Assembly: GCA_012031265.1 (NCBI GenBank)
Contig: JAAUTY010000002.1
Coordinates: 62,001 to 126,000, forward strand
DNA length: 64,000 nt
Direction: 5' to 3'
Source: Spirulinaceae cyanobacterium SM2_1_0
GTDB lineage: Bacteria; Cyanobacteriota; Cyanobacteriia; Cyanobacteriales; Spirulinaceae
The notes beneath the pieces are model-generated. The model was not told where the DNA came from. It saw nothing but the letters and a program-made list of their open reading frames with translations, and ran no database searches. Shown piece after piece: positions 1-64,000 of the stretch. Position 1 is the first letter of the stretch. Each line of letters begins with the position of its first letter. Position numbers and translations under genes: made by a program.

Positions 1-845
1 GCAGACCCCGCCCAAATCGGCAAGAGCAAGGGCTTGCCAGCAGGATGTTGGGCTTGCAATTCCTGCGCTCGCCGCCATTCTTCAGCCACCATCTCACTCC
101 GCAGCGCCTGTTCCGAGAGCAGGAACAGGAGATAATCGCAGCCGCGCAGTTTCTGTTCCAGCCAGGACACCCAGCCAGGATCACCATACAGGTCATCACT
201 CGCCATAAAGGCGCGGTAGCGCGCTTCGGTCAGCGCCTGATACAACTGGTTAGCCAATATGCTGTCGGGTTCGCGGGTACGGTAGGTCACCAGGACATTG
301 GCGCGAATCATCGGACGCGCCGGAGGGGCGATCGCATAGACGGCGCTCGGTTCGGCAGCAGTTGCCAGCGAGTGTAGACCCAGATCGGTCACATTGAGTT
401 TGAGATGGTGCTTGACAGCCTGGTAAGCCGCCTGCGAGAGACAGATGCCACCCGGGGCAGCGAGCCGTTGCAAGCGGACGACGAGCGGATCACTGGTTGC
501 GGTTGCCACACTGCGATCCCCGACATTTTCGAGGTGAATGCCGAGCCGATGATCGAGGCGATCGCGGGGGGAAACTTGCGCCCCAGCCTGGGCGAGGGCA
601 GTTTGGCTGGCGATCGCGTAGAGCACAGCTTGTTCAGCACTGGCAAAGGCGAGCAGCAGTCCGCTCTCGAAGGTCTGGAGCACGGTGCCGTCGTGTTGAG
701 CCGCGAGCGCGCGCAGCAACTGGCGATCGCGTTCGAGCAAAGTCAAGGTCTGCGCGGCGTCGGCAGCACGCCGGGGACGGAAGCCCTCGACGGCGGTGCA
801 AACGACTGCTGTTGGTCGGCGCGTTGCGATCGGTGTCGATGCCAT
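1..845 (-). CDS. TIR-domain protein with degenerate class III cyclase-like N-terminal domain (partial, runs off window)
   Basis: About 281 residues are visible from the ATG at 845; the C-terminus lies beyond base 1. Residues ~13-175 follow the layout of a class III nucleotide cyclase (VVCTAVEGF, then LAAQHDGTVLQTFESG, then HRLGIHLENVGD, then RLAAPGGICLSQAAY). The usual metal-binding Asp and the K-x-x-GD segment are replaced (TAVEG, QTFES), so catalysis is unlikely. Residues ~190-281 resemble a TIR domain: IRANVLVTYRTRE at the start, then DYLLFLLSEQALRSEMVAEEW, which holds the Ser/Glu region of the TIR active site. The downstream part is often an NTPase in cyanobacterial TIR proteins, but it is not visible here. 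Divergent from ahcY. Family assignment is from motif reading only. Confidence 0.72.
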   Translation of the reverse strand, partial: MASTPIATRRPTAVVCTAVEGFRPRRAADAAQTLTLLERDRQLLRALAAQHDGTVLQTFESGLLLAFASAEQAVLYAIASQTALAQAGAQVSPRDRLDHRLGIHLENVGDRSVATATSDPLVVRLQRLAAPGGICLSQAAYQAVKHHLKLNVTDLGLHSLATAAEPSAVYAIAPPARPMIRANVLVTYRTREPDSILANQLYQALTEARYRAFMASDDLYGDPGWVSWLEQKLRGCDYLLFLLSEQALRSEMVAEEWRRAQELQAQHPAGKPLLLPIWAGS

Positions 846-1048
846 AGTCCCTGGAGTCCACGTGCGGGTTAGCGAGACCCAACCACCACATGGCTCGGTT
901 CACACTCAGCCAGGAATGCCAACGATCAGTAATACTGGAGATTGGCTTGCTGACCACGAGGCCGTTGCCCCTCGATCTCCGATTAGAATTGCAGCCGACG
1001 GGCGATCGCCCACGAACTGTTCCCACAGCGGTTGGGGATGAAGAATAG

Positions 1049-2518
<1,470 letters not shown>

Positions 2519-2684
2519 GGTGATTGGGGCGAAGGCCTACCAATCGCCCTGAGAAGTGAGACTGGAGGAGTTGGCTCTCCAGGAATTGTGCTGGAGGGAA
2601 GTATAGTCATGATACAGAATTCCTCAGGGTGAATTCCTGAATACCTTATCAGGTGGGAATTTCAGCTCTGAAAGCCCCAGCTTA

Positions 2685-3081
2685 TCACCATAGATCCTGG
2701 AGAGCCTCTTTGATTTTGTCCTTGGTGCTCTCGCGAGAATTGACGTTGGGGATGTGGAGGATAGTTTTCTCACTGGGGTTGAGCACCGCCATGATTTCGT
2801 CAGTGTAGCTGCCGGCGTAGCGGTTCATTGTGAAAGCTGGAGCCAATCGCTTTTTCCGGCACCACGACGATTGCTTGTTTCAGTCCCTGGTTCTCCAGCT
2901 TGTCAAGGGCAATGAACATCAGCGCCCGACTCTTGCCAGAGGCAGGCGGCGATTTGATTCGCCGCGCTTTTTGGTAGGCGCGTTCCTGCATGGGGCGCAT
3001 CCCCAGTTCGTTGGCTTTGGTGGAGGAAACGTCTTGGGCGTAGGTGACGGAAACAGAGGGGATAGCGGTGGGTTTACTCAT
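2685..3081 (-). pseudogene. DEAD/DEAH-box helicase remnant (internal deletion and frame change)
   Basis: The N-terminal part reads MRPMQERAYQ, IKSPPASGKSRALMFIALDKL (a Walker A-like PPASGKS) and AIVVVPEKAIGSSFHNEPL. That is the start of a DEAD/DEAH or type III restriction-type helicase. The reading frame stops at 2800. In a second frame the text continues DEIMAVLNPSEKTILHIPNVNS to a stop at 2685, which resembles a later segment of the same kind of protein. Most of the helicase core is therefore missing. The start codon overlaps the upstream PIN remnant by an ATGA junction, so the two were once co-translated. Non-functional as read. Confidence 0.75.
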
Positions 3082-3416
3082 GAATCTGAGGAGGCGAGTT
3101 GGTCTAGGAAGTCGGTGGGAGAGTAGATGGGTAGAGTACTGCCCCTGAAGTCTTTGGCATTGCGCGTGACAATAGCATCGAGTCCTTGGGCGACGGCACT
3201 GAAGATTTGAATCGCGTCTTCAAAGTCGGCGTAATCAGAATTCAATGCCGATTCCAAAATGCCCCGGTCCACTGGACAAATGACCATCGCTGTCAGCGTT
3301 TCTGAAACAGCTTGCTTGGCTTTGTCGAGGCTTTGGGTATGTCTACGAGCAATGTAGAAAATATCGGTCAGGGTGGTGGCGGTGACGCCGCCAACTACGT
3401 AACTATTCAGGCTAGC
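3078..3416 (-). pseudogene. PIN-domain (VapC-like) ribonuclease remnant, N-terminus missing
   Basis: The open frame encodes VVGGVTATTLTDIFYIARR, then an SALNSDYADFEDAIQIFSA segment with the conserved acidic D-x-x-D, then GLDAIVTRNAKDFRGSTLPIYSPTDFL, all typical of PIN ribonucleases. The N-terminal strand with the first catalytic Asp is absent: a stop lies in frame at 3417-3419 and no good start precedes the conserved part. An internal ATG at 3287 would give only 69 residues. It overlaps the helicase remnant by 4 bp. I infer a decayed toxin/helicase locus. Confidence 0.75.
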
Positions 3417-3446
3417 CTAGACTTTGGCTGGTGGGGATGGCTGCTC

Positions 3447-4847
3447 TCAGCCGGGATTCAGCCGCCCGCGCCCGCTCCAGAGGTCTTGCCACCAGGGGCG
3501 CGGATCTTCAGGCGTCGGCAGGGTGTCAATCTTGCGGCGAATGTCGCTGAGTCGCCAACCCGTCAGGCTCGCCAGCGTTTCTGCTTCGCGGGCTTGGCGA
3601 TCGCGCACTTGTTGTCGATAGGGGTCGGCGGCTGCACATTCCATCTCGCCGCGATAGGGCCGACGGATGATGTAGCGTCCCTGGAAATTCTCCCGATTGG
3701 CCGTCTGTTGGAAGCGGAGGTCTTCGGGGAAGCGATCGCGCGTATACCGCACATGCAGCCGCGTGATGAACACATTTTGCGGGCCGGGTTGTGCGGGCAG
3801 GCGGCGTGGCTGTCCTGGTTGTGGACGGAGATTGTTCAGCCAAAACACCCCTGCTTGGCGCAGCTCCTCCGGCGTCAACGGATTCGCCGCACAGGGATCG
3901 CACCAGGCCATGTCCCAAGCATATTCTAGAAAGGCTGCACGTTTGCCCTCGCGGTCGTAGCTGTGGGTGAACATCGCCTTGTAGAAGTCGCCGAACTCGT
4001 CCTCGACAAACTCCGGCAACTCTTCATCAGACGGAATCCGCACCGTGCGGTAGTTGGTTAGCTCCACCTGACCGCGTGGCGAGAGCAGATAGACGATCAA
4101 GTCCTGAGCTTCGGTTGCATTCATCGTGCCGAGACGGATCGGCAGCATAAATCGCGACGACTCGTAGGCCATCATTAGCGGTCGCAGCCGCTGGAAATCG
4201 CCGTCTTCAAACTCCTCCAGATTCACCCGCGCCACGAAAAATTTCAAGCCATCGCGAATATAAGGCTGAAGCAAACGGCTGGCATTTTCCGGCAAGCGGT
4301 AGTCGTTTTGCCGCAGCCAAGTTTCCAGGCCCTCAGACTCGCGGGCGCTCAGAATCAGAATGTCGTATTCGCCGACCGAAAACTGTGATTCGATCGTGAC
4401 GCCAAGACTTTCGGCATCATCAAATTCTAAGGCTTCATTCGCTGTGCCGCGGGCGGCCCCAGGCGCTTGCGGCATTGGTGCCGGCAAGGCTACTGGGTCA
4501 CAGGGATTATGGTCGAAATATTCCACTAGGCGCGGGGCGCTGAAGGTGTCGAGCCGTTCGATGATTTCTGGCTCGCCGACGTGGACTTGTTCCTCCTCCA
4601 GCACGACGGGGACGGGAACAACGAGGGCAAAGTCTTTGACCTCGCCCTGGTAATCATTGGCCATCGTCAGAACCGTGCGATCGCCATCCCGCGCGATGAT
4701 CACCTGCGACGCCTGGTTGTACAAACTTGCATCCGCCTTGGACACATAGAAGCCGCAAAAGGCCCAAGCCGGGGCAACCAGCGCGACGCAGCCAAACAGG
4801 CTCAGCAGCAGCGTAGCGGCGGCTCGCCCGATCGTTTTCATGTTCAT
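3447..4847 (-). CDS. DUF2330 domain-containing exported protein
   Basis: A 466-residue protein with a clear signal peptide (MNMKTIGRAAATLLLSLF...APAWA), then CGFYVSKADASLYNQASQVIIARDG, the usual opening of DUF2330 proteins. That family has no known biochemical role. Conserved Cys residues (FCGFY, NPCDP, WCDPCAA) suggest disulfides or metal binding outside the cytoplasm. A good ribosome site (AGGAG) precedes the ATG. It follows the RnfD-like gene by 124 bp on the same strand, so the two probably form a transcription unit linking this exported protein to a membrane electron-transport-like partner. Confidence 0.85.
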   Translation of the reverse strand: MNMKTIGRAAATLLLSLFGCVALVAPAWAFCGFYVSKADASLYNQASQVIIARDGDRTVLTMANDYQGEVKDFALVVPVPVVLEEEQVHVGEPEIIERLDTFSAPRLVEYFDHNPCDPVALPAPMPQAPGAARGTANEALEFDDAESLGVTIESQFSVGEYDILILSARESEGLETWLRQNDYRLPENASRLLQPYIRDGLKFFVARVNLEEFEDGDFQRLRPLMMAYESSRFMLPIRLGTMNATEAQDLIVYLLSPRGQVELTNYRTVRIPSDEELPEFVEDEFGDFYKAMFTHSYDREGKRAAFLEYAWDMAWCDPCAANPLTPEELRQAGVFWLNNLRPQPGQPRRLPAQPGPQNVFITRLHVRYTRDRFPEDLRFQQTANRENFQGRYIIRRPYRGEMECAAADPYRQQVRDRQAREAETLASLTGWRLSDIRRKIDTLPTPEDPRPWWQDLWSGRGRLNPG

Positions 4848-4894
4848 GAAAATTTCTCCTCTGCAAATTGCAACAATAGAACTGAGGCCGGGAT

Positions 4895-5770
4895 TTAACC
4901 GTCTGCCAGCGTCTGGCGATCGCGCCGATATACCGCACGCCAGTCAAAGGCTGGCGCTTGCCAGCGGGCATCGAGCAGCGGCGTCAGCGGCGCGAGGGCA
5001 AATAGCGACCAGAAGATCGCGGTTGGTAGGTAGAACTGGTGTTGTAAAACGAAAGTGCTGAGGGCGATCGCCACCGCCCACAGCAGCCGCGCCCCACGGG
5101 CATTGGGGATCGAGCGCGGGTCAGTGAGCATGAACAGGGCGAAGAGCAATAGACTGCCGCTGCTGAATTGGTGCGCCCAGATGTCCCAGGCTTGGTGAAG
5201 GTAGAGCGATCGCGCCGCTTCGAGACCGCCATAGCTAACCAAGAAGGCAGCGGAAGTCTCCCAACGACCGACCCAGCCCAAGACCAGACAGCCTGCACCA
5301 GCAAAAAATAGAAGATAGATCGGCTCTGCGCCCCACTGACCGGGCGACACCCAGGCATTTTGCGTCAGCAAGAGCACGGCGATGATGCCGAAGTTGGCCG
5401 GATTGAAAAAGTGCTTGCCCTGGTAACGCAACAGGGACTTACTGGCAATGGCGAGACACCCGGCGATCGCCATCGTCAGCGGTGAGTTCGCCCGCAGCAG
5501 CAGGCAGAGTCCGAGGCTGGTGATCAGGGCGCTACGCCAGCCGGGGAGCGAGAGTAAGGGGACGGGGCGGGTGTCGGGGGCGATCGCCGCACCGAGCCGT
5601 CGCTGTTGCGCATAGGGGATTAGAACCGTACTCAGCCATTGCGCCAGCAGGCAACTGGCGATCGTCGCCAGCAACAGCGACGGGTGTAGCGTCCAGTCGC
5701 GGGTACTGACCCCCAGCAACAAAAACAGTGCCAGAAAGGCAATCTGAGCATCGCGGGCATCTTTAAACAT
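4895..5770 (-). CDS. RnfD/NqrB-like membrane protein
   Basis: About 291 residues with roughly nine or ten hydrophobic segments. The motif KHFFNPANFGI and the end-segment FMLTDPRSIPNARGARLLWA match the RnfD/NqrB family, whose members carry a covalent flavin in Rnf and Nqr ion-pumping complexes. I do not see the other Rnf/Nqr subunits, so it probably works in another setting. The ATG at 5770 was chosen over 5815 because GGGAGGAAATCAA sits just upstream. The partner downstream is the DUF2330 gene. Confidence 0.82.
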   Translation of the reverse strand: MFKDARDAQIAFLALFLLLGVSTRDWTLHPSLLLATIASCLLAQWLSTVLIPYAQQRRLGAAIAPDTRPVPLLSLPGWRSALITSLGLCLLLRANSPLTMAIAGCLAIASKSLLRYQGKHFFNPANFGIIAVLLLTQNAWVSPGQWGAEPIYLLFFAGAGCLVLGWVGRWETSAAFLVSYGGLEAARSLYLHQAWDIWAHQFSSGSLLLFALFMLTDPRSIPNARGARLLWAVAIALSTFVLQHQFYLPTAIFWSLFALAPLTPLLDARWQAPAFDWRAVYRRDRQTLADG

Positions 5771-5959
5771 TTGATTTCCTCCCAAATGAACAGTGCAAAG
5801 CGAGCCGCTCGTCAAAATTTACGTTTCAGTATGCCGGGATTCATCATCAACCACCGGGAAGTTACAGTTTAGGTAACCAAAAAGTTGCCTCGTTGCGTTG
5901 TCGATTGAGGTTTTGGTCGATCGCGTTCAGGTGCATTGATCCAACTCGAGGGAACTGCT

Positions 5960-6694
5960 ATGCCGACACTGCGAGCGGTGGATACCGATCTCTGGGTCGC
6001 GGAACAACCGTTGCGATATTTAGGGCTGGAGGTCGGCACCCGCATGACCGTCGTGCGTTTGGCGACGGGCGAGTTGGCCCTGATCTCGGCGATCGCCCTC
6101 GATGCCTCACTCCAATCACAACTGGATACCCTGGGAACCGTGCGCTACATCATCGCCCCGAATTCATTTCACTACCGCTTCGCGGCTGATTGCCGAGCGC
6201 GCTACCCAGAGGCTGAGTTTTTGGCGGCTCCCGGTTTGCGGGCAAAAAAGCCGGAACTAGCGATTGACCGCGAGCTGAAGACGGGGGAAGTGATCGGTGA
6301 GGCACTCGAATGTAGCGCCTTTGCAGGGGTCAATGTCCTGACACCGAATGGGATCGCCGCCCTGAATGAATACATCTTTTTTCACCGGATCAGCCGCACC
6401 TTGATTTTGACGGATACGGCTTTTTACTTCGACAGCAGCTTTCCGCTCTTGACACAATTCGCCGGTCGCCTGCTGGGTTCCTATCAGCAGTTGCGCCCAT
6501 CGATTTTAGAGAAGCTCGCTTCACGAGAAAAGGAGCAGATTCGCGCGGCGGTGGAGCGGGCGATCGCTTGGGATTTTCAGCGCGTGATCGTCGCCCACGG
6601 CAATATCGTCGAGCAGACCGCGAAGCAACAGTTTGTAGCGGGCTATGAGTGGTTGCTAGTACCGCTACGCGGAGTTCTGAATTTTGAGTTCTGA
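5960..6694 (+). CDS. DUF4336 domain-containing protein
   Basis: Reads MPTLRAVDTDLWVAEQPLRYLGLEVGTRMTVVRL, the typical start of DUF4336 proteins, which have a metallo-beta-lactamase-like outline but unknown function. Later conserved parts include IIAPNSFHYRF, ILTDTAFYFD and VIVAHGNIVE. The ATG at 5960 has GAGG upstream and fits the family start better than 5936. The final residues (LVPLRGVLNFEF) are not native: they are translated from the family A repeat that begins at 6656, so the original C-terminus has been replaced or extended. Confidence 0.9.
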   Translation: MPTLRAVDTDLWVAEQPLRYLGLEVGTRMTVVRLATGELALISAIALDASLQSQLDTLGTVRYIIAPNSFHYRFAADCRARYPEAEFLAAPGLRAKKPELAIDRELKTGEVIGEALECSAFAGVNVLTPNGIAALNEYIFFHRISRTLILTDTAFYFDSSFPLLTQFAGRLLGSYQQLRPSILEKLASREKEQIRAAVERAIAWDFQRVIVAHGNIVEQTAKQQFVAGYEWLLVPLRGVLNFEF

Positions 6695-6759
6695 GTACCT
6701 GCAATACCGGAATCCTGGGGATTTTGAATGGGCCTCTCATTTCCGCCGTCTTGTGCTAG
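6656..6759 (+). repeat. Family A interspersed repeat, copy 2 (subtype a)
   Basis: Runs from CTAGTACCGCTACGCGG to CCGCCGTCTTGTGCTAG, with the core GAGTTCTGAATTTTGAG and GGAATCCTGGGGATTTTGAA. Imperfect terminal inverted repeats are visible. The left 39 bp code for the C-terminal tail and stop of the DUF4336 gene. Confidence 0.88.
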
Positions 6760-6844
6760 GAGCAACACTCAGCTCTGGAGAGCGCTCGGAAAACCGGCCC
6801 GATTGTTAATGGAAATTTCAAGTTCAATATTTGCTTTTTAGCTC

Positions 6845-8011
6845 ATGAGCCAAGTTGTAGAACCAGCGAGTCAAAACGTAGAGATCCCAAGCCCTAAAAA
6901 TGCCGTGTTGCAGTGGCTTGTAGTTATTTTTCTCGTCTATCTACTGATCGCTGCTGTTAGCATGACCGGCGCTGGCTTCAACTCAGCAGCCGGTGAACGA
7001 GCTAAAGAACTATTTGCCTTCGCAACCAACCCCTTTCTCGGTTTGCTTGTGGGAACGATCACCACAGCCCTCATCCAATCCTCCAGCACGGTCACCTCAA
7101 TCATTGTTGGTCTGGTGGTAGGCGGCTTACCCGTGGCGACGGCTGTACCTATGGTCATGGGGGCCAATATTGGCACAACTATTACGAATACTTTGGTCAG
7201 CTTCGGTCACGTTGCTGACCAGGCTGAATTTAGAAAAGCGTTTGCTGCTGCGACCGTCCACGACTTTTTCAACCTCCTCAGTGTTCTGATCTTTCTGCCA
7301 CTGGAAATTCTTTTTCACCCGCTAGAAAAAATTGGTTTGTTTCTGGCGACGCTCTTTGTCGGCGGCGGCTCGATGAGCATCAAAAATCTGAATATCGTGA
7401 AAACCGTCACCAGTCCGCCTGTCGATCTGTTCACAGCGACAACGCATATTCTGCCCGCTCCCTTTGACGGCATCATGCTGATCGGGCTGGGAATTGGACT
7501 GATCTTCTTGGCAATTACTTTCATTGGCAAGCAGCTCAAGGTATTGATGGTGGGTCGCGCCAGGAATATTCTCCACACCGCGATCGGACGCGGCCCAATG
7601 GTCGGCATTCTAGCCGGGACGCTGATCACGATCGTAGTGCAGTCCTCCTCGACCACCACCAGTTTGATGGTGCCACTTGCTGGCGCTGGTGTATTCGAGC
7701 TGGCGCAGGTTTATCCGTTTACGCTGGGAGCCAACATCGGAACTTGCGTGACAGCGCTGCTCGCGGCGACGGCGGTGTTTGGTGCGGAGGCTGTACCAGC
7801 GCTGGAGATTGCCATGGTGCATTTGGTCTACAACGTGTTGGGAGTTGTCATTATTTATGGCATTCCTTTTCTCCGTCATTTGCCACTTCAGGGAGCTGAA
7901 GCCTTGGCGGCGATCGCCTCAGAACATCAGTATCTCGCTATTGCCTACATCATTACGGTGTTTTTCCTACTACCAGGAATCTTGCTGGGGATCACAGCTC
8001 TGACTTGGTAA
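6845..8011 (+). CDS. Na+/phosphate cotransporter family protein (NptA/YjbB-like)
   Basis: A 388-residue inner-membrane protein with the duplicated Na/Pi symporter signature. The first copy is IQSSSTVTSIIVGLVVGG...MGANIGTTITN near residues 78-115. The second is VVQSSSTTTSLMVPLAGAG...LGANIGTCVTALLAA near 262-310. These QSSS and GANIGT motifs form the transport core and suggest sodium-driven phosphate or similar anion movement. It stands alone and is followed by a perfect hairpin at 8092-8120. Confidence 0.93.
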   Translation: MSQVVEPASQNVEIPSPKNAVLQWLVVIFLVYLLIAAVSMTGAGFNSAAGERAKELFAFATNPFLGLLVGTITTALIQSSSTVTSIIVGLVVGGLPVATAVPMVMGANIGTTITNTLVSFGHVADQAEFRKAFAAATVHDFFNLLSVLIFLPLEILFHPLEKIGLFLATLFVGGGSMSIKNLNIVKTVTSPPVDLFTATTHILPAPFDGIMLIGLGIGLIFLAITFIGKQLKVLMVGRARNILHTAIGRGPMVGILAGTLITIVVQSSSTTTSLMVPLAGAGVFELAQVYPFTLGANIGTCVTALLAATAVFGAEAVPALEIAMVHLVYNVLGVVIIYGIPFLRHLPLQGAEALAAIASEHQYLAIAYIITVFFLLPGILLGITALTW

Positions 8012-8091
8012 GCAGGAGCAGATTGTTGTGAGGGGGAAATTTGTCAGGAGTGAATGCTTTGAATGGACTCAAGAATCACAACTCATGCAAA

Positions 8092-8120
8092 AGATCCAGT
8101 CTCTCTAAGAAACTGGATCT
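8092..8120. terminator. Perfect 9-bp inverted repeat after the Na/Pi gene
   Basis: AGATCCAGT and ACTGGATCT are separated by 11 bases. The plus side lacks a T-run; on the minus strand the stem is followed by TTTT, so it would work better as a terminator for leftward transcripts. Placed between the Na/Pi gene and a family A repeat. Confidence 0.45.
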
Positions 8121-8195
8121 CCGAAAAAAGCTCAAATCTCTGGATAAAAAACAGCAATTCTGGAAGCGCTCTTCACCCAGAGTCGAGAATGACGG

Positions 8196-8308
8196 TTAGT
8201 ACCGCTACGCGGAATTTTGAGTTCTGAGTTTTGAGTGATGAGTGCGCAGACAATACAGGCATCCTACGGATCCTGAATGGGCATCCCATTTCCGCCGCCT
8301 TGTGCTAG
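8196..8308 (+). repeat. Family A interspersed repeat, copy 3 (subtype b)
   Basis: From TTAGTACCGCTACGCGG to CCGCCGCCTTGTGCTAG. The middle reads CAGACAATACAGGCATCC then GGATCCTGAATGGG, which defines subtype b along with the copies at 35040, 39851 and 44053. It lies 14 bp beyond the stop of the small exported protein on the minus strand. Confidence 0.88.
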
Positions 8309-8321
8309 AAGTTTTAACCAC

Positions 8322-8678
8322 TTAGCTTGCTGGATTGGCTCGCTTCAAAGCCTCGCCGACCTGCTCGCGAACCGTCGTTTTGTCACTGGAGTTGGCAGAG
8401 TTGTGCATCTGGTCGCGCTCGCTGCTGCCCTGAACACCATTCAGTCCAGATTGTGACTTGTTCTTGACTGATTCCATATCGCGTGGGCCGCTTTTTGCCA
8501 CCTGGTTGGTGTTTTGCTTGACATCCTCCATCTTGGCAGTGCGATCGCCAGTCTGGTCATTTGAGTTACCAAATGCTAGAGCCGGTGTCGCGGCACTGCA
8601 CAGCAATAATGTACAAGCCAATACTACTAGGAGCGTCTGGGTCAGGCTGTTCAGGACGCTTTGTACAAAATGTCTCAT
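8322..8678 (-). CDS. Small exported low-complexity protein of unknown function
   Basis: About 118 residues from the ATG at 8678, which has GGAG upstream. There is a hydrophobic signal segment (SLTQTLLVVLACTLLLCSAATPALA), then a hydrophilic tail rich in Asn, Gln, Ser and Lys (GNSNDQTGDRTAKMEDVKQ, SVKNKSQSGLNGVQGSSERDQ). No domain is recognised. The next gene upstream on the same strand is the CsbD-like exported protein, 48 bp away. The shared export signal and hydrophilic tails suggest a paired envelope or stress role, which is inference. Confidence 0.7.
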   Translation of the reverse strand: MRHFVQSVLNSLTQTLLVVLACTLLLCSAATPALAFGNSNDQTGDRTAKMEDVKQNTNQVAKSGPRDMESVKNKSQSGLNGVQGSSERDQMHNSANSSDKTTVREQVGEALKRANPAS

Positions 8679-8726
8679 GATGTTTCTCCGAATTAGTAAC
8701 TTTGCATCTATCAAAAGTGCCAATTC

Positions 8727-9125
8727 CTAGTCGAAGAAATTGCCCACTTTGTCCATGAAGTTTTCTGCTGAATCCTGGGCAGCATCACTCGCTTCGTCTA
8801 CAGCATTGCGGGTACGACCCAGATCTTGCTTGGCTCGGCCCTTGACTTGATTCATTGCCCCTTCGACTTGACCCTCAGCACCCCCGATCTGGCGCTGGAC
8901 GCGACCAACATCGGATTGCGCTTTGCCTCTCATTTGTTGAGTCGTGCCTTCGCCGGCCACTGCATCGATCCCTTGCTCAACCTTGTTCTGAGCCGTTTCA
9001 GCCGCATTGTTCACTGCTAAGGCGCGATCGCTCAAGCCAAAGGCTGAGCCTGAAAGCAAGGTCAAGGTCAAAATCCCTACACAGAGCAGCGATTTCAACT
9101 GATGACTAACCTTTTCTAAATTCAT
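8727..9125 (-). CDS. CsbD-like exported protein
   Basis: A 132-residue protein with an N-terminal signal segment (LLCVGILTLTLLSGSAFG), then a hydrophilic helical region with GAEGQVEGAMNQVKGRAKQ, close to the repeated Gly-x-Lys pattern of CsbD stress proteins. CsbD proteins are usually cytosolic and stress-induced; this one appears to be exported. GGAG precedes the ATG. It probably forms a two-gene unit with the small exported protein downstream. Confidence 0.72.
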   Translation of the reverse strand: MNLEKVSHQLKSLLCVGILTLTLLSGSAFGLSDRALAVNNAAETAQNKVEQGIDAVAGEGTTQQMRGKAQSDVGRVQRQIGGAEGQVEGAMNQVKGRAKQDLGRTRNAVDEASDAAQDSAENFMDKVGNFFD

Positions 9126-9249
9126 GGTGAGTTCTCCAAATTAATCACCCCTAGCAGCGAATCCCTGCTGGAGTGAACCTAACCTAGGTATAAGGTGTAA
9201 TTCGTGACTGCCCATCACTCTCGTGGCATATTCAAATCAAGGCTCTGAT

Positions 9250-10793
9250 CTACAAATCGGTAGAGACGCGGGGCAAAACTGGCTGACAGATAATGGTGAG
9301 TCCAATCTCAAAAAGTCGTTGCCAGGGTGAAGTGACTTGCAGTGAGACATCCCAGTGATGAAAAGAATGTTGAAATGTGGTTTGCCAATGAGATTTGAGG
9401 CGACGAGCGATTTCAGTCGTGACGGCTGTTTCCTGGCCGTTGAAGTCGTAATAGGAAGCGCCGATCTTGGGTAAATAATCTTGGGTGATTTCCTGGCGCA
9501 CAATGGTTTGATAGGCCCAGTCTTCGAGGAGGCGAGTGATTTTTGAGTGGCGATCGCCCCTGCTTCCCCACTCCCCAGCCCTAAAATAGTCGTCGCGATC
9601 GCGGTGCCGAGCGTATTACAACAGGTATTCCAACCGGCATAGGCGAGCAGGTCATCCCAGAGGGCGGCATCATCCAGCATCGTTATCAGCTCTGTCTCGC
9701 CGCCGTTGGTAAAGGCGACATCGGCGATCGCCACCGGCCGCCCCACCGCCACTTCACTCGCTACACGGGCGACAAAGACGCGCAGATTGCGGTGCGTCGT
9801 GTAGGTGATGTCCTGGGCCGGATGATCCCAAGCCTCTTGCATCACTTGCCCCGGCGTGTTGACTGCGAGGATTGCCGCCGCCTGCTCAGGAGAGGCAGCG
9901 ATTTGACCGCCCGCCGCCAGGATATGAGCAGGCACACTGATATTGAGCGGTCGGTCTTCGTAGAGTGGGATAGTTGCCGCGCCGTGAGGGCTGCTGTAAA
10001 GCGGGTAGAGGCCGGGGGACTCGCCTTGGTGCTGACTGTAGGCGCGTGCCAGCAGAGTGCAGCCGACCTCATCGGCACCGGGGTAGAGGTGGATGCGGTG
10101 CTGTAGGCGCTGGCGGGCGATCGCTTGCGTCAACTGTTGCCGCTCCAGCGCCGTGAAACCGTAGCGGGCGCAGTCGTCTTGGGGGATGGCGAGGAAATCG
10201 ATGACTCCCTGAGCGACGAGGGCGATCGCTTCCTGATTCACCCTCAGATTGCGCTGGCGGCGCTGGCGGTAGTCATCGAGAACAGCGGCGGGCAATTCGG
10301 CGTCCACCCGCGCCAACTCGGCCGCCTCAGCGTCAGCTAAGCCCTGGCGCTGCTGCTGGTCGTGCAGCCAGCCCCAGCGAAAAATCCGCGCGCCGAACTC
10401 TGCGTAGTAATCCGGCTCTTCCTCGCTGCTGTCGTAGGCTGGCGTCCGCATGATCAGCGTGCTGGCGAGGATCTTCAGTTGCGGCTGGGTATTCTTGAGA
10501 GCACGCAGACCAGCGAGGCGATTGAGCAAGGTAGCGGTGTCGTCTTGGTGCAGCCGCGAGGGCAGCAATCCCCCATAAACCAACATTTCCAGTGAGAGAA
10601 TCGCGACCTGACAATTGCCGACGGATGCTTGCAACCAAGCCCAGAGCTTGTCTAACGGCGCGGGTTGTTTTTTGACTCCGAGCCGGGACTTGGGGGGGAC
10701 GATGAGGGTGATTTGGGGTTGCAGACGGGCGATCGCCTGGGGGTAGTCATAGTTGCAGGGGCGCTCGTCGAGGGAGAGATAGAGGATGTTCAT
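9250..10793 (-). pseudogene. DUF4127 family protein, interrupted by a 1-base frameshift
   Basis: The N-terminal frame reads MNILYLSLDERPCNYDYPQAI, then LSLEMLVYGGLLPSRLH and NGGETELITML, the outline of DUF4127 proteins (function unknown). Near 9545 the frame is lost. The other frame continues TRLLEDWAYQTIVRQEITQDYLPKIG to a stop at 9250, which is the expected C-terminal part. Restoring one T after the AAAAA run at about 9540-9545 would give QKFTRLLEDW. This is either a recent inactivating deletion or a sequence error. The start at 10793 fits the family better than 10808. Confidence 0.82.
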
Positions 10794-11168
10794 GGGGTGG
10801 ATGGACAACCGCGCTCACTGGCAGCATGACAGAAACAATGCCCAGCCTGAAAAAGTGTAGCAGCAGGGAGAAAAAAGCGACCCCCCAGAGGCACTTGGGC
10901 TTAGGGCTGCCCAACTGGGGTGCTCCCCATAGATGGTACCCCTGGTGATACTGCCAGCGGACTCTAGTTCAATAGCACCAGCACAGATGATGCTGGGCAA
11001 CTGAGCATCAACGCCGGACTGCTATCCTCTAGATGTCAGCAATCCCAGCTTGCAAGATTGAGACCCGGTTAGTTTCACGTCCTGCATAAAATCGGTTCGC
11101 TGCAATTGAGAACTGGATGGGGGTGATCACGGTATAGGCGATCACCCCGGTTGTCTTGAGGTGAAATC
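10794..11168. other. 375-bp intergenic region between divergent DUF4127 and TpsA genes
   Basis: No convincing gene. It holds several short inverted repeats, including GATGCT...AGCATC near 10985-11010 and a clear one at 11120-11148. The GC-rich stretch 10885-10960 (CTTGGGC...GCCCAAC) could fold, but I do not recognise 6S, SRP, tmRNA or RNase P signatures. A 61-codon minus-strand ORF here looks spurious. Confidence 0.4.
11120..11148 (+). promoter_or_regulatory. Inverted repeat just upstream of the TpsA-like gene
   Basis: GGGGTGATC and GATCACCCC form a perfect 9-bp inverted repeat around an 11-base centre, ending 20 bp before the ATG at 11169. It could be a regulator-binding palindrome or a hairpin in the leader that masks the start. 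The regulator is unknown. Confidence 0.45.
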
Positions 11169-14100
11169 ATGGGTGCGATCGCCAATGTCAATTTCAAGCG
11201 AAGCGCCGCCGCTGCAACAGCGTGGCTACTCGCGATCAATGCCAACCTAGCCGCAACCGCGCAAATCATTCCTGACAACACCCTCGGCTCCGAGGGCAGT
11301 CAGGTCATTCCCAACGCCACCGTCAACGGCTTACCCGCCGACCTGATTGAAGGCGGCGCAACTCGGGGAGCCAATCTCTTTCATAGCTTCCAGGAATTCA
11401 ACATCGGCGACCTCCAGCGCGTCTACTTCGCCAATCCTGACAGCATCGCCAACATCTTCAGCCGCATCACCGGCAGCAATCCGTCCCATATTTTTGGCAC
11501 TCTGGGCATCGCAGGCAATGCAAATCTCTTCCTACTCAATCCCAACGGCATCCTCTTCGGACCCAATGCTCAGCTCGATATTCCCGGCTCATTTTTTGCC
11601 TCGACAGCCACTCGCTGGTTGTTTGAAAATGGCCTGGAATTTAGCGCCACAAACCCAGAAGCCCCATCACCATTGTTGACCATTAATATTACGCCCGGTT
11701 TGCAACATGGCACCGCGAACCAAGCCGATATTTCCAGTCAGGGGAACTTGGTAGCGGGCGATGATTTGACCTTGCAAGCGACCCATCTCGATCTGTATGG
11801 TCAATTGCAAGCCGGCGGCGATCTGACCTTGCAAGCATTGGAATCTTTGCGAATTCGTGACACAGAAGCTGACCCGTTCATTGCCGCTGCACGCAGCGAT
11901 TTATTGGTTCAGGGTAACGAGCAGGTTGATATTTTTGCGCTCAACCATCCTGACAGTGGGCTGTACGCGGGCGGCGATTTAGTATTACGAAGCGACAATG
12001 CGGTAGGGGGCGATGCCCATTACTGGAGTGGCGGCAGTTTCCGGGTCGAGCAGTTGGATGGTTCGCGGGGCGACCTGTTCAGTCCCTATGATCCGATTGT
12101 GCGATCGCTCGGTGATGTCGATCTCAATAACTACGAAGGAGCCTCACTACACATCCTCGCTGCCGGTCGGGTCAACCTCGCCCGGGCCGTGATTACCGGC
12201 CCCGATGGAACCGGCAATGCGATTAACCCCATCGGCTTTCCAGCATTAGCGACTGTAACGCTAGCGGATGGAACAGCTCGGATCATTGACGGCACAACGA
12301 CGGCTACACTGGATGTCCGTGCTGGCATGAATCCATTCGCAATTGGCACTCCACTCGGTACAGTCGGAGCAAATTACACGATCATTGTTGGTACCGCTTT
12401 TGCACCGCCAGCCACCGATGGAAGCATCAATATTGGCGAGATTATCAACAATGTCGCTGACGGACTGGTACTACTCACCAATAACTATGCGCCCAATCCA
12501 GCCCTAGCAGTCGCAGATGTAAACTTGCTGGCGGGGGGGCAAATTGATGCACGCAATCTGGTTGGCAATAGCACTGAAGTCATTCTTGACGCCCGTAACA
12601 ATCTCCGCATTGCAGCACCGATCTCGACTGAAGCCAATGTTGGTAATACTGGCGATATTCGTTTATTGGCGTCCGGTACGATTGAGATTACTGAAACGAT
12701 TTCAGCCGATACATTCGGCCCCGGTGATGCTGGTCAAATTGTAGTGCGTGCTCCTGGTGGCGCTGTAAATCTAAGCAACGATGCGCAACTCTCAGCGCGA
12801 TCGCGCGCGAATGGCGATGCCGGGACTATTAGCATCAACACTCGTAATCTCAACATTACCGATGGTGCTGGTCTGTATACCAATACAGACGCGCCAGGAA
12901 ACGCCGGTGCAATCACGCTCAATGTGGCTGAAAGCATTAACCTAGATCGTGGCTTTATCTTTGCTAATACCTTCGGTGGAACTGGCAGTGCGGGTCAAAT
13001 TTCGCTCCAAACTCAGCAGGTGAATGCAGGCAATGGCTCGCTGATTTCTGCTTTCAGTCAAGGAGTCGGTCAGGGCGGCCGCATCGACATCAGTGCGACA
13101 AATTCGCTGACATTGACTGGTAACAATGGCGCTTCCACCGGGATTTTTCTCGGCGCTACCAGCACCGGGAATGCTGGCAATCTAAATGTCACGACCAATC
13201 GCTTGGCAATCCGCGATGGTGCCAGTATCTTTGCCTCGACGGCTGGGGTCGGTCAAGCCGGTAGTGTCAGCATCACCGCCCATGAGTCTCTGGAAATTAT
13301 TGGGACTAGTCCCGACGGTCAGATCCGTAGTGGTCTATCAGCCGATACCTTTGGGGGTGGCAACGCGGGTAACTTCACGATCAGCACAGCTCGGCTGGCT
13401 GTCCGCGATGGTGGCGAGATTTCCGCTTCGACGGTCAGTTCAGGACAAGCAGGCCGACTACAGATCAATGCCACTGAGCGTTTAGAAGTTAGTGGTACGA
13501 GTGCCAGTGGTGCCGAGAGTCGCCTCATTTTCGAGTCGTCGGGTTCGGGTCGCGCGGGTGGGATGCAGATCAATGCTGGCGAGCTACTGGTACGCGATCG
13601 CGGTCAAATTACAGTCAGTGGCAGCGGCTCTGGGGTTTCCGGTGACTTGGAGATTAACGCCCGCTCAATCGATCTGATCAATCAGGGTCGCCTGCGTGCA
13701 ACCACGACCGCCGCCCAAGGGGGCAACATTTTCCTGCGCGTACTGGAGTCGATCATCCTACGCAACAATAGTGAAATTTCGGCAGAAGCCTTTGGTCGTA
13801 GCAATGGCGGCAATATGCGGCTAGATGTTGGCGGTTTTATTCTTGCTGTCCTGTCGGAGAATAGTGATGTTGTCGCCAGCGCTGTCGAAGGTGAAGGGGG
13901 GAGTATCTTTGTCCGCGCGGCTGGTATCCTCGGCTTTCGCAATTTTCAAGGCCGTCGTACCGCTGAGAGTGATTTCACGGCCGATTCAGAGCTTGGAGTT
14001 GACGGCGTGATCTTCGTCCTGACCAACAGTCTGCTTCTGACCGAAATTCGGCTTCCAGAAATGATCGAACCCCAAATCATCAGCGGCTGCCAAGTACAGT

Positions 14101-14315
14101 CAACGAATGACCGTATCGCCACCAATCAGAGTCGGCTTTACTTATTAGGTCAAGGTGGTTTTGCGAACAATCCCAGTGAACTTGGAGCGACCTCGATTGC
14201 AGTGCCCTGGGTAGAGCTAGAGACCCCTGAAGAGGAAATATCTGCTTCAGAAATTCGGGACTCAGAAAAAAGAACACCAAGCCTATTAGTGAGTGATTTC
14301 CACTGTGCTTGGTGA
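11169..14315 (+). CDS. Filamentous haemagglutinin-type (TpsA) exported adhesin-like protein
   Basis: A 1048-residue protein with a signal-like N-terminus, then the two-partner-secretion domain: IIPDNTLGSEGSQVIP, GANLFHSFQEFNIGD, SNPSHIFGTLGIAGNANLFLLNPNGILFGPNA, the NPNGI block typical of this domain. Residues ~180-960 are Gly/Asn/Ser-rich beta-helix repeats with recurring GNAG, TISINT and LEINA strands. The C-terminus has SGCQVQSTN...LYLLGQGGFANNPSE, the tail seen in cyanobacterial members. Such proteins are exported by a TpsB outer-membrane pore; no tpsB is in this window. An inverted repeat precedes the start. Confidence 0.92.
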   Translation: MGAIANVNFKRSAAAATAWLLAINANLAATAQIIPDNTLGSEGSQVIPNATVNGLPADLIEGGATRGANLFHSFQEFNIGDLQRVYFANPDSIANIFSRITGSNPSHIFGTLGIAGNANLFLLNPNGILFGPNAQLDIPGSFFASTATRWLFENGLEFSATNPEAPSPLLTINITPGLQHGTANQADISSQGNLVAGDDLTLQATHLDLYGQLQAGGDLTLQALESLRIRDTEADPFIAAARSDLLVQGNEQVDIFALNHPDSGLYAGGDLVLRSDNAVGGDAHYWSGGSFRVEQLDGSRGDLFSPYDPIVRSLGDVDLNNYEGASLHILAAGRVNLARAVITGPDGTGNAINPIGFPALATVTLADGTARIIDGTTTATLDVRAGMNPFAIGTPLGTVGANYTIIVGTAFAPPATDGSINIGEIINNVADGLVLLTNNYAPNPALAVADVNLLAGGQIDARNLVGNSTEVILDARNNLRIAAPISTEANVGNTGDIRLLASGTIEITETISADTFGPGDAGQIVVRAPGGAVNLSNDAQLSARSRANGDAGTISINTRNLNITDGAGLYTNTDAPGNAGAITLNVAESINLDRGFIFANTFGGTGSAGQISLQTQQVNAGNGSLISAFSQGVGQGGRIDISATNSLTLTGNNGASTGIFLGATSTGNAGNLNVTTNRLAIRDGASIFASTAGVGQAGSVSITAHESLEIIGTSPDGQIRSGLSADTFGGGNAGNFTISTARLAVRDGGEISASTVSSGQAGRLQINATERLEVSGTSASGAESRLIFESSGSGRAGGMQINAGELLVRDRGQITVSGSGSGVSGDLEINARSIDLINQGRLRATTTAAQGGNIFLRVLESIILRNNSEISAEAFGRSNGGNMRLDVGGFILAVLSENSDVVASAVEGEGGSIFVRAAGILGFRNFQGRRTAESDFTADSELGVDGVIFVLTNSLLLTEIRLPEMIEPQIISGCQVQSTNDRIATNQSRLYLLGQGGFANNPSELGATSIAVPWVELETPEEEISASEIRDSEKRTPSLLVSDFHCAW

Positions 14316-14375
14316 CTACTGTTACTTATTGCCATCTTTCAGGGTTGCTGTGCCGTTCTTGACCGTGTGCTCGCT

Positions 14376-14481
14376 CTAGTACAGGACGGCGGCAATGAGA
14401 TGCCCCTTCAAAATCCCCAAGATTCCCGTATTGCAGGCACTCAGAACTCAAAATTTAGAACTCAAAACTCCGCTCGGTGTT
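14376..14481 (-). repeat. Family A interspersed repeat, copy 4 (subtype a, inverted, one end degraded)
   Basis: Read on the plus strand it opens CTAGTACAGGACGGCGG, followed by the inverted core (AAAATCCCCAAGATTCCCG, CAGAACTCAAAATTTAG). The far end (CCGCTCGGTGTTGAG) no longer matches CCGCGTAGCGGTACTAG. It lies 60 bp after the TpsA-like gene. Confidence 0.82.
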
Positions 14482-14660
14482 GAGCCGACGTCAGCTTACG
14501 GGTATTCAGGGTGTATCTCAGATCGAGCTGGTTTGGCGCTGCCAGCAGGGTCAGCCTTTTCTAGCCAGACACCCGCAGTCATCATCACTCCCGACCTTAG
14601 CCCGATCGCTTGACAGCGCGGGAAATGTTCTACAGTGAAAAGTAGTTGCCGTAACCTGTC

Positions 14661-15395
14661 GTGACGCCCGATCCCAGTGCCTTACCCACCCGAGAGTGCG
14701 AGCTGGCTGACTTCAAGGTCGGGGTAGACAACGTTATTTTTTCAGTCGATACACAGTCGAGTCGGCTGCTCGTCTTGCTGGTGAAGCGCCCCCATGCGCC
14801 CTATGAGGATTGTTGGAGCTTACCAGGGACATTGGTGCGTCAGGGCGAGTCGCTAGAGAATGCTGCCCATCGCACGCTGGCAGCCAAAATTCGTGTCCGC
14901 AACCTTTACCTGGAGCAGCTCTATACTTTTGGTGAGCCGGGTCGCGATCCGCGCGAATCGCCGCACAGTTTTGGGGTGCGCTACCTGTCGGTCAGTTACT
15001 TCGCCTTGGTGCGCTACGCTGAGGCGGAGCTGATTGACGCTGCTGGGAGTGCTGCCTGGCAGCCGGTGGATCGGGTGATGCCGCTGGCCTTTGACCACAA
15101 TCGCATCTTGGACTACGGCTATCGTCGTCTCCGCAACAAGCTCGAATATAGTCCGATCGCCTTTGATGTCCTGCCGGAGGTCTTTACCCTCAACGAGATT
15201 TATCAGTTTTATGGCACTGTGCTCGGCGAAAACTTTGCCGACTACTCCAACTTCCGGGCACGCTTGTTAAAGCTGGGAATTTTGTCGGAAACGGGTCAGA
15301 AGGCGTCGCGCGGTGCCGGCCGTCCGGCTAGCTTGTATCGCTTTGATGCCGAGGCCTTCGCTCCTCTGAAAGATAAACCGCTAGTATTTATCTGA
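14661..15395 (+). CDS. NrtR-type transcriptional regulator (degenerate Nudix domain + winged helix)
   Basis: The 244-residue protein starts with GTG. Residues ~15-150 form a Nudix-like domain (VDNVIFSVD, LLVLLVKRPHAPYEDCWSLPG). The Nudix box reads GESLENAAHRTLAAKI: the REXXEE glutamates are gone, so it probably binds rather than cleaves its ligand. Residues ~165-244 look like the winged-helix part (LPEVFTLNEIYQFYG, NFRARLLKLGIL, GRPASLYRFD). This layout is that of NrtR regulators of NAD metabolism, which sense ADP-ribose. No NAD gene lies beside it, so its targets are elsewhere. Confidence 0.85.
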   Translation: MTPDPSALPTRECELADFKVGVDNVIFSVDTQSSRLLVLLVKRPHAPYEDCWSLPGTLVRQGESLENAAHRTLAAKIRVRNLYLEQLYTFGEPGRDPRESPHSFGVRYLSVSYFALVRYAEAELIDAAGSAAWQPVDRVMPLAFDHNRILDYGYRRLRNKLEYSPIAFDVLPEVFTLNEIYQFYGTVLGENFADYSNFRARLLKLGILSETGQKASRGAGRPASLYRFDAEAFAPLKDKPLVFI

Positions 15396-15432
15396 AGAGA
15401 TGCCAGCGGACGGCTCGCTAGCGTGAGGAGTT

Positions 15433-15580
15433 GGTACCAAATTCTATCCCCGGAACCCAAGCAGCGTATTCCCCATTCCTAACCCTGCTCTCGAGCAGGG
15501 AGCCGGAAGTCCTCTCCCAGCTTGGGCAAGGGTTGTGTGAGGGGTTTGATTGGTGGGGGATATAGACCGGATTTGGTATT
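15433..15580. repeat. Palindromic interspersed element before minD
   Basis: Outer ends are imperfect inverted repeats: GGTACCAAATTCTATCCCC at 15433 and GGGGATATAGACCGG plus ATTTGGTATT ending at 15580. Inside are CCCTGCT/AGCAGGG (15483-15500) and CCTCTCCCAGCTTGGGC, like GC-rich cyanobacterial intergenic repeats. It fills most of the gap between the NrtR-type gene and minD, where minC often lies in cyanobacteria. Confidence 0.6.
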
Positions 15581-15712
15581 ACGGCCACCGCTGGGTCAGG
15601 CTAGGGAAAATGGCAATGGTCAGGCCCAGAAGACTGAACCTAGACTGCCGAAGCGACCGCCGACCGTTACACTGGAAATCTCTCTGAATGCAATCCCCCC
15701 AATTCTGAACTC

Positions 15713-16510
15713 GTGAGTCGCATCATCGTTACGACATCTGGCAAAGGCGGCGTCGGCAAAAGTACCGTTACCGCCAACTTGGGTACGGCCCTGGCGATGC
15801 AGAAGCGCAAGGTCGCTTTGGTAGACGCAGATTTTGGGCTGCGCAACCTTGACTTGCTTCTCGGTCTGGAAAATCGCGTTGTCTACACGGCTCTGGATGC
15901 TGTGGCGGGGCAGTGTCGCCTCGAACAGGCCTTGGTCAAGGATAAGCGGCAGCCCCACTTGGCGCTGCTGCCAGCGGCTCAGAATCGCACTAAGGAATCG
16001 ATCAATCCTGAGCAGATGAAAGGGTTGATCGATGTGCTGAGCAAAACTCATGACTATATCATTGTTGATTCGCCAGCGGGCATTGAGATGGGATTTCGCA
16101 ATGCGATCGCCGCCGCCCAGGAAGCTCTGATCGTGACGACGCCGGAAGTGACGGCGGTACGGGATGCTGATCGGGTGATTGGTCTGCTGGAAGCGCATGG
16201 CATCAATAACATTCAACTCATCGTCAATCGCCTGCGACCGGAAATGGTGCAGCTCAACGACATGATGAGTGTGGACGATGTGCTCGAGATTCTGGCGATT
16301 CCGCTGATTGGGATCGTGCCGGATGATGAGCGGGTGATCGTGGCAAGCAATCGCGGCGAACCGATTGTGGCTGGACGCAAGCTCACGCTCCCGGCGATGG
16401 CGTTTCTCAACATTGCGCGGCGGCTTGAGGGGGAGCAGGTGCCCTTTCTCGACCTGATGGCGGCGCATAACAATCTGGTCAATCGGATTAAGCGCTTTTT
16501 TCGGAGCTAG
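15713..16510 (+). CDS. minD: Septum site-determining ATPase MinD
   Basis: A 265-residue ParA/MinD-type ATPase that binds the membrane as an ATP dimer and recruits MinC and MinE to place the division site. Seen: the deviant Walker A GKGGVGKST at residues 10-18, VALVDADFGLRNLDLLLGLE, the Walker B-like YIIVDSPAGIE, and a C-terminal amphipathic membrane helix (LVNRIKRFFRS). GTG start. minE follows 148 bp downstream. minC, normally next to these genes, is not present upstream; a repeat element occupies that place. Confidence 0.96.
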   Translation: MSRIIVTTSGKGGVGKSTVTANLGTALAMQKRKVALVDADFGLRNLDLLLGLENRVVYTALDAVAGQCRLEQALVKDKRQPHLALLPAAQNRTKESINPEQMKGLIDVLSKTHDYIIVDSPAGIEMGFRNAIAAAQEALIVTTPEVTAVRDADRVIGLLEAHGINNIQLIVNRLRPEMVQLNDMMSVDDVLEILAIPLIGIVPDDERVIVASNRGEPIVAGRKLTLPAMAFLNIARRLEGEQVPFLDLMAAHNNLVNRIKRFFRS

Positions 16511-16658
16511 TAGGTGAGTGCAGAAGTCAGACGTCAGAGTCAACATTCCCCGCGATCGCGGCTCCCGGCCAACGGCTCATGGTTCACAGATGACGAGCGA
16601 CTTTTGAAGCAAGATGATTTTTCGTGCGTTTCGGCAACTCTCCATCGCGATTAGAACT

Positions 16659-17168
16659 ATGATCGAGCAACTTTTCGGGCGGGGCGAGTCGAGTAGCCGC
16701 GTCACGGCAAAGCAACGCCTGAAGCTGGTGATCTCCCACGACCGGGCTGGTCTCAGTCCGGAGGAGATTGAGGCGATGCGGCAGGAGATTTTGGCGGTCG
16801 TGGCGCGCTATGTGGAGATCGATGCTGACGGCTCCGAATTCGCGCTCGAAAGTAATGATCGCGCTACCGCCCTGATCGCTAACCTGCCGATCCGGCGCGT
16901 CAAAAAATCCCCCGAACCCCTGACTTCCCCAGCTCCGGAAGCGATCGCGCCGCCGGTGACTGACAGTGACGACGAGCTGGTGGGGAGTCGCGAGGATGAA
17001 GCCGAGTTGGCGGAAGCGCCGCGCGATGAAGACCTGCCCAGTGAGGTGATCGCCGTCGCCGCGCCAGCCGCTGCTGAACCAGAGCCAGAAATCGCTGCCC
17101 CAACGACCGATGCCAGCGAACCAACGGCGGCCGAAGAAACGGCTGATAAACCGAGCACCGACGCCTAA
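16659..17168 (+). CDS. minE: Cell division topological specificity factor MinE with long acidic C-terminal extension
   Basis: Residues 1-83 are a normal Min[67 protein letters not shown]. MinE stimulates the MinD ATPase and drives Min oscillation. MinE proteins usually end about here (~90 residues). This one continues for ~85 residues of Ala/Pro/Glu/Asp-rich, probably disordered sequence ([31 protein letters not shown]). I chose the ATG at 16659 by family alignment; an in-frame ATG at 16614 would add 15 residues ([15 protein letters not shown]) that could form an amphipathic helix. Confidence 0.9.
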
Positions 17169-17322
17169 ATCGGCTGCTAGGCTCGCTTGGTGGCGATCGC
17201 GCGCCAGACAAATTGTCCGAATTGAGCCAGAATAAGGAGAAGGTTTCGCGATAATAGCTGTGTACATCGCTTGCCCACAATCTCAAGCTCACTTCTTCTA
17301 GGACGATCAGCGAGGATCAGGG

Positions 17323-18189
17323 ATGTTTTTCAACGCCACCGAAATTCTCATCGATGAGTTCGTCACGCGCTTACGCGAAGGCTATCGACGCACCTATGGC
17401 GGTCTCAAGAGCGACTATGAGGACATCATCGCTTGGGCTGGCAGCATGGCAATGGAGAACATCGCCAATAGCGATGCCCTCTACCACAATGTTGAGCACT
17501 CAATCCTCGTCACCCTCGTCGGCCAGGAAATCCTGCGCGGCAAGCATATCCGCGAAGGGGGTGTTTCCTGCGAGGATTGGCTGCATTTCGTGATCGCGCT
17601 GGTCTGCCACGACATCGGCTATGTCAAAGGCGTCTGCCGCCAAGACAATGAGCGTGAACGCCTCTACGCAACCGGACAGAATGGCGAAATGGTGCATTTG
17701 CCCCCTGGCTGCTCGGATGCCTCGCTCACTCCCTACCACGTTGATCGCGGCAAACTCTTCATCAACGAGCGCTTCGGCGGTCATCGCCTCATTGATGCTC
17801 AGCTGATCAAGAGCAGCATCGAACTGACCCGCTTCCCCGTTCCCAACAAGGATGATCGCAACACCACGCTCAACTATCCGGGCTTGATCCGCGCCTCTGA
17901 CCTGATCGGCCAACTAAGTGACCCGCGCTACCTCAAGAAAATCAGCGCCCTGTTCTACGAGTTTGAGGAAACTGGCGCGAATAAGGTGATGAATTTTCAG
18001 AACCCTGGCGATCTACGGCGTAACTATGCCAAGTTCTATTGGAATGCTGTTTATCCCTTTATCCAAGACGCGCTTCAGTATCTCTCGCTCACCCAACAAG
18101 GCCAACAGATCATCGCCAACCTCTACTCCAACGTTTTCGTCATCGAACACGAACGGGGTGAGGGGGAATATCAACCCCAAATTGCATGA
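17323..18189 (+). CDS. HD-domain metal-dependent phosphohydrolase (Npun_R2479-like family)
   Basis: A 288-residue protein. HD-superfamily residues are seen in YHNVEHSILVTLVGQ (His) and ALVCHDIGYVKG (the HD pair), followed by a conserved QDNERERLYATG stretch and LTPYHVDRGKLFINERFG. The family is widespread in cyanobacteria; HD proteins cleave phosphoester bonds in nucleotides or other small molecules. The substrate is not known. It lies downstream of minE, but 154 bp away and probably under its own promoter. Confidence 0.86.
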   Translation: MFFNATEILIDEFVTRLREGYRRTYGGLKSDYEDIIAWAGSMAMENIANSDALYHNVEHSILVTLVGQEILRGKHIREGGVSCEDWLHFVIALVCHDIGYVKGVCRQDNERERLYATGQNGEMVHLPPGCSDASLTPYHVDRGKLFINERFGGHRLIDAQLIKSSIELTRFPVPNKDDRNTTLNYPGLIRASDLIGQLSDPRYLKKISALFYEFEETGANKVMNFQNPGDLRRNYAKFYWNAVYPFIQDALQYLSLTQQGQQIIANLYSNVFVIEHERGEGEYQPQIA

Positions 18190-18309
18190 TTCGATCGTTG
18201 ACGTTTGCACTGAATGTGCTACGGTGCGGTAATCTTGGGTGCAATATCCAAACCTGATGAGCCTTGGACTGGTTCCGGTGCTTGTCATCTTCATCTCAAT
18301 TCACTGCCC

Positions 18310-19428
18310 ATGCAATGGTGGCGTCGATTTCGACAAAATCCCCTCGCTCGCTTTGGCGCGCTGCTGCTGATCATTTTTTACCTCGCCGTGCTAGGGGCAG
18401 ATTTTTTTGCGCCCTACGATCCCTACGGAGCGCAGACCGATGGCTCGCTGCTGCCGCCGACGCAGATCTATTGGCGTACAGTCGAGGGTGAATTTATCGG
18501 CCCGCACGTTTACCCGACGACGCAGGGGCCGACCGATCTGGACACGGGCGATCGCCGCTTCATGGTCGATTTTGACCAGCCCTCCCCCCTACGTCTGTTC
18601 ACCAAAGGCCCCGAATACAATCTTTTTCAAATCCAGTTGCCATTGCCCCCAAACTTTGAGGCAACGACGCTCATCCCCGGCATCCCGCTCGACCGCCATC
18701 TTTTTGGTACCCTCGGTCCCGGTCGCCTCAACCTCCTCGGCACCGACGAACAGGGTCGCGACCAGCTGAGCCGCATCTTGTTTGGCGGTCGGATCAGCCT
18801 TAGCGTTGGTCTGATCGGCATCCTGATCTCCGTCCCGATCGGCACACTCGTCGGCGGTATCTCCGGCTACTTTGGGGGCTGGGTGGATACCCTGGTCATG
18901 CGCTTAGTCGAGGTGCTGATGACCATTCCCACCATCTACCTCTTGATCGCTCTCGCCGCCGTCCTGCCTCCCGGCCTGACCAGCGCGCAACGCTTCTTGC
19001 TGATTGTCGCGATCACTGCCTTTGTCAGTTGGGCTAGCTTGGCGCGCATCATTCGCGGGCAAGTGCTCTCGCTGAAAGAACGCGAATTTGTCATGGCGGC
19101 GCGCGCCTTGGGTGCCAACTCGCTGTCCATCATCGTCAGCCACGTCATCCCCCAAACGGCGACCTACATCATCATTTCGGCAACCTTGGCGATTCCCAGT
19201 TTCATCGTCGCGGAGTCCGTGCTCAGTCTCATCGGCCTCGGCATCCAACAACCTGACCCCTCTTGGGGAAATCTCCTCTCCACCGCCACCAATGCCTCAG
19301 TTTTGGTGTTGCAGCCTTGGTTGATCTGGCCGCCCGCGCTCCTGATCGTGTTGACGGTGCTTTCGTTCAATCTGCTCGGTGACGGTCTCCGCGACGCCCT
19401 TGACCCGCGCAATCTTGAGCAATCTTGA
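18310..19428 (+). CDS. ABC transporter permease, OppC/DppC-like (peptide/nickel type)
   Basis: About 372 residues from MQWWRRFRQNPLARFGALLL. One N-terminal membrane helix, a ~120-residue extracytoplasmic loop, then five membrane segments with the EAA-type loop (RGQVLSLKEREFVMAARALGA, residues ~250-275) that contacts the ATPase. Its C-terminus (SWGNLLSTA, FNLLGDGLRDALDPR) is typical of OppC/DppC. The large N-terminal loop (IYWRTVEGEFIGPHV) is seen in cyanobacterial members. The partner permease, ATPase and binding protein are not adjacent. The ATG at 18310 fits better than 18214. Confidence 0.9.
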   Translation: MQWWRRFRQNPLARFGALLLIIFYLAVLGADFFAPYDPYGAQTDGSLLPPTQIYWRTVEGEFIGPHVYPTTQGPTDLDTGDRRFMVDFDQPSPLRLFTKGPEYNLFQIQLPLPPNFEATTLIPGIPLDRHLFGTLGPGRLNLLGTDEQGRDQLSRILFGGRISLSVGLIGILISVPIGTLVGGISGYFGGWVDTLVMRLVEVLMTIPTIYLLIALAAVLPPGLTSAQRFLLIVAITAFVSWASLARIIRGQVLSLKEREFVMAARALGANSLSIIVSHVIPQTATYIIISATLAIPSFIVAESVLSLIGLGIQQPDPSWGNLLSTATNASVLVLQPWLIWPPALLIVLTVLSFNLLGDGLRDALDPRNLEQS

Positions 19429-19492
19429 GTCAGTTTGGGCACACTCTCCGTTCTCTGCCTCTTCCCTGCTTGTTTAGGAGTCTAAGCAAATC

Positions 19493-21051
19493 GTGAAATT
19501 CCGCTGGCTGCTTCTCAGCACCCTCAGTTTTTTGCTGGTTGCGCTCCCCGCTCGCGCCGGCCGCTTGATTCACTGGCGCTTCGAGCCGCAACAGAATCGC
19601 CTCACCTTCACCACTGATGGCAATGTTCAGCCTCGTGCCGAACTGCTCAGCAATCCGTCCCGTCTGGTCATCGATCTGCCGGGAACTGTGCTCAATTACC
19701 CGACCGTAGAGCGGGCCGTGGGTGGAGCGATCGCCAGTATTCGCATCGGCCAATTCGACTCCCGCACCACCCGCATCGTCATTGAGCTGGTTCCTGGCTA
19801 CACCCTCGACCCCAGCCAAGTCAAATTCGAGGGTCTCGCTCCCACGGAATGGAGCGTCAATCTGCCTACTCCCCAACCACTGGCGGGCTATACCCCATCG
19901 ACGGCTACAGCCCCTGCCGTTGCGCCGCTTCCTCAGCGCCAGCCCCTTGGCAACGGGAACGAGTATTTCCAGGTGACAGCGACCGGCTTTTTCACCCGTT
20001 TCGGCGACGATCTCCCGCGCGACATCCAGGTGCGACAAGCCGGAGCCAATCAGCTGGAGGTTGATTTAGTCGGCGTCGCCTTGCCAGTTCAATTGGTAGA
20101 CCAGCGCCTACCGCTGAATCAGCATGGGGTTCAGAATGTGCGCTTCAGTGCTGTGGGAACTGGAACGAGTGCGATCGCCCGCCTGACGCTAGAAACCACG
20201 ACCGCCGCCTCAGACTGGCTAGCCACTCCCAGCGGCTTTGGGGTCACCCTCACCCCCCGCAACCCGCTGGCCGCCACACCGCCCTCATCCCTCCCGACGC
20301 CACCACCCATAACGCCGAATCCTCCTCCCGCGCGGTTCAGGCCCAAATCTCGGTTCCACCCCCGGCTCGCCCCGATTACATCAATGTGCCCCGCAGTTGG
20401 CAAACCCGTCAGCCCCTGACGCCCCCGGTTGCCTCACCGCCACCGCGCTTCTCAGCGCCGCCGCCGCCCAGTCTTAACCCCTACTCCTACTCCACCCGTC
20501 GCCCTCGCGATGGTCGCGCCTTGGTCGTCATTGATCCCGGGCATGGCGGCCGCGATCCCGGCGCGATTGGCATTGGCGGCTTGCGCGAGGTGGATGTGGT
20601 CTTGCCGATCTCGCTGGAAGTGGCGCGCATCCTTGAGCAGCAGGGTGTCAATGTCATGCTGACTCGCAACAGCGACTATTTCGTCACCCTCGCTGGTCGC
20701 ACCCAGATGGCGAACCAAGCGGGAGCCGACGCCTTTGTCAGCATCCATGCCAATGCCGTCGGCGGTCAGCGGGCCGAGGTCAATGGTGTTGAAACTTACT
20801 ACTACACCAGTGGCCGCCGCCTCGCCGACGTGATCCAGCGCAGTATCCTCCGCAGCGTGCCTTCAGGCAATCGCGGTGTGCGGCAGGCGCGTTTCTATGT
20901 GCTCCGCTACTCTGCGATGCCAGCGGTACTGGTTGAGGTTGGCTTTGTCACTGGCTACACCGATGCGCGCAATCTCAGCAATCCAGCCTACCGGAGTCAA
21001 ATGGCTCAGGCGATCGCCCGGGGCATTTTGGAATATATGCAAGGACGCTGA
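19493..21051 (+). pseudogene. amiC: AMIN-domain N-acetylmuramoyl-L-alanine amidase (AmiC-like), frameshifted in the linker
   Basis: The N-terminal frame (19493-20419) has a signal peptide (KFRWLLLSTLSFLLVALPARA) and two AMIN-like beta domains (LIHWRFEPQQNRLTFTTDG; FTRFGDDLPRDIQVRQAG). The second frame carries the Amidase_3 domain: VVIDPGHGGRDPGAIG (Zn His), LREVDVVLPI (Zn Glu), AFVSIHANAVGG (Zn His) and VLVEVGFVTG (catalytic Glu). The second frame opens upstream at least to 20281 (ALIPPDATTHNAESSSRAVQ), so one base seems lost between ~20240 and ~20340 in a C-rich, Pro-coding linker. It would cut cell-wall septal peptidoglycan in the periplasm. Confidence 0.85.
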
Positions 21052-21066
21052 GCGGCGACGGATTCA

Positions 21067-22182
21067 CTACTGAAGCGGCTGCGGCACGCCGAAGGGATAG
21101 CCGTAGACCAATTGCGAGAGTTCGTTGGCTAAGACCGCTTCGGCTTGGGAATCGCGCAATTGACGAGCTAGGATGATCGCCTGCTGATAGACTTGGCTAG
21201 CTTGCTGCCAATCTCCCAAACGGGTCAAATAACGCGACGAAAGCGTCAGGGCTTGCAGCGACTGGCGCGGCTGATTGCTTTCACTGGCCAGTTCCAGCCA
21301 CTCCTCCAGGGTGTTAAAGACTAACGGCCAATTCTGGCGCTCGGCATAGGCGGTCGTCAGGCCCCGATTGGCGCGGAACTGACCCGCCAGATCCCGCCCC
21401 TCGCGGGCATACCAACGGGCGAGGCGATATTCCGGGATCGCCTCATCCGGCTGACCATCGGCTTGATACGCGGCCCCGAGCAGATTGAGCGTATTTGCCT
21501 GCGCCACCGGATCGGGCGCGCGGCGACGAAATACCAAGGCTTCGCTGAGGCGCTTGATCGCTAGATCGTAGTCGCCGCGCTGGGTGGCCGCAAGACCGAG
21601 ATTGCTCAGGCTCAACCCCTGACCCTCGATGCTCTCTAGGGCGCGGGCGATCGCCAGTGCCTCCTGAAAACTAGCGGTCGCGCCGCTGGTGTCGTCGTAG
21701 CGCAGTAGCACGGTGCCAAGATTATTGAGACCGAAAACCTCGCCCTGGCGATCGCCGCGATCCCGGGCGATCGCCAGTCGCCGCCGCAGTGCAAACTCGG
21801 CCTCGTCCCAGCGCTCTAGCCGCGCGTAGGTCAAGCCAATATAATCGTGAGCAAGACCCAGACCACGCCAGTCATCAGCGCGGTCAAAGACGACGATTGC
21901 CTGACGCCAGAGGTCAATCGCCTTGAGGTAATCGCCACGCTGCTCGGCCGCATTGCCCTGCGCGATCAACTGATCGCCCTCGCGCCGCAAGGCTTCATAG
22001 TTGGGCGGTCGGCCCGGCACTTGTAGTTGACTGTCGAGATTGTCAATATTCTGAGCTAGGACTGGTAGACCCGTCAGGCTCGCGGCCAGAGCACTGGCGG
22101 CTAGCACCAGTAAGCCTTGCGGCAACTGCCATCCTGCCCGCTTTGCACGGGTGAAAATCGCGAATAAAATTTGCTTGTTCAT
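21067..22182 (-). CDS. Exported TPR-repeat protein
   Basis: A 371-residue protein with a signal segment (GLLVLAASALAASLTGLPVLAQ) and at least five tetratricopeptide repeats from residue ~60 to 340 (GNAAEQRGDYLKAIDLWRQA, GLTYARLERWDEAEFALRR, LGLAATQRGDYDLAIKRLSEA, LGAAYQADGQPDEAIPEYR). TPR arrays bind partner proteins; no enzyme domain is present. The 3' end converges on the amidase gene with only 15 bp between the two, and the start is divergent from the DUF389 gene. Confidence 0.85.
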   Translation of the reverse strand: MNKQILFAIFTRAKRAGWQLPQGLLVLAASALAASLTGLPVLAQNIDNLDSQLQVPGRPPNYEALRREGDQLIAQGNAAEQRGDYLKAIDLWRQAIVVFDRADDWRGLGLAHDYIGLTYARLERWDEAEFALRRRLAIARDRGDRQGEVFGLNNLGTVLLRYDDTSGATASFQEALAIARALESIEGQGLSLSNLGLAATQRGDYDLAIKRLSEALVFRRRAPDPVAQANTLNLLGAAYQADGQPDEAIPEYRLARWYAREGRDLAGQFRANRGLTTAYAERQNWPLVFNTLEEWLELASESNQPRQSLQALTLSSRYLTRLGDWQQASQVYQQAIILARQLRDSQAEAVLANELSQLVYGYPFGVPQPLQ

Positions 22183-22249
22183 CGCCGCGCTGATTTTTGC
22201 CTCACGCTACTTTAGTTTTACCAGACGGTTGCTACTGCACCGCACCCTC

Positions 22250-23401
22250 ATGCACCACCTCAAGTCCTTGTCTCACCGCCTTTTGCCCCGACCTGTCGCC
22301 CACAAGGAAGGCGAGCGCCTGCATCGCGAACTGACTGCCGATGCGGCTTGGACGCTCAATTATGTGGTGCTGATTATCAGCTCCTGCGCGATCGCCACCT
22401 TTGGTCTGATTGGCAACAGTACAGCGGTGATCATCGGGGCGATGCTGATCGCGCCGCTGATGCTGCCGATCCGGGCGATCGCCTTCGCCGCTCTAGAAGC
22501 AGATATCCCGCTGTTCCGCAACTCGCTGACCACAGCAGTCGGCGGCACGGTGCTCGCCATCGGGTTATCAACGCTGATTGGGATGCTGACGCCGATCCCC
22601 TCCTTCGGTTCCGAGTTCCAGGCCCGCGTCGAGCCGAATTTGGTGGATTTGGCGATCGCCGTCGCGGCGGGTGGCATTAGTGGCTTTGCCAAGGTGCGGC
22701 CGGGGGTGAGTGATGCCCTAGCGGGAACAGCGATCGCCGTGGCGCTGATGCCGCCGCTGTGCGTGGTCGGCCTGTCGCTAGCGAAGGCAATGACCGACGA
22801 GCGCTTCTGGGCCTTTAGCCAAGGGGCAATGCTCCTCTATCTCACCAACCTGCTGGGCATTATTCTCGCCTGCATGGTCATCTTCATTTTGGCAGGCTAT
22901 ACCGAGATGAGTCGCTCGATCGCTTGGGCATTCCTGGCGACTATCGTTTTAGCCATACCGCTCGCCACCAACTTCGCCGAGCTGATGCGGAAGGCACGCC
23001 TACGTGATTTTGTTGAGCAATTGCTGGTTCGCAGCACGATCACCATCGGTCAACAGGATGTGCAACTGATCAGCACGCGCATCGATTGGAGCCAGCGGCC
23101 GGAGATTGTCTATCTCACCGTGCAAACGGCGACCGAAATCACGCCGCAGCAAGTCCGCGAAATCGAGAGCTTTGTCAGTCGCCGCGTTGGTCAGCCCCTG
23201 CGTTTTGTCCTCTTCATTTCCGACGCCAAGATGGTCACGGCAGAGGGGATAAACCAGCAGACCGATGAAACGCTGCCCTTGTCCGTTGATCCCTCGCGCC
23301 CACTCACCCCAGAGCCGCCTGCTACTGAACTCGAAGGCAATGAGTTCGTGCCGCCGCCCAATCCGAGTCAGGTCGGCGATCGCTTCAGTCGCTCGCTTTA
23401 A
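22250..23401 (+). CDS. DUF389 (TIGR00341-type) integral membrane protein
   Basis: About 383 residues. The membrane core reads LNYVVLIISSCAIATFGLIGNSTAVIIGAMLIAPLMLPI, then ADIPLFRNSLTTAVGGT, GISGFAKVRPGVSDALAGTAIAVALMPPLCVVG and a later helix pair, all typical of DUF389 proteins. Function is unknown. The C-terminal ~130 residues are soluble and end in a Pro-rich tail. The ATG at 22250 avoids overlap with the divergent TPR gene; 22151 is also open. A TCGCTCG/CGAGCGA hairpin spans the stop codon (23389-23408). Confidence 0.85.
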   Translation: MHHLKSLSHRLLPRPVAHKEGERLHRELTADAAWTLNYVVLIISSCAIATFGLIGNSTAVIIGAMLIAPLMLPIRAIAFAALEADIPLFRNSLTTAVGGTVLAIGLSTLIGMLTPIPSFGSEFQARVEPNLVDLAIAVAAGGISGFAKVRPGVSDALAGTAIAVALMPPLCVVGLSLAKAMTDERFWAFSQGAMLLYLTNLLGIILACMVIFILAGYTEMSRSIAWAFLATIVLAIPLATNFAELMRKARLRDFVEQLLVRSTITIGQQDVQLISTRIDWSQRPEIVYLTVQTATEITPQQVREIESFVSRRVGQPLRFVLFISDAKMVTAEGINQQTDETLPLSVDPSRPLTPEPPATELEGNEFVPPPNPSQVGDRFSRSL

Positions 23402-23408
23402 CGAGCGA
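23389..23408 (+). terminator. Hairpin across the DUF389 stop codon
   Basis: TCGCTCG and CGAGCGA pair around a 6-base loop that contains the TAA stop. No T-run follows. The convergent transglutaminase gene ends at 23566. Confidence 0.35.
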
Positions 23409-23565
23409 GAAGCCCCAATCTGGATGCGAGACCGCCGGCAAAGCCAACCGCAAGCCTACCACCACTGAGGGAGCCTCCACCTTGCCGCCTCTATGACCTG
23501 GTTTAGATCCAAACCGCATAGTCAGCAATCGGGTCAAGAGGCTCAGTCTATTTTGTGGGTGGTGG

Positions 23566-24441
23566 CTAGGGGGAGTTGGGGGCGATCGCCCGCAGCTGAA
23601 TATCGGTTTCGATGTGCGATCGTACCGGCTCCCGGCTCTGGAGCGGGACGAAACCACCGGGCGTCGGCGCGGCGTAGCGCGGAATCGCACTCGCGGCGAG
23701 GGCGATGTGGCGATCACTCACCGCCAGCCCATGCGTGGGATCAAAACCACGCCAACCGCCGCCGGGGACGTAAACCTCTACCCAAGCGTGGAGGTCGCGG
23801 TTGTCTTGGTCAGGGTCTCCCTCCTGGTAGCCGCTGACAAAGCGAGTAGCGAGCCGGACACTGCGGCAGGCAGCCATGTAGAGCACGGCGAGGTCACGAC
23901 AAGAGCCTCGCTTTTCTCGCCAGGTCAGGTCAGGCGGCCAAGGCTCGCCGGTCTCACGGATGATTGATTGGCAATCTGTGTAGAGACGCTGATTGAGAGC
24001 GTTCAAAAAGGCACTGGTATTCCCGTCTGTCGCTTGGTAGAGACTCTGGGCGAGCTGGGTGGTGCTACCGTCGGTGGCTAGAGCAGGGACGGTCAGATAG
24101 GGCTGAAGCTGGCTTTGCAATTCGCTGGGATAGTCTGGTGGCAAATGCAAGCCCCAGGGGTCAAATTGATAGTTGAAGGGATTGGTGCAATGTGTCTCAA
24201 CCGTACTGTTAACTTGGATCTTCAGCCGTTCGGTCGGCTGCGCAAAGGTGAGTTGGGCGATCGCATTACCATCGAGATCTGTCAAATCAGCGACCTGCAA
24301 AGGCTCCGGGTCGAGCTGGAGCTGAAAGGCGCGCAGGGTTTGCTGACCGTCGGTGCGCGGTCGCAGGCGCAGAATCTGCGGTTTCAGTGTGACGGGCTGG
24401 CTGTAGTGGTAGGTGAGCGTATGCTGGATTTGAAAAAGCAC
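23566..24441 (-). CDS. Transglutaminase-like (DUF-type N-terminal + TGc core) protein
   Basis: A 291-residue protein starting MLFQIQHTLTYHYSQPVTLKPQILRLRPR, the N-terminal domain common to bacterial transglutaminase-like proteins. The catalytic triad of the core is visible: Cys in KRGSCRDLAVLYMAACRS (~185), His in NRDLHAWVEVYVPG (~225) and Asp in WRGFDPTHGL (~240). Members are thought to act as cysteine proteases or cross-linking enzymes; the substrate is unknown. It is the last gene of a three-gene minus-strand cluster with the Hsp70-like and coiled-coil proteins (75 bp gap). Confidence 0.9.
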   Translation of the reverse strand: MLFQIQHTLTYHYSQPVTLKPQILRLRPRTDGQQTLRAFQLQLDPEPLQVADLTDLDGNAIAQLTFAQPTERLKIQVNSTVETHCTNPFNYQFDPWGLHLPPDYPSELQSQLQPYLTVPALATDGSTTQLAQSLYQATDGNTSAFLNALNQRLYTDCQSIIRETGEPWPPDLTWREKRGSCRDLAVLYMAACRSVRLATRFVSGYQEGDPDQDNRDLHAWVEVYVPGGGWRGFDPTHGLAVSDRHIALAASAIPRYAAPTPGGFVPLQSREPVRSHIETDIQLRAIAPNSP

Positions 24442-24516
24442 AGTTAGAACCTAAAAATTCATCAATGAGCGTGGGGAAATTTTGGTGGGCGTGGTGACAG
24501 CATTGGACTGAGAAAT

Positions 24517-26262
24517 TCAAGGTTCGGGGTGGGCGATCGCCTGGAGATCCGCACTCAGTGGCTCGCCGAGACTCTGAGTCGCTCCCGTGAGCGCGAGCGC
24601 GAGAAATTGTTGCAGGCGGCGACTCTGTTGGTGGTTGGGATGGTAGCGCTGCTCGGCATCGAGTTGGCTGAGGGGGGCGGCGGCGATCGCCCGATATTCC
24701 AGACAACGGCGCGAGTCAGGCGTCAAGCGCGGTGTGGTCGCTGGGTCAGGCAAGAGGCCGGGCGGCAATGTGCCCGTGAGCAGAGCCGTGAGCCGCGTCT
24801 GGCAGGCACGGGTGTTGACGCCGCGTTGTTCGAGCTGCTGGGCAATGTCGGGCCAGGTTACCACGCTAGCATCGGTCAGCACTGTCAGCAGTTCCGCGAG
24901 CAGGAAGTAGTCGCTGTACTGATGCTGGCGACGGTCGAGGAGTTGGGGATGGGCTGGCAAGCGCGCCAAGCCCCGCGCCACCAAGCGACCAGGCTGGCTT
25001 TCGCTGGCGCGGACCAACGACGCCAGCGGAAATTTGCGTGCGAGCCAGGGTTGCAGCGCCGGCAGGAGGATGGGAGTAAGGCCGCCACTGAAAAGAATCT
25101 GGGTGATCGCGTCCGCCGCCAAGCCCTGTTGGCTGAGCAAGCGGTTCACCGCTTGGTTGACGGGCTGCACCAGCGGCTCAAAAATCGTGGTCGTCAGCGC
25201 GGTGCGACTGACAGACCAGGCTTGGGGGCCGAGGTGGGTCGCGAGTTCGGGCTGGCGTCGCAAGATCAGCGCCACACGCCAGGCGGTAGCGAGGAGCGAT
25301 CGCCCGGCCGGAAAAATTTGCAGGGCGGTAAAAGCTTCCTCGCGACGAGGGCTGTCGGGCTGCCCCGGCTGCGGCGGCTCGAAGGCGAGTTCTTGCAAAA
25401 AGCTCTGTTCGGGTTGCCATTGCGGATAGAGCAAATGGCTAAAAATGTCCAAGCTGAGGGCATTGCTGCCGTAGGCGAGGGATTCAGCGCTGACCGCCGT
25501 TTGCGACCAGTCGGCGGGCTGAGCGGGCAGGCGGGCGATCGCCAGTTCGGTGTGGCTGGTGCCGCTGTGGATAACGAGCGTCGAGCGATCGCCGCTGACC
25601 CAGCCCTGGTGCCAGCTTTCGAGCAGGGCGGCGGTGGCCTCGGCGAGAAAAAAGATTTGCGCAGGATGGGGCACTAAACCCGCGCCAAGAATAGCCTCGC
25701 GCACATTGAACTGGTAAGCATCACTCCAACCGGCTGGGCAACTGACGATCACCCCTTGCAGGTTGAGCAAAATCTCGCGCAGCGCCGCACCCGTCAAACC
25801 CTTAGCCCCCAGGGCATAGCGGTGCTTGCGACCCGCAGGAGTCAGCGTCGCCACCATCGCTTGTAGTGCCCGTTGCACCCAAAACAACGGCACGGGTTGC
25901 TCGCCATAGCCCAGCAGTTGCGGCTCCCACTGGCGGCGTTTGCGGCTGTAGAATGGTAGTGCCGTGTTCAGATAGGGTTTCATCCCGTCCAACCAGATGC
26001 CAGCGGTGTGACGGGCCAATTTGAGGGCGGGGGCACCCACCGCAAGACGACGAGCAGCAAGTGAACCCGTGCTCGTGTCGCAGCCAAAGTAGGCGATCGC
26101 AGGTAGGCGAGCAGTCGGCGGCTCAGCAGTTTTGCCCGTGCGAGCCGACCAATAGAGGGGATAGAGACGCCCGGAGTCAGTGGCGAGCAGCGTTGCGGCG
26201 ATCGCTGCCGTGCCAATGTCCAAACCCAGATACCAAGCCGTCGCTGGCATTTGCTTGTCCAT
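24517..26262 (-). CDS. Hsp70/actin-fold protein of unknown role
   Basis: About 581 residues. Phosphate-1 motif WYLGLDIGTAAIAATLL near the N-terminus, connect-1-like LAEATAALLESW near residue 230, phosphate-2 region LVIHSGTSHTELAIARL near 255 (the usual DxGGGT is altered), and an adenosine motif ILFSGGLTPILLPALQPWL near 425. It lacks the substrate-binding domain of DnaK and instead has ~130 extra C-terminal residues. It could be an ATP-switching chaperone or scaffold. It lies between an acidic coiled-coil gene and a transglutaminase gene. The start at 26262 is preferred over the in-frame GTG at 26283. Confidence 0.8.
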   Translation of the reverse strand: MDKQMPATAWYLGLDIGTAAIAATLLATDSGRLYPLYWSARTGKTAEPPTARLPAIAYFGCDTSTGSLAARRLAVGAPALKLARHTAGIWLDGMKPYLNTALPFYSRKRRQWEPQLLGYGEQPVPLFWVQRALQAMVATLTPAGRKHRYALGAKGLTGAALREILLNLQGVIVSCPAGWSDAYQFNVREAILGAGLVPHPAQIFFLAEATAALLESWHQGWVSGDRSTLVIHSGTSHTELAIARLPAQPADWSQTAVSAESLAYGSNALSLDIFSHLLYPQWQPEQSFLQELAFEPPQPGQPDSPRREEAFTALQIFPAGRSLLATAWRVALILRRQPELATHLGPQAWSVSRTALTTTIFEPLVQPVNQAVNRLLSQQGLAADAITQILFSGGLTPILLPALQPWLARKFPLASLVRASESQPGRLVARGLARLPAHPQLLDRRQHQYSDYFLLAELLTVLTDASVVTWPDIAQQLEQRGVNTRACQTRLTALLTGTLPPGLLPDPATTPRLTPDSRRCLEYRAIAAAPLSQLDAEQRYHPNHQQSRRLQQFLALALTGATQSLGEPLSADLQAIAHPEP

Positions 26263-26344
26263 AGATTCGTCCCAACTTACCACCGGACTGCCTTCAGAAT
26301 GATTTTGCCGACGGCATTCCGGCGCTCGCTGCTGCCGCTCACGG

Positions 26345-28660
26345 CTAGGAGGGTGCGGAGGTCGGCTCGGTGTCCGACCAGGGTTCAGCGGTCAGTTCCG
26401 CCATTGAGTGAATGACAGTGGCGTCCGCCAGTGCCGTGATATCACCATCGTCTTCGGGTGCCGCGATCTCAAAGTCTAGGGCCGCCGCGTCGCGGGTGCT
26501 TGCAGGGGCAGGTTTCGGGGCGGTTGCCGTTGGCTCCGCGAGCCTTGCCGGAACAGGGGTAATCGACAGCGGTGCCGGTTTGGCAATCGGGACAATTACA
26601 TCTTCGGGATTGTCCGCGAAAATGTCCACTTCGTTCACTGCTGCTGGCTCGCTTGCCAACTCCATGCCGATTTCGGGCGCATCCGCCCAGTCCAGCGGCT
26701 CCGCGGCGGCTGTAGCCTCTCCCCAGGGGGCCAGTTCTTGTTTGCCGATGGGTTCGCCAACCGCTGGCGGCTCCGGTTTGGGAGCTGTCAGATGCCAGCG
26801 ATCCATGACACTCGCATCCACTACTGGCGGGCTGTCCTCGGCCGTCTGCCAAATATCGTCCATCAGCGTTGGCTCCGGGTGCACAGGCGTCGGTGCCGGT
26901 TCAGTTGCCGCCGTTTGGGGGCTAGGCAGAGGGGCGAAGGGCGAGACATCAAGTTCGAGGCTCTCCTTGGGTGGGGCGGGCGATCGCCGGGTAGGGGGCG
27001 TTGTCGCGGATTCAATTGGAGCGGGGGACTCCGGCTCCGACCCGAAGCGCGCCAAATCCTCATCCAGTTGGCGGATTTGCTCGGCATCGAGCACGTCTTC
27101 CCACTCAGCGGCCAGCACCGAATCATTGGCCTCGGTCGCGAGCAAAATTTCATTGGCGGCGGCGAGGGCAACATCTTCCGTCACTGCTGCGACCTCATCA
27201 CCCCCCTCCTCAGCGGCGATCTCCGCTGCCACCTCCGCTTGCGCTTGGTAGACTTGCTCGAGCAATTCACTGAGCGAGGCGATGGTGTCTTTGACATCGC
27301 CAACGGTCGTGATCGCCGCCTCGAGCGTCTCGACTGGCTCAGCCGCAACCGATTCCACCGCCGTTTGGGGTCGATCGCCAAATAGCACCACTTCAAGGGG
27401 TTGCGCCGCTGGGCGGGGCATCTCCAGTGCACGCTCACTGGCAAGCGTCGCAGGATCGTGTTGGCTGTCAAACAGAGCATCTTCTAGTCGTACCGGCAGC
27501 GGGCTGTTGGCAGCGTCAGAATCTACCGCAGCGGGGGAAAGTGGCGGGGTCAGCACTAGGGGTTCAGGCTCGGGGTCGGGCTGCGCCTCAACTGGCAGGT
27601 CGGTGCTAAAGAGTTGCTCATCCCATTCGTCCCAAGTTTCACCACCAGCCGCATTCTCTAAGGGCGGCTCCGGGGCGAGGTCGAGCGCCAGGAGATCCGC
27701 TACGGCATCAACCTCGTCGCGCGTGATCGCCGCAACCGGTTCACCAGCCAGCTCAACCCCCGCAAAAGGGTACAAAAATGGTTCCTCGCCTGACTCGGCT
27801 GCTGGCCGCTCAGCACGTTCGGCAGGCGGTGCGTCGGCTGCTGGGGAGACTGGCTCCGGCAGCAGCGGTTCCAGTGAGCGCTGGGAGCGCTCGACTTGCA
27901 GGGGCATCGCTAGCGGCGGCGCATCTGGGGGAATGGACGCGGCACTGCGACCGACGTAGTAGCTCAGAATCGCTTCGCCCTGTTGACCGAGGGCGTGCAT
28001 CCGTTCCAGCGCTTGCGCTAGGGACTGCTGGTAGCTCTGCAAGTCCCCTTCGAGGCTACTAAAAACGCTGTGAAAGGTGCGATCCAGGCTGCCCACTAGC
28101 GCATCGGCCTGTTGTTCGAGGGCGCGGAGCTGTTCGAGGCGTTCGAGTTGTTGCAGAGGCGAGCCAATCGCGAGGGGAGCGTAGGGATCAGTTGGGCTGG
28201 CGAGGGCGTCTCGCTGCGTAGCGAGTATCTGCGCTTCAAATGCCTGTAATGCCTTGGCAATGTGCCGCCGCAAACTTTCGCTACAGCGGCCTAGCAGCAC
28301 TTGTAGGAAGTTGGACATCAATTGGGTTTGCTGGTTTTCGAGGCGCTGGACATCGCGTGTGATTGCCTGACGCTGTTGACGCAGGAGCTCGAGCTCCTGC
28401 TGCACCGGCTGCAACCAGTCGCTGCGTTGGCGATTGAGTTGAGCCATGACGGCTTGGGCGATCGCTGCTGCTGTCTCGCGCTCCACCGGTTGTAGGTCAG
28501 GTGGCTCTGCCGGAGTCACCTCCGCCTGCTGATTGCGGAGGCTGACTAGGGCGCTACGAGCTTGTTCGAGGGCGGCTTGCTGGTCGGCTGGGGCGGGGTC
28601 ATCCGCCGCCAAAACCCGATCAATGTCCGCAATCAGTGCTTGAATCTCCTGGAAAGTCAC
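26345..28660 (-). CDS. Large acidic coiled-coil protein, unknown function
   Basis: A 771-residue protein. Residues ~1-250 are helical and Gln/Leu-rich with heptad spacing (LQPVQQELELLRQQRQAITR, LQQLERLEQLRALEQQADAL), so a coiled coil is likely. Residues ~260-771 are Pro/Ala/Glu-rich and strongly acidic with no domain I recognise; they are probably disordered. No signal peptide or membrane helix. It is the first gene of the cluster with the Hsp70/actin-fold protein (82 bp gap) and the transglutaminase, and is divergent from the Crp-type gene. Confidence 0.72.
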   Translation of the reverse strand: MTFQEIQALIADIDRVLAADDPAPADQQAALEQARSALVSLRNQQAEVTPAEPPDLQPVERETAAAIAQAVMAQLNRQRSDWLQPVQQELELLRQQRQAITRDVQRLENQQTQLMSNFLQVLLGRCSESLRRHIAKALQAFEAQILATQRDALASPTDPYAPLAIGSPLQQLERLEQLRALEQQADALVGSLDRTFHSVFSSLEGDLQSYQQSLAQALERMHALGQQGEAILSYYVGRSAASIPPDAPPLAMPLQVERSQRSLEPLLPEPVSPAADAPPAERAERPAAESGEEPFLYPFAGVELAGEPVAAITRDEVDAVADLLALDLAPEPPLENAAGGETWDEWDEQLFSTDLPVEAQPDPEPEPLVLTPPLSPAAVDSDAANSPLPVRLEDALFDSQHDPATLASERALEMPRPAAQPLEVVLFGDRPQTAVESVAAEPVETLEAAITTVGDVKDTIASLSELLEQVYQAQAEVAAEIAAEEGGDEVAAVTEDVALAAANEILLATEANDSVLAAEWEDVLDAEQIRQLDEDLARFGSEPESPAPIESATTPPTRRSPAPPKESLELDVSPFAPLPSPQTAATEPAPTPVHPEPTLMDDIWQTAEDSPPVVDASVMDRWHLTAPKPEPPAVGEPIGKQELAPWGEATAAAEPLDWADAPEIGMELASEPAAVNEVDIFADNPEDVIVPIAKPAPLSITPVPARLAEPTATAPKPAPASTRDAAALDFEIAAPEDDGDITALADATVIHSMAELTAEPWSDTEPTSAPS

Positions 28661-28980
28661 AGCGGTAGAACCTTACTGATATATCTCGCGCGCCCGACTG
28701 CCGCCCCTTGCTGAGTTTACGGACAGTCCCTAATCATCATGCTACCGCCTCACTTGGCGATCGCACGTACAGGCCTCAGACCCCGGATCACCGGACTGAT
28801 ACCCCGAAATCGATCGTCGGTTTGCGAATCGATACGACTTGCCACCGCGACCGGTAGTATCCTATCAGTTAGGAGTAGGAGAGTCAGCCTGTGCTTTGCA
28901 ACCACAGGCTGGGTGATCGCAGAATACTGGCTGCGGTTCGCGCTTTTCTGCATCCCCGCCCGGTTCATATGTGATCTCCG
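28661..28980. other. 320-bp divergent promoter region between the coiled-coil gene and the Crp-type gene
   Basis: No gene is supported. The region separates oppositely directed genes, so it should hold both promoters, and possibly sites for the Crp-type protein itself. I see no clear TGTGA-N6-TCACA site. Confidence 0.4.
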
Positions 28981-29682
28981 ATGGAAGACCGTCCCAATGT
29001 TCGCGATCCCGATGTCCAAAAGTTAGTCGATACGGCTCCCTTCTTCGTCGGGCTGCCGGAAGAGGCAATCGGCTCCGCTACCTGTCACGCCGTGACGCGC
29101 ACACACCCGTCGAACCAGGTCATCCTCTTGGAAAACGACTGGGGTGGCTCTGTCTACTTCATCCTGGACGGTTGGGTGAAGATTCGCACCTACAACCTGG
29201 ACGGCAAGGAAGTGACGCTGAATATCATCGGCAAGGGCGAGGTCTTTGGCGAAATGGCGGCTCTGGACGAGGTGCCACGCTCCACCGACGTGATTACCCT
29301 GACGCCGACGAAAATCAGTAGCCTGCCCTCACAAGATTTTGTCGATCTGATTCGCAACGAGGCGCTGGCGGGTGTGCGCTTGGCGCAACTGATGGCGACC
29401 CGCTTGCGTCAGGTGAACCGCCGCCTCCGCCTGCGGGAGGCCGATAGTGTTTCGCGCGTCGCCGACACCATCTTGTTTCTCGCCGAGGGTCAGGGCAAAA
29501 CCAGCGACCAGGGCACAGAAATTCCCAACCTGCCGCATCGCGAGTTGAGTAGCCTCAGTGGCTTGGCACGCGAGACCGTGACGCGGGTGCTGACCAAGCT
29601 GGAGAAAAAAGGCTTAATCGCGCGCGACCAGGATGTGCTACGGATTCCGGACATGCAAGCGCTTGAGCGCGCCATTACTTAA
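28981..29682 (+). CDS. Crp/Fnr-family transcriptional regulator
   Basis: A 233-residue protein. The cyclic-nucleotide-binding fold spans ~20-140. FGEMAALDEVPRSTDVI carries the Glu and Arg-Ser that contact cAMP in CRP, so cAMP binding is plausible. No Fe-S cysteines of the FNR type are present. The helix-turn-helix is near residues 180-220 (LPHRELSSLSGLARETVTRVLTKLEKKGLI). It might be the cAMP receptor of this organism (SyCRP1-like), which is inference. A DUF2232 gene starts 3 bp after its stop, so the two are co-transcribed. An adenylate cyclase lies at 35435-36940. Confidence 0.88.
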   Translation: MEDRPNVRDPDVQKLVDTAPFFVGLPEEAIGSATCHAVTRTHPSNQVILLENDWGGSVYFILDGWVKIRTYNLDGKEVTLNIIGKGEVFGEMAALDEVPRSTDVITLTPTKISSLPSQDFVDLIRNEALAGVRLAQLMATRLRQVNRRLRLREADSVSRVADTILFLAEGQGKTSDQGTEIPNLPHRELSSLSGLARETVTRVLTKLEKKGLIARDQDVLRIPDMQALERAIT

Positions 29683-29685
29683 ACG

Positions 29686-30417
29686 ATGCAGAGCGAGACC
29701 GGCGATCGCGAGGTCAACTGGGTTGATGCGGATGACGATTCGAGCGTGGAGGTGTCGGGCGATCGCCTGCTCCCACCTACGGAACCGGAGCCAGTGGCGA
29801 CCAGCACCTTGGTCGTCGTGGAAACAGCCTTTTTGGCCAGTGCCGCCAGCTTGATCTGGTTGATCAACTACTACTTTCCCCTGGGTCCGATCCTGCGCCT
29901 GCTCTTCCCGATCCCCATTGCCCTCATCTACCTGCGACGCGGTCAGCGGGCAGCTTGGATGGGCGCGCTGGTTTCGGGTCTGTTGCTCTCGGTGCTGATG
30001 GGGCCGACGCGCAGCATTCAGTACGTGATTCCCTTCGGCTTACTCGGCGTGCAGTTGGGCGCGATCTGGCGGCGGCGTGGTAGTTGGTACTTTGCGATCG
30101 CCACCGGGATGCTACTCGGTACCTTTGGTGTCTTTTTTCGCCTTTGGCTGGCATCGATCGTGATCGGCGAGAATGTCTGGATCTATGCGATTAACCAAAT
30201 GACCGTCTGGATCGACTGGGCATTTATCCAACTAGGCATCCTCAGCCAACCCGGCCCGGTATTGATTCAGAGCCTCGTGCTGTGTATCGTCCTGCTCAAC
30301 AATCTGCTCTATATGTTCGCGGTGCATTTGGTCGCTCTACTCATCTTCGACCGCCTCGGCAACCCGATCACGCGCCCACCGCATTGGGTACAGGTTCTGT
30401 TCGAGTACGACTACTAA
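29686..30417 (+). CDS. DUF2232 membrane protein
   Basis: A 243-residue protein with a ~45-residue acidic cytoplasmic N-terminus and about six or seven membrane segments (VVVETAFLASAASLIWLINYYF, RLLFPIPIALIYLRRGQRAAW, LLLSVLMGPTRSIQYVIPFGLLG). It matches DUF2232 (YybS-like) proteins, which resemble S-components of uptake systems but have no proven function. Translation is probably coupled to the Crp-type gene upstream (3-bp gap). Confidence 0.85.
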   Translation: MQSETGDREVNWVDADDDSSVEVSGDRLLPPTEPEPVATSTLVVVETAFLASAASLIWLINYYFPLGPILRLLFPIPIALIYLRRGQRAAWMGALVSGLLLSVLMGPTRSIQYVIPFGLLGVQLGAIWRRRGSWYFAIATGMLLGTFGVFFRLWLASIVIGENVWIYAINQMTVWIDWAFIQLGILSQPGPVLIQSLVLCIVLLNNLLYMFAVHLVALLIFDRLGNPITRPPHWVQVLFEYDY

Positions 30418-30431
30418 GGAAGGGATGAGTT

Positions 30432-30502
30432 TTAAGTTCTTAGTTTTGAATTTTGAGTCAGCTCTGCCACTCAAAATTCAAAACTCAAAATTTGGAACTT
30501 AA
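30432..30502. repeat. Large inverted repeat built from TTGAGTTCT-type units
   Basis: AAGTTCTTAGTTTTGAATTT on the left pairs with AAAATTCAAAACTCAAAATT on the right around a ~10-base centre (CAGCTCTGCC). The units are the same as the core of family A, but the CTAGTAC ends are missing. It lies 15 bp after the DUF2232 stop, so it could act as a terminator. Confidence 0.6.
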
Positions 30503-30655
30503 TCAAGGCTCACTCCTAAGGCGTCTCATCAGTTCAGGGTTGTTGAGTGACGTAGCGCTAACCCAACCCAGGCGGCCAGTCTGCCAAGGCATATTTCTAC
30601 GTTTAGAAAGTCAAATTCCTCGCCTCAAATTGGCCGCGTTGATCTTCACCATTAC

Positions 30656-32269
30656 TTAGTAAGCCAAAGCACAACCATCCGCACGAGGCTCCGAAGCGGC
30701 CACCAAGGTTTTGCCGTGGCGGAGGATGATCTGCCCCTTGCCGAATTGTTCATAGCGGGGGCTGAGAGTGAGGTTGTGACCGCGATCACCCAAGGCCGTC
30801 GCCAACTCCGCTCCAGCCGCAGACTCCAGCAAGACGCGATCGCCCCGCAAAAAACGCCAGCGAGGAGCATCCAGCGCCGCCTGGGGATTTAAGCCATAGT
30901 TCGCCAGGTTCACCGCCACCTGGACGTGGCCCTGTGGCTGCATCGGTGCGCCCATGACCCCAAATGGGCCGAGGGGCTGACCGTCGCGGGTGAAAAAACT
31001 GGGAATAATTGTATGGAACGGCCGCTTGTTAGGCGCGGCGGCATTGGGATGATCAGGATCAGGACTGAAGCCACTGCCACGATTGTGCAGGGCGATGCCC
31101 GTGTCAGGGATGAGGATGCCACTGCCAAAACCATTGTAATTGGACTGAATCAACGACACCATCAGCTCACCGTCAGCGGCGCAGAGGTAGACCGTTCCGC
31201 CGCGCGGTAGCCCCGATGTTACAAAAGTTTGCGCCTCAGCTTGGATGAGCGCCCGCCGCGCAGCAGCGTAGCTGGGCGCGAGCAACTCGGCGGGGCTGAC
31301 GGTCATATGTTCCGGGTCAGCCACATGGCGATAAACATCCGCGAAGGCTAATTTCATTGCCTCGATTTGCAGGTGATAGCTCTCGACTGACTCGCGGGGG
31401 TATTGCTGGAGGTCGCAGCCCTGGAGAATATTCAACGCCAATAACGCGGCGAGGCCTTGGGTATTGGGAGGCAGCTCCCAGACCGTCAGGTCACCATAGG
31501 TCGTCGCCAGCGGTTCGACCCATGCGACCGCATGGTTGGCCAAGTCAGCAGCGCTCAGCCAACCTCCAGTAGTCGCCGCGAAGTCCACCAAACGCCCGGC
31601 TAATTTGCCACGGTAGAAGCTCTCACCGCCTGTACTGGCGATCGCCTGCAACGTCTTGACATGGGCCGGACTCGCCCAGACTTCTCCTGGACGCGGGGCG
31701 CGATCGCCGGGAAAAAAGACCGCTTTGAACGGCTGAAACTCCGGCGGAGCCAGCAGCAAATAGCGGGCGGCGGCCGCCTGCCAAGCCGTCGCGGTCACGG
31801 GGGAAACAGCAAAGCCGTCGCGAGCATAGCGCAGCGCCGGAGCAAAGAGCTGGGCAAAGGGCAGGCGACCCCAGCGCTCCCAGAGCGATCGCCAGGCCGC
31901 GACCGCCCCCGGCACAGTCACGACCGGCCAACCCACTTCTGGCATCTTGGTCAGCCCAGCAAAGGCGGCGGGATCGAGTTGCGCCGGGCTGCGCCCCGAA
32001 GCATTGAGACCGTGCAGGCGACCATCCCAGACCAGTGCCAAGGCATCGCCGCCGATACCATTAGAAGTAGGCTCAACGACGGTGAGGGCGATCGCCATCG
32101 CCACCGCTGCATCCACAGCATTTCCCCCGGCTAGCAACATCTCCATGCCCGCTAGCGTGGCTAAAGGCTGGCTGGTAGCCACGGCACCGCGCGACCCCAC
32201 GCAGACCCGTCGCTGGGAAGTGTAAGGATAAGCCGTGAGATCAAAACTGAGCATGAGGTCGCGCGCCAA
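30656..32269 (-). CDS. ggt: Gamma-glutamyltransferase family protein
   Basis: A 537-residue N-terminal-nucleophile hydrolase. Seen: AVATSQPLATLAGMEMLLAGGNAVDAAVA, the usual start; VEPTSNGIGGDA; and the processing site GLPRGGTVYLCAADGELMVSLIQSNY, where Thr becomes the nucleophile of the small subunit. The C-terminal part has GVMGAPMQPQGHVQVAVNLANYGLNPQAALDAPR. It resembles the YwrD-type branch that lacks an obvious signal peptide, so it may act in the cytoplasm on glutathione or gamma-glutamyl peptides. Starts at 32269 and 32254 are both possible. Confidence 0.93.
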   Translation of the reverse strand: MARDLMLSFDLTAYPYTSQRRVCVGSRGAVATSQPLATLAGMEMLLAGGNAVDAAVAMAIALTVVEPTSNGIGGDALALVWDGRLHGLNASGRSPAQLDPAAFAGLTKMPEVGWPVVTVPGAVAAWRSLWERWGRLPFAQLFAPALRYARDGFAVSPVTATAWQAAAARYLLLAPPEFQPFKAVFFPGDRAPRPGEVWASPAHVKTLQAIASTGGESFYRGKLAGRLVDFAATTGGWLSAADLANHAVAWVEPLATTYGDLTVWELPPNTQGLAALLALNILQGCDLQQYPRESVESYHLQIEAMKLAFADVYRHVADPEHMTVSPAELLAPSYAAARRALIQAEAQTFVTSGLPRGGTVYLCAADGELMVSLIQSNYNGFGSGILIPDTGIALHNRGSGFSPDPDHPNAAAPNKRPFHTIIPSFFTRDGQPLGPFGVMGAPMQPQGHVQVAVNLANYGLNPQAALDAPRWRFLRGDRVLLESAAGAELATALGDRGHNLTLSPRYEQFGKGQIILRHGKTLVAASEPRADGCALAY

Positions 32270-32430
32270 GATGGTAGATCGCAGATAGCCCGATCTTAGA
32301 TGCCAAGGGTTGCGGCGGCAGAGTATTGGGCCGCACAGCGCCCTTGGCTGGACTGAGCAGTCAGCGATCCCCTACCCAGACGTTAAAATCGATGGGGCAA
32401 GGATCAAAACCCCGTCTTGGAGTGCCGCTG

Positions 32431-32703
32431 ATGACTGACTATGCTGCTCGCATCTACATTACGCTGCGCCCCTCTGTGCTCGACCCGGCTGGTGTGGCGG
32501 TGGAGTCTGGGGTACATCAGTTGGGGTTTACCACGGTGCAGAATGTCCGCATCGGCAAGTACGTTGAGCTGAGGCTCGCAGCGGTGGATGCGGCGGCGGC
32601 CCAGGCGCAACTCGACCAGATGTGCGATCGCCTGCTAGCCAACCCGGTGATTGAAAACTATCGCTTTGAAATCGAACCGGTGGCGATCGCCACGCATCAA
32701 TAA
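32431..32703 (+). CDS. purS: Phosphoribosylformylglycinamidine synthase subunit PurS
   Basis: A 90-residue protein: YAARIYITLRPSVLDPAGVAVE, LGFTTVQNVRIGKYVELRL, NPVIENYRFEIEP, the PurS pattern throughout. PurS bridges PurL and PurQ in the fourth step of purine synthesis. The ATG at 32431 gives the family length; the upstream ATG at 32326 would add a non-homologous tail. PurQ often follows purS in cyanobacteria but is not here. Confidence 0.93.
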   Translation: MTDYAARIYITLRPSVLDPAGVAVESGVHQLGFTTVQNVRIGKYVELRLAAVDAAAAQAQLDQMCDRLLANPVIENYRFEIEPVAIATHQ

Positions 32704-33078
32704 CACCGCATCAATCACACCGAGTCAATGCCAATAAAAACCAGAGTAGCCCAATCCCGAAATAGCCCAGCAACCGTAACATCAGATGCAGATGTGACAG
32801 GCGACCTGGGGCATACTAACGCCAACTCAAAGGCGTTCGTGCGCCTCAAATCAGTTTGAGGGCACTGATGTTAGGGCGGCGGCGTCAAAATTCAAGGTCG
32901 CCGGTTTTACAAAGAAACGTAAAGCAGTTGCCGTCACCCGCCAGCGGACTTGCGTACACTAAAAGTCAACCATTGGTTCACGGCCTGGAACTCCCGCAGT
33001 GCCCTGATTACGCTCCGGATTTACCCTGTCAGGTGGTAATCGCAGCTCCCATAATGATTCCTTAGTCAAGGTTAAGCG
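32704..33078. other. 375-bp intergenic region after purS
   Basis: No gene is supported with confidence. An imperfect inverted repeat (CTCAAATCAGTTTGAG near 32846-32861) could end purS transcription. A 23-codon minus-strand ORF (32711-32782) encodes a hydrophobic peptide and is listed among the rejected items. Confidence 0.4.
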
Positions 33079-34950
33079 GTGAGATTGAATATTAACGCTT
33101 GGAACTTGCCCATTGTTGGCCGTTATCGCCCCCGCTCCCATTTGCCCTGCCCTCACCGCCGTTATCGCTGGGGACACTGGCTCTGGGGTGGCTTGACCGC
33201 GCTGGCGATCGCCAGCCTCAGCCCCGAGGCAGCCCGCGCCGCTGAGCAAGTATCCCTTCAACTCGGTCCACTCGAACAGACCGTCCGGGTGAGTGATCTC
33301 GAAACCTTTGCAGAAACGGGCGAGATCCCCGAGTCATTAGTCAATCTACGCCGCGCCTTTACCCCCCAGCTTCGTGACGCCCTCAGTCGCCGCCTCTACA
33401 TCGACCCCAGTGTCGCCGACTCCTTTCTCGACCAGTTGCTAGCCTCCCGTGACGGCGAAATGCTGGTCGAGCAACTGCTAGAAGCCTTGCCCGATAGCGA
33501 TATTGCGGATCTCAAAGCGGCGCTTTACCTCACCCTCCACCAAGCAGATGGCTTGAGCGTCCTAGGCTTTCTGCGCGTCTATCCGCAGCAAGCGCTGAAA
33601 ATTGATGCCGCCGCCGCCGCTAACCTTACCCTGCAACTAAACCTGGCTCATCTCCAAAGCCGCATCCTCAACCCACTCCTGCGGCAGGAGCTAGCCATCT
33701 CTGACCCCGAAGCGCAGCGCTTCGGGGTCAGCTTTGATCCCAGTCGGCCCGGTTCCCACGAGGTTCGGCGGCGCTCCATCGTGCTCAACGATCATCGCCG
33801 CCGCCGCCGCATTCCGGTCGATCTCTACTACAGTCGCAACTCGCGCGGCCCGCTCGTCGTGATGTCGCACGGTTTTGCTGCCGATCGCCGCTTCTTGACC
33901 TATCTCGCCGAGCACCTTACCTCCTATGGCTATAGCGTCGCCGCCCTCGAACATCCGGGGAGCAATATCGAAGTCTTAGCTGAGATTTCTCTACAGCTCT
34001 CACCGCAGGAGGTTCTGCCCGCCTCAGAATTCCTCGATCGGCCGCGCGATGTCAGCTTTTTGCTCGACGAACTAGAGCGGATGAGCCGCGACTGGGGCTA
34101 CCTCCGTGACAAGTTCAACACGCGCGAGGTGATCGCGATCGGGCACTCCCTGGGTGGCTTCACCGCCTTGGCTCTAGCGGGGGGGGAGTTGAATCTGCGT
34201 GAACTGCGCTCCTTCTGCCAGCGCCGTCGCCCCCTGGGGCGCGCTCCCGCAGACTGGTTGCAATGCGCGGCCGGCGAACTGCCCTACAGTGAAATGCGTC
34301 TGCGCGATCGCCGCGTCAAGCGCGTGGTGGCGCTCAATCCCTTGATCGGCAACCTCTTCGGTCAGGAAGGGCTGGCAAAAGTCACGACGCCGACGCTGAT
34401 TTTCAGTAGCAGCAACGATGCGATCGCCCCGCCACTCGACCATCAGTTGCGCCCCTTTGCGAATCTGCCCGGTGAGAAGTATCTGATGACGGCGATCGGG
34501 ACAACCCACATGAGCGTCACCGACATCGCCAATCGCAACAGCATCGTCGGACAGAGTACGCTGATGCAGGAGGTGATGGGGCCAGAAGCACTACCCGCGC
34601 GTCGTGCGGTTCAAGCCCTGACCCTCGCCTTTACCAGCCAACTGACACCGCAAGCGCCAATCTACAAGCCTTTTTTGACCCCGGCCTATGTGCAATCGCA
34701 ATCTGACGCGGCGATCGCCCTGCGCCTGACGACAGAATTGCCGCTCAAGGTTGAAAGCGCGATCGCGGCGCTCCACAACAGCCAGCAACACCTCGTCTAT
34801 GCCCCGCCGCCCGACTCAGAAACCCTAGTGGGCCGCGCCAGTCGGCAACTCGCCCAGTTCAAGTCCTGGTTGCGACCGCCGCAATACTGCATAGTCAAGC
34901 TGGATCGCATTTTTAACAACATCCCGCGCAAGGACAGCCTGCGCGGCTGA
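33079..34950 (+). CDS. DUF1400 + alpha/beta-hydrolase exported protein
   Basis: A 623-residue protein starting with GTG or a nearby codon. A signal segment (LWGGLTALAIASLSPEAARAAE) is followed by the DUF1400 domain (VSLQLGPLEQTVRVSDLETFAETGEIP) to ~residue 165. The alpha/beta-hydrolase part has PLVVMSHGFAADRRFLTYLAEHLTSYGY, the nucleophile elbow VIAIGHSLGGFTALAL (Ser), an acid in IFSSSNDAIAPP and a His in AIGTTHMSVTD. It should be a periplasmic or outer-membrane lipase/esterase; the fold resembles PAF-acetylhydrolase. It is followed by family A copy 5. Confidence 0.9.
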   Translation: MRLNINAWNLPIVGRYRPRSHLPCPHRRYRWGHWLWGGLTALAIASLSPEAARAAEQVSLQLGPLEQTVRVSDLETFAETGEIPESLVNLRRAFTPQLRDALSRRLYIDPSVADSFLDQLLASRDGEMLVEQLLEALPDSDIADLKAALYLTLHQADGLSVLGFLRVYPQQALKIDAAAAANLTLQLNLAHLQSRILNPLLRQELAISDPEAQRFGVSFDPSRPGSHEVRRRSIVLNDHRRRRRIPVDLYYSRNSRGPLVVMSHGFAADRRFLTYLAEHLTSYGYSVAALEHPGSNIEVLAEISLQLSPQEVLPASEFLDRPRDVSFLLDELERMSRDWGYLRDKFNTREVIAIGHSLGGFTALALAGGELNLRELRSFCQRRRPLGRAPADWLQCAAGELPYSEMRLRDRRVKRVVALNPLIGNLFGQEGLAKVTTPTLIFSSSNDAIAPPLDHQLRPFANLPGEKYLMTAIGTTHMSVTDIANRNSIVGQSTLMQEVMGPEALPARRAVQALTLAFTSQLTPQAPIYKPFLTPAYVQSQSDAAIALRLTTELPLKVESAIAALHNSQQHLVYAPPPDSETLVGRASRQLAQFKSWLRPPQYCIVKLDRIFNNIPRKDSLRG

Positions 34951-35039
34951 TGCCACTAATGCGGAAGTTGGTGTCACTATCGTCGCGGGCGACTCCTGAG
35001 TGATCGCATTTAGCTCCCCAACTACAATAAAACTGCTCC

Positions 35040-35150
35040 CTAGTACAAGGCGGCGGAAATGAGATCCCCATTCAGGATCCGTAGGATGCCTGTATTGTCT
35101 GCACTCATCACTCAAAACTCAGAACTCAAAATTCCGCGTAGCGGTACTAG
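35040..35150 (-). repeat. Family A interspersed repeat, copy 5 (subtype b, inverted)
   Basis: A nearly intact 111-bp copy: CTAGTACAAGGCGGCGG at one end, CCGCGTAGCGGTACTAG at the other, with GGATCCGTAGGATGCC and CAGAACTCAAAATT between. It lies just before a decayed Uma2 gene. Confidence 0.9.
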
Positions 35151-35169
35151 CCTCCGGTCGAGAACGACG

Positions 35170-35391
35170 ATGCCGCTGCAATCGAACCTCTGTCCGCCGT
35201 TGGAAAATGGCGATCGCCTCAGCTCCCCAGAATTTGAGCGCTGTTACGCCGCGATGCCCGAGCACCAGAAAGCCGAATTGGTTGAAGGAATCGTTTACAT
35301 GGCCTCGCCACTGCGGTTTACCACTCATGCCCAGCCTCACGGTCGTCTCATCACTGTTATTACATCAAGAGCCGTTGACCAATCGCAGTAG
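35170..35391 (+). pseudogene. Uma2-family (DUF820) nuclease-like gene, truncated
   Basis: Reads MPLQSNLCPPLENGDRLSSPEFERCYAAMPEHQKAELVEGIVYMASPLR...HAQPHG, the N-terminal third of Uma2 proteins (full length about 190 residues), then runs into ITSRAVDQSQ and stops. The catalytic core is absent. Uma2 genes occur in many copies in cyanobacteria with unknown role. The start is 20 bp after a family A repeat. Confidence 0.78.
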
Positions 35392-35434
35392 TACACCAAG
35401 ATGCTATCCCATTCAATAGGAAGAGATCGTGGAG

Positions 35435-36940
35435 TTAGGTATCGCAGGTTGAGCTGAGCGGTGGGGAGGTGGGTTCGCCGAGGCGTTTACCGAGCAGGAG
35501 ATAGGTCTGCATCGCGCCTTTGCCCTTGACCTCGATCGTGCCGCGTTCTTCGAGCCAGTATTGGTCGCGTAGTTTCTCATAGGTCGCGGCTGTGACCTGG
35601 ATGCTCCCGGCAATGCCTTGGGACTCCATGCGGCTGGCAACATTCACCGCATCACCCCAGAGGTCGTAGATGAATTTTTTGGTGCCGATGACCCCTGCGA
35701 CGACAGAGCCGGTATTGATGCCAATGCGTAAGCTCAGGGGCCGACCGAGGTGATCGCTGAGGTCGGCGATCGCCTTCCGCATCGCCAGCGCCATATCAGC
35801 GATCGCCTCAGCATGATCAGCGCGAGGAATGGGTAGACCGGCGGCAACCATGTAGTTATCACCGATCGTCTTGATTTTTTCGAGTCCCAAGTGATCGCAA
35901 AGGTCATCGAAGCGCGAGAAAATTTGGTTCAGCAACGATACCACTTCAGCGGGCGAAATTTGGGCAGAAATCTTGGTGAAATCAACAATATCGGCAAACA
36001 GAATCGTGACTTCTTCAAAGCCCTGAGCAATAGTTCCATTCCGTTCTTTGAGGGTAGTGGCGATCGACTCTGGCAAAATATTCAATAATAATTGCTCGGC
36101 TTTCTCTCGTTCTAGGCGGATTTCGGTTTCTATTTTTTTACGCTGACTAATCTCCCAGGCGACCCGCTCGAACATCTGTCGAAAGGCGCGCATGACCTCG
36201 CCGAGTTCGTCTTGCCGCTGACAATCAAACGAGTAAAACTGACCCTGCGTTTGGTCTTGGCTGAGGGCATCCCCCGCCCTCATCAGATCGTCGCGCAAAT
36301 GGAGTACGGGCGCGATCGCCAAGTGACCTAAGACAATCATCGTCGTCGCCGTAACGAACACCGCAATCACAATGACTAAAATTGCAATCCGCCCAACAAA
36401 CTTGTATAGCTCGACCTGCACGCTACTGGCATCGAGGCGGGTAATGAGTGAGTAGTCGGTATTGAAATAACGGCCTGACCAAACAACGTCATAATACTGA
36501 CCACTAGCGCTGCGCTTGCTGTTAACCAGTTTTCCGTCTAAATCCGGCAGCCTGAGTTCTGGTGCGAAGCCAATCACATCCACTAGATCGGCTTTGGCGT
36601 TATAAACTGCCACGCCTTTGATAATGTCAGATTGACTGAGCAGTATTTCGACTTTTCCGAAGAATTTCTTCTCACCAATGTCTTGCTGACTCCAGAAGGC
36701 GATCGTATTGATCGAACTCTGTGAGACTTCGCGCAATTGCTGCAACTGCCGTTTTTCTTCCCGCCAGTAGGATGGAATCAAAATGACAATCTCAATAAAC
36801 ACAATGCTGGCAAAGACCCACAAGGCAATGCGTCGGGAGAGACGTGCCTTCAGCAGCGAGCGGAGATGAGTCGGCGCAAAAGCTGGCATGGATAAGCCCT
36901 GAAGAGTAGCAAAAGACAGCGCGAACAGCGAGCGATGCAA
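35435..36940 (-). CDS. Membrane-bound adenylate cyclase, class III
   Basis: A 501-residue protein. Two membrane segments (~residues 38-58 and 180-205) enclose a ~120-residue sensor region; a HAMP-like linker follows, then a coiled stretch (EREKAEQLLLNILPESIATTLKERNG). The cyclase domain has FADIVDFTKISAQ (metal Asp), LEKIKTIGDNYMVAAG (base-selecting Lys and second metal Asp), LRIGINTGSVVAGVIG and YDLWGDAVNVASRMES (Asp for adenine). These residues favour cAMP over cGMP. It could feed the Crp-type protein at 28981-29682. The alternative start is 36889. Confidence 0.93.
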   Translation of the reverse strand: MHRSLFALSFATLQGLSMPAFAPTHLRSLLKARLSRRIALWVFASIVFIEIVILIPSYWREEKRQLQQLREVSQSSINTIAFWSQQDIGEKKFFGKVEILLSQSDIIKGVAVYNAKADLVDVIGFAPELRLPDLDGKLVNSKRSASGQYYDVVWSGRYFNTDYSLITRLDASSVQVELYKFVGRIAILVIVIAVFVTATTMIVLGHLAIAPVLHLRDDLMRAGDALSQDQTQGQFYSFDCQRQDELGEVMRAFRQMFERVAWEISQRKKIETEIRLEREKAEQLLLNILPESIATTLKERNGTIAQGFEEVTILFADIVDFTKISAQISPAEVVSLLNQIFSRFDDLCDHLGLEKIKTIGDNYMVAAGLPIPRADHAEAIADMALAMRKAIADLSDHLGRPLSLRIGINTGSVVAGVIGTKKFIYDLWGDAVNVASRMESQGIAGSIQVTAATYEKLRDQYWLEERGTIEVKGKGAMQTYLLLGKRLGEPTSPPLSSTCDT

Positions 36941-37051
36941 CCCAACAACTCTTTTATAGTCATAAATTGTGAAAGTTCCCTGAGAGCTGACTGTGACTCG
37001 CTAGGGGCGAAGTGGGAGTTGGGGGTGATCGCCAAGTTAATATTTCCAAAT

Positions 37052-37588
37052 CTAACGCGCGCAATCCGGGAACCCTGTCCTACGTCCAGCTACTGTGTAT
37101 ACACAAGTCCTGAAACCCTTGCCGTTAGCGGGTTTTACTTTTTTGGTTTCGCCCCTACTTTTACAGCAGGCTTCAGGAGTCCGAAGGCCTCGTCCAGTCC
37201 GACTTTTACTGAGTTAGGTAGACCGCAGTTCGGTCAGGAAGGATCTCAAGTTATGTGTACACGGTAGCCTACGTCCAGAGAAAAATACGCCGCCGCTGAG
37301 AAGACGAGCGCCGCCGTCGGCATCGGTTTGCACTCCAACGACTGGCTCCGGTGCTTGCTGCTGCAAGGTGTGCATATGGTGGAAGAGTTGCCAACAATAA
37401 GCTGCCGGCAAGCCGGTGGTGACTGCACCGCGCAGCACGGTCTGGAAGTCGTCGTCGTTGGGGGCGAGTTCGCGGGGTAGCTTGTCCACCACCACGTCGG
37501 TTCGCACAGTGGGATAGTGGCGATCGCCACAGCGCACAGTCACCATCACCAGCTCACGGCGGTAGCCAAGGCTTACAGCCTTCATCAC
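37052..37588 (-). pseudogene. Unrecognised ORF disrupted at its 3' end by the family B element
   Basis: As found, it encodes 124 residues (37588-37214), including RCGDRHYPTVRTDVVVDKLPRELAPNDDDFQTVLRG and AAYCWQLFHHMHTLQQQ. The last ~17 residues come from the inserted element. Without the element the frame continues 8 codons to a stop at 37052. I do not recognise the family. It may itself be a remnant, because an IS4-like N-terminal scrap abuts its start. Confidence 0.45.
37079..37277 (-). mobile_element. Family B MITE-like element, copy 1 (37090-37266) with 11-bp target duplication
   Basis: A 177-bp non-coding element with ends CTACTGTGTATACACAAGT and, inverted, CTACCGTGTACACATAACT. CCTACGTCCAG occurs on both sides (37079-37089 and 37267-37277). 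Removing the element plus one copy restores the frame of the minus-strand ORF at 37052-37588, whose natural end would be GRRTGFPDCAR. This shows a real insertion. IS4-type elements make duplications of about this size, and an IS4-like transposase scrap is nearby (37585-37656). Confidence 0.8.
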
Positions 37589-37656
37589 CCGTTAGTAGTC
37601 CAGTGCCACTTCAGATAGGGGCGCAGGCTTTCACGGATTCGGTTAATCTCTTTCAT
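37585..37656 (-). pseudogene. IS4-type transposase N-terminal scrap
   Basis: MKEINRIRESLRPYLKWH followed by a stop resembles the first residues of one group of IS4-family transposases common in cyanobacteria. The rest of the protein is missing. It may be related to the source of the family B elements. Confidence 0.45.
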
Positions 37657-37763
37657 GAAGAGGGTTTGGAGATTTTGCTTTTCTGATCAACCCCCTTTTC
37701 CTTCCCTTCGCACCACTTTTTGTCCTGTCCTGAGCAATTTTGGATGCTTCCAAGGTGATCGCC

Positions 37764-39509
37764 CTATTGCAGCACCTTTTCTAACTGTTGTTGCTCCCAG
37801 AGAAACTGGTACAGGCCGGGGCGTTGGCTGAGTTGCTCATGGGTGCCAATCTGGACGATCTTGCCCTTATCCATGACAAAGATACGGTCAGCCGTAGCGG
37901 CCGCTGCAAGTTGGTGCGAGATGAAGATCACCGTCTGTTCTTGAGCGCTGGTGAAGCTGTTGAGGATTTCAGTTGCCGTCTGGTTGTCAACGCTGGAGAG
38001 AGCATCGTCAAGAACGATGACTGGGGCCGAGACCAAGAGTGCCCGCGCCAGTGAAGTGCGCTGGCGTTGACCGCCTGAGAGCGTAATGCCGCGTTCGCCG
38101 ACGAGCGTCTCGTACTGGCGCGGAAAATTGATGATTTCCGGGTGAATTTGTGCTTGTTTCGCGACTTGCTCGACCTCATCTGGCTCTGCGAGGGGTTGAC
38201 CGTAGCGGATATTGTTGTTGACCGTGGCACTGAATAGGAAACTGTCTTGGGGAACGTAGGCGATCGCCTCGCGCAGATCCCGCAGGCGGATCTGGGTCAC
38301 ATCGCGATCATCAAGAAAAAGCTGACCAGGGGCGATGTCGAGCAGGCGCGGCAAGGCATTGACCAGCGTGGATTTACCGGCCCCGATCGGGCCGACGATC
38401 GCAATCGTTTCACCGGGGGCAATCTCGAAGTCAATGCCGTCGAGTGCTGGCGTATCTGTCCCCGGGTGCGTGTAGCAGAGGTTGCGGGCGGTGATTTTGC
38501 CGACGACCAATTCGGGGGGGAGGGCGATCGCATCCCCCGCGTCTTGCACAAGCGGCTCAGCGATGAGAATGCTCTCGACCCGCTCGATACTGACTTCGCC
38601 GCGCTGGAAGGTGGTGATGGCGAAACCGAGCAGTGCGGTTGGAAAGACCAAACGCTCGACGTAGAGGATGAGGGCAATGAAATCGGCAATCGAAATCGCG
38701 CCGCGCTCGATGGCATTCGAGCCGACGAGGAGCAAGATTAGGAGTGACAGCGAGACTAAGCCTTCAATCAGCGGGAAGAGCAAATTGCGCGATCGCGCCA
38801 AGTGCAGATTTGCTTGCAGCAGGCGGCGATTCTTGCCCTGGAAGCCAAAGCGTTCGTTGAGTTCTTGGGCATAGATTTTGATCAAAGCAATGCCGCTCAT
38901 GTCTTCTTGAATCGTCTGACTCAAGTCGGAGAGGGCATCCTGGACATTGCGCTGCTCGTCGCGGAGGCGGCCGCTGAACAGTTGCACGACCCCCAACATC
39001 AGCGGGTAAATCAGCAGCACCAACAGACTCAACCGCACATTCAGCGAAAACATGAACGGCAGGGTCAGCGAGTAGGCAAAGATCGTGTTCGCCAAACTCA
39101 ACAGAGCAAAGCCGACGAGGCGGCGGATATTGTCCACATCGCTCGTCGTGCGACTCATGAGATCGCCAATCGTGTTGTTGAAAAAGTAAGCCGGTTCGAG
39201 CCGGAGAATGTGTTGGAAGAGGCGCTGTTTGAGGTCAAATTCGACTTGGCGGGCAACGCCAAAAATGACTAACCGCGAACCCATACGAATCACCCAAACC
39301 AAGGAGGCGAGCAGGGCGATCACCAAAACATAACCCAAAATGCGCCCAAAACTCAGCGTGCCCTCGAGTTGCTCGATACTGTCGCGCACGAGCAGCGGAA
39401 CATAGACGCCGAGCATATTCACCACGAAGAGTGCCGCGATGCCCGCGAACATCCTGTTGCGGTAGGGTCGCAGGTAACTGATTAATTGGCGCAGGCTCGG
39501 ATTCAACAT
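37764..39509 (-). CDS. ABC exporter, fused membrane and ATPase domains (MsbA/MDR type)
   Basis: A 581-residue half-transporter. Residues ~1-310 hold six membrane helices and coupling loops (YFFNNTIGDLMSRTTSDVDNIRRLVG is typical). The ATPase has Walker A GPIGAGKST (~371), Q-loop VPQDSFLF, signature LSGGQRQR, Walker B VIVLDDALSSVD and H-loop IFISHQLAAAA, all intact. It should form a homodimer or heterodimer that exports lipids, peptides or drugs. The flanking family B elements (37090 and 40667) bracket it in inverted orientation. Confidence 0.93.
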   Translation of the reverse strand: MLNPSLRQLISYLRPYRNRMFAGIAALFVVNMLGVYVPLLVRDSIEQLEGTLSFGRILGYVLVIALLASLVWVIRMGSRLVIFGVARQVEFDLKQRLFQHILRLEPAYFFNNTIGDLMSRTTSDVDNIRRLVGFALLSLANTIFAYSLTLPFMFSLNVRLSLLVLLIYPLMLGVVQLFSGRLRDEQRNVQDALSDLSQTIQEDMSGIALIKIYAQELNERFGFQGKNRRLLQANLHLARSRNLLFPLIEGLVSLSLLILLLVGSNAIERGAISIADFIALILYVERLVFPTALLGFAITTFQRGEVSIERVESILIAEPLVQDAGDAIALPPELVVGKITARNLCYTHPGTDTPALDGIDFEIAPGETIAIVGPIGAGKSTLVNALPRLLDIAPGQLFLDDRDVTQIRLRDLREAIAYVPQDSFLFSATVNNNIRYGQPLAEPDEVEQVAKQAQIHPEIINFPRQYETLVGERGITLSGGQRQRTSLARALLVSAPVIVLDDALSSVDNQTATEILNSFTSAQEQTVIFISHQLAAAATADRIFVMDKGKIVQIGTHEQLSQRPGLYQFLWEQQQLEKVLQ

Positions 39510-39850
39510 GAATTAATCGCTAGGCCGCGACGCGCGGCAAATGACCATGGCAAGCGGCGGACATCCCCTCAAGATAGTAGCTTAACGATTTTGAGCGGTG
39601 GCTGGGCGCGATCGCCCCGTCAATCCTACTAGCATTCCATCGGCTAGGCTACAAATGGTGATCCCCTTGTCTGTTGAGAGTAGTCGTGCCAGACCGCATC
39701 CCCTTGGCAGATGGCTCAGTCATAATCCGTAGAGAAGTGAGGGTCAGCCCGACGATGCATCCCCTGAGAACTCAAAAAATCGCCTGGTTCCCCTGGGAGA
39801 CCGTATCGCACAAGGATGAGTGCAGTGGATGGAGCGGTTGCTTCAACAAG

Positions 39851-39962
39851 CTAGTACCGCTACGCGGAATTTTGAGTTCTGAGTTTTGAGTGATGAGTGC
39901 AGACAATAAAGGTATCCTACGGCTCCTGAATGGGCATCTCATTTCCGCCGTCCTGTACTAGA
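39851..39962 (+). repeat. Family A interspersed repeat, copy 6 (subtype b)
   Basis: A full 112-bp copy with both ends intact: CTAGTACCGCTACGCGG and CCGCCGTCCTGTACTAG. The ends match as inverted repeats at about 14 of 20 positions. It stops 17 bp before the decayed IS110 gene. Confidence 0.92.
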
Positions 39963-39979
39963 CGCTATAGGCGCTTGCC

Positions 39980-40585
39980 ATGTCCACTCCCAAAGCGGCA
40001 TATCGCTGGTTGGGCATTGATGTCAGTAAAGACCGCTTGGATGTCGATGACCCGAACCAGCAGTGAAGGTGGGAAACAACTGTGGCAAGCGTTGTCAGAT
40101 GGTTCAGATTAGACCGTGGTCTGTGAAGCGAGTGGGGAGTATGAAACCCTGATGACTACCCCCCTCTTGGGTCAGACGGCGACCGCAACTCGTCGAGATG
40201 CTCAGTGGCGAAAAGAATCGCCGCCAGCAAAGTTTCCACGACCCTGTTAGCCGACCTGCCGGAGTGGGGGCAGCTGAACAGCAAACCAATTGCCGCTTTA
40301 GTCGGCTTAGCGCCCTTCAATCGCGATCATGGTCGCTATCGCGGCAAACGCAAGCCCTGGGGCGGTCGGGCCTTCGTGCGCTCCGCACTCTATCTAGCGA
40401 CGCTAGCGGTGCATCATAACCCGCCCCTCCGGACGGTGCATCAGCATCTCCTCGACCAGGGGAATGAGCAGAAAGTGGCCTTGATTGCCTGTGCGAGAGA
40501 ACTGCTGACTTGTTTGAAGGCCCTGCTGAAATCTCGCACTCCTTGGCCGGACGAACTCGTCACGGCTCGCGATCCCCCAGCCTGA
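39980..40585 (+). pseudogene. IS110-family transposase, decayed
   Basis: The first part reads YRWLGIDVSKDRLDV, the DEDD-type start of IS110 transposases, then is broken by stops and deletions (VVCEASGEYETLMTT in another frame). The C-terminal part is open from 40205: LPEWGQLNSKPIAALVGLAPFNRDHG, RAFVRSALYLATLAVHHN, ARELLTCLKALL. That is the Tnp_20 domain with its conserved serine region. The protein is about 200 residues short of full length. Confidence 0.88.
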
Positions 40586-40666
40586 TGGCTACTTTCGAGA
40601 TCAGGGACAGCCAATATTTTGATCGGTTTCCTTGACTTTCAAGATAATCGCTTCTCCCAAAAAGGG

Positions 40667-40844
40667 CTACCGTATACACATAAATCAGGATGCTGACTCG
40701 CTGAATTTTAGTCTGCCAAAATGGGTGCGAGGAAGGCTGGATAAGGCGTTCCGACTCCTGCAACTTGTGCTTGGCGTGGCTGTTGACTCAAGAAAGTGCA
40801 ACTAGCTCATCGCCAGGGTTTCAGGACTCGTGTGTACACAGTAG
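40667..40844 (+). mobile_element. Family B MITE-like element, copy 2
   Basis: 178 bp with ends CTACCGTATACACATAA and, inverted, CTACTGTGTACACACGAG. Inverted relative to copy 1; it shares AGTCCTGAAACCC and the inner CAGGAGTC.GAA.GCCT.TCCAG stretch. The 11-bp flanks are not identical, but both have the form CCC-N5-GGG (40656-40666 and 40845-40855). No coding capacity. Confidence 0.7.
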
Positions 40845-40925
40845 CCCGGCTTGGGAGAGCGATTTAGGGTGTTGGCGGAGCCTGTTCCGTAGAAACGCAA
40901 GGCTACGAAACGGGGATGCTCCCCT

Positions 40926-41671
40926 TTAATCCGCCACCGGCAAATCGAACAGCACCGTCGTCATATAACGCTCGGCCCAAGCGTCACCAAAGGCTTGCTC
41001 GAGCACACGGCGCGTCTTATCATTCTGCTGCTGCTGGGTGCAGTAGCGGCGCTGACCGGCTAAATTCGCCTCGCGGGCAGCTGTCTCCGTTTGGGCGGGC
41101 GTCTGAGTCGCAAGCTGACAGTGGAGAGCGAGCATAGCTTGCGTGCGAGCGAGAAAACCGTCTTCCTCCACAACATCAGCCGGACGCACAAACAGGCAAA
41201 ACTCAGAAAAAATGTCTCCCCAGGTCGGCAACTCGCGCGGTTGCGAAAAGGCTGTCGGTGCAATTGCGTGAGTTGCTGGCGGTAGAGAGCGGGGAGCTGG
41301 CGGTCAGGAAGCGTGGGCGAGAGATCGGCGATCGCCGCACCAATCTGACCGCGACCACCGACCAAATCGCAACCAAACATCGGCAGCGCGTAATCGAGGC
41401 GCGGAAACATGACGCAGTGCAAAATATCCAGGGTCTTGCCCACTTTCGCCAATTCCAGATGCAGCTTGCGAAATTCGCGGCTCTGATAGCAGCGATTCTC
41501 GATCCGCAGCCGTTCGCCCTCCAGCCGCCCCTCGACGTAGCCCAAATCCTCCGGCAAGTGATAGGGCGTGAGAGTCAGGGATTCTTGCCAGGTCGCGAGG
41601 ATCGCCGTGGCGAGTTTCTGGATCAGCGGGTGTTGTTCGTCACGAAGGCTAGGCGTGGCAGGTTCAGACAT
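40926..41671 (-). pseudogene. pcyA: Phycocyanobilin:ferredoxin oxidoreductase PcyA, interrupted by a 1-base frameshift
   Basis: The enzyme reduces biliverdin to phycocyanobilin, the phycobilisome and phytochrome pigment. The first frame (from ATG 41671) has the active-site region: [21 protein letters not shown] (Glu and His) and [21 protein letters not shown] (Asp). At about 41245 the frame is lost; the other frame continues [17 protein letters not shown] to the stop at 40926, the usual C-terminal half. Adding one T to the TTTT run gives [16 protein letters not shown], as in homologues. Loss should abolish blue pigment, so a sequence error is likely. Confidence 0.92.
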
Positions 41672-41779
41672 CAGAGGGGCAAGCGCCGGATAAGCAGACC
41701 GAAATACAATCAAAGTTTATACTGAGACTGGCACCGCACGCCGCGCAGCTAGCGGGCGGCAATGCAAGGAAAGAGGCTT

Positions 41780-41959
41780 ATGTTCGGTTTAGGTTGGCCC
41801 GAGGTCGTTATTATTGCCGTGGTCGGCATTCTCATCTTCGGCCCCAAGAAAATCCCAGAAATGGGCAGCGCCTTGGGCAAGACGCTACGCGGCTTCAAGG
41901 AAGAGATGGACAATCCAGACCCGGATGATGGCGAAGAGCACGAAAACGAGGCAGACTGA
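41780..41959 (+). CDS. tatA: Twin-arginine translocase subunit TatA/TatE
   Basis: A 59-residue protein: MFGLGWPEVVIIAVVGILIFGPKKIPEMGSALGKTLRGFKEEM, with one membrane helix, the FGPKK hinge and an amphipathic helix, then an acidic tail (NPDPDDGEEHENEAD). It forms the Tat pore that exports folded proteins across thylakoid and plasma membranes. The ATG at 41780 has AGGAAAGAGG upstream. A hairpin at 42028-42057 follows. Confidence 0.93.
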   Translation: MFGLGWPEVVIIAVVGILIFGPKKIPEMGSALGKTLRGFKEEMDNPDPDDGEEHENEAD

Positions 41960-42027
41960 CAGCGATCAGGCCGAGCCAACATCATGGCAGCGGCTGCATC
42001 TGTTTTGAGATCCCTCAGCAACGATGA

Positions 42028-42057
42028 AGCCAGGAACCATCGTGATGGCTCCTGGCT
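42028..42057 (+). terminator. Hairpin after tatA
   Basis: AGCCAGGA-A-CCAT and ATGG-C-TCCTGGCT pair around CGTG with one A/C mismatch. It lies 69 bp after the tatA stop. No T-run follows. Confidence 0.55.
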
Positions 42058-42148
42058 CACTGGGAAAGACTTTCGGCCTTCCCGCTAGGCCGCCCAACTA
42101 GACGCCGCCAGCGGCAACTGTCGAACTGACCCAAGTCGCCACAACAGC

Positions 42149-42268
42149 TTAAGCGCGGCTCTTGAGGAACTTCTGGGCCTGGTCGAAGGCGACCGCAAAG
42201 ACATTAAAACCCGCCCAACCGGCGGCAATCAGTACTGGCAACAAGACAACCAAGATTCGCCAATCCAT
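42149..42268 (-). CDS. psbY: Photosystem II protein Y (PsbY)
   Basis: A 39-residue membrane protein, [21 protein letters not shown] followed by [18 protein letters not shown]. The MDWR start, the single helix and the basic end match PsbY of cyanobacteria, a peripheral low-mass subunit of photosystem II near cytochrome b559. GGGAGGAG lies 7 bp upstream of the ATG. It is downstream of the gamma carbonic anhydrase gene on the same strand with a 95-bp AT-rich gap, so it probably has its own promoter. Confidence 0.9.
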
Positions 42269-42363
42269 CACGCATCTCCTCCCTTAATTTGTTAAAACAA
42301 TCTTCACACTCTCTTCATTTTTCAACATTTTTGTAACTTTTGCCTAGGGGCGGCTGAGAATTT

Positions 42364-42912
42364 TCAACAGAAGCCGAGGTTGGTGCCGCGACCGGCGTGA
42401 ACCAGGGCCAGCTTCTCGTAGCGCTCGGCATGATCGATGAGACCAGCCGCTTCAGCTTCGGAGACTTCGCGACGAATCTTGGCCGGAATGCCGACGACGA
42501 GCGATCGCGGGGGCACATCCTTGGTCACAACGCAGCCCGCACCGATGATGCTGCCTGCCCCCACTCGCACGCCATTCAACACGATCGCCCCGATGCCGAC
42601 CAAGCAGCCACGCTCAATATAAGCGGAGTGAATCACGGCTCGATGCCCAACGGTGACGTAATCTTCGAGAACCGTTGGTGCTCCCGGATCGCCGTGTAGC
42701 ACCGCACCATCTTGGATATTGCTGTGAGCACCAACGCTGATGCGTTCGACATCGCCACGCAGGACTGCACCGTACCAAATGCTGGCACCAGCAGCCAGCT
42801 CGATATGACCAATCGCGGTCGCATTGGCAGCGACGAAGGCAGCAGCCGTCAAATCGGGGGCGGGCCAATAAGCAGTCACGGAAGAGTTTTGATTACAAAT
42901 TGCGTCTGAAAG
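42364..42912 (-). CDS. Gamma-carbonic anhydrase family protein (left-handed beta helix)
   Basis: About 182 residues of hexapeptide repeats ([64 protein letters not shown]). Three His that bind metal in gamma carbonic anhydrases are present ([16 protein letters not shown]). It may be a true CO2 hydratase or a related acyltransferase-like protein; it lacks the RuBisCO-like repeats of CcmM. The ATG at 42912 avoids overlap with the divergent TIGR02652 gene; 42981 is in frame. Confidence 0.88.
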
Positions 42913-43015
42913 CATGGCGGTTGGTTTCAGGCCGGGATCGGGTCGGTCAGGCAGAGCAGATATAATGAAGCCACAGTTCAACCCCGAACGACCGGAAGAT
43001 GAGAGCGCTGTCGCT

Positions 43016-43528
43016 ATGATGAATCCTGCTTTACAGTACCCGATTTTCGGTGCAGAGATTAAGTGCCCTCACTGCCGCCAAACCATACCCGCACTAACGC
43101 TGACCGATACCTATCTCTGTCCTCGCCACGGCGCGTTTGAGGCTGATCCGAAAACGGGTGAACTGATTCACCTGCAATCCGGGCGTCACTGGCGGCAGTG
43201 GAACCAGGACTGGTATCGCCAGCATACCCATCCCGATGGCATTCGCTTCGAGATCCACGAAGCCCTCGACCGCCTCTACACACAGGGCTATCGGGCGACG
43301 CGGGTGATCATTGCCAATCGTTACCGTGACCTAGTGAGCGCTTACCTCGAGCGCAGCACCCACTGGCGCAACAGCAGCACCGAATCCCAATATCCGCGTC
43401 TCTATGGGCTGCCGGTCGTCTTCAGCGCTGATCCTCCCGATGATCCCTGTTGGGATGTGATCAATTTTGACCTTGAGAAGGAGCCGGGTGTCCCGGTTCG
43501 TTATCCCTACTTTCGCCTCTTTGAGTAA
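43016..43528 (+). CDS. TIGR02652 family cyanobacterial protein
   Basis: A 170-residue soluble protein. A zinc-ribbon-like [34 protein letters not shown] is followed by [24 protein letters not shown] and a C-terminal [26 protein letters not shown]. The family is confined to cyanobacteria and is of unknown function. The start at 43016 ([12 protein letters not shown]) fits the family; an ATG at 42965 would add 17 residues. Confidence 0.9.
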
Positions 43529-43696
43529 GGCAGATGGCGTGATTGGCTTGTGGGCAAATCGGCAATCAATAAACCCGATGCTACTTGAAGCCCTCATCCC
43601 CCTGTTGCTTTGCCCAGAGTTGGGAACAAGGAGGGCGGATAAGGGCTGTGATCGCGCCAAGGCAGGATACACCCAGCGAGCCGTTCGACTCAGAAC

Positions 43697-43861
43697 TTAG
43701 GCTGTCCGGACGAAGCGCATGATTAGGGAAACGAGGAAAACTACAAGGAAGATAAAGAATAGAATTTTGGCAATTCCGGCGGCACCAGCCGCGATGCCAC
43801 TGAATCCGAGTACACCGGCTATGATCGCAACAATTAAGAAAACGACAGTCCAACTTAGCAT
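43697..43861 (-). CDS. DUF1328 small membrane protein
   Basis: A 54-residue protein with two membrane helices: [20 protein letters not shown] and [20 protein letters not shown], joined by [10 protein letters not shown]. This is the DUF1328/YtjA pattern; members are often induced by osmotic or oxidative stress. AGAGG precedes the ATG at 43861; a longer in-frame start at 43996 has no family support. Confidence 0.88.
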
Positions 43862-44052
43862 TTGTGGTTCCTCTGAATTGGTAACGCATTTAATAGCATT
43901 GAAACGCGTTTCAAATCGAGCCACATCTGCCAATATATGAACCTCAAAAAACCGCAATTGCCTCTTGGGGAGGGGAGAGAATGAGGCGCTGAGCAAGCGA
44001 GTCTCTCTGGGTGACTAGGCCATAAGATTGCGAAATTGCTAGCGGTTGGGAA

Positions 44053-44149
44053 CTAGTATAAGGCGGCGGCAATGAGATACCCATTCAGGATCCGTAGGAT
44101 GCCCTTATTGTCTGCACTCAGAACTCAAAATTCCGCGTAGCGGTACTAG
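44053..44149 (-). repeat. Family A interspersed repeat, copy 7 (subtype b, inverted, shortened)
   Basis: From CTAGTATAAGGCGGCGG to CCGCGTAGCGGTACTAG, 97 bp; one TGAGTTY unit is lost relative to copy 5. Its last CTAG holds the stop codon of the minus-strand gene that ends at 44146. Confidence 0.9.
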
Positions 44150-44523
44150 CTTGGCGGCGACACGGTGACAGTGACAGCGCTATATTCGCGCCAAGAGGTA
44201 ATAAAGCCACGCCGAAAAGCGAGCAAAATCGCGTTCTCTGATTGCTGGCGATCGCCCGTCGCGGTCTGAGTGGCTTGCCAAATCCAGGCGATCGCGGCGT
44301 GATCGCCTTCAACAATCATCTGCACAAGCTCGATCTCAATCGCCGTGAGCGTGGCTAGGTAGGCAGTGGTCGTGGCTTGGATGGCAGCGCGACCGGTGAG
44401 CGTCTGCCCTGGCAGCACCAACTGACCGTCAGTGGCGAACAGTGAAGCGAATGCAGCCGCATCCGCCGCCATGCAAGCCTGAACGGCCATACGAATAACG
44501 GCACGAGTTTCAGTCGGGGTCAT
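44146..44523 (-). CDS. SnoaL/NTF2-like fold protein
   Basis: A 125-residue protein: residues ~5-60 (RAVIRMAVQACMAADAAAFASLFATDGQLVLPG) and ~75-115 (MIVEGDHAAIAWIWQAT) match small NTF2-like proteins of the SgcJ/SnoaL type, which may be enzymes or ligand binders. The TAG stop is inside the CTAG end of a family A repeat, so the original end may have been cut. A coiled-coil gene starts upstream on the same strand. Confidence 0.72.
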   Translation of the reverse strand: MTPTETRAVIRMAVQACMAADAAAFASLFATDGQLVLPGQTLTGRAAIQATTTAYLATLTAIEIELVQMIVEGDHAAIAWIWQATQTATGDRQQSENAILLAFRRGFITSWREYSAVTVTVSPPS

Positions 44524-44586
44524 CTTGCTTGTCGAGGCGATTGCTGAATAACCACGCTGGGTCAATACAATGCCGCGAAGCAGCGG

Positions 44587-45060
44587 TTAGTGGGGTGATC
44601 GCAAGGAGAGCAATTGCTCTTCCAGGGCCGCAATGCGATTGTAGGCCGCTGTGACTTGGGCGGTCAGTCGCCGCACTTGGATTTCTGGAGAGAGGCTGCG
44701 CTCGTCGCTGCTGCGATCCCAATGGCGATCGCCCCGGTCTCCATCCATCAGAATATCTTTGTGCTGAAGCAGTGCGACACCCGCGCCCGGTTCTGGGAAC
44801 AAACGCTCCGTCTCTGGGGCTGGTTGCGGCTCAGCATGGGTGGGTGTGAATGAGGGTACAGACGGGCGATCGCGGTTGAGCGACAGCAACTCGCTCACTT
44901 GATGATTGAGCTGCTCAACGACACCATGCAGAGAATCCACACGTTGGGTGGTGTCATTAAACAATAGCTCGCTCACTTGGCTGCTGAGTCTCTCGACCGT
45001 ATCGTAGAGCAAATCGACTTTGCGATTGAGTTGGCTCAGTTGCCGGTTAAGGTCATCCAT
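44587..45060 (-). CDS. Coiled-coil protein of unknown function
   Basis: A 157-residue protein with an N-terminal coiled coil in two near repeats (LLYDTVERLSSQVSELLFND and SLHGVVEQLNHQVSELLSLN), a Pro-rich acidic middle and a C-terminal helix (RRLTAQVTAAYNRIAALEEQ). No signal peptide or known domain. It may form a two-gene unit with the SnoaL-like gene (63 bp apart). Confidence 0.6.
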   Translation of the reverse strand: MDDLNRQLSQLNRKVDLLYDTVERLSSQVSELLFNDTTQRVDSLHGVVEQLNHQVSELLSLNRDRPSVPSFTPTHAEPQPAPETERLFPEPGAGVALLQHKDILMDGDRGDRHWDRSSDERSLSPEIQVRRLTAQVTAAYNRIAALEEQLLSLRSPH

Positions 45061-45163
45061 AAGTTATTGATCGATTGATCTTTAGCAATTCATATACCCC
45101 CATATGCTAGTGGCTGGCTGAATAAATGACGGACGACTGCGGATTCATTTAACCTTTCCTCCG

Positions 45164-46312
45164 TCAAGCTCGATGGCTGAGGCGAACCGGAGGTAATGGC
45201 ACTAATTCAGCATAGAGCTGTTCGAGCTGAGTGATATTACGGCTGAGCGTGTAGCGCTCCAGAACTCGCTGACGTGCCTTCTTGCCCAGCAGTGCCGTCC
45301 ATTCGCGGTGCTCGCTCAGGAGTGGGAAGAGCAACCGCAGTTGGCGGGTAACCGCTTGTGTGTCCAGTTCGATGCCTGCGCCCCCGGCGATCGCCTCTGC
45401 ATCCGCCCCCGCATCCGTGGCAACACAGGCAACCCCACAAGCCATTGCCTCCAAGAGCGACAAAGAGAGACCCTCAACCAACGAGGGCAAGACGAACACA
45501 TCCGCCGCGCGCAAAATCCGGATGCGCTGTTGTTCATCGCCCTCGAAGCCGTGCCAAATAATGCCGTCGGCCGCACCGTAGAAGCTTTGTAAGGCACCAG
45601 CGAGGGGGCCGTCACCAACAATGACGAGTTTATTTTTGACACTCAGATTGGCGGCTTTCCAGGCTTTGAGCATCGCCTCGACATTCTTTTCCGTAGCGAT
45701 GCGGCCGAGGTAGACAAAGAGCCGTTCGGCACGGACTTGTTGTTTAAAATCAGAGGCCCCGGGACTGTACCGTTGCACATCGACACCATTGGGAATCACG
45801 GCAACTTTTGTCGTCGGTACTCCGAGCCGCACCAGCAGATCTTTTTGCAGTTCCGAAAAAACAATCACCCGGTCGTAATGCGCCAAAAAAGGGGCGTAAA
45901 GCTGATAAGTAAGGAACTGGGTGCTGGACTTGAGGTTGCGAAACTTGCTATCGAAAGGCGGGTGAAAAGTGGCGACCAAGGGCACCCCCAAGGCGGCACA
46001 GATTTCCGGGAGGCGAAAATCGAGGGTCGAGAGGGTCAGTGAGGCATGAACGAGATCAGGCTGGAACTGGTGCAGCGCTTCCGTGAAGACGCGACTGGAG
46101 CGCAAGCTGGGAATCGTATAAACCTGCGATTTGTAGAGGTAGGGCAGGGTGACTTCTGGGCAGTCTGGCCAGTTGCGGACGTCGGTTTCCGTCTGGGCAA
46201 AGTGCAAAAAGCTGACGCGATAGTGGCGCTCGAGCAGGGCATTGGTCACTTCGCGACCGTAGGTGACATTGCCACAAAAGGGCGATTTTTTTCCCAGCCA
46301 AGCAACGTGCAT
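45164..46312 (-). CDS. Glycosyltransferase family 4 protein
   Basis: A 382-residue GT-B enzyme. The N-terminal domain has MHVAWLGKKSPFCGNVTYGREV and an HFHPDLVHASLTLSTLDFRL-like acceptor side (FQPDLVHASLT). The C-terminal domain has FVYLGRIATEKNVEAMLKAW, VIVGDGPLAGAL and the nucleotide-sugar region VFVLPSLVEGLSLSLLEAMACGVACVATDAGADAE with the EX7E pattern. Donor and acceptor are unknown; lipid or polysaccharide sugars are likely. The MFS transporter gene ends 49 bp upstream on the same strand. Confidence 0.9.
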   Translation of the reverse strand: MHVAWLGKKSPFCGNVTYGREVTNALLERHYRVSFLHFAQTETDVRNWPDCPEVTLPYLYKSQVYTIPSLRSSRVFTEALHQFQPDLVHASLTLSTLDFRLPEICAALGVPLVATFHPPFDSKFRNLKSSTQFLTYQLYAPFLAHYDRVIVFSELQKDLLVRLGVPTTKVAVIPNGVDVQRYSPGASDFKQQVRAERLFVYLGRIATEKNVEAMLKAWKAANLSVKNKLVIVGDGPLAGALQSFYGAADGIIWHGFEGDEQQRIRILRAADVFVLPSLVEGLSLSLLEAMACGVACVATDAGADAEAIAGGAGIELDTQAVTRQLRLLFPLLSEHREWTALLGKKARQRVLERYTLSRNITQLEQLYAELVPLPPVRLSHRA

Positions 46313-46361
46313 TCAGGAGCCAACACTGACAGTAGCAACGCACGGATGCAGCGCGATCGCA

Positions 46362-47789
46362 CTATCGCCGTGACGTCGCCGCCGCGCTCGTTCCTGTACG
46401 GGAAATATACCAGGTTAGGAGTCCACCTGCGACGAACAGACTGGCCAGAGCCAGCAAAACCGGCTGCAAGCCCCAGATCGTCTCGGCGACGCCCGCCAGC
46501 GCTAGCGGCAGTGACAGGGCAATATTAACCGCGTTGTTCTGCAAGCCGAAGACTTTGCCGCGCATCGCTTCGGGGGTTTCTGCCTGGATGGTGGTCTGCA
46601 TGGGCACGCCGATCAGGGCCGCGAAGCCGCCCAACCCGGCTGTAATCAACAGCGCCAGCCAGAGGCGATCGCCCAACAAGGCCAAGGCGACCAGCATCGC
46701 AGCTGAACCTGCCGATCCCCAGAGGCTCCAGCGGGCGCGCGAGCCGTGGTTTCCCCAATGTCCTACGATCGCCGCGCCGAGACCGAGACCGACACCGGCC
46801 GCCGCCAGCAAGAAGCCAAACTGCTCCGCTTTCAAACCCGGAATCGAGGCGGCTAGCGGAACTGCCAGCACCGCTAGGGCGGCAAAAACCGAGAAGAGGA
46901 TGGTGAGCTGGATCAGGGCATTGCGGACGCGGCGATGCTGATTGAGGTAGCGAATGCCGTCAGCGATGTCCTGGAGTGGGTGGCTCTCAGACGGCGATCG
47001 CGCTGCCTGCGTCTCGCCTGTTTTCAGAACCAGCAGCAGCAGACCAGCGAGGGCATAGGAGCCGCCGACTAATAGTTCTTTACCGATGTCGGCGGCAAAG
47101 CCGAACTGCATCACCCAACGGTCGGCGATCGCCAGCAACGGCTCACCGACCGCAAAACCAACGATCAGCAGTGCCATCGAGGTGGTGGTGTAGAGCGAGT
47201 TGGCGGCGAGCAGGTGGCGGCGAGCGACGACCAGCGGGATCGCCGCCTGCTCCGCCGGGGCGAAGAACTGCGTCAGCGTCGAGATGAAAAAGGTGACCGC
47301 CAACAGTGCCAGGAAGCCAGCCGGGACGTCCCAGAGTCTACCTTGGCTCTGGGGCAGCCAGAGCAAGGGGGGCAGGCTGAGGACGAGACCGCCGCGCAGG
47401 AGATTGGTGAGTACCAGTAGCTCCTTCTTCGCCCAGCGATCGACATAGACCCCAGCCAGGGAACCAAAGAGGACGGCGGGGATCGTGAAGGCGATCATCA
47501 CCGCCGCGACCCAGGGGCCGATTTTGTCGCCTGCCGCTTGGTAGTCGCTGGCGATCAGGGCGATCACCAACACCAAATAAATCTTGTCTGCCAGTTGTGA
47601 AAAAACTTGGCCGCCCCAAAGGATTAGGAAGCGCTGGTTACGAAAAACGGGCAAAAAACCGCGTTCGGTGGGCATCTCCACTGCGTCGTCTGCCTCGGGG
47701 GGGTGGGGGGCCGGAGCAGCGGTTGCAGTCCAGTCAGGGGCAGGCTCCGTAGTGATCGCGGAGCGATCCTCGGATTCAAAAAGTGTCAT
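46362..47789 (-). CDS. MFS transporter
   Basis: About 475 residues. An acidic N-terminal ~45 residues precedes FRNQRFLILWGGQVFSQLADKIYLVLVIAL, the first helix of MFS permeases of the MFS_3 (enterobactin-exporter-like) type. About 12 helices can be traced, with VYVDRWAKKELLVLTNLLRGG as the conserved 2-3 loop. Substrate unknown. The ATG at 47789 fits the length; 47840 is in frame. recO lies upstream (75 bp). Confidence 0.9.
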   Translation of the reverse strand: MTLFESEDRSAITTEPAPDWTATAAPAPHPPEADDAVEMPTERGFLPVFRNQRFLILWGGQVFSQLADKIYLVLVIALIASDYQAAGDKIGPWVAAVMIAFTIPAVLFGSLAGVYVDRWAKKELLVLTNLLRGGLVLSLPPLLWLPQSQGRLWDVPAGFLALLAVTFFISTLTQFFAPAEQAAIPLVVARRHLLAANSLYTTTSMALLIVGFAVGEPLLAIADRWVMQFGFAADIGKELLVGGSYALAGLLLLVLKTGETQAARSPSESHPLQDIADGIRYLNQHRRVRNALIQLTILFSVFAALAVLAVPLAASIPGLKAEQFGFLLAAAGVGLGLGAAIVGHWGNHGSRARWSLWGSAGSAAMLVALALLGDRLWLALLITAGLGGFAALIGVPMQTTIQAETPEAMRGKVFGLQNNAVNIALSLPLALAGVAETIWGLQPVLLALASLFVAGGLLTWYISRTGTSAAATSRR

Positions 47790-47864
47790 GCGTTGGGAGC
47801 CGGCGAATGCCGTCGGAGCAACCAGCGAGCCAGTCGCCACTCAGGCAACGAGCCAGTTGCGAAG

Positions 47865-48674
47865 TTACGAATCTATAAATAAGGTATCAACTAACGCGGC
47901 CGAGCGAATCGCTTTGCCGAGGTGATGTTGGGCGTAGTGGCGCAACAAGTGCTCAAATTTACGACCCGTGACGAGGGGGAGCGGCGGGCGATCGCCGGTC
48001 AAATGCTCCAGATCCGTCAGTTGCCGCAGGGTGATCAATTCGCCCGCTGTGAGCGTAGCCGTCGGACGCATCCGGCTACCGGTAGCAGCCAAGACGGCCA
48101 AATCCACTAAGCCACCCGCCTCGATACTGAAGCCGACCCGCCAGTCGGGATTGTCGATGACCGGCGTGAGCGGCTGACCGCTGCGGCAGCAAGCCTGCAA
48201 CTGCGGCGTCAGGCCGCCCACCGCCAGCAGTTGCAGCACGCCACTGTTCAGACAGGCGAGCAGGCGGGCGGCCGCTTCAGGACTCTGGTGGGGCTGGCGT
48301 TCTAGGGTCACCAGGCTGGCATTGAGCGCCGCGTAGAGTTCGATTTGGGGCTGGTCGCTGAGGCCGAGGCTGAGGGCGATTTCGGCCCAGTACTGGGCGA
48401 TTGTCAGTTTCGCCAAATCTTTGCTCAGGCCGGGGTAGGAGTGCTGCGTCTCGGCTTGGATGATACGGTCGAGCGATCGCCCCCTGACCACCAGCAATTG
48501 ATTGATCACAAACGGCTCGATGCGACCGCGCAGTCGCGACTTCGGCTTGCGCGCGCCCGGCGCGACGGCTCGCAACAGCCCAAATTCCGCTGTCAGCACC
48601 GTCACCAGACGATCCGTTTCGCCGAAGGGCAGGCTTTTGAGATTGATACCCGTGGCTTGATAGGTTTGGCTCAT
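47865..48674 (-). CDS. recO: DNA repair protein RecO
   Basis: A 269-residue protein: MSQTYQATGINLKSLPFGETDRLVTVLTAEFGLLRAVAPGARK is the OB-fold start of RecO; FVINQLLVVRGRSLDRIIQAE follows, and the helical C-terminal part has KFEHLLRHYAQHHLG. RecO loads RecA on single strands with RecR in the RecFOR pathway. deoC ends 8 bp upstream, so the pair is co-transcribed, as in other cyanobacteria. The C-terminal zinc finger is reduced to isolated Cys residues (ACCRSG). Confidence 0.93.
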   Translation of the reverse strand: MSQTYQATGINLKSLPFGETDRLVTVLTAEFGLLRAVAPGARKPKSRLRGRIEPFVINQLLVVRGRSLDRIIQAETQHSYPGLSKDLAKLTIAQYWAEIALSLGLSDQPQIELYAALNASLVTLERQPHQSPEAAARLLACLNSGVLQLLAVGGLTPQLQACCRSGQPLTPVIDNPDWRVGFSIEAGGLVDLAVLAATGSRMRPTATLTAGELITLRQLTDLEHLTGDRPPLPLVTGRKFEHLLRHYAQHHLGKAIRSAALVDTLFIDS

Positions 48675-48682
48675 GCCGAAAT

Positions 48683-49378
48683 TTATGGGCGCGGCTCCGG
48701 GGCGATCGCGGGGCGATCGCGCTGGGCGAGTAACTCCGGCCCCCGCGACGTGCCCAAGCGGGTCGCGCCCGCCAGAATCAGATCGAGTGCTTGCGATGCC
48801 GTGCGAATCCCACCCGCCGCCTTGATTCCCGCGCGGCCGCGCGTCAAGTCGTGCAGGGCGCTGACCGCCGTAACCGTCGCGCCGCCAAACCAGCCGGTAT
48901 TTGTTTTCAGATAACTCGCCCCGGCATCGAGGCAAATTTCAGCCGCCTGCCGCATCTCGTCGGGAGCCAGCAGACCGACTTCGAGAATCGCTTTGACGGT
49001 TTGCCCCGTTTCCTCGCAGATTTGGGCGATTTCGCGATGCAGCTCATCGTGACGGCCTGATTTCAGCCAACCGAGATTGATCATGACATCCAACTCCGTT
49101 GCCCCCTGCTCCGCCGCTTCGTGCGCCTCGTAGAGCTTCGTCGCTGCTGTTGTCGCCCCGGTCGGAAAGCCAATGACCGTACACACTTGCGGCGATCTAT
49201 TGTGCAGTGCTTCGACCGCGATCGCCACCGCAGCCGGATAGACGCAGACGCTGGCAAAGTTGTGTTGCACCGCCTCCGCACAGGCGCGCTGCACCTGCTC
49301 GGTTGTCGTGGCGGGATGCAGGACAGCTTGCTCGATATGGGGAGCGAGGTCGATTTCAGGATAATCGGCAGGATTCAA
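48683..49378 (-). CDS. deoC: Deoxyribose-phosphate aldolase
   Basis: A 231-residue class I aldolase that splits 2-deoxyribose 5-phosphate into glyceraldehyde 3-phosphate and acetaldehyde. Seen: [43 protein letters not shown] (catalytic Asp), [13 protein letters not shown] (Schiff-base Lys) and [10 protein letters not shown] (second Lys). It is directly upstream of recO with an 8-bp gap. The hybrid kinase gene ends 95 bp upstream. Confidence 0.95.
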
Positions 49379-49473
49379 AACAGCACACGCCCGCGAGCAA
49401 CAATGATGATCATTTTAAGGTCTACGGCGGTCGGCTGAGGGGGCGGGAGGCCCACTCGCATTCGGGGGGAGAT

Positions 49474-52400
49474 TCACGGCGATCGCCAAGCTGTGATCGC
49501 CGCTGCCAGCCGCTCGCACTCGGTTGCTAGAGCGGGGAAGCGATCGCGCACCTGCTTCAAATCACCGGCATTCGCCGCCTGCTCCAGCACCCAGGCTTCG
49601 GCCCGCAAGGCTTCAGCACAGATGTTCGCGGCCATGCCCTTGATGCCATGGACCTGGCAGGCCAGCTTCTCTAGGTCGCCAGCCGTGGCCAAATCTGACA
49701 AGATCTGGAGTTGCAGCGGCAAATCTGCGACCACAAACTGGCAGGTCTCAACGGCTAAGTCTTCGTAGCCGCTGAAGCGCGCCAAGAGAGTATCGAGATC
49801 AAAAACCGGCGCGGCGGCTTCCTGGGCATCGGGTTCGGGCGGTTGGCTCACGGGGGACGTGGCTGGTGAACCCAGCCAGGCGATCAACAGCGCGGTGAGA
49901 GCTTGGGGATCAATGGGTTTGGCGAGATAGTCACTCATGCCAGCGGCGAGGCATTGGTCGCGATCGCCCGCCATCGCATTCGCCGTCATGGCAATGATCG
50001 GCGTCTGCCGATAGCGATCACCCGCCGCCCCAGCCCGAATCTGGCGCGTCGCCTCGTAGCCGTCCAGCTCCGGCATCAGGCAGTCCATCAGGATCAGTTC
50101 GTAGGGGTCACCGGGCGCTGCTTGGGCCAGGATGTGCAAGGCCTCGCGGCCTGTGCTTGCCACGTCTACGGTCAGCCCAAGCTGCTGGAGCAAGCCCCGC
50201 GCCACGAGCTGATTGACGCGATTGTCCTCAACCAGGAGTAGGCGCGTCTGCGCGGGCAAGGTGAGCCGGGGAATGACGGCTGGCTGGGGCAGCGCGATGG
50301 CGGGGGAGGATCGGGGGATGGAGGCGCGATCGCCCTGCTCAAGCTGACCAAAGGCCTGGGCGACCTTGGCCGCTGTCAGTGGTTTGATCAGGTAAACATG
50401 GCTCGCCAACTCCCTAGTTTGGAGCTGCCAACCGAGCGCAACCATCAAAATCAGCGGCGGGCCGAGTGCGAGCTGAGCGAGAGCGGGCAGACCGGCATCA
50501 GCCAGAATCAGATCGTACTGTGGCAGGCCCTGAACCTGGCGATCGCGGTCGGCTGCCAGCGCACTCGCACTATCCGCCGCCAGGACGACCTGCGCGCCCC
50601 AAGTCGTGAGGCGATCGCCCCAGACGCGGCGATTGGTGGCATTGTCATCGACGAACAAGATCGACCAGCCCTGCAAATCCACGCCGGGCAACTCGGGTTG
50701 CGGCAGTTGGCTGAGTTGCAGTTGCACCGTCGCGGTAAACCGGCTGCCACACCCGACTTCGTTCTCGACTCGGACTTCGCCGCCCATCAGCTCGCAGAGT
50801 TGCTTGACGATCGCCAGACCGAGGCCGGTACCGCCATACTTGCGGGTCGTGCTGGCATCCAGTTGCCGGAAGGTCTCGAATAAACTCGCCTGTTTCTCGG
50901 CGGGAATGCCGATGCCGGTATCGCTGACGGCGACGGTCAGGGTCACGCCAGTCTTCACGGTCTGCAAGCCGCATTCGATCAGCACTTCCCCCTGTTCGGT
51001 GAACTTGATCGCGTTGCCCACCAAGTTGGTGACAATCTGTCGCAAGCGTCCCGGATCGCCCTTGACCCAGGCTTGCGTCAAACCACTCAAATCGAGGATC
51101 AATTCCAGGCCTTTTTCCTGCGCTCTGAGGGCCATCGCATCGGCTGCATCCCCGATGGTTTCATACAGGTTAAAGTCAAGCTGCTCTAGCTCCAGCCGAC
51201 CGGCCTCAATCTTGGAAAAATCGAGAATATCATTCAGCAAGCTCAACAATGACTCGGCGCTGGACTGCGCAATCTCAACCTGATATTGCTGCTCGGAGCT
51301 GAGGCGAGTGCCGCGCAGGAGGTTCAGCATCCCGATCACGCCATTCATCGGCGTGCGGATTTCGTGGCTCATGGTGGCGAGAAATTCCTCTTTGAGGCGG
51401 GTCGCCTGGGCGAGGTTTTCATTGGAAATGGCCAGCTCGCGGTTGCGGGCGCGCAAGGCTTGCTCGGCGCGTTGGCGTTCCCGGAGTTCCTGTTGCAACT
51501 GCTCGAAGAGGTTGGCTTGCTGGATGGCGATCGCAGTTGCCCTGCCACCTGTTGCGCCAAGTCGATCGCGTCGGGTTGCCAGACCCGTTGATCTCCAGAG
51601 GTTTGGGCGATGAGTAACCCCCAGAGATCGACCGAGCTATCGGCTTGTTGCTGGACGAGCGGCACGACAAGCTGGGATTTCACCCCCCTGGAACGCATCT
51701 GCCTCATGATGCAGGCACTCCAACCCTCAGTCGTCAGATCAGTGAGGAGACGCGGTTGCCCAGAGCGGTAGGTGTTGTACCACTCGACCGAACAGCACTC
51801 ATTCTCGCAGCTCATGCCCAGCAGCGGCGGATAACCGTCGCGCACGGCTTCTTGCACAACCGCCCCGGAGCGATCGCGGTTGAGCTGGAGGATCAAGGTG
51901 CGATCAGCGTGGAGGGTGCGCTGGATCTCGGCTACGGCGGTCGCCAGAACCGCCTCGAGGTCGAGGGTTTCGCGGATGTGCTGGGCGATCGCCCGCAGCG
52001 TCCGTTCCCGCTCGGCCTGGAGCGAGAGCGTATCTTGGGCCTGTTTCAGGCTGGTGATGTCCCGCGCCACGATCAGGACGGAGGTCACGGAGCCAGCAGC
52101 CGCAAACTCGGGCACGATCCGCGAGTAGGCCGTCATCTGATGGGTCGGCAAGGGGAGGGTGTATTCCAGCGACTGCTCCTGTCCAGTGGTAAAGGCACGC
52201 TCCATTGCCCCATGCCAGAGGCTGACGAGATCCTCCGGAAAGCCTAATTCCTGACTGGTTTTGCCCCAAAAATCGTGGCTCGAACAACCAGCCAGCATGG
52301 CTGTCGCGGCATTGACATAAAGGAAGCGGTACTGGCGATCGCAGCGCATGATGCAATCCGGCGAATGTTCCGCCAGAGCGCGAAACTCTTCTTCACGCTG

Positions 52401-54544
52401 GCGGAGAGTCAGCTCCGCCGCTTTGCGATCGCTGATGTCCAAGATCAGACCCCGTACCTTCTTCACCTCGCAGCCTTCCGCCTCGATGCAAATAATGTCC
52501 TCCACCCAGACGGGCTGACCATTGGCATGAACCAGCCGATACTGCAAAGCACGCTCCCGTCCCGCCCAATCGCCCGGTCGGCAGGTTTGCTCGCGGCAAG
52601 TGCGATACATGACCTCGCGATCAGCCGGGAACAGGTGATTCACCCAAAAATCAGGTTCGCGCCACTGCTCGACGGGGTAGCCTAGCAGCGCTTCCGCCTG
52701 CGGGCTGACGAAGGTGAATTGCATCGTCTCCGGATCAGCCTCCCAGACGATGCCGTCGATGGAGTTGACGAGATCCTGGTACTGCTGCTGCGACTGTTGC
52801 AGCGCGGCTTCAGCCTGTTTGCGGTCGGTGATGTCGCGCTGGATGCCAAAGTGCCCAGTGATGCGTCCAGCATCGTCATAGAGACAGACATAATCCCCCT
52901 CGATCGCCATCGGCGTACCATCGAATTTGCGCTCGTCCGTCTCGATCGGCAGATGCCCAGCATCAAAAAACTGCCGCCACACCGCCCGACCGTGAGCGAG
53001 GTCGTGGGCAAATATCTGACCCGGGGTCTGCCCCAAAAATCGGCTGACGTCGCGCCATACTGCGCCAACATCGCCTCATTGACCCGCGTGATGCGCTGGT
53101 GGTCGAAGATGTAATCCAGCAAGGCTTCCTTGTCAGCGCCGTCGTGCCAGTGGATCGGCTCGTCCAGCATCATAAAGAAGCAGCCATCCAGGGATTGCGA
53201 AAAGAAGAGATCGAGGAGTCTTTCGCGCTGGCTAAGCAGTTCCTGTTCTTGACGACGCTGGCTGATGTCCTCGATCGTGCCGACGGCGCGGACGGGTTGC
53301 CCGCGCGCATCGCGAATCGCCTGACCCCGCTCGCGGAGCCAAATGTAATGTCCTTCGCGATGCTTGGTTCGTAGCTCCACATCGTAAGGACAATTGGTTT
53401 CCAGGTGCTGCTGCCAAGCCGCGAGCACCCGCTCATGATCGTCGGAGTGAAGGCGTTCCAGCCTGGCTGGGAAGCTTATGGGTATTGCCGCATCCGCCTC
53501 ATAGCCGAAAATCTTTCGATAGCGTGCGGAGACTGTCATTGAGTCAGTCGTCAGATCCAAGTCCCAAACTCCTTCACCCACACTCTGCAAGACCAACTCG
53601 TTGCGCTCGTGGGCGGCTTGGAGTTGTTGGTGAAGGTTGGCTTGTTGGATGGCGATCGCCAGTTGGTCAGCGATCCGCTGTGCCAGCTCAATATCATCTG
53701 CCGGCCAAGGATCGGGGCAAGCCGCCCGCGCCAAGGACAGACTGCCCCAGACCACCCCCTCCACCACAATCGGCACTAACAACCACGCACCCGGAACCTG
53801 CGTGGCTAGTTCCTGGTTGGTGGGGTCGTGGAGCGTCGCGGTATCGTCGATCCGCACGACTTGCTGCTGTTTGAGTTGAGCCGCCAAGGGATTATCTAGA
53901 TCGGCGATTTCGCGATCCAACTCATCAAAGTAGCCGTTGCCGTGACTATAGCTGACCCAGTGCCGCCAGCATCCCTGCTCCGGCAGATACCGTGCGATCG
54001 AGACACCACCCTGCAAAAAATCCGCGATCTGCGTGACGGAGAGCCGAAAAATCGCATCCAAATCAAGCGAACTGCGGATTGCTTGCACGACTTCATTGAA
54101 GGCTTGCTCCCGTTGTGCTTGTTGCTGTAGAGCGGCTTCGTTCGCTTTGCGCGCCGTGATCTCCTCCACCGCTCCTGCCATCCACAGCGGCTGTCCTTGC
54201 GCGTCCCACATCGCCTGTCCCCGACTCCGCAACCAAATGTAGTGTCCGGCCCGATGCTGGACGCGAAATTCAACATCAAAAGGCAAACGGTCGGTCAAAT
54301 GTTGCTGCTTGGCAGCTTGAAAACGGGCGACATCATCCGGATGGATACCCACCAAAAAATCTTGGCAACTGGTTTTCGCGTCCGCATCCGGTGCGTAGCC
54401 CAGCATCACCAGGAATTGCGGCGAAACAATGGCCACATTGTCCACACAATCCCACTCCCAGACGCCTTCGCCGAGGCTCTGAAGGATGATGCGGTAGCGA
54501 TCGCCAGTCTCCTGGAGATTGTATTCCATACATGATGTCTCCAA
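49474..54544 (-). pseudogene. Large PAS/GAF hybrid histidine kinase with REC and HPt domains, split by two 1-base frameshifts
   Basis: Three overlapping frames join into one protein of about 1690 residues. In order: PAS (YRIILQSLGEGVWEWDC), GAF, two PAS, two further PAS (DLVNSIDGIVWEADP; CIMRCDRQYRFLYVNAAT), GAF, HisKA ([19 protein letters not shown]), HATPase ([18 protein letters not shown]), a degenerate REC ([17 protein letters not shown]), an intact REC ([23 protein letters not shown]) and HPt ([10 protein letters not shown]). Break 1 at about 53035: one T missing in GATTTTTGGGG. Break 2 at about 51533: CAACTGCGATCGCC where CAACTGGCGATCGCC is expected. No membrane helices, so a soluble sensor. 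Confidence 0.9.
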
Positions 54545-54789
54545 TCTTCTATAACCGGATTAGTGGGTTTTACTGAGCTGACATATCGTGCGCGCTGCTA
54601 AGCTCGCAATAACAGTAGCATCAGCTACTGAAATAAAATTTTATGAAACTGAAAGCGGTTTTTTTGCAGGACTACTATTCTAAATCTTTTTTTTCGCGGG
54701 CCTGCCGCCCTAACTCAGCAAAATGGCGGATTTAATCAGCCCAACTGCACCAAAGGTCAAAATCGCCAACAACCGTGAATCGAGAATCC

Positions 54790-55425
54790 TTAGCTGTGGC
54801 GGAAGATGACTGAAAAGTTGTTCGCTGGCATCGCGACCGTTTCGACAAATTCCAGTTGTGCGGCGGCGGCCGCTGCGGTCACGGCGGCTAGATCGCGGAC
54901 GCCCCAAGCCGGGTCTTGCGATCGCAAAGACTCATCAAAAGCCTGGTTACTTGGTGCCGTGTGCTGACCATCGATCTGGAACGGCCCGTAGAGATAGAGA
55001 ATCCCGCCGGTTGGCAAAATCCGTCCCGCCGCCGCCAGCAAACCCAACCCCGTCGTCCAGGGCGAGATATGAATCATGTTGATGTTGACGATGGCGCGGA
55101 TCGGCTCGGTGGCGAGTTCGGTGGCGATCGCCCCCGTCTCCACCGGCCAAGTCGCCTGACTGGCATCCAGTTGCAGCGGCGGCAACAAGTTTTCAGCCGG
55201 GGCGGCCGCTTGCCAGGCGCGGATACTCGCCAGTTGCTCGGCCGGAAAATCGCTCGGCAGCCAGCGGCGCGGCGCTAAGCGCGGCGCGAAAAAGATACTG
55301 TGCTCCCCCGTGCCGCTCGCTACTTCCAGCACCGTGCCCGTCGGCGGCAAGACACGCTGCAAAACTGCCAGAATCGGCTCGCGGTTGCGTTGGGTTGCGG
55401 GGGCGTGGCGGCGGGGGTCAGACAT
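54790..55425 (-). CDS. DUF938 SAM-dependent methyltransferase
   Basis: A 211-residue protein: MSDPRRHAPATQRNREPILAVL, the SAM-binding loop VLEVASGTGEHSIFFAPRL, RWLPSDFPAEQLASI, IVNINMIHISPWTTGLGLL and LYGPFQIDGQHTAPSNQAFD, the DUF938 pattern throughout. The methyl acceptor is unknown. The ATG at 55425 matches the family; the open frame further upstream is not homologous. Confidence 0.92.
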   Translation of the reverse strand: MSDPRRHAPATQRNREPILAVLQRVLPPTGTVLEVASGTGEHSIFFAPRLAPRRWLPSDFPAEQLASIRAWQAAAPAENLLPPLQLDASQATWPVETGAIATELATEPIRAIVNINMIHISPWTTGLGLLAAAGRILPTGGILYLYGPFQIDGQHTAPSNQAFDESLRSQDPAWGVRDLAAVTAAAAAAQLEFVETVAMPANNFSVIFRHS

Positions 55426-55676
55426 ACGGCCTCTTGATGGTCTGCCGTCATTGTAGGGGGTTGTTGGCGTTGCCCTGGCTGAGGTGTCTGCACCGCCACA
55501 AGCTGGGACGAGGTTGGTGTTGACGCCACTTTTGGCTCCAGGATAGAGTCTGACTCCAGCGCCTCTCCCCATCGAGCGCCGCCACGCCACCGCCCTCGGC
55601 GGCCGACCGACCCGCCCAAAAATTCCCACTCTGTCCGAGAGAGCAGCACATTCACCCTGAAAGCTAGTCCGAAATT

Positions 55677-57068
55677 ATGCAAGTCAAAATGATTCTGCCA
55701 GCCTTGACTGAGGCCAAAAGTCCCTTCTGGCGACCGATCAAGTACCACCTCTTTCCGCCGCTCGGCCTGGCGACGATCGCCAGCCACTTCGGCCCTGACG
55801 ATGACATCGACCTCCAGGACGAGCACGTCGAGCCGCTCGATCTTGACGATGACCCGGATCTGGTGGTGATTCAGGTTTACATCACCAATGCCTATCGGGC
55901 CTATGCGATCGCCGACCAGTACCGCGATCGCGGCGTTTATGTCGTACTCGGCGGCCTGCATGTCACGGCACTGCCCGAGGAAGCGCGTGCTCATGCCGAT
56001 ACCCTCTTCCTCGGCCCTGGCGAAGATACTTGGCCGGTTTTCTTACGGGACTTTCGGGCCGGTGCGCCGCAGCCTCGGTATCGATCGAGGGAGCGATCGC
56101 TCGTTGGCGTCCCCCCGCTCCGCCGCGATCTGATCAAGCGCCACCTCTACCTCGTACCCAACTCGCTCGTCGTCTCGCGCGGCTGCCCACACCATTGCGA
56201 TTTTTGCTACAAAGATGCCTTCTACGCCGGGGGTAAATCCTTCTACACCCAAACCGTCGATGCCGCGCTGGCAGAAATCGACCAACTCCCCGGCCGTCAC
56301 CTCTACTTTCTCGATGATCATCTCTTTGGTAATGCCGCCTTCGCCAGTGAACTCTTTGCGGGCATGAAAGGGATGGGGCGGGTGTGGCAAGCGGCGGCGA
56401 CGGTCACGTCGATCCTGAAACCGGGCTTGCTGGAACAGGCGGCGGCAGCGGGACTCCGCAGCCTGTTCGTCGGCTTTGAGACGCTCAATTCTGAAAACCT
56501 GCGCGAGCAAAACAAGTATCACAACCTCAATCGCGACTACACGGCGGCGGTCCAGCGACTCCGCGACGCTGGCGTGATGATCAATGGCAGCTTCGTCTTC
56601 GGGATGGACAGTGATGATGAAACGGTCTTTAGCCGCACGGTTGACTGGGCCGTGAGCCAGGGCATCGAAACCGCCACCTTCCACATCATGACGCCGTATC
56701 CGAGCACGCCCCTCTACGAGCGCTTGCAGGCTCAGGGTCGCATCACCAGCACCCACTGGGATCACTACGACACCCGCCACGTCGTCTACCAGCCCATGCG
56801 GCTGAGTCCGGCAGCGCTCGAGGCCGGTTATTGGCAGGCTTATCGCGATTTCTACCGCTGGGAGGCGATTTTTCGGGGGGCGAGTGTGAAATCTACTTGG
56901 CCAGACCGCCTACGCCATATCGCCTATGCGGGTGGCTGGAAGAAATGCGAGCCAATCTGGGATTTACTCATCCGCGCCAAACAAGTCAACCGGCTGCTCC
57001 CGGCGTTGGAGCAGGTTCTTGCTAGCTTCGGGGAGCCGCCACCCGTAACCCGCGTTGCGGAGTTTTGA
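55677..57068 (+). CDS. B12-binding radical-SAM enzyme
   Basis: A 463-residue protein. Residues ~1-140 form a cobalamin-binding Rossmann domain (PPLGLATIASHFG, VYVVLGGLHVTALPEEARAHAD, LFLGPGEDTWPVFLRDF). The radical-SAM cluster motif is SRGCPHHCDFCYKD (~170), with SAM-binding FVGFETLNSENLREQNK later. B12 radical-SAM enzymes methylate carbon or build rings; hopanoid or pigment steps are possible. The final residues (TRVAEF) come from a family A repeat (57050-57200), so the original C-terminus is changed. Confidence 0.9.
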   Translation: MQVKMILPALTEAKSPFWRPIKYHLFPPLGLATIASHFGPDDDIDLQDEHVEPLDLDDDPDLVVIQVYITNAYRAYAIADQYRDRGVYVVLGGLHVTALPEEARAHADTLFLGPGEDTWPVFLRDFRAGAPQPRYRSRERSLVGVPPLRRDLIKRHLYLVPNSLVVSRGCPHHCDFCYKDAFYAGGKSFYTQTVDAALAEIDQLPGRHLYFLDDHLFGNAAFASELFAGMKGMGRVWQAAATVTSILKPGLLEQAAAAGLRSLFVGFETLNSENLREQNKYHNLNRDYTAAVQRLRDAGVMINGSFVFGMDSDDETVFSRTVDWAVSQGIETATFHIMTPYPSTPLYERLQAQGRITSTHWDHYDTRHVVYQPMRLSPAALEAGYWQAYRDFYRWEAIFRGASVKSTWPDRLRHIAYAGGWKKCEPIWDLLIRAKQVNRLLPALEQVLASFGEPPPVTRVAEF

Positions 57069-57200
57069 GTTCTGAGTTTTGAGTTCTAAATTTTGAGTTC
57101 TGAGTGCCTGCAATGACCGCGTTGCGGAGTTCTGAGTGCCTGCAATCCGGGAATCCTGGAGATTTTGAATGGGCATCTCATTGCCGCCGTCCTGTACTAG
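57050..57200 (+). repeat. Family A interspersed repeat, copy 8 (subtype a, internally duplicated)
   Basis: The left end is GCGTTGCGG rather than CTAGTACCGCTACGCGG. The segment GCGTTGCGGAGTTCTGAG plus GTGCCTGCAAT occurs twice (about 57052 and 57118). The right end CCGCCGTCCTGTACTAG is intact at 57200. The left end supplies the C-terminus and stop of the radical-SAM gene. Confidence 0.85.
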
Positions 57201-57400
57201 CGCCTTTAATGGACACGGACTCTAGCGGTTCATCTGCCCTCGGGTCGCTCACGAGCCGGGAACAACCAGCCACGATCTTCCCAGTTGTGTGGGTCAAGTA
57301 TGACAATCCAACCTGCAAGCGTGACAAGTTCGAGAAATAATAAGGTAGGGCGCGTTTGATAAATCTGCACCAACCACATTTGTAGTGAGAAAACTTCTTA

Positions 57401-57787
57401 ATGCTTATGACGGCAGGCAAGCCAACACCAACAGTTCTGGTCGTGGACGACAGCCCGATCGCCCGTGCCAAGATCCAGCAGGCGTTGGGCGATGGCTACA
57501 AAGTTCTCGTCGCTGACAATGCTGTAGACGCGCTGTCTGCCATCTACAACCAGCCGGTCGCGCTGCTCCTACTCGATGTCACGATGCCCGGTGTGGACGG
57601 CCTAGAACTCTGCCGCACGATTCGCAGCTTACCGCAGTTCGAGCAGTTGCCGATCGTCATGCTCACCGCACGCGACGGTGCCTTCGACCGAGTGCAAGGG
57701 CGCTTGGCTGGGGCGACGGAGTATGTGACCAAGCCGTTTGACGACGCACAGCTCCTCGCAACGGTCGCCAACTTTGTCAAATGCTAA
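57401..57787 (+). CDS. Single-domain response regulator (CheY-like REC protein)
   Basis: A 128-residue receiver: VLVVDDSPIARAKIQQAL (acid pocket), LLLLDVTMPGVDGLELC (phosphorylated Asp), MLTARDGAFDRVQ (Thr switch) and YVTKPFDDAQLLATV (Lys). No output domain, so it acts by protein contact, as CheY, PilG or PilH proteins do. It stands alone; the kinase partner is not evident, although the large hybrid kinase and diguanylate cyclase are close. ATG at 57401; a second at 57407. Confidence 0.9.
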   Translation: MLMTAGKPTPTVLVVDDSPIARAKIQQALGDGYKVLVADNAVDALSAIYNQPVALLLLDVTMPGVDGLELCRTIRSLPQFEQLPIVMLTARDGAFDRVQGRLAGATEYVTKPFDDAQLLATVANFVKC

Positions 57788-57877
57788 AGTGCGAAGGCAA
57801 TCGTGTGACCGGCGGCAAGCTGGATGTCATGGAATGTTTACAATGTGAGACAAGTACTGTTCTAGGATCAGTTTCCT

Positions 57878-58195
57878 ATGTTTGACTTTCTCAATCCTCT
57901 GCTCGGCCGCCACCCAGAACAGATGCGCGCCAATGTCGAAATCTATACTTGGCAGACCTGCCCCTATTGCATTCGAGCCAAATTATTGCTCTGGTGGAAG
58001 GGTGTCAATTTCACCGAGTACAAAATTGATGGCGATCGCGCCGCGCGTGAGCGCATGGCCGAACGAGCGCATGGTGGCCGCAGTGTGCCCCAAATATTCA
58101 TCAACCACCAACATATCGGTGGCTGTGATGACCTCTACCAACTTGATGGTCAAGGACAGCTCGACCCGCTCCTGACCGAGCCAGCCGCCGCCTAG
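57878..58195 (+). CDS. grxC: Glutaredoxin 3 (GrxC type)
   Basis: A 105-residue protein with a CPYC active site ([21 protein letters not shown]), the cis-Pro loop [18 protein letters not shown] and the usual thioredoxin fold length. It reduces disulfides with glutathione. The ATG at 57878 gives 15 extra residues ([14 protein letters not shown]); the in-frame ATG at 57923 ([10 protein letters not shown]) matches the family start and may be the true one. Confidence 0.9.
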
Positions 58196-58260
58196 ACAGC
58201 TCGCCCACGCACGCAACCGACTTCGGCGGCCCCCCCAGCTCGTCATATGACCCCGACGTA

Positions 58261-61200
58261 ATGCGTATCTCTCTGCGAGCCTTTCTCGTTGTTCCCTTCG
58301 TGTTGCAAATCACGAGCGTCACCGCTCTGGTTGGCTATCTTTCGTTTCGCAACAGTCGCGCGGCAACAGCCGACTTGACCCATCAGCTCATCGGCACCAC
58401 CCTGACCCAGGTAACCCAGCAACTTGACACCTACCTAGCGGTGCCATCGCAGCTCAGCCAACGCTTTCTCACTGCGCTTGAGGCTGACCTGATCGATCTC
58501 GACGATCTCGACCGCGTGCATCGCTATCTCATTCTGAAGCAGCGACAAACATCAGGCATCGCGACCCTGCTAGTCGGAACCCCCCAGGGTTCCTTTAGAA
58601 CGATTCATCGCGTCCTCCCGGCAGAGTTTGCCAATGGTTCTACCCTGCTGGACGGATTTACCCTGCTGGACGAGGATGATTTGCCCTACGAAGCCGGCCT
58701 TTCAGACCCCAACCGGCCGAGCCAACTGCATCTACACACCATCGACAGTTCTGGTCGTCTGGTGAAGCGAGTGCAGACACTACAAAATCTCGATGTGCGC
58801 GATCGCCCCTGGTATCGTCAAGCCGTCCGCACCGGTCAGTCCGGTTGGACGGAGCCATTTCAAATCGGGGCGTCTCCCATCCTCACGCTCAACTACTTCA
58901 CGCCGATCTACGACGCTGAGCGATCGCTCCTCGGCGTCTTCTCCGTCAATGTCAGTCTGGACAATCTCAACGAGTTTCTGAGCAATCTCAAGCTGAGTCC
59001 CAATAGTGAGATTTTCATTACCGAAGCAAATGGTCTACTCGTGGCGACCTCCGCCACAGAAGCCAGCTACCTCACCACCTACCGATCCACCAATAATGCT
59101 CAACCGAAACGGGTTGAGTTTCGGCGTCTCTTGGCAACAGATAGCCGCAATGCGATGGTTCGCAGCTCGGCTCGCTATCTGGCCGACAATGTGGGTGAAC
59201 TGACGAATCTGACCACGATTAAGCAAATGGTGGCGCAGATCGATGGTGAACGGCGTTTTCTCGGTGTCATCCCCTATCAGAACGGCCGGGGACTCGACTG
59301 GCGGCTCGTGGTGGTGGTTCCGGAAGCCGATTTTATGGGTGAAATTGGCACTCAGACACGACGCACCCTGTTGCTTTGCCTGGGGTTGCTCCTCAGCTCC
59401 GTCGGTTTTGGGCTGTGGATGACCCGACAAATTGCGCGGCCGATCCTCAGTCTGAGTCAGGCCATGCAAGGCTATGCGCGTGATCACCTCATGCCGGCGA
59501 TCGCCCCTAGCCGCATACAAGAAATTGTGGCTCTGCGCGCTCACTTTGAGCAGCTCACGGCCCAGCTGGAGCGCTCATTCCGTTCGCTGCAAGCGAGCGA
59601 GCGCAAGTTTGTCAAACTCCTGAACAATCTCCCCATTGGCGTCAGCGTTTTTGATGCGGCGGGCCAACTCGTTTTGCTCAATAAGCAGGGAGCGAAGTTG
59701 CTGGGTCAGGTGGCGGCGGAAGAGTCCCCCGAAACGGTTTTGACTAAGTATCCCCTCCACCGGGCTGGAACTGATACACCCTACCCATCCGCAGAATTGC
59801 CCATCACTCTGGCTTTACAAGGTTTGGTCGCCAATGCCGATGATATTGAGATGCGGGTCAACGGGCAGCGCATCCCGCTCGAAATCAGCGCGGCACCGAT
59901 CCTAGCGGCGGACGGTCGGGTACTCTATGCCGTGAATATCTTTCAAGACATCAGCCATAAACAGCAGGCGCAAGCGCTCCAGCAGCATTACCACGAGAAT
60001 CTCACCGCGCAAGTACAGGAGCGGACACTGGCGCTGCAAGCGAGCGAGGCGGAGTTGCAGGAGGCGCAGCGGCTGGCTAGAGTCGGCAGTTGGGAGCTAG
60101 ACGTGGCGACGGGGTTGATGGTTTGGTCGGCGGAGTTGGCGCGGATTTTGGGCTACGATCGGGTGCCAGTGTCACCGACCTATGCCGAGTTGTTGTCGCG
60201 GCTGCCAGCGGATGATCGCCAGCCGCTTGAGGCTGCCGTGGCGGCGGCGATCGCCAGCAGCCAACCCTACGAGTTGGAGCACCGCATTATCTGTCCGGAT
60301 GGCAGCCAGCGCTGGGTGCTCAGCCGAGGTGAAGCCCGTGGCAGCGCCCGAGAACAAACCCTGAAACTGTTTGGTACGGTGGCGGACATCAGCGATCGCA
60401 AGACCGCCGCACTACGCCTGCGTGAGTTAGAAGCGCAATTCTCCACCATTTTTTATGCCAATCCCGCACCCGCCTGGATTGTGACCCTGACGACGGGGCA
60501 CTGCCTGCACGTCAATGAGAGCTTCAGCGAGTTTTATGGCCGCCCGATTGCGGCGATCGTGGATCGGAACTGCGCCGAACTCAATCTCTGGGTCTCGCCG
60601 ACCGATTATGAATACTACGATCAGACCCTGCGAGAAACTGGGCGCTTGCGGGATTTTGAGACGGTTTTTTGCTTGCCGAATGGTGAGCGCCGCACCGTGG
60701 TGATCGCGGCGCGTGTCCATGAGTTCGACGGGCAAGCCTGTATCATCGGTGTGCTCAACGACATCACGGCCCGCAAGCTGGCGGAGCAGCAGCTTCAGCA
60801 GCTCAATGTCCAGTTGCAGCGCTCGGCCACCACCGACACCTTGACCGGGTTGGCCAATCGCCGCCAACTGGAGATAGTGCTACAAACCGAGTTGCGGCGG
60901 CGGCGGTGCGATCACCAACCCCTGGCGCTGATCTTGATCGATATTGACCATTTCAAAGCCTACAACGACACCTACGGTCACGTTCAGGGCGATACTTGCT
61001 TGCGAGAAGTGGCGCAGATGTTGCACGCCTGTGTCAATCGCCCGGGTGACCTGGTCGCGCGCTATGGTGGCGAGGAGTTTTTGCTGGTGCTACCGAATAC
61101 TGACCAGGCAGGGGCGATCGCTGTCGCCGAGCGTCTGCAACAGACGTTGCGAATGCTGGCACTGCCGCACGCCAGTTCGCCCACCAGTCCTTATTTGACC

Positions 61201-61347
61201 TTTAGCTTAGGGATCACGGTGGTCGGCGAGGCGGCGGCGATCACACCACCAGTGGCGATCGCTGTCGCTGATACCGCCCTCTACCGCGCCAAGCAGATTC
61301 GCAACACATTTTGCGTCGAGCCATTGAGCAGGGGCATTCAGAATTAG
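58261..61347 (+). CDS. Membrane diguanylate cyclase with dCACHE, HAMP, PAS and GGDEF domains
   Basis: 1028 residues. Membrane helix 1 ([23 protein letters not shown]), an extracytoplasmic double-CACHE sensor to ~370 ([20 protein letters not shown] is typical), helix 2 ([19 protein letters not shown]), HAMP, three PAS/PAC units ([52 protein letters not shown]) and a GGDEF domain at ~850-1010. The active motif is GGEEF, with RPGD exactly five residues before it as an inhibitory I-site, so it should make c-di-GMP with feedback control. No EAL domain. Confidence 0.94.
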
Positions 61348-61426
61348 CAATTCCCCGTTCCTATAGAACAGAAAGACTCGTCAGCGTGCTCGGTCAAAGC
61401 TGATGTACAGCCCGTGACGTAATATC

Positions 61427-61567
61427 GGCGTGATTACCTGGTACTGCTGGCGCTGGCACATCGAACAGTTGTTTGCTATTCTCAAGCAGCGCGGGCTTGA
61501 CATTGTGCAGCCGCTGTACGCTTTTCTAGGCGTATGGATCATTAACTCCCTGGAGCACTCTAAGCAT
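61427..61567 (+). pseudogene. IS4-type transposase scrap fused in frame to the GGCT gene
   Basis: ITWYCWRWHIEQLFAILKQRG is the conserved YREKxxE-side helix region of IS4-family transposases; only this piece remains and it is not closed by a stop. It runs straight into the gamma-glutamylcyclotransferase frame at about 61568. The sequence between (LDIVQPLYAFLGVWIINS) is not clearly from either. Confidence 0.7.
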
Positions 61568-61978
61568 TTGCTGAATGTCTTCGTCTACGGAACTCTGAAG
61601 CCGGGCGAATGCAACTACGCCGACTGCGCGCCTTGGGTGGTGGCGGCGACACCGGCTTGGACGCGCGGCGAACTCTATGCGCTACCGCTAGGCTATCCAG
61701 CCTTGACGGAGGGCGATCGCCGTGTTGAGGGCGTTTTATTGCAGTTGCGGGCGGCGGCGGCCCTGGAACAGCTCGACGCTCTCGAAGACTATGACCCCGC
61801 GCGATCGCCCGCTGAAAACGAGTATGAGCGCCGCTACACCCCGATCTTCGCACCGACGGGCGCAGCCCTAGGGCGGGCCTGGGCCTATTGGATGACGCGC
61901 GCCCGCATCGAGGCTGCGGGAGGACAATGGCTGCCGAGCGGCTACTGGTCGGCGGTCAGCAAGCCGGCCAGCGAGTAG
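61568..61978 (+). CDS. Gamma-glutamylcyclotransferase-like (GGCT/AIG2) protein
   Basis: About 136 residues: LNVFVYGTLKPGECNYADC, LGYPALTEGDRRVEGVLLQL and LDALEDYDPARSPAENEYERRYTPI match the GGCT/AIG2 fold; YGTLKPG binds substrate and the ED in LEDYD holds the catalytic acid region. Likely cleaves gamma-glutamyl peptides to 5-oxoproline. The open frame begins at 61430 inside a transposase scrap, so the native ATG is lost; TTG at 61568 or CTG at 61571 could be used. Whether it is expressed alone or as a fusion is unknown. Confidence 0.8.
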   Translation: MLNVFVYGTLKPGECNYADCAPWVVAATPAWTRGELYALPLGYPALTEGDRRVEGVLLQLRAAAALEQLDALEDYDPARSPAENEYERRYTPIFAPTGAALGRAWAYWMTRARIEAAGGQWLPSGYWSAVSKPASE

Positions 61979-62104
61979 TTACCAAATGTTCACCAAGAAC
62001 TTAAATGAAAATTTAAGATTTAAAACAAATTGACCGGGATCGCCGCTCGCGTCCGTAAAGTTGATGGTGAAGATCGCTGCCCCGATGCGGGAGTGTCTAT
62101 TGTG

Positions 62105-62389
62105 ATGAAACGTCCACTCCATATCCTGCGATCACTATCGCTAACCGCCTTTTTCAGCTTTGCGACGCCGATCGTCCTCGCCGGTTCAGCACTGATGCTC
62201 CTGGCTGGGATCGGTCTTTTGCCTGGCTTGCAGGCGATCGCCCACTCTGGCACGCTGAGCGTGCTCTATTTTCTCGCCACCTTCGGCAGTGGCCACCCGC
62301 TCACCGGCAGTCTCGTGATTGGCCTGACTTGGAGCCTTGTCGGCGTCCTGTTCGACTTTTGCACGGTCTATCGTTACGAACTGCCCTAG
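62105..62389 (+). CDS. Small membrane protein of unknown function
   Basis: 94 residues with three membrane segments (SLTAFFSFATPIVLAGSALM, GIGLLPGLQAIAHSGTLSVL, LTGSLVIGLTWSLVGVLFDF). The ATG at 62105 gives a sensible start (MKRPLHILRSLSLTAFF); the upstream in-frame start at 62030 would add a polar, non-membrane tail. No family recognised. It converges on the 37-residue gene at 62408. Confidence 0.6.
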   Translation: MKRPLHILRSLSLTAFFSFATPIVLAGSALMLLAGIGLLPGLQAIAHSGTLSVLYFLATFGSGHPLTGSLVIGLTWSLVGVLFDFCTVYRYELP

Positions 62390-62407
62390 CGGCGATCGCC
62401 AGCACGC

Positions 62408-62521
62408 CTACTGGCTGACGAAGCCCGTCAGCACAATCAACACACCACTGGCGGCAGCCAAGAGCAGTAGCACCTTCCCCGCATTGGGGCTGCCCTGCCA
62501 AGAATGATTTTTCTCTGCCAT
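62408..62521 (-). CDS. 37-residue single-helix membrane protein
   Basis: Reads MAEKNHSWQGSPNAGKVLLL then a helix (LAAASGVLIVLTGF) and VSQ. It is compact, starts with a polar cytoplasmic arm and ends just after the helix, like small photosynthetic or stress membrane peptides, but I cannot match it to a Psb, Pet or Psa subunit. The stop lies 18 bp from the convergent gene end. Conservation in other cyanobacteria would decide whether it is real. Confidence 0.5.
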   Translation of the reverse strand: MAEKNHSWQGSPNAGKVLLLLAAASGVLIVLTGFVSQ

Positions 62522-62642
62522 GACGCTTCACACTTCTTTAAAGATCTATGACTATGATTACATTTCCGGCGGTGATTACCCAACCGTCAGGCGTAATTTT
62601 AGTTAACGTAACTTAGCCTCATCTCAGCCGCAATCTGCTCCG

Positions 62643-63290
62643 GTGCCGACCTACCTTTATCTCCACGGCTTCGCCTCCAGCCCCCAGTCCGCCAAGGCTC
62701 AGTATCTGAGCGCCCGCTTCGCGGAGTGCGGCGAATCCCTGCGCATCCTCGATCTCAATCAGGGCGGCTTCTGCCACCTCACCCTCAGCCGCCAACTTGC
62801 CCAGGCGAAGGCAGCACTGCCGCTACAGGAACCGGCGATCGCCATCGGCTCCAGTTTTGGGGGTCTGACCGTTGCCTGGCTTGCGGAGCAATGCCCGCAG
62901 ATCGAGCGGCTGATCGGTCTCGCACCCGCTTTCAACTTCCTGCCTACCTGGCGATCGCGCCTCAGTGCCACTCAGTGGCAGCAATGGCAGACCACCCGGC
63001 GGCTGAGCGTCTACCACTACGGCGAGCAGCGCCAGCAAGAGCTGGACTACGGCTTTATCGAAGATTTGGCGAATTACGACGAGACGGCGCTGCAACGCCC
63101 CCTGCCGACATTAATTTTGCACGGTCGGCAGGATGCGATTGTCCCCATACAGGCAGCACGAGACTACCAGCGCGATCGCCCCTGGGTCGAACTCGTACAA
63201 CTGGACAGCGACCACAGCTTGGGCAATGTGCGGCCGCAGATTTGGCAAGCGATCGCCCGTTTCTGTCCTGAATTAGCCTTGGCTGGTTGA
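62643..63290 (+). CDS. YqiA/YcfP-type alpha/beta-hydrolase (esterase)
   Basis: A 215-residue protein with GTG start: YLYLHGFASSPQSAKAQYL (oxyanion region), nucleophile AIGSSFGGLTVAWLA (Ser), LILHGRQDAIVPIQAA (acid Asp) and SDHSLGNV (His). This is the YqiA/YcfP esterase pattern; the natural ester is unknown. Confidence 0.9.
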   Translation: MPTYLYLHGFASSPQSAKAQYLSARFAECGESLRILDLNQGGFCHLTLSRQLAQAKAALPLQEPAIAIGSSFGGLTVAWLAEQCPQIERLIGLAPAFNFLPTWRSRLSATQWQQWQTTRRLSVYHYGEQRQQELDYGFIEDLANYDETALQRPLPTLILHGRQDAIVPIQAARDYQRDRPWVELVQLDSDHSLGNVRPQIWQAIARFCPELALAG

Positions 63291-63485
63291 CGGAACCTCG
63301 CCGACCGGCCTGACCCAGTGCATCGGGTCAATTTCGATCCTGGCTCGCCACCCCCAAGCTGGGCATCAAAAATTCACGGCTGCGTCCAGTCCCCAAACCG
63401 ACCGCCAGCCCAAAAGAAGCATTAGCATAAGGGAGAAAAGCTGGATACGGCTTCCTCAGCTTACTTGCCGTTATTGCCAACGATC

Positions 63486-64000
63486 ATGCGCGATTTTTCA
63501 GCGATCCAAAATGAGACCTACGACCTGATCGTCATCGGTGGCGGTGTGAATGGTGCCGCTGCGGCGCGCGATGCCGCGATGCGCGGTCTGAAAACGATTC
63601 TGATCGAGAAAAATGACTTCGCCAGCGGCTCTTCAAGCTGGTCTACCCGTCTCGTCCACGGGGGGCTGCGCTATCTCGAATATTTTGAATTTCCCCTTGT
63701 GCGCGAATCGCTCCGCGAGCGCGAACTGTTGCTGCGGAATGCGCCCCACCTAGTCAAGCCGCTGATGCTGACCGTGCCGGTCTATGGCGAGCGATCGCGC
63801 CCTTATTGGAAAATCTGGGCCGGCATGATCCTCTACGACATCTTCAGCTACGACAAAACCGTGCCCCTGCACCGGATGCTGCAAAAACAAGCCTTTGAGC
63901 AACTCTTTCGCGCCCTCGACACCGACCAGCTCAAAGGCGGCGCACAGTATTACGACGCCCAGGCCGAATACGCCGAGCGGCTCTGTCTTGAAAATATCTT
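63486..64000 (+). CDS. glpD: Glycerol-3-phosphate dehydrogenase, FAD type (partial, runs off window)
   Basis: 171 residues are visible. The FAD-binding start YDLIVIGGGVNGAAAARDAAMRG is followed by ILIEKNDFASGSSSWSTRLVHGGLRYLEYFEFPLVRESLRERE, the GlpD/GlpA signature, and LTVPVYGERSRPYWKIWAGM. The enzyme oxidises glycerol 3-phosphate to dihydroxyacetone phosphate at the membrane. The rest lies beyond 64000. Confidence 0.92.
   Translation, partial: MRDFSAIQNETYDLIVIGGGVNGAAAARDAAMRGLKTILIEKNDFASGSSSWSTRLVHGGLRYLEYFEFPLVRESLRERELLLRNAPHLVKPLMLTVPVYGERSRPYWKIWAGMILYDIFSYDKTVPLHRMLQKQAFEQLFRALDTDQLKGGAQYYDAQAEYAERLCLENI

Follow-up and report, generated by a model that had tools for sequence, protein, structure and literature searches.

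A conserved pair of a probable coiled-coil and an Hsp70-like protein of cyanobacteria with a putative slippage site at the gene junction of many relatives

Results

Three co-directional genes at the locus

The window, by which we mean the whole 64,000-nucleotide stretch of DNA analysed, carries three head-to-tail minus-strand open reading frames (ORFs), encoding a protein with a probable coiled coil (CC), a protein with an Hsp70-like fold (HSP) and a transglutaminase. A check of the ORFs found all three where a first-pass annotation had placed them, co-directional and with small gaps: 75 bp between HSP and the transglutaminase gene, and 61 bp between CC and HSP if the latter starts at its GTG, or 82 bp if it starts at its ATG.

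26345..28660, minus strand: CC protein, 771 aa, GTG start, with an N-terminal helical domain and an acidic disordered tail (ORF; a homologue directly precedes HSP or shares a polypeptide with it at 68/77 loci)
26284..26344, minus strand: CC/HSP junction, 61 bp; the CC and HSP frames differ
24517..26283, minus strand: HSP protein, Hsp70-like nucleotide-binding fold and conserved C-terminal domain; 588 aa from the GTG at 26283, or an ATG start at 26262 (ORF, model and family alignment A1)
23566..24441, minus strand: transglutaminase ORF, 291 aa

Counted from the CC stop codon, possible HSP start codons of the junction lie at +61 (GTG), +82 (ATG) and +94 (ATG). The window's junction contains no slippery run, and the longest coding-strand A-run of the gene pair is 4.

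CC and HSP form a conserved unit

We compared 77 loci, the window included, and found CC just upstream of HSP in 36, fused to it in 32 and not visible in 9. CC is thus on the same strand just upstream of HSP, or in the same polypeptide, at 68 of the 77 loci, and the two are a conserved unit. The lack of linkage in other genomes, which the first-pass annotation had named as a finding that would count against it, is thus not what is seen for CC and HSP; the third gene fared differently. The transglutaminase, a clear Bact_transglu_N and Transglut_core protein, was seen at 1/77 loci, the window only, within the flanks read. Neither blastp on the available flanks of the other 76 loci nor tblastn over 36 of these detected a homologue, so the transglutaminase is not part of the CC-HSP unit.

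On the HSP tree, built without 8 rows in which HSP is partial, the most parsimonious history has at least 11 changes between the fused and split states, 6 of them forced by branches with support of at least 95, whereas shuffled labels need 21.1 changes. In the window's own family all 12 loci with a visible CC, including the window, are split, possess an in-frame start codon and lack a slippable run.

The CC protein

27914..28654, minus strand: N-terminal domain of CC (residues 3-249), conserved and probably a coiled coil for oligomerisation (whole-domain profile match; alignment A2; modest heptad periodicity)
26348..27913, minus strand: acidic, proline-rich, probably disordered tail of CC, residues 250-771 (composition in split and fused forms)
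27752..27772, minus strand: tail motif YPFAGVE; pattern in 15/64 tails (14 split, 1 fused), shuffled mean 0.0, maximum 1
27260..27286, minus strand: tail motif TIASLSELL; pattern in 15/64 tails (7 split, 8 fused), shuffled mean 0.1, maximum 2
27044..27070, minus strand: tail motif QLDEDLARF; pattern in 13/64 tails (11 split, 2 fused), shuffled mean 1.0, maximum 4

The length and acidic tail attributed to CC by the first-pass annotation were confirmed, and the N-terminal coiled coil is probable: the region aligns across 26 sequences (alignment A2), and its hydrophobic periodicity near 3.5 is modest, reaching p < 0.05 in two of seven tested stretches (p values were 0.016 for residues 60-130, 0.012 for residues 160-235 and 0.108 for residues 60-160). 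Residues 250-771 contain 107 D+E, 22 K+R and 72 P and have a pI of about 4, and this tail corresponds to the linker of relatives with a fused gene. The three tail motif patterns were composed post hoc, after inspection of the tails, and were counted in 64 tails after tails shorter than 100 residues and one spurious match (L099_11) had been left out. Family searches with CC returned scattered weak matches, all below cut-offs.

The HSP protein

26209..26229, minus strand: phosphate-1 motif LGLDIGT; the D8 equivalent is D in 63/69 family rows
25543..25578, minus strand: altered phosphate-2 loop, HSGTSHTE, against DLGGGTFD in the genome's own DnaK
24520..24942, minus strand: C-terminal domain, residues 441-581, with QYSDYFLL, RGxN and LPxGLxP (12 of the 17 invariant columns of A1)

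Against Pfam PF00012 the HSP protein scores 9.9 bits, under the gathering cut-off of 20.6, and PF00012 matched none of the 31 members of family alignment A1 at E 0.01. A four-sequence AlphaFold model of middling quality (pTM 0.58, mean pLDDT 65) nevertheless places residues 8-440 close to Hsp70 nucleotide-binding domains, with a best Foldseek E of 2.6e-13 and a VIA-align Z of 18.6 (rmsd 3.8, 335 aligned). HHalign with the genome's own DnaK gave a probability of 59 (E 9.1e-05), and the HSP profile had weak DnaK and MreB matches among PDB sequences (best E 0.0028). Judged from the predicted structure, the resemblance to Hsp70 is real though too weak for Pfam.

The change in the phosphate-2 motif noted in the first-pass annotation extends to the family, which departs from the Hsp70 signature DxGGGTxD: among 69 rows the first D is kept in 6 (N in 33) and the last is replaced by E in 56. 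The equivalents of D8, K70 and E171 are largely retained. HSP may nevertheless bind no nucleotide, because several catalytic positions have changed.

The C-terminal domain of about 140 residues is mostly helical and occupies the place of the Hsp70 substrate-binding domain. When residues 441-581 were folded alone (model m9b66804bbac9, pTM 0.61), the best Foldseek E was 1.7 and the best VIA Z 6.3, and no Hsp70 substrate-binding domain was among the matches listed for this middling model. As previously proposed, then, the substrate-binding domain is very likely missing, residues 441-581 forming another domain. A DNA-binding winged helix was considered for it and rejected, since matches were weak (Z 6.3 at most) and the domain is at best winged-helix-like.

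These features bear on the two roles suggested in the first-pass annotation. A client and chaperone pair is weakened by the altered catalytic loop and by the very likely absence of a substrate-binding domain. The linkage and fusions of CC and HSP support a putative partnership of a scaffold and a nucleotide switch. Electrostatic docking of a basic HSP on the acidic tail was ruled out as a family feature: in the window the HSP domain has a basic pI of 9.3, yet across 69 loci the pI has a median of 5.5 and the net charge is -12.

A run of adenines at the CC/HSP junction of relatives

In a first set of loci, a run of nine or more adenines (A9+) lies at most 400 nt before the HSP domain in 27/63, against 0.2 expected from the background (744 neighbouring ORFs, together 737 kb, contain 6 runs of this kind), and 27 of the 28 A9+ runs of CC and its linker fall in this interval. 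The wider set began with 137 loci, reduced to 132 by removal of 5 with a partial HSP (L075, L108-L111) and then to 120 by removal of 7 without CC, L134 and L136 (N's in CC) and L105-L107 (degenerate). A run of 9-11 adenines is present at 68 of these 120 junctions, which is not an unbiased frequency because 20 of the 60 junctions added to the set come from one genus, g10; without that genus it is 45/97. The length is exactly A10 in 54 of the 68. The runs occur in 12 genome families, 5 of them outside the window's order, and in one unplaced MAG, and there are 56 distinct junction strings among the 68 run loci, whose counts are not independent because the loci are related.

The run leaves HSP in frame with CC at 38 loci and out of frame at 30, and all three relative frames occur. 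HSP is one uninterrupted frame in 68/68 run loci. Of 32 split loci with a run, 30 have a CC frame that extends into the run without a stop and an HSP frame that is likewise open from there on; the other two, L134 and L136, were dropped for their N's. Candidate HSP starts ahead of the first beta strand at the 30 out-of-frame loci are ATG in 9 and GTG or TTG in 9, and the remaining 12 have none of these, so that an HSP start there would have to use a rarer codon; an ATG is present in 9/30 split loci with a run versus 25/29 without (Fisher p 1.6e-5). Stop codons lie within 12 codons past the run in both non-HSP frames at 52/68 loci, against 15.3 expected and a maximum of 25 in 2000 resamplings. 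Two hallmarks of dnaX-type slippage, an A/T run of constant length of at least nine and nearby stops in the other frames, are thus found in the relatives.

We consider it fairly probable that CC and HSP work together as halves of a single machine and that, in many relatives, slippage at the A-run gives rise to two products, a short CC and a long CC-HSP. Such slippage would be programmed and probably transcriptional, by analogy with dnaX of Thermus. Two products from one gene would not be needed everywhere, because the run is lacking in the window, in 23/61 fused loci (3 of these with A8) and in 29/59 split loci.

Those run-less fused loci are also what would be expected if CC and HSP were simply neighbours, with fusions arising by drift, the run a lysine tract without recoding, and HSP relying on its own start or on translational coupling. 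The uniformly split state of the window's family, with its in-frame start codons, agrees with this, as does the use of AAA for 73% of lysine codons in neighbouring ORFs. We regard it as decidedly improbable, however, given the excess of the run over background, its occurrence in all three relative frames, the 12 loci with an intact HSP frame and no usual start codon, and the excess of immediate stops.

Artefact is a further concern, as homopolymer indels are a known class of sequencing error and two of the loci with a run, L134 and L136, contained N's in CC. Sequencing or assembly errors could turn a fused gene into an apparently split one, but they cannot produce a conserved run; moreover, out-of-frame runs are present in single-contig genomes (L074, L099, L104 and L138) and recur across species of one genus. 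There is only a very slight chance that the split forms have this origin.

Alternatively, the second product might arise by -1 ribosomal frameshifting on the run (A AAA AAA/G), as in E. coli dnaX. A-runs contain slippery heptamers, and a -1 shift, or one extra A, is what 26 of the 30 out-of-frame loci need. The other 4 need the opposite direction, and A10 is kept although a heptamer is enough for a -1 ribosomal shift. Sites resembling a Shine-Dalgarno (SD) stimulator were found near the run in 5/68 loci and no downstream RNA fold was seen over the 68 (mean z about 0), which argues against a dnaX-type ribosomal shift, although it does not prove slippage by the polymerase. Ribosomal frameshifting therefore appears unlikely.

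Long A-runs are likely to be hypermutable (PMC1088944, in the text available), and the run might instead be a contingency locus at which replication slippage toggles the fused product between cells. Consistent with phase variation of this kind, the in-frame and both out-of-frame states were found, and the sibling loci L073 (A11, split) and L082 (A10, fused) are one A apart in the run, with nearby substitutions in addition. Yet the length is sharply A10 instead of being spread over A9-A11, and within genus g10 the frame differs mostly through flanking bases while A10 is kept (GT-A10-CC or GC-A10-CC in split forms versus GTC-A10-CC in fused ones). Fused genes, too, have stops after the run in both other frames. 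Phase variation is accordingly a quite doubtful explanation.

Distribution and neighbouring genes

Among 388 genomes of the window's order, 209 have both the family (E 1e-30) and HetR (PF03574 at E 0.001), 27 have HetR only, 34 the family only and 118 neither; 25 of the 34 family-only genomes belong to one family, f8, where the five loci read are short or partial. The CC-HSP family thus largely co-occurs with HetR. The locus tag of the Anabaena gene may, going by the numbering, be all2324, a tag for which no paper came up. HetR served as a marker of filamentous cyanobacteria because it is among ten genes proposed for filament formation, according to the available text of that study (PMC2821919).

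A Crp-type gene lies divergently upstream of the pair in 50 of the 68 loci with enough flank. Control by CRP was considered and not retained, as the site TGTGA-N6-TCACA is not clearly enriched in the DNA between that gene and the pair (mean best mismatches 2.70 versus 2.83 shuffled, n = 50). In the window, a palindrome at 28886-28910 was seen by eye only. Co-directional downstream neighbours include a sugar transferase (24/72 loci) and a PgsA-like gene (20/72); both are missing in the window, and an operon with these two was not adopted as part of the system.

Discussion

In the slippage model that we favour, CC would oligomerise through its N-terminal helical domain and its long acidic disordered tail would offer short docking motifs, while HSP would be a slow switch or clamp acting on the CC scaffold under nucleotide control and not a general chaperone. 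In many relatives, RNA polymerase (or, less likely, the ribosome) would slip at the A9-A11 run, and a single gene would thereby supply the short CC and the long CC-HSP at a fixed ratio. The window's family has no such run; there, CC and HSP are two genes, each with its own start.

A broader proposal, for and against which we see the balance as even, is that in most HetR-bearing cyanobacteria of the window's order an A10 gene makes a free acidic scaffold together with a scaffold tipped with a degenerate Hsp70-like switch, the ratio being set by polymerase slippage and not by two promoters. Lineages would have repeatedly converted this gene, either into a lasting fusion or into two genes, the state of the window, and the products may serve a filament property such as septal, polar or motility organisation.

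If true, this would be a deeply conserved programmed slippage in a chromosomal bacterial gene, and close relatives would between them show the gene in frame, out of frame, permanently fused and separated. The lineages would then represent a natural series of experiments on the rise and resolution of recoded genes, and since those states coexist in close relatives, the origin and resolution of recoding would be directly testable. It would also add to the scaffolds of filamentous cyanobacteria a new candidate based on the Hsp70-type fold. Such genes are presumably easily missed, because a single base decides whether gene callers report a fused gene, a pair of genes or a broken one.

No description of the CC-HSP pair or of slippage in it was recognised among the papers listed from open-licence PubMed Central, judged by titles and abstract beginnings. 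A set of nine candidate coiled-coil-rich proteins of cyanobacteria, of about 280 to 650 aa, resembles CC in comprising helical scaffold-type proteins of the same phylum; unlike CC-HSP, it names no Hsp70 part, the words 'chaperone' and 'DnaK' being unmatched in the available text (PMC7002697). Another counterpart is the cyanobacterial DnaK chaperone system that, according to the accessible part of its description, ties type IV pili to polysaccharide secretion and, like HSP, involves an Hsp70-type protein of motile cyanobacteria (PMC9239167). The HSP family differs in being far from DnaK. That system reportedly consists of a canonical DnaK with its usual partners.

With Hsp70/DnaK in general, HSP has in common the nucleotide-binding fold predicted for residues 8-440, the phosphate-1 motif and mostly kept K70- and E171-like positions. 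It differs in its changed phosphate-2 loop, in a distinct conserved C-terminal domain, in very likely lacking a substrate-binding domain, and in having an N-terminal scaffold in cis or in trans.

The closest parallel for the junction is dnaX of Thermus thermophilus, in which, as far as the available text of the reports goes, programmed transcriptional slippage at A9 yields tau and gamma (PMC1088944, PMC5009743). Common to both are an A-run inside a gene whose template can encode the long product and other-frame stops close past the run; moreover, the short and long dnaX products have a common N-terminus, as proposed here for CC and CC-HSP. The proteins themselves are unrelated, the CC-HSP run is mostly A10, and slippage in CC-HSP is putative. 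A further difference from Thermus dnaX concerns the 30 CC-HSP loci with an out-of-frame template, where slippage would make the long product.

Organization of the Gene Pair and Predicted Fold of HSP

Three head-to-tail genes, which a first-pass annotation had reported as a cluster, were confirmed in the window (host genome 5.03 Mb), with gaps of 61 bp (or 82 bp) between CC and HSP and 75 bp between HSP and the transglutaminase gene. The features considered are:

28660–26345, minus: CC, an acidic protein with a helical N-terminal domain
start 26283 or 26262, end 24517, minus: HSP, an Hsp70-like protein
24441–23566, minus: transglutaminase (Pfam Bact_transglu_N and Transglut_core)
28981–29682, plus: Crp-type regulator (Pfam), divergent from the pair
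29686–30417, plus: DUF2232 membrane protein (Pfam), divergent from the pair

Neither CC nor HSP matched a family above cut-off in Pfam or NCBIfam. Residues 3–249 of CC form a conserved N-terminal domain, and the long acidic tail noted previously for this 771-residue protein was borne out (522 residues, net charge −0.16 per residue). The AlphaFold model of HSP, built on four sequences only (pTM 0.58), clearly matched Hsp70 nucleotide-binding domains (Foldseek E 2.6e-13), with a Z of 18.6 and rmsd of 3.8 over 335 residues in comparison with such a domain. Motif positions were read from a sequence alignment of 69 family rows, in which conservation was found at the phosphate-1 aspartate (63 rows), the K70 position (53), the E171 position (E or D in 56) and the first adenosine-motif glycine (67). 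The altered phosphate-2 motif reported earlier for the window's protein proved to be a trait of the family, its first aspartate being conserved in 6 of the 69 rows and its last position being E in 56. This alteration, combined with the modelled fold, argues that HSP is Hsp70-like by fold and, by its signature, no Hsp70 chaperone. Residues 441–581 represent a conserved domain containing QYSDYFLL, RGxNxRxC and LPxGLxP, which is winged-helix-like at best based on structure comparison.

Linkage and Distribution of CC and HSP

HSP was present in 36 of 59 close-kin genomes (the window's own included), 243 of 388 genomes of the window's order (E 1e-30) and 89 of 386 sampled across the phylum (E 1e-10). 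Among 77 loci, CC was a same-strand ORF at most two ORFs upstream of HSP in 36, and in 32 it formed the N-terminal part of a fusion with HSP; no CC was seen in nine, two of which (L050, L063) are at contig ends. The linker of most fused relatives is an acidic stretch like the CC tail, L060 excepted. A quick maximum-likelihood tree was built from 69 HSP domains, 63 of them labelled fused or split (one polypeptide or two ORFs); on it these states changed at least 11 times, and six changes were forced by branches with support of at least 95. Such repeated interchange is strong evidence that CC and HSP act together. No transglutaminase was identified in the flanks read of the other loci. The earlier interpretation of the cluster, an ATP-switched scaffold or client and chaperone pair, was therefore half right: the linkage of CC and HSP as a pair is conserved, that of the transglutaminase as a member is not.

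Patterns composed only after inspection of 64 tails recurred as YPFAGxE (15 tails; shuffled mean 0.0), ASPxENLL (30; 0.1), LTELL-type (15; 0.1) and [ADE][SDEN]LF (47; 12.4), and these look like putative docking sites.

HetR (PF03574) was found in 236 of the order's 388 genomes, and intersecting the two genome listings by hand gave 209 genomes with both HetR and the HSP family, 27 with HetR only, 34 with the HSP family only and 118 with neither. A proposed ten-gene set for filament formation includes HetR (PMC2821919). The co-occurrence indicates that the system follows lineages that carry HetR and are presumably filamentous, with phylogeny as a confounder. Of the 34 genomes with the HSP family only, 25 belong to genome family f8, whose five loci read (L105–L109) have a short or partial pair; most of the linker and parts of the HSP profile, including the C-terminal end, are missing, a pattern that resembles erosion of the system in this family. 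Two fused loci in genomes without a HetR match, L060 and L064, have a partial N-terminal domain and short linkers (237 and 151 residues, respectively), of which only that of L064 is acidic. L110 and L111 (family f36) are a rearranged, reduced form of the pair, with a CC of about 1740–1754 aa, an HSP of about 450 aa whose match to the profile has a central gap, and DUF2232 and CobT-like genes next downstream on the same strand.

A divergent Crp-type regulator accompanied the pair in 50 of 68 loci, DUF2232 in 50 of 77 and a CobT-like gene in 39 of 77; a sugar transferase gene lay downstream in 24 of 72 and a PgsA-like gene in 20 of 72, the last three names being those we presume from the neighbours' sequences. 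A TGTGA-N6-TCACA search gave no support for a conserved CRP site. A palindrome, AGCCTGTG-N9-CACAGGCT, is located at 28886–28910, in the stretch that separates the pair from the divergent Crp-type gene, whose start is about 70 bases further on. Elsewhere in the window, an AMIN-domain ORF (19493–20419, plus) and an Amidase_3 ORF (20386–21051, plus) share 34 bases, read in different frames, which may be a frameshift or assembly error since these domains are commonly part of one amidase. The Crp-type neighbour is at most a hint of motility or surface functions of the pair, by analogy with the Synechocystis regulator SyCRP1, which is linked to motility and the biogenesis of pili (PMC2633013).

The A-Run at the CC/HSP Junction

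The most interesting feature, a conserved A10 junction, was found in relatives, outside the window. Between the split locus L073 and its close fused sibling L082, the length of a run of A's differs by a single base, with nearby substitutions as well; a survey of such runs was then undertaken. A run of at least nine A's occurred within 400 nt before the HSP domain in 27 of 63 loci versus 0.2 expected from the background (six coding-strand runs in 744 neighbouring ORFs, 737 kb). With 60 further junctions fetched, a non-random sample, A9–A11 runs were present in 68 of 120 usable loci (45 of 97 without genus g10), 54 of the 68 being A10. Within the window's order they occur in families f2, f5, f6, f12, f21, f32 and f33, and outside it in f34, f35, f36, f38 and f45; an unplaced MAG (L040) also has one. 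Run presence changed at least 11 times on the tree among 63 loci, and run frame at least six times among 27 run-bearing loci.

The run leaves CC and HSP in frame (fused) in 38 loci and out of frame (split) in 30. In 30 of 32 split loci with a run a slip inside it would join CC to HSP, the other two having N's in CC. The HSP frame is uninterrupted in all 68, including 12 of the 30 out-of-frame loci in which that frame offers no ATG, GTG or TTG ahead of the first beta strand; among 29 split loci lacking a run, 25 had an ATG (p 1.6e-5). Each of the two other frames meets a stop codon within 12 codons after the run in 52 of 68 loci, whereas 15.3 were expected and 2000 resamplings gave at most 25; the medians are similar in fused (2 and 7 codons) and split loci (1 and 6). 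From these sequence features, a gene with the A10 junction probably gives rise to two proteins.

All 12 loci of the window's family with a visible CC are split, have a start codon in frame and lack a run that could slip, the longest A-run in the window's own pair being four. The window's pair therefore represents the separated state of a system which elsewhere is a single gene with, as we propose, two products; when separated, HSP has to meet CC in trans.

Comparison with Known Systems

Phase variation, by which the run itself would change length, is less likely because that length is mostly fixed at ten. The main rival is ribosomal frameshifting at the run, for which a −1 shift would be needed in 26 of the 30 out-of-frame loci, but the 68 run loci had few SD-like stimulators (5) and no evident downstream structural stimulator (mean z about 0). 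Transcriptional slippage is favoured because run length is near-constant, the frame wanders, stops are immediate and such stimulators are lacking. According to a genome survey (PMC1088944), coding regions avoid A or T runs from a threshold length onward, which for many genomes is nine, and run length conserved among homologues is a sign of purposeful slippage; it also lists runs of 8–10 A in IS elements of Nostoc PCC 7120. As described there, only genes in which slippage yields a longer product were retained, so in-frame A10 genes of the CC/HSP kind would be missed. In Thermus dnaX, slippage is reported to add extra bases to mRNAs, and the short product to arise from nearby stops in both non-zero frames (PMC5009743). 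The junctions of the relatives likewise have a homopolymer run and then immediate stops in the other frames, features that fit transcriptional slippage of the Thermus dnaX kind.
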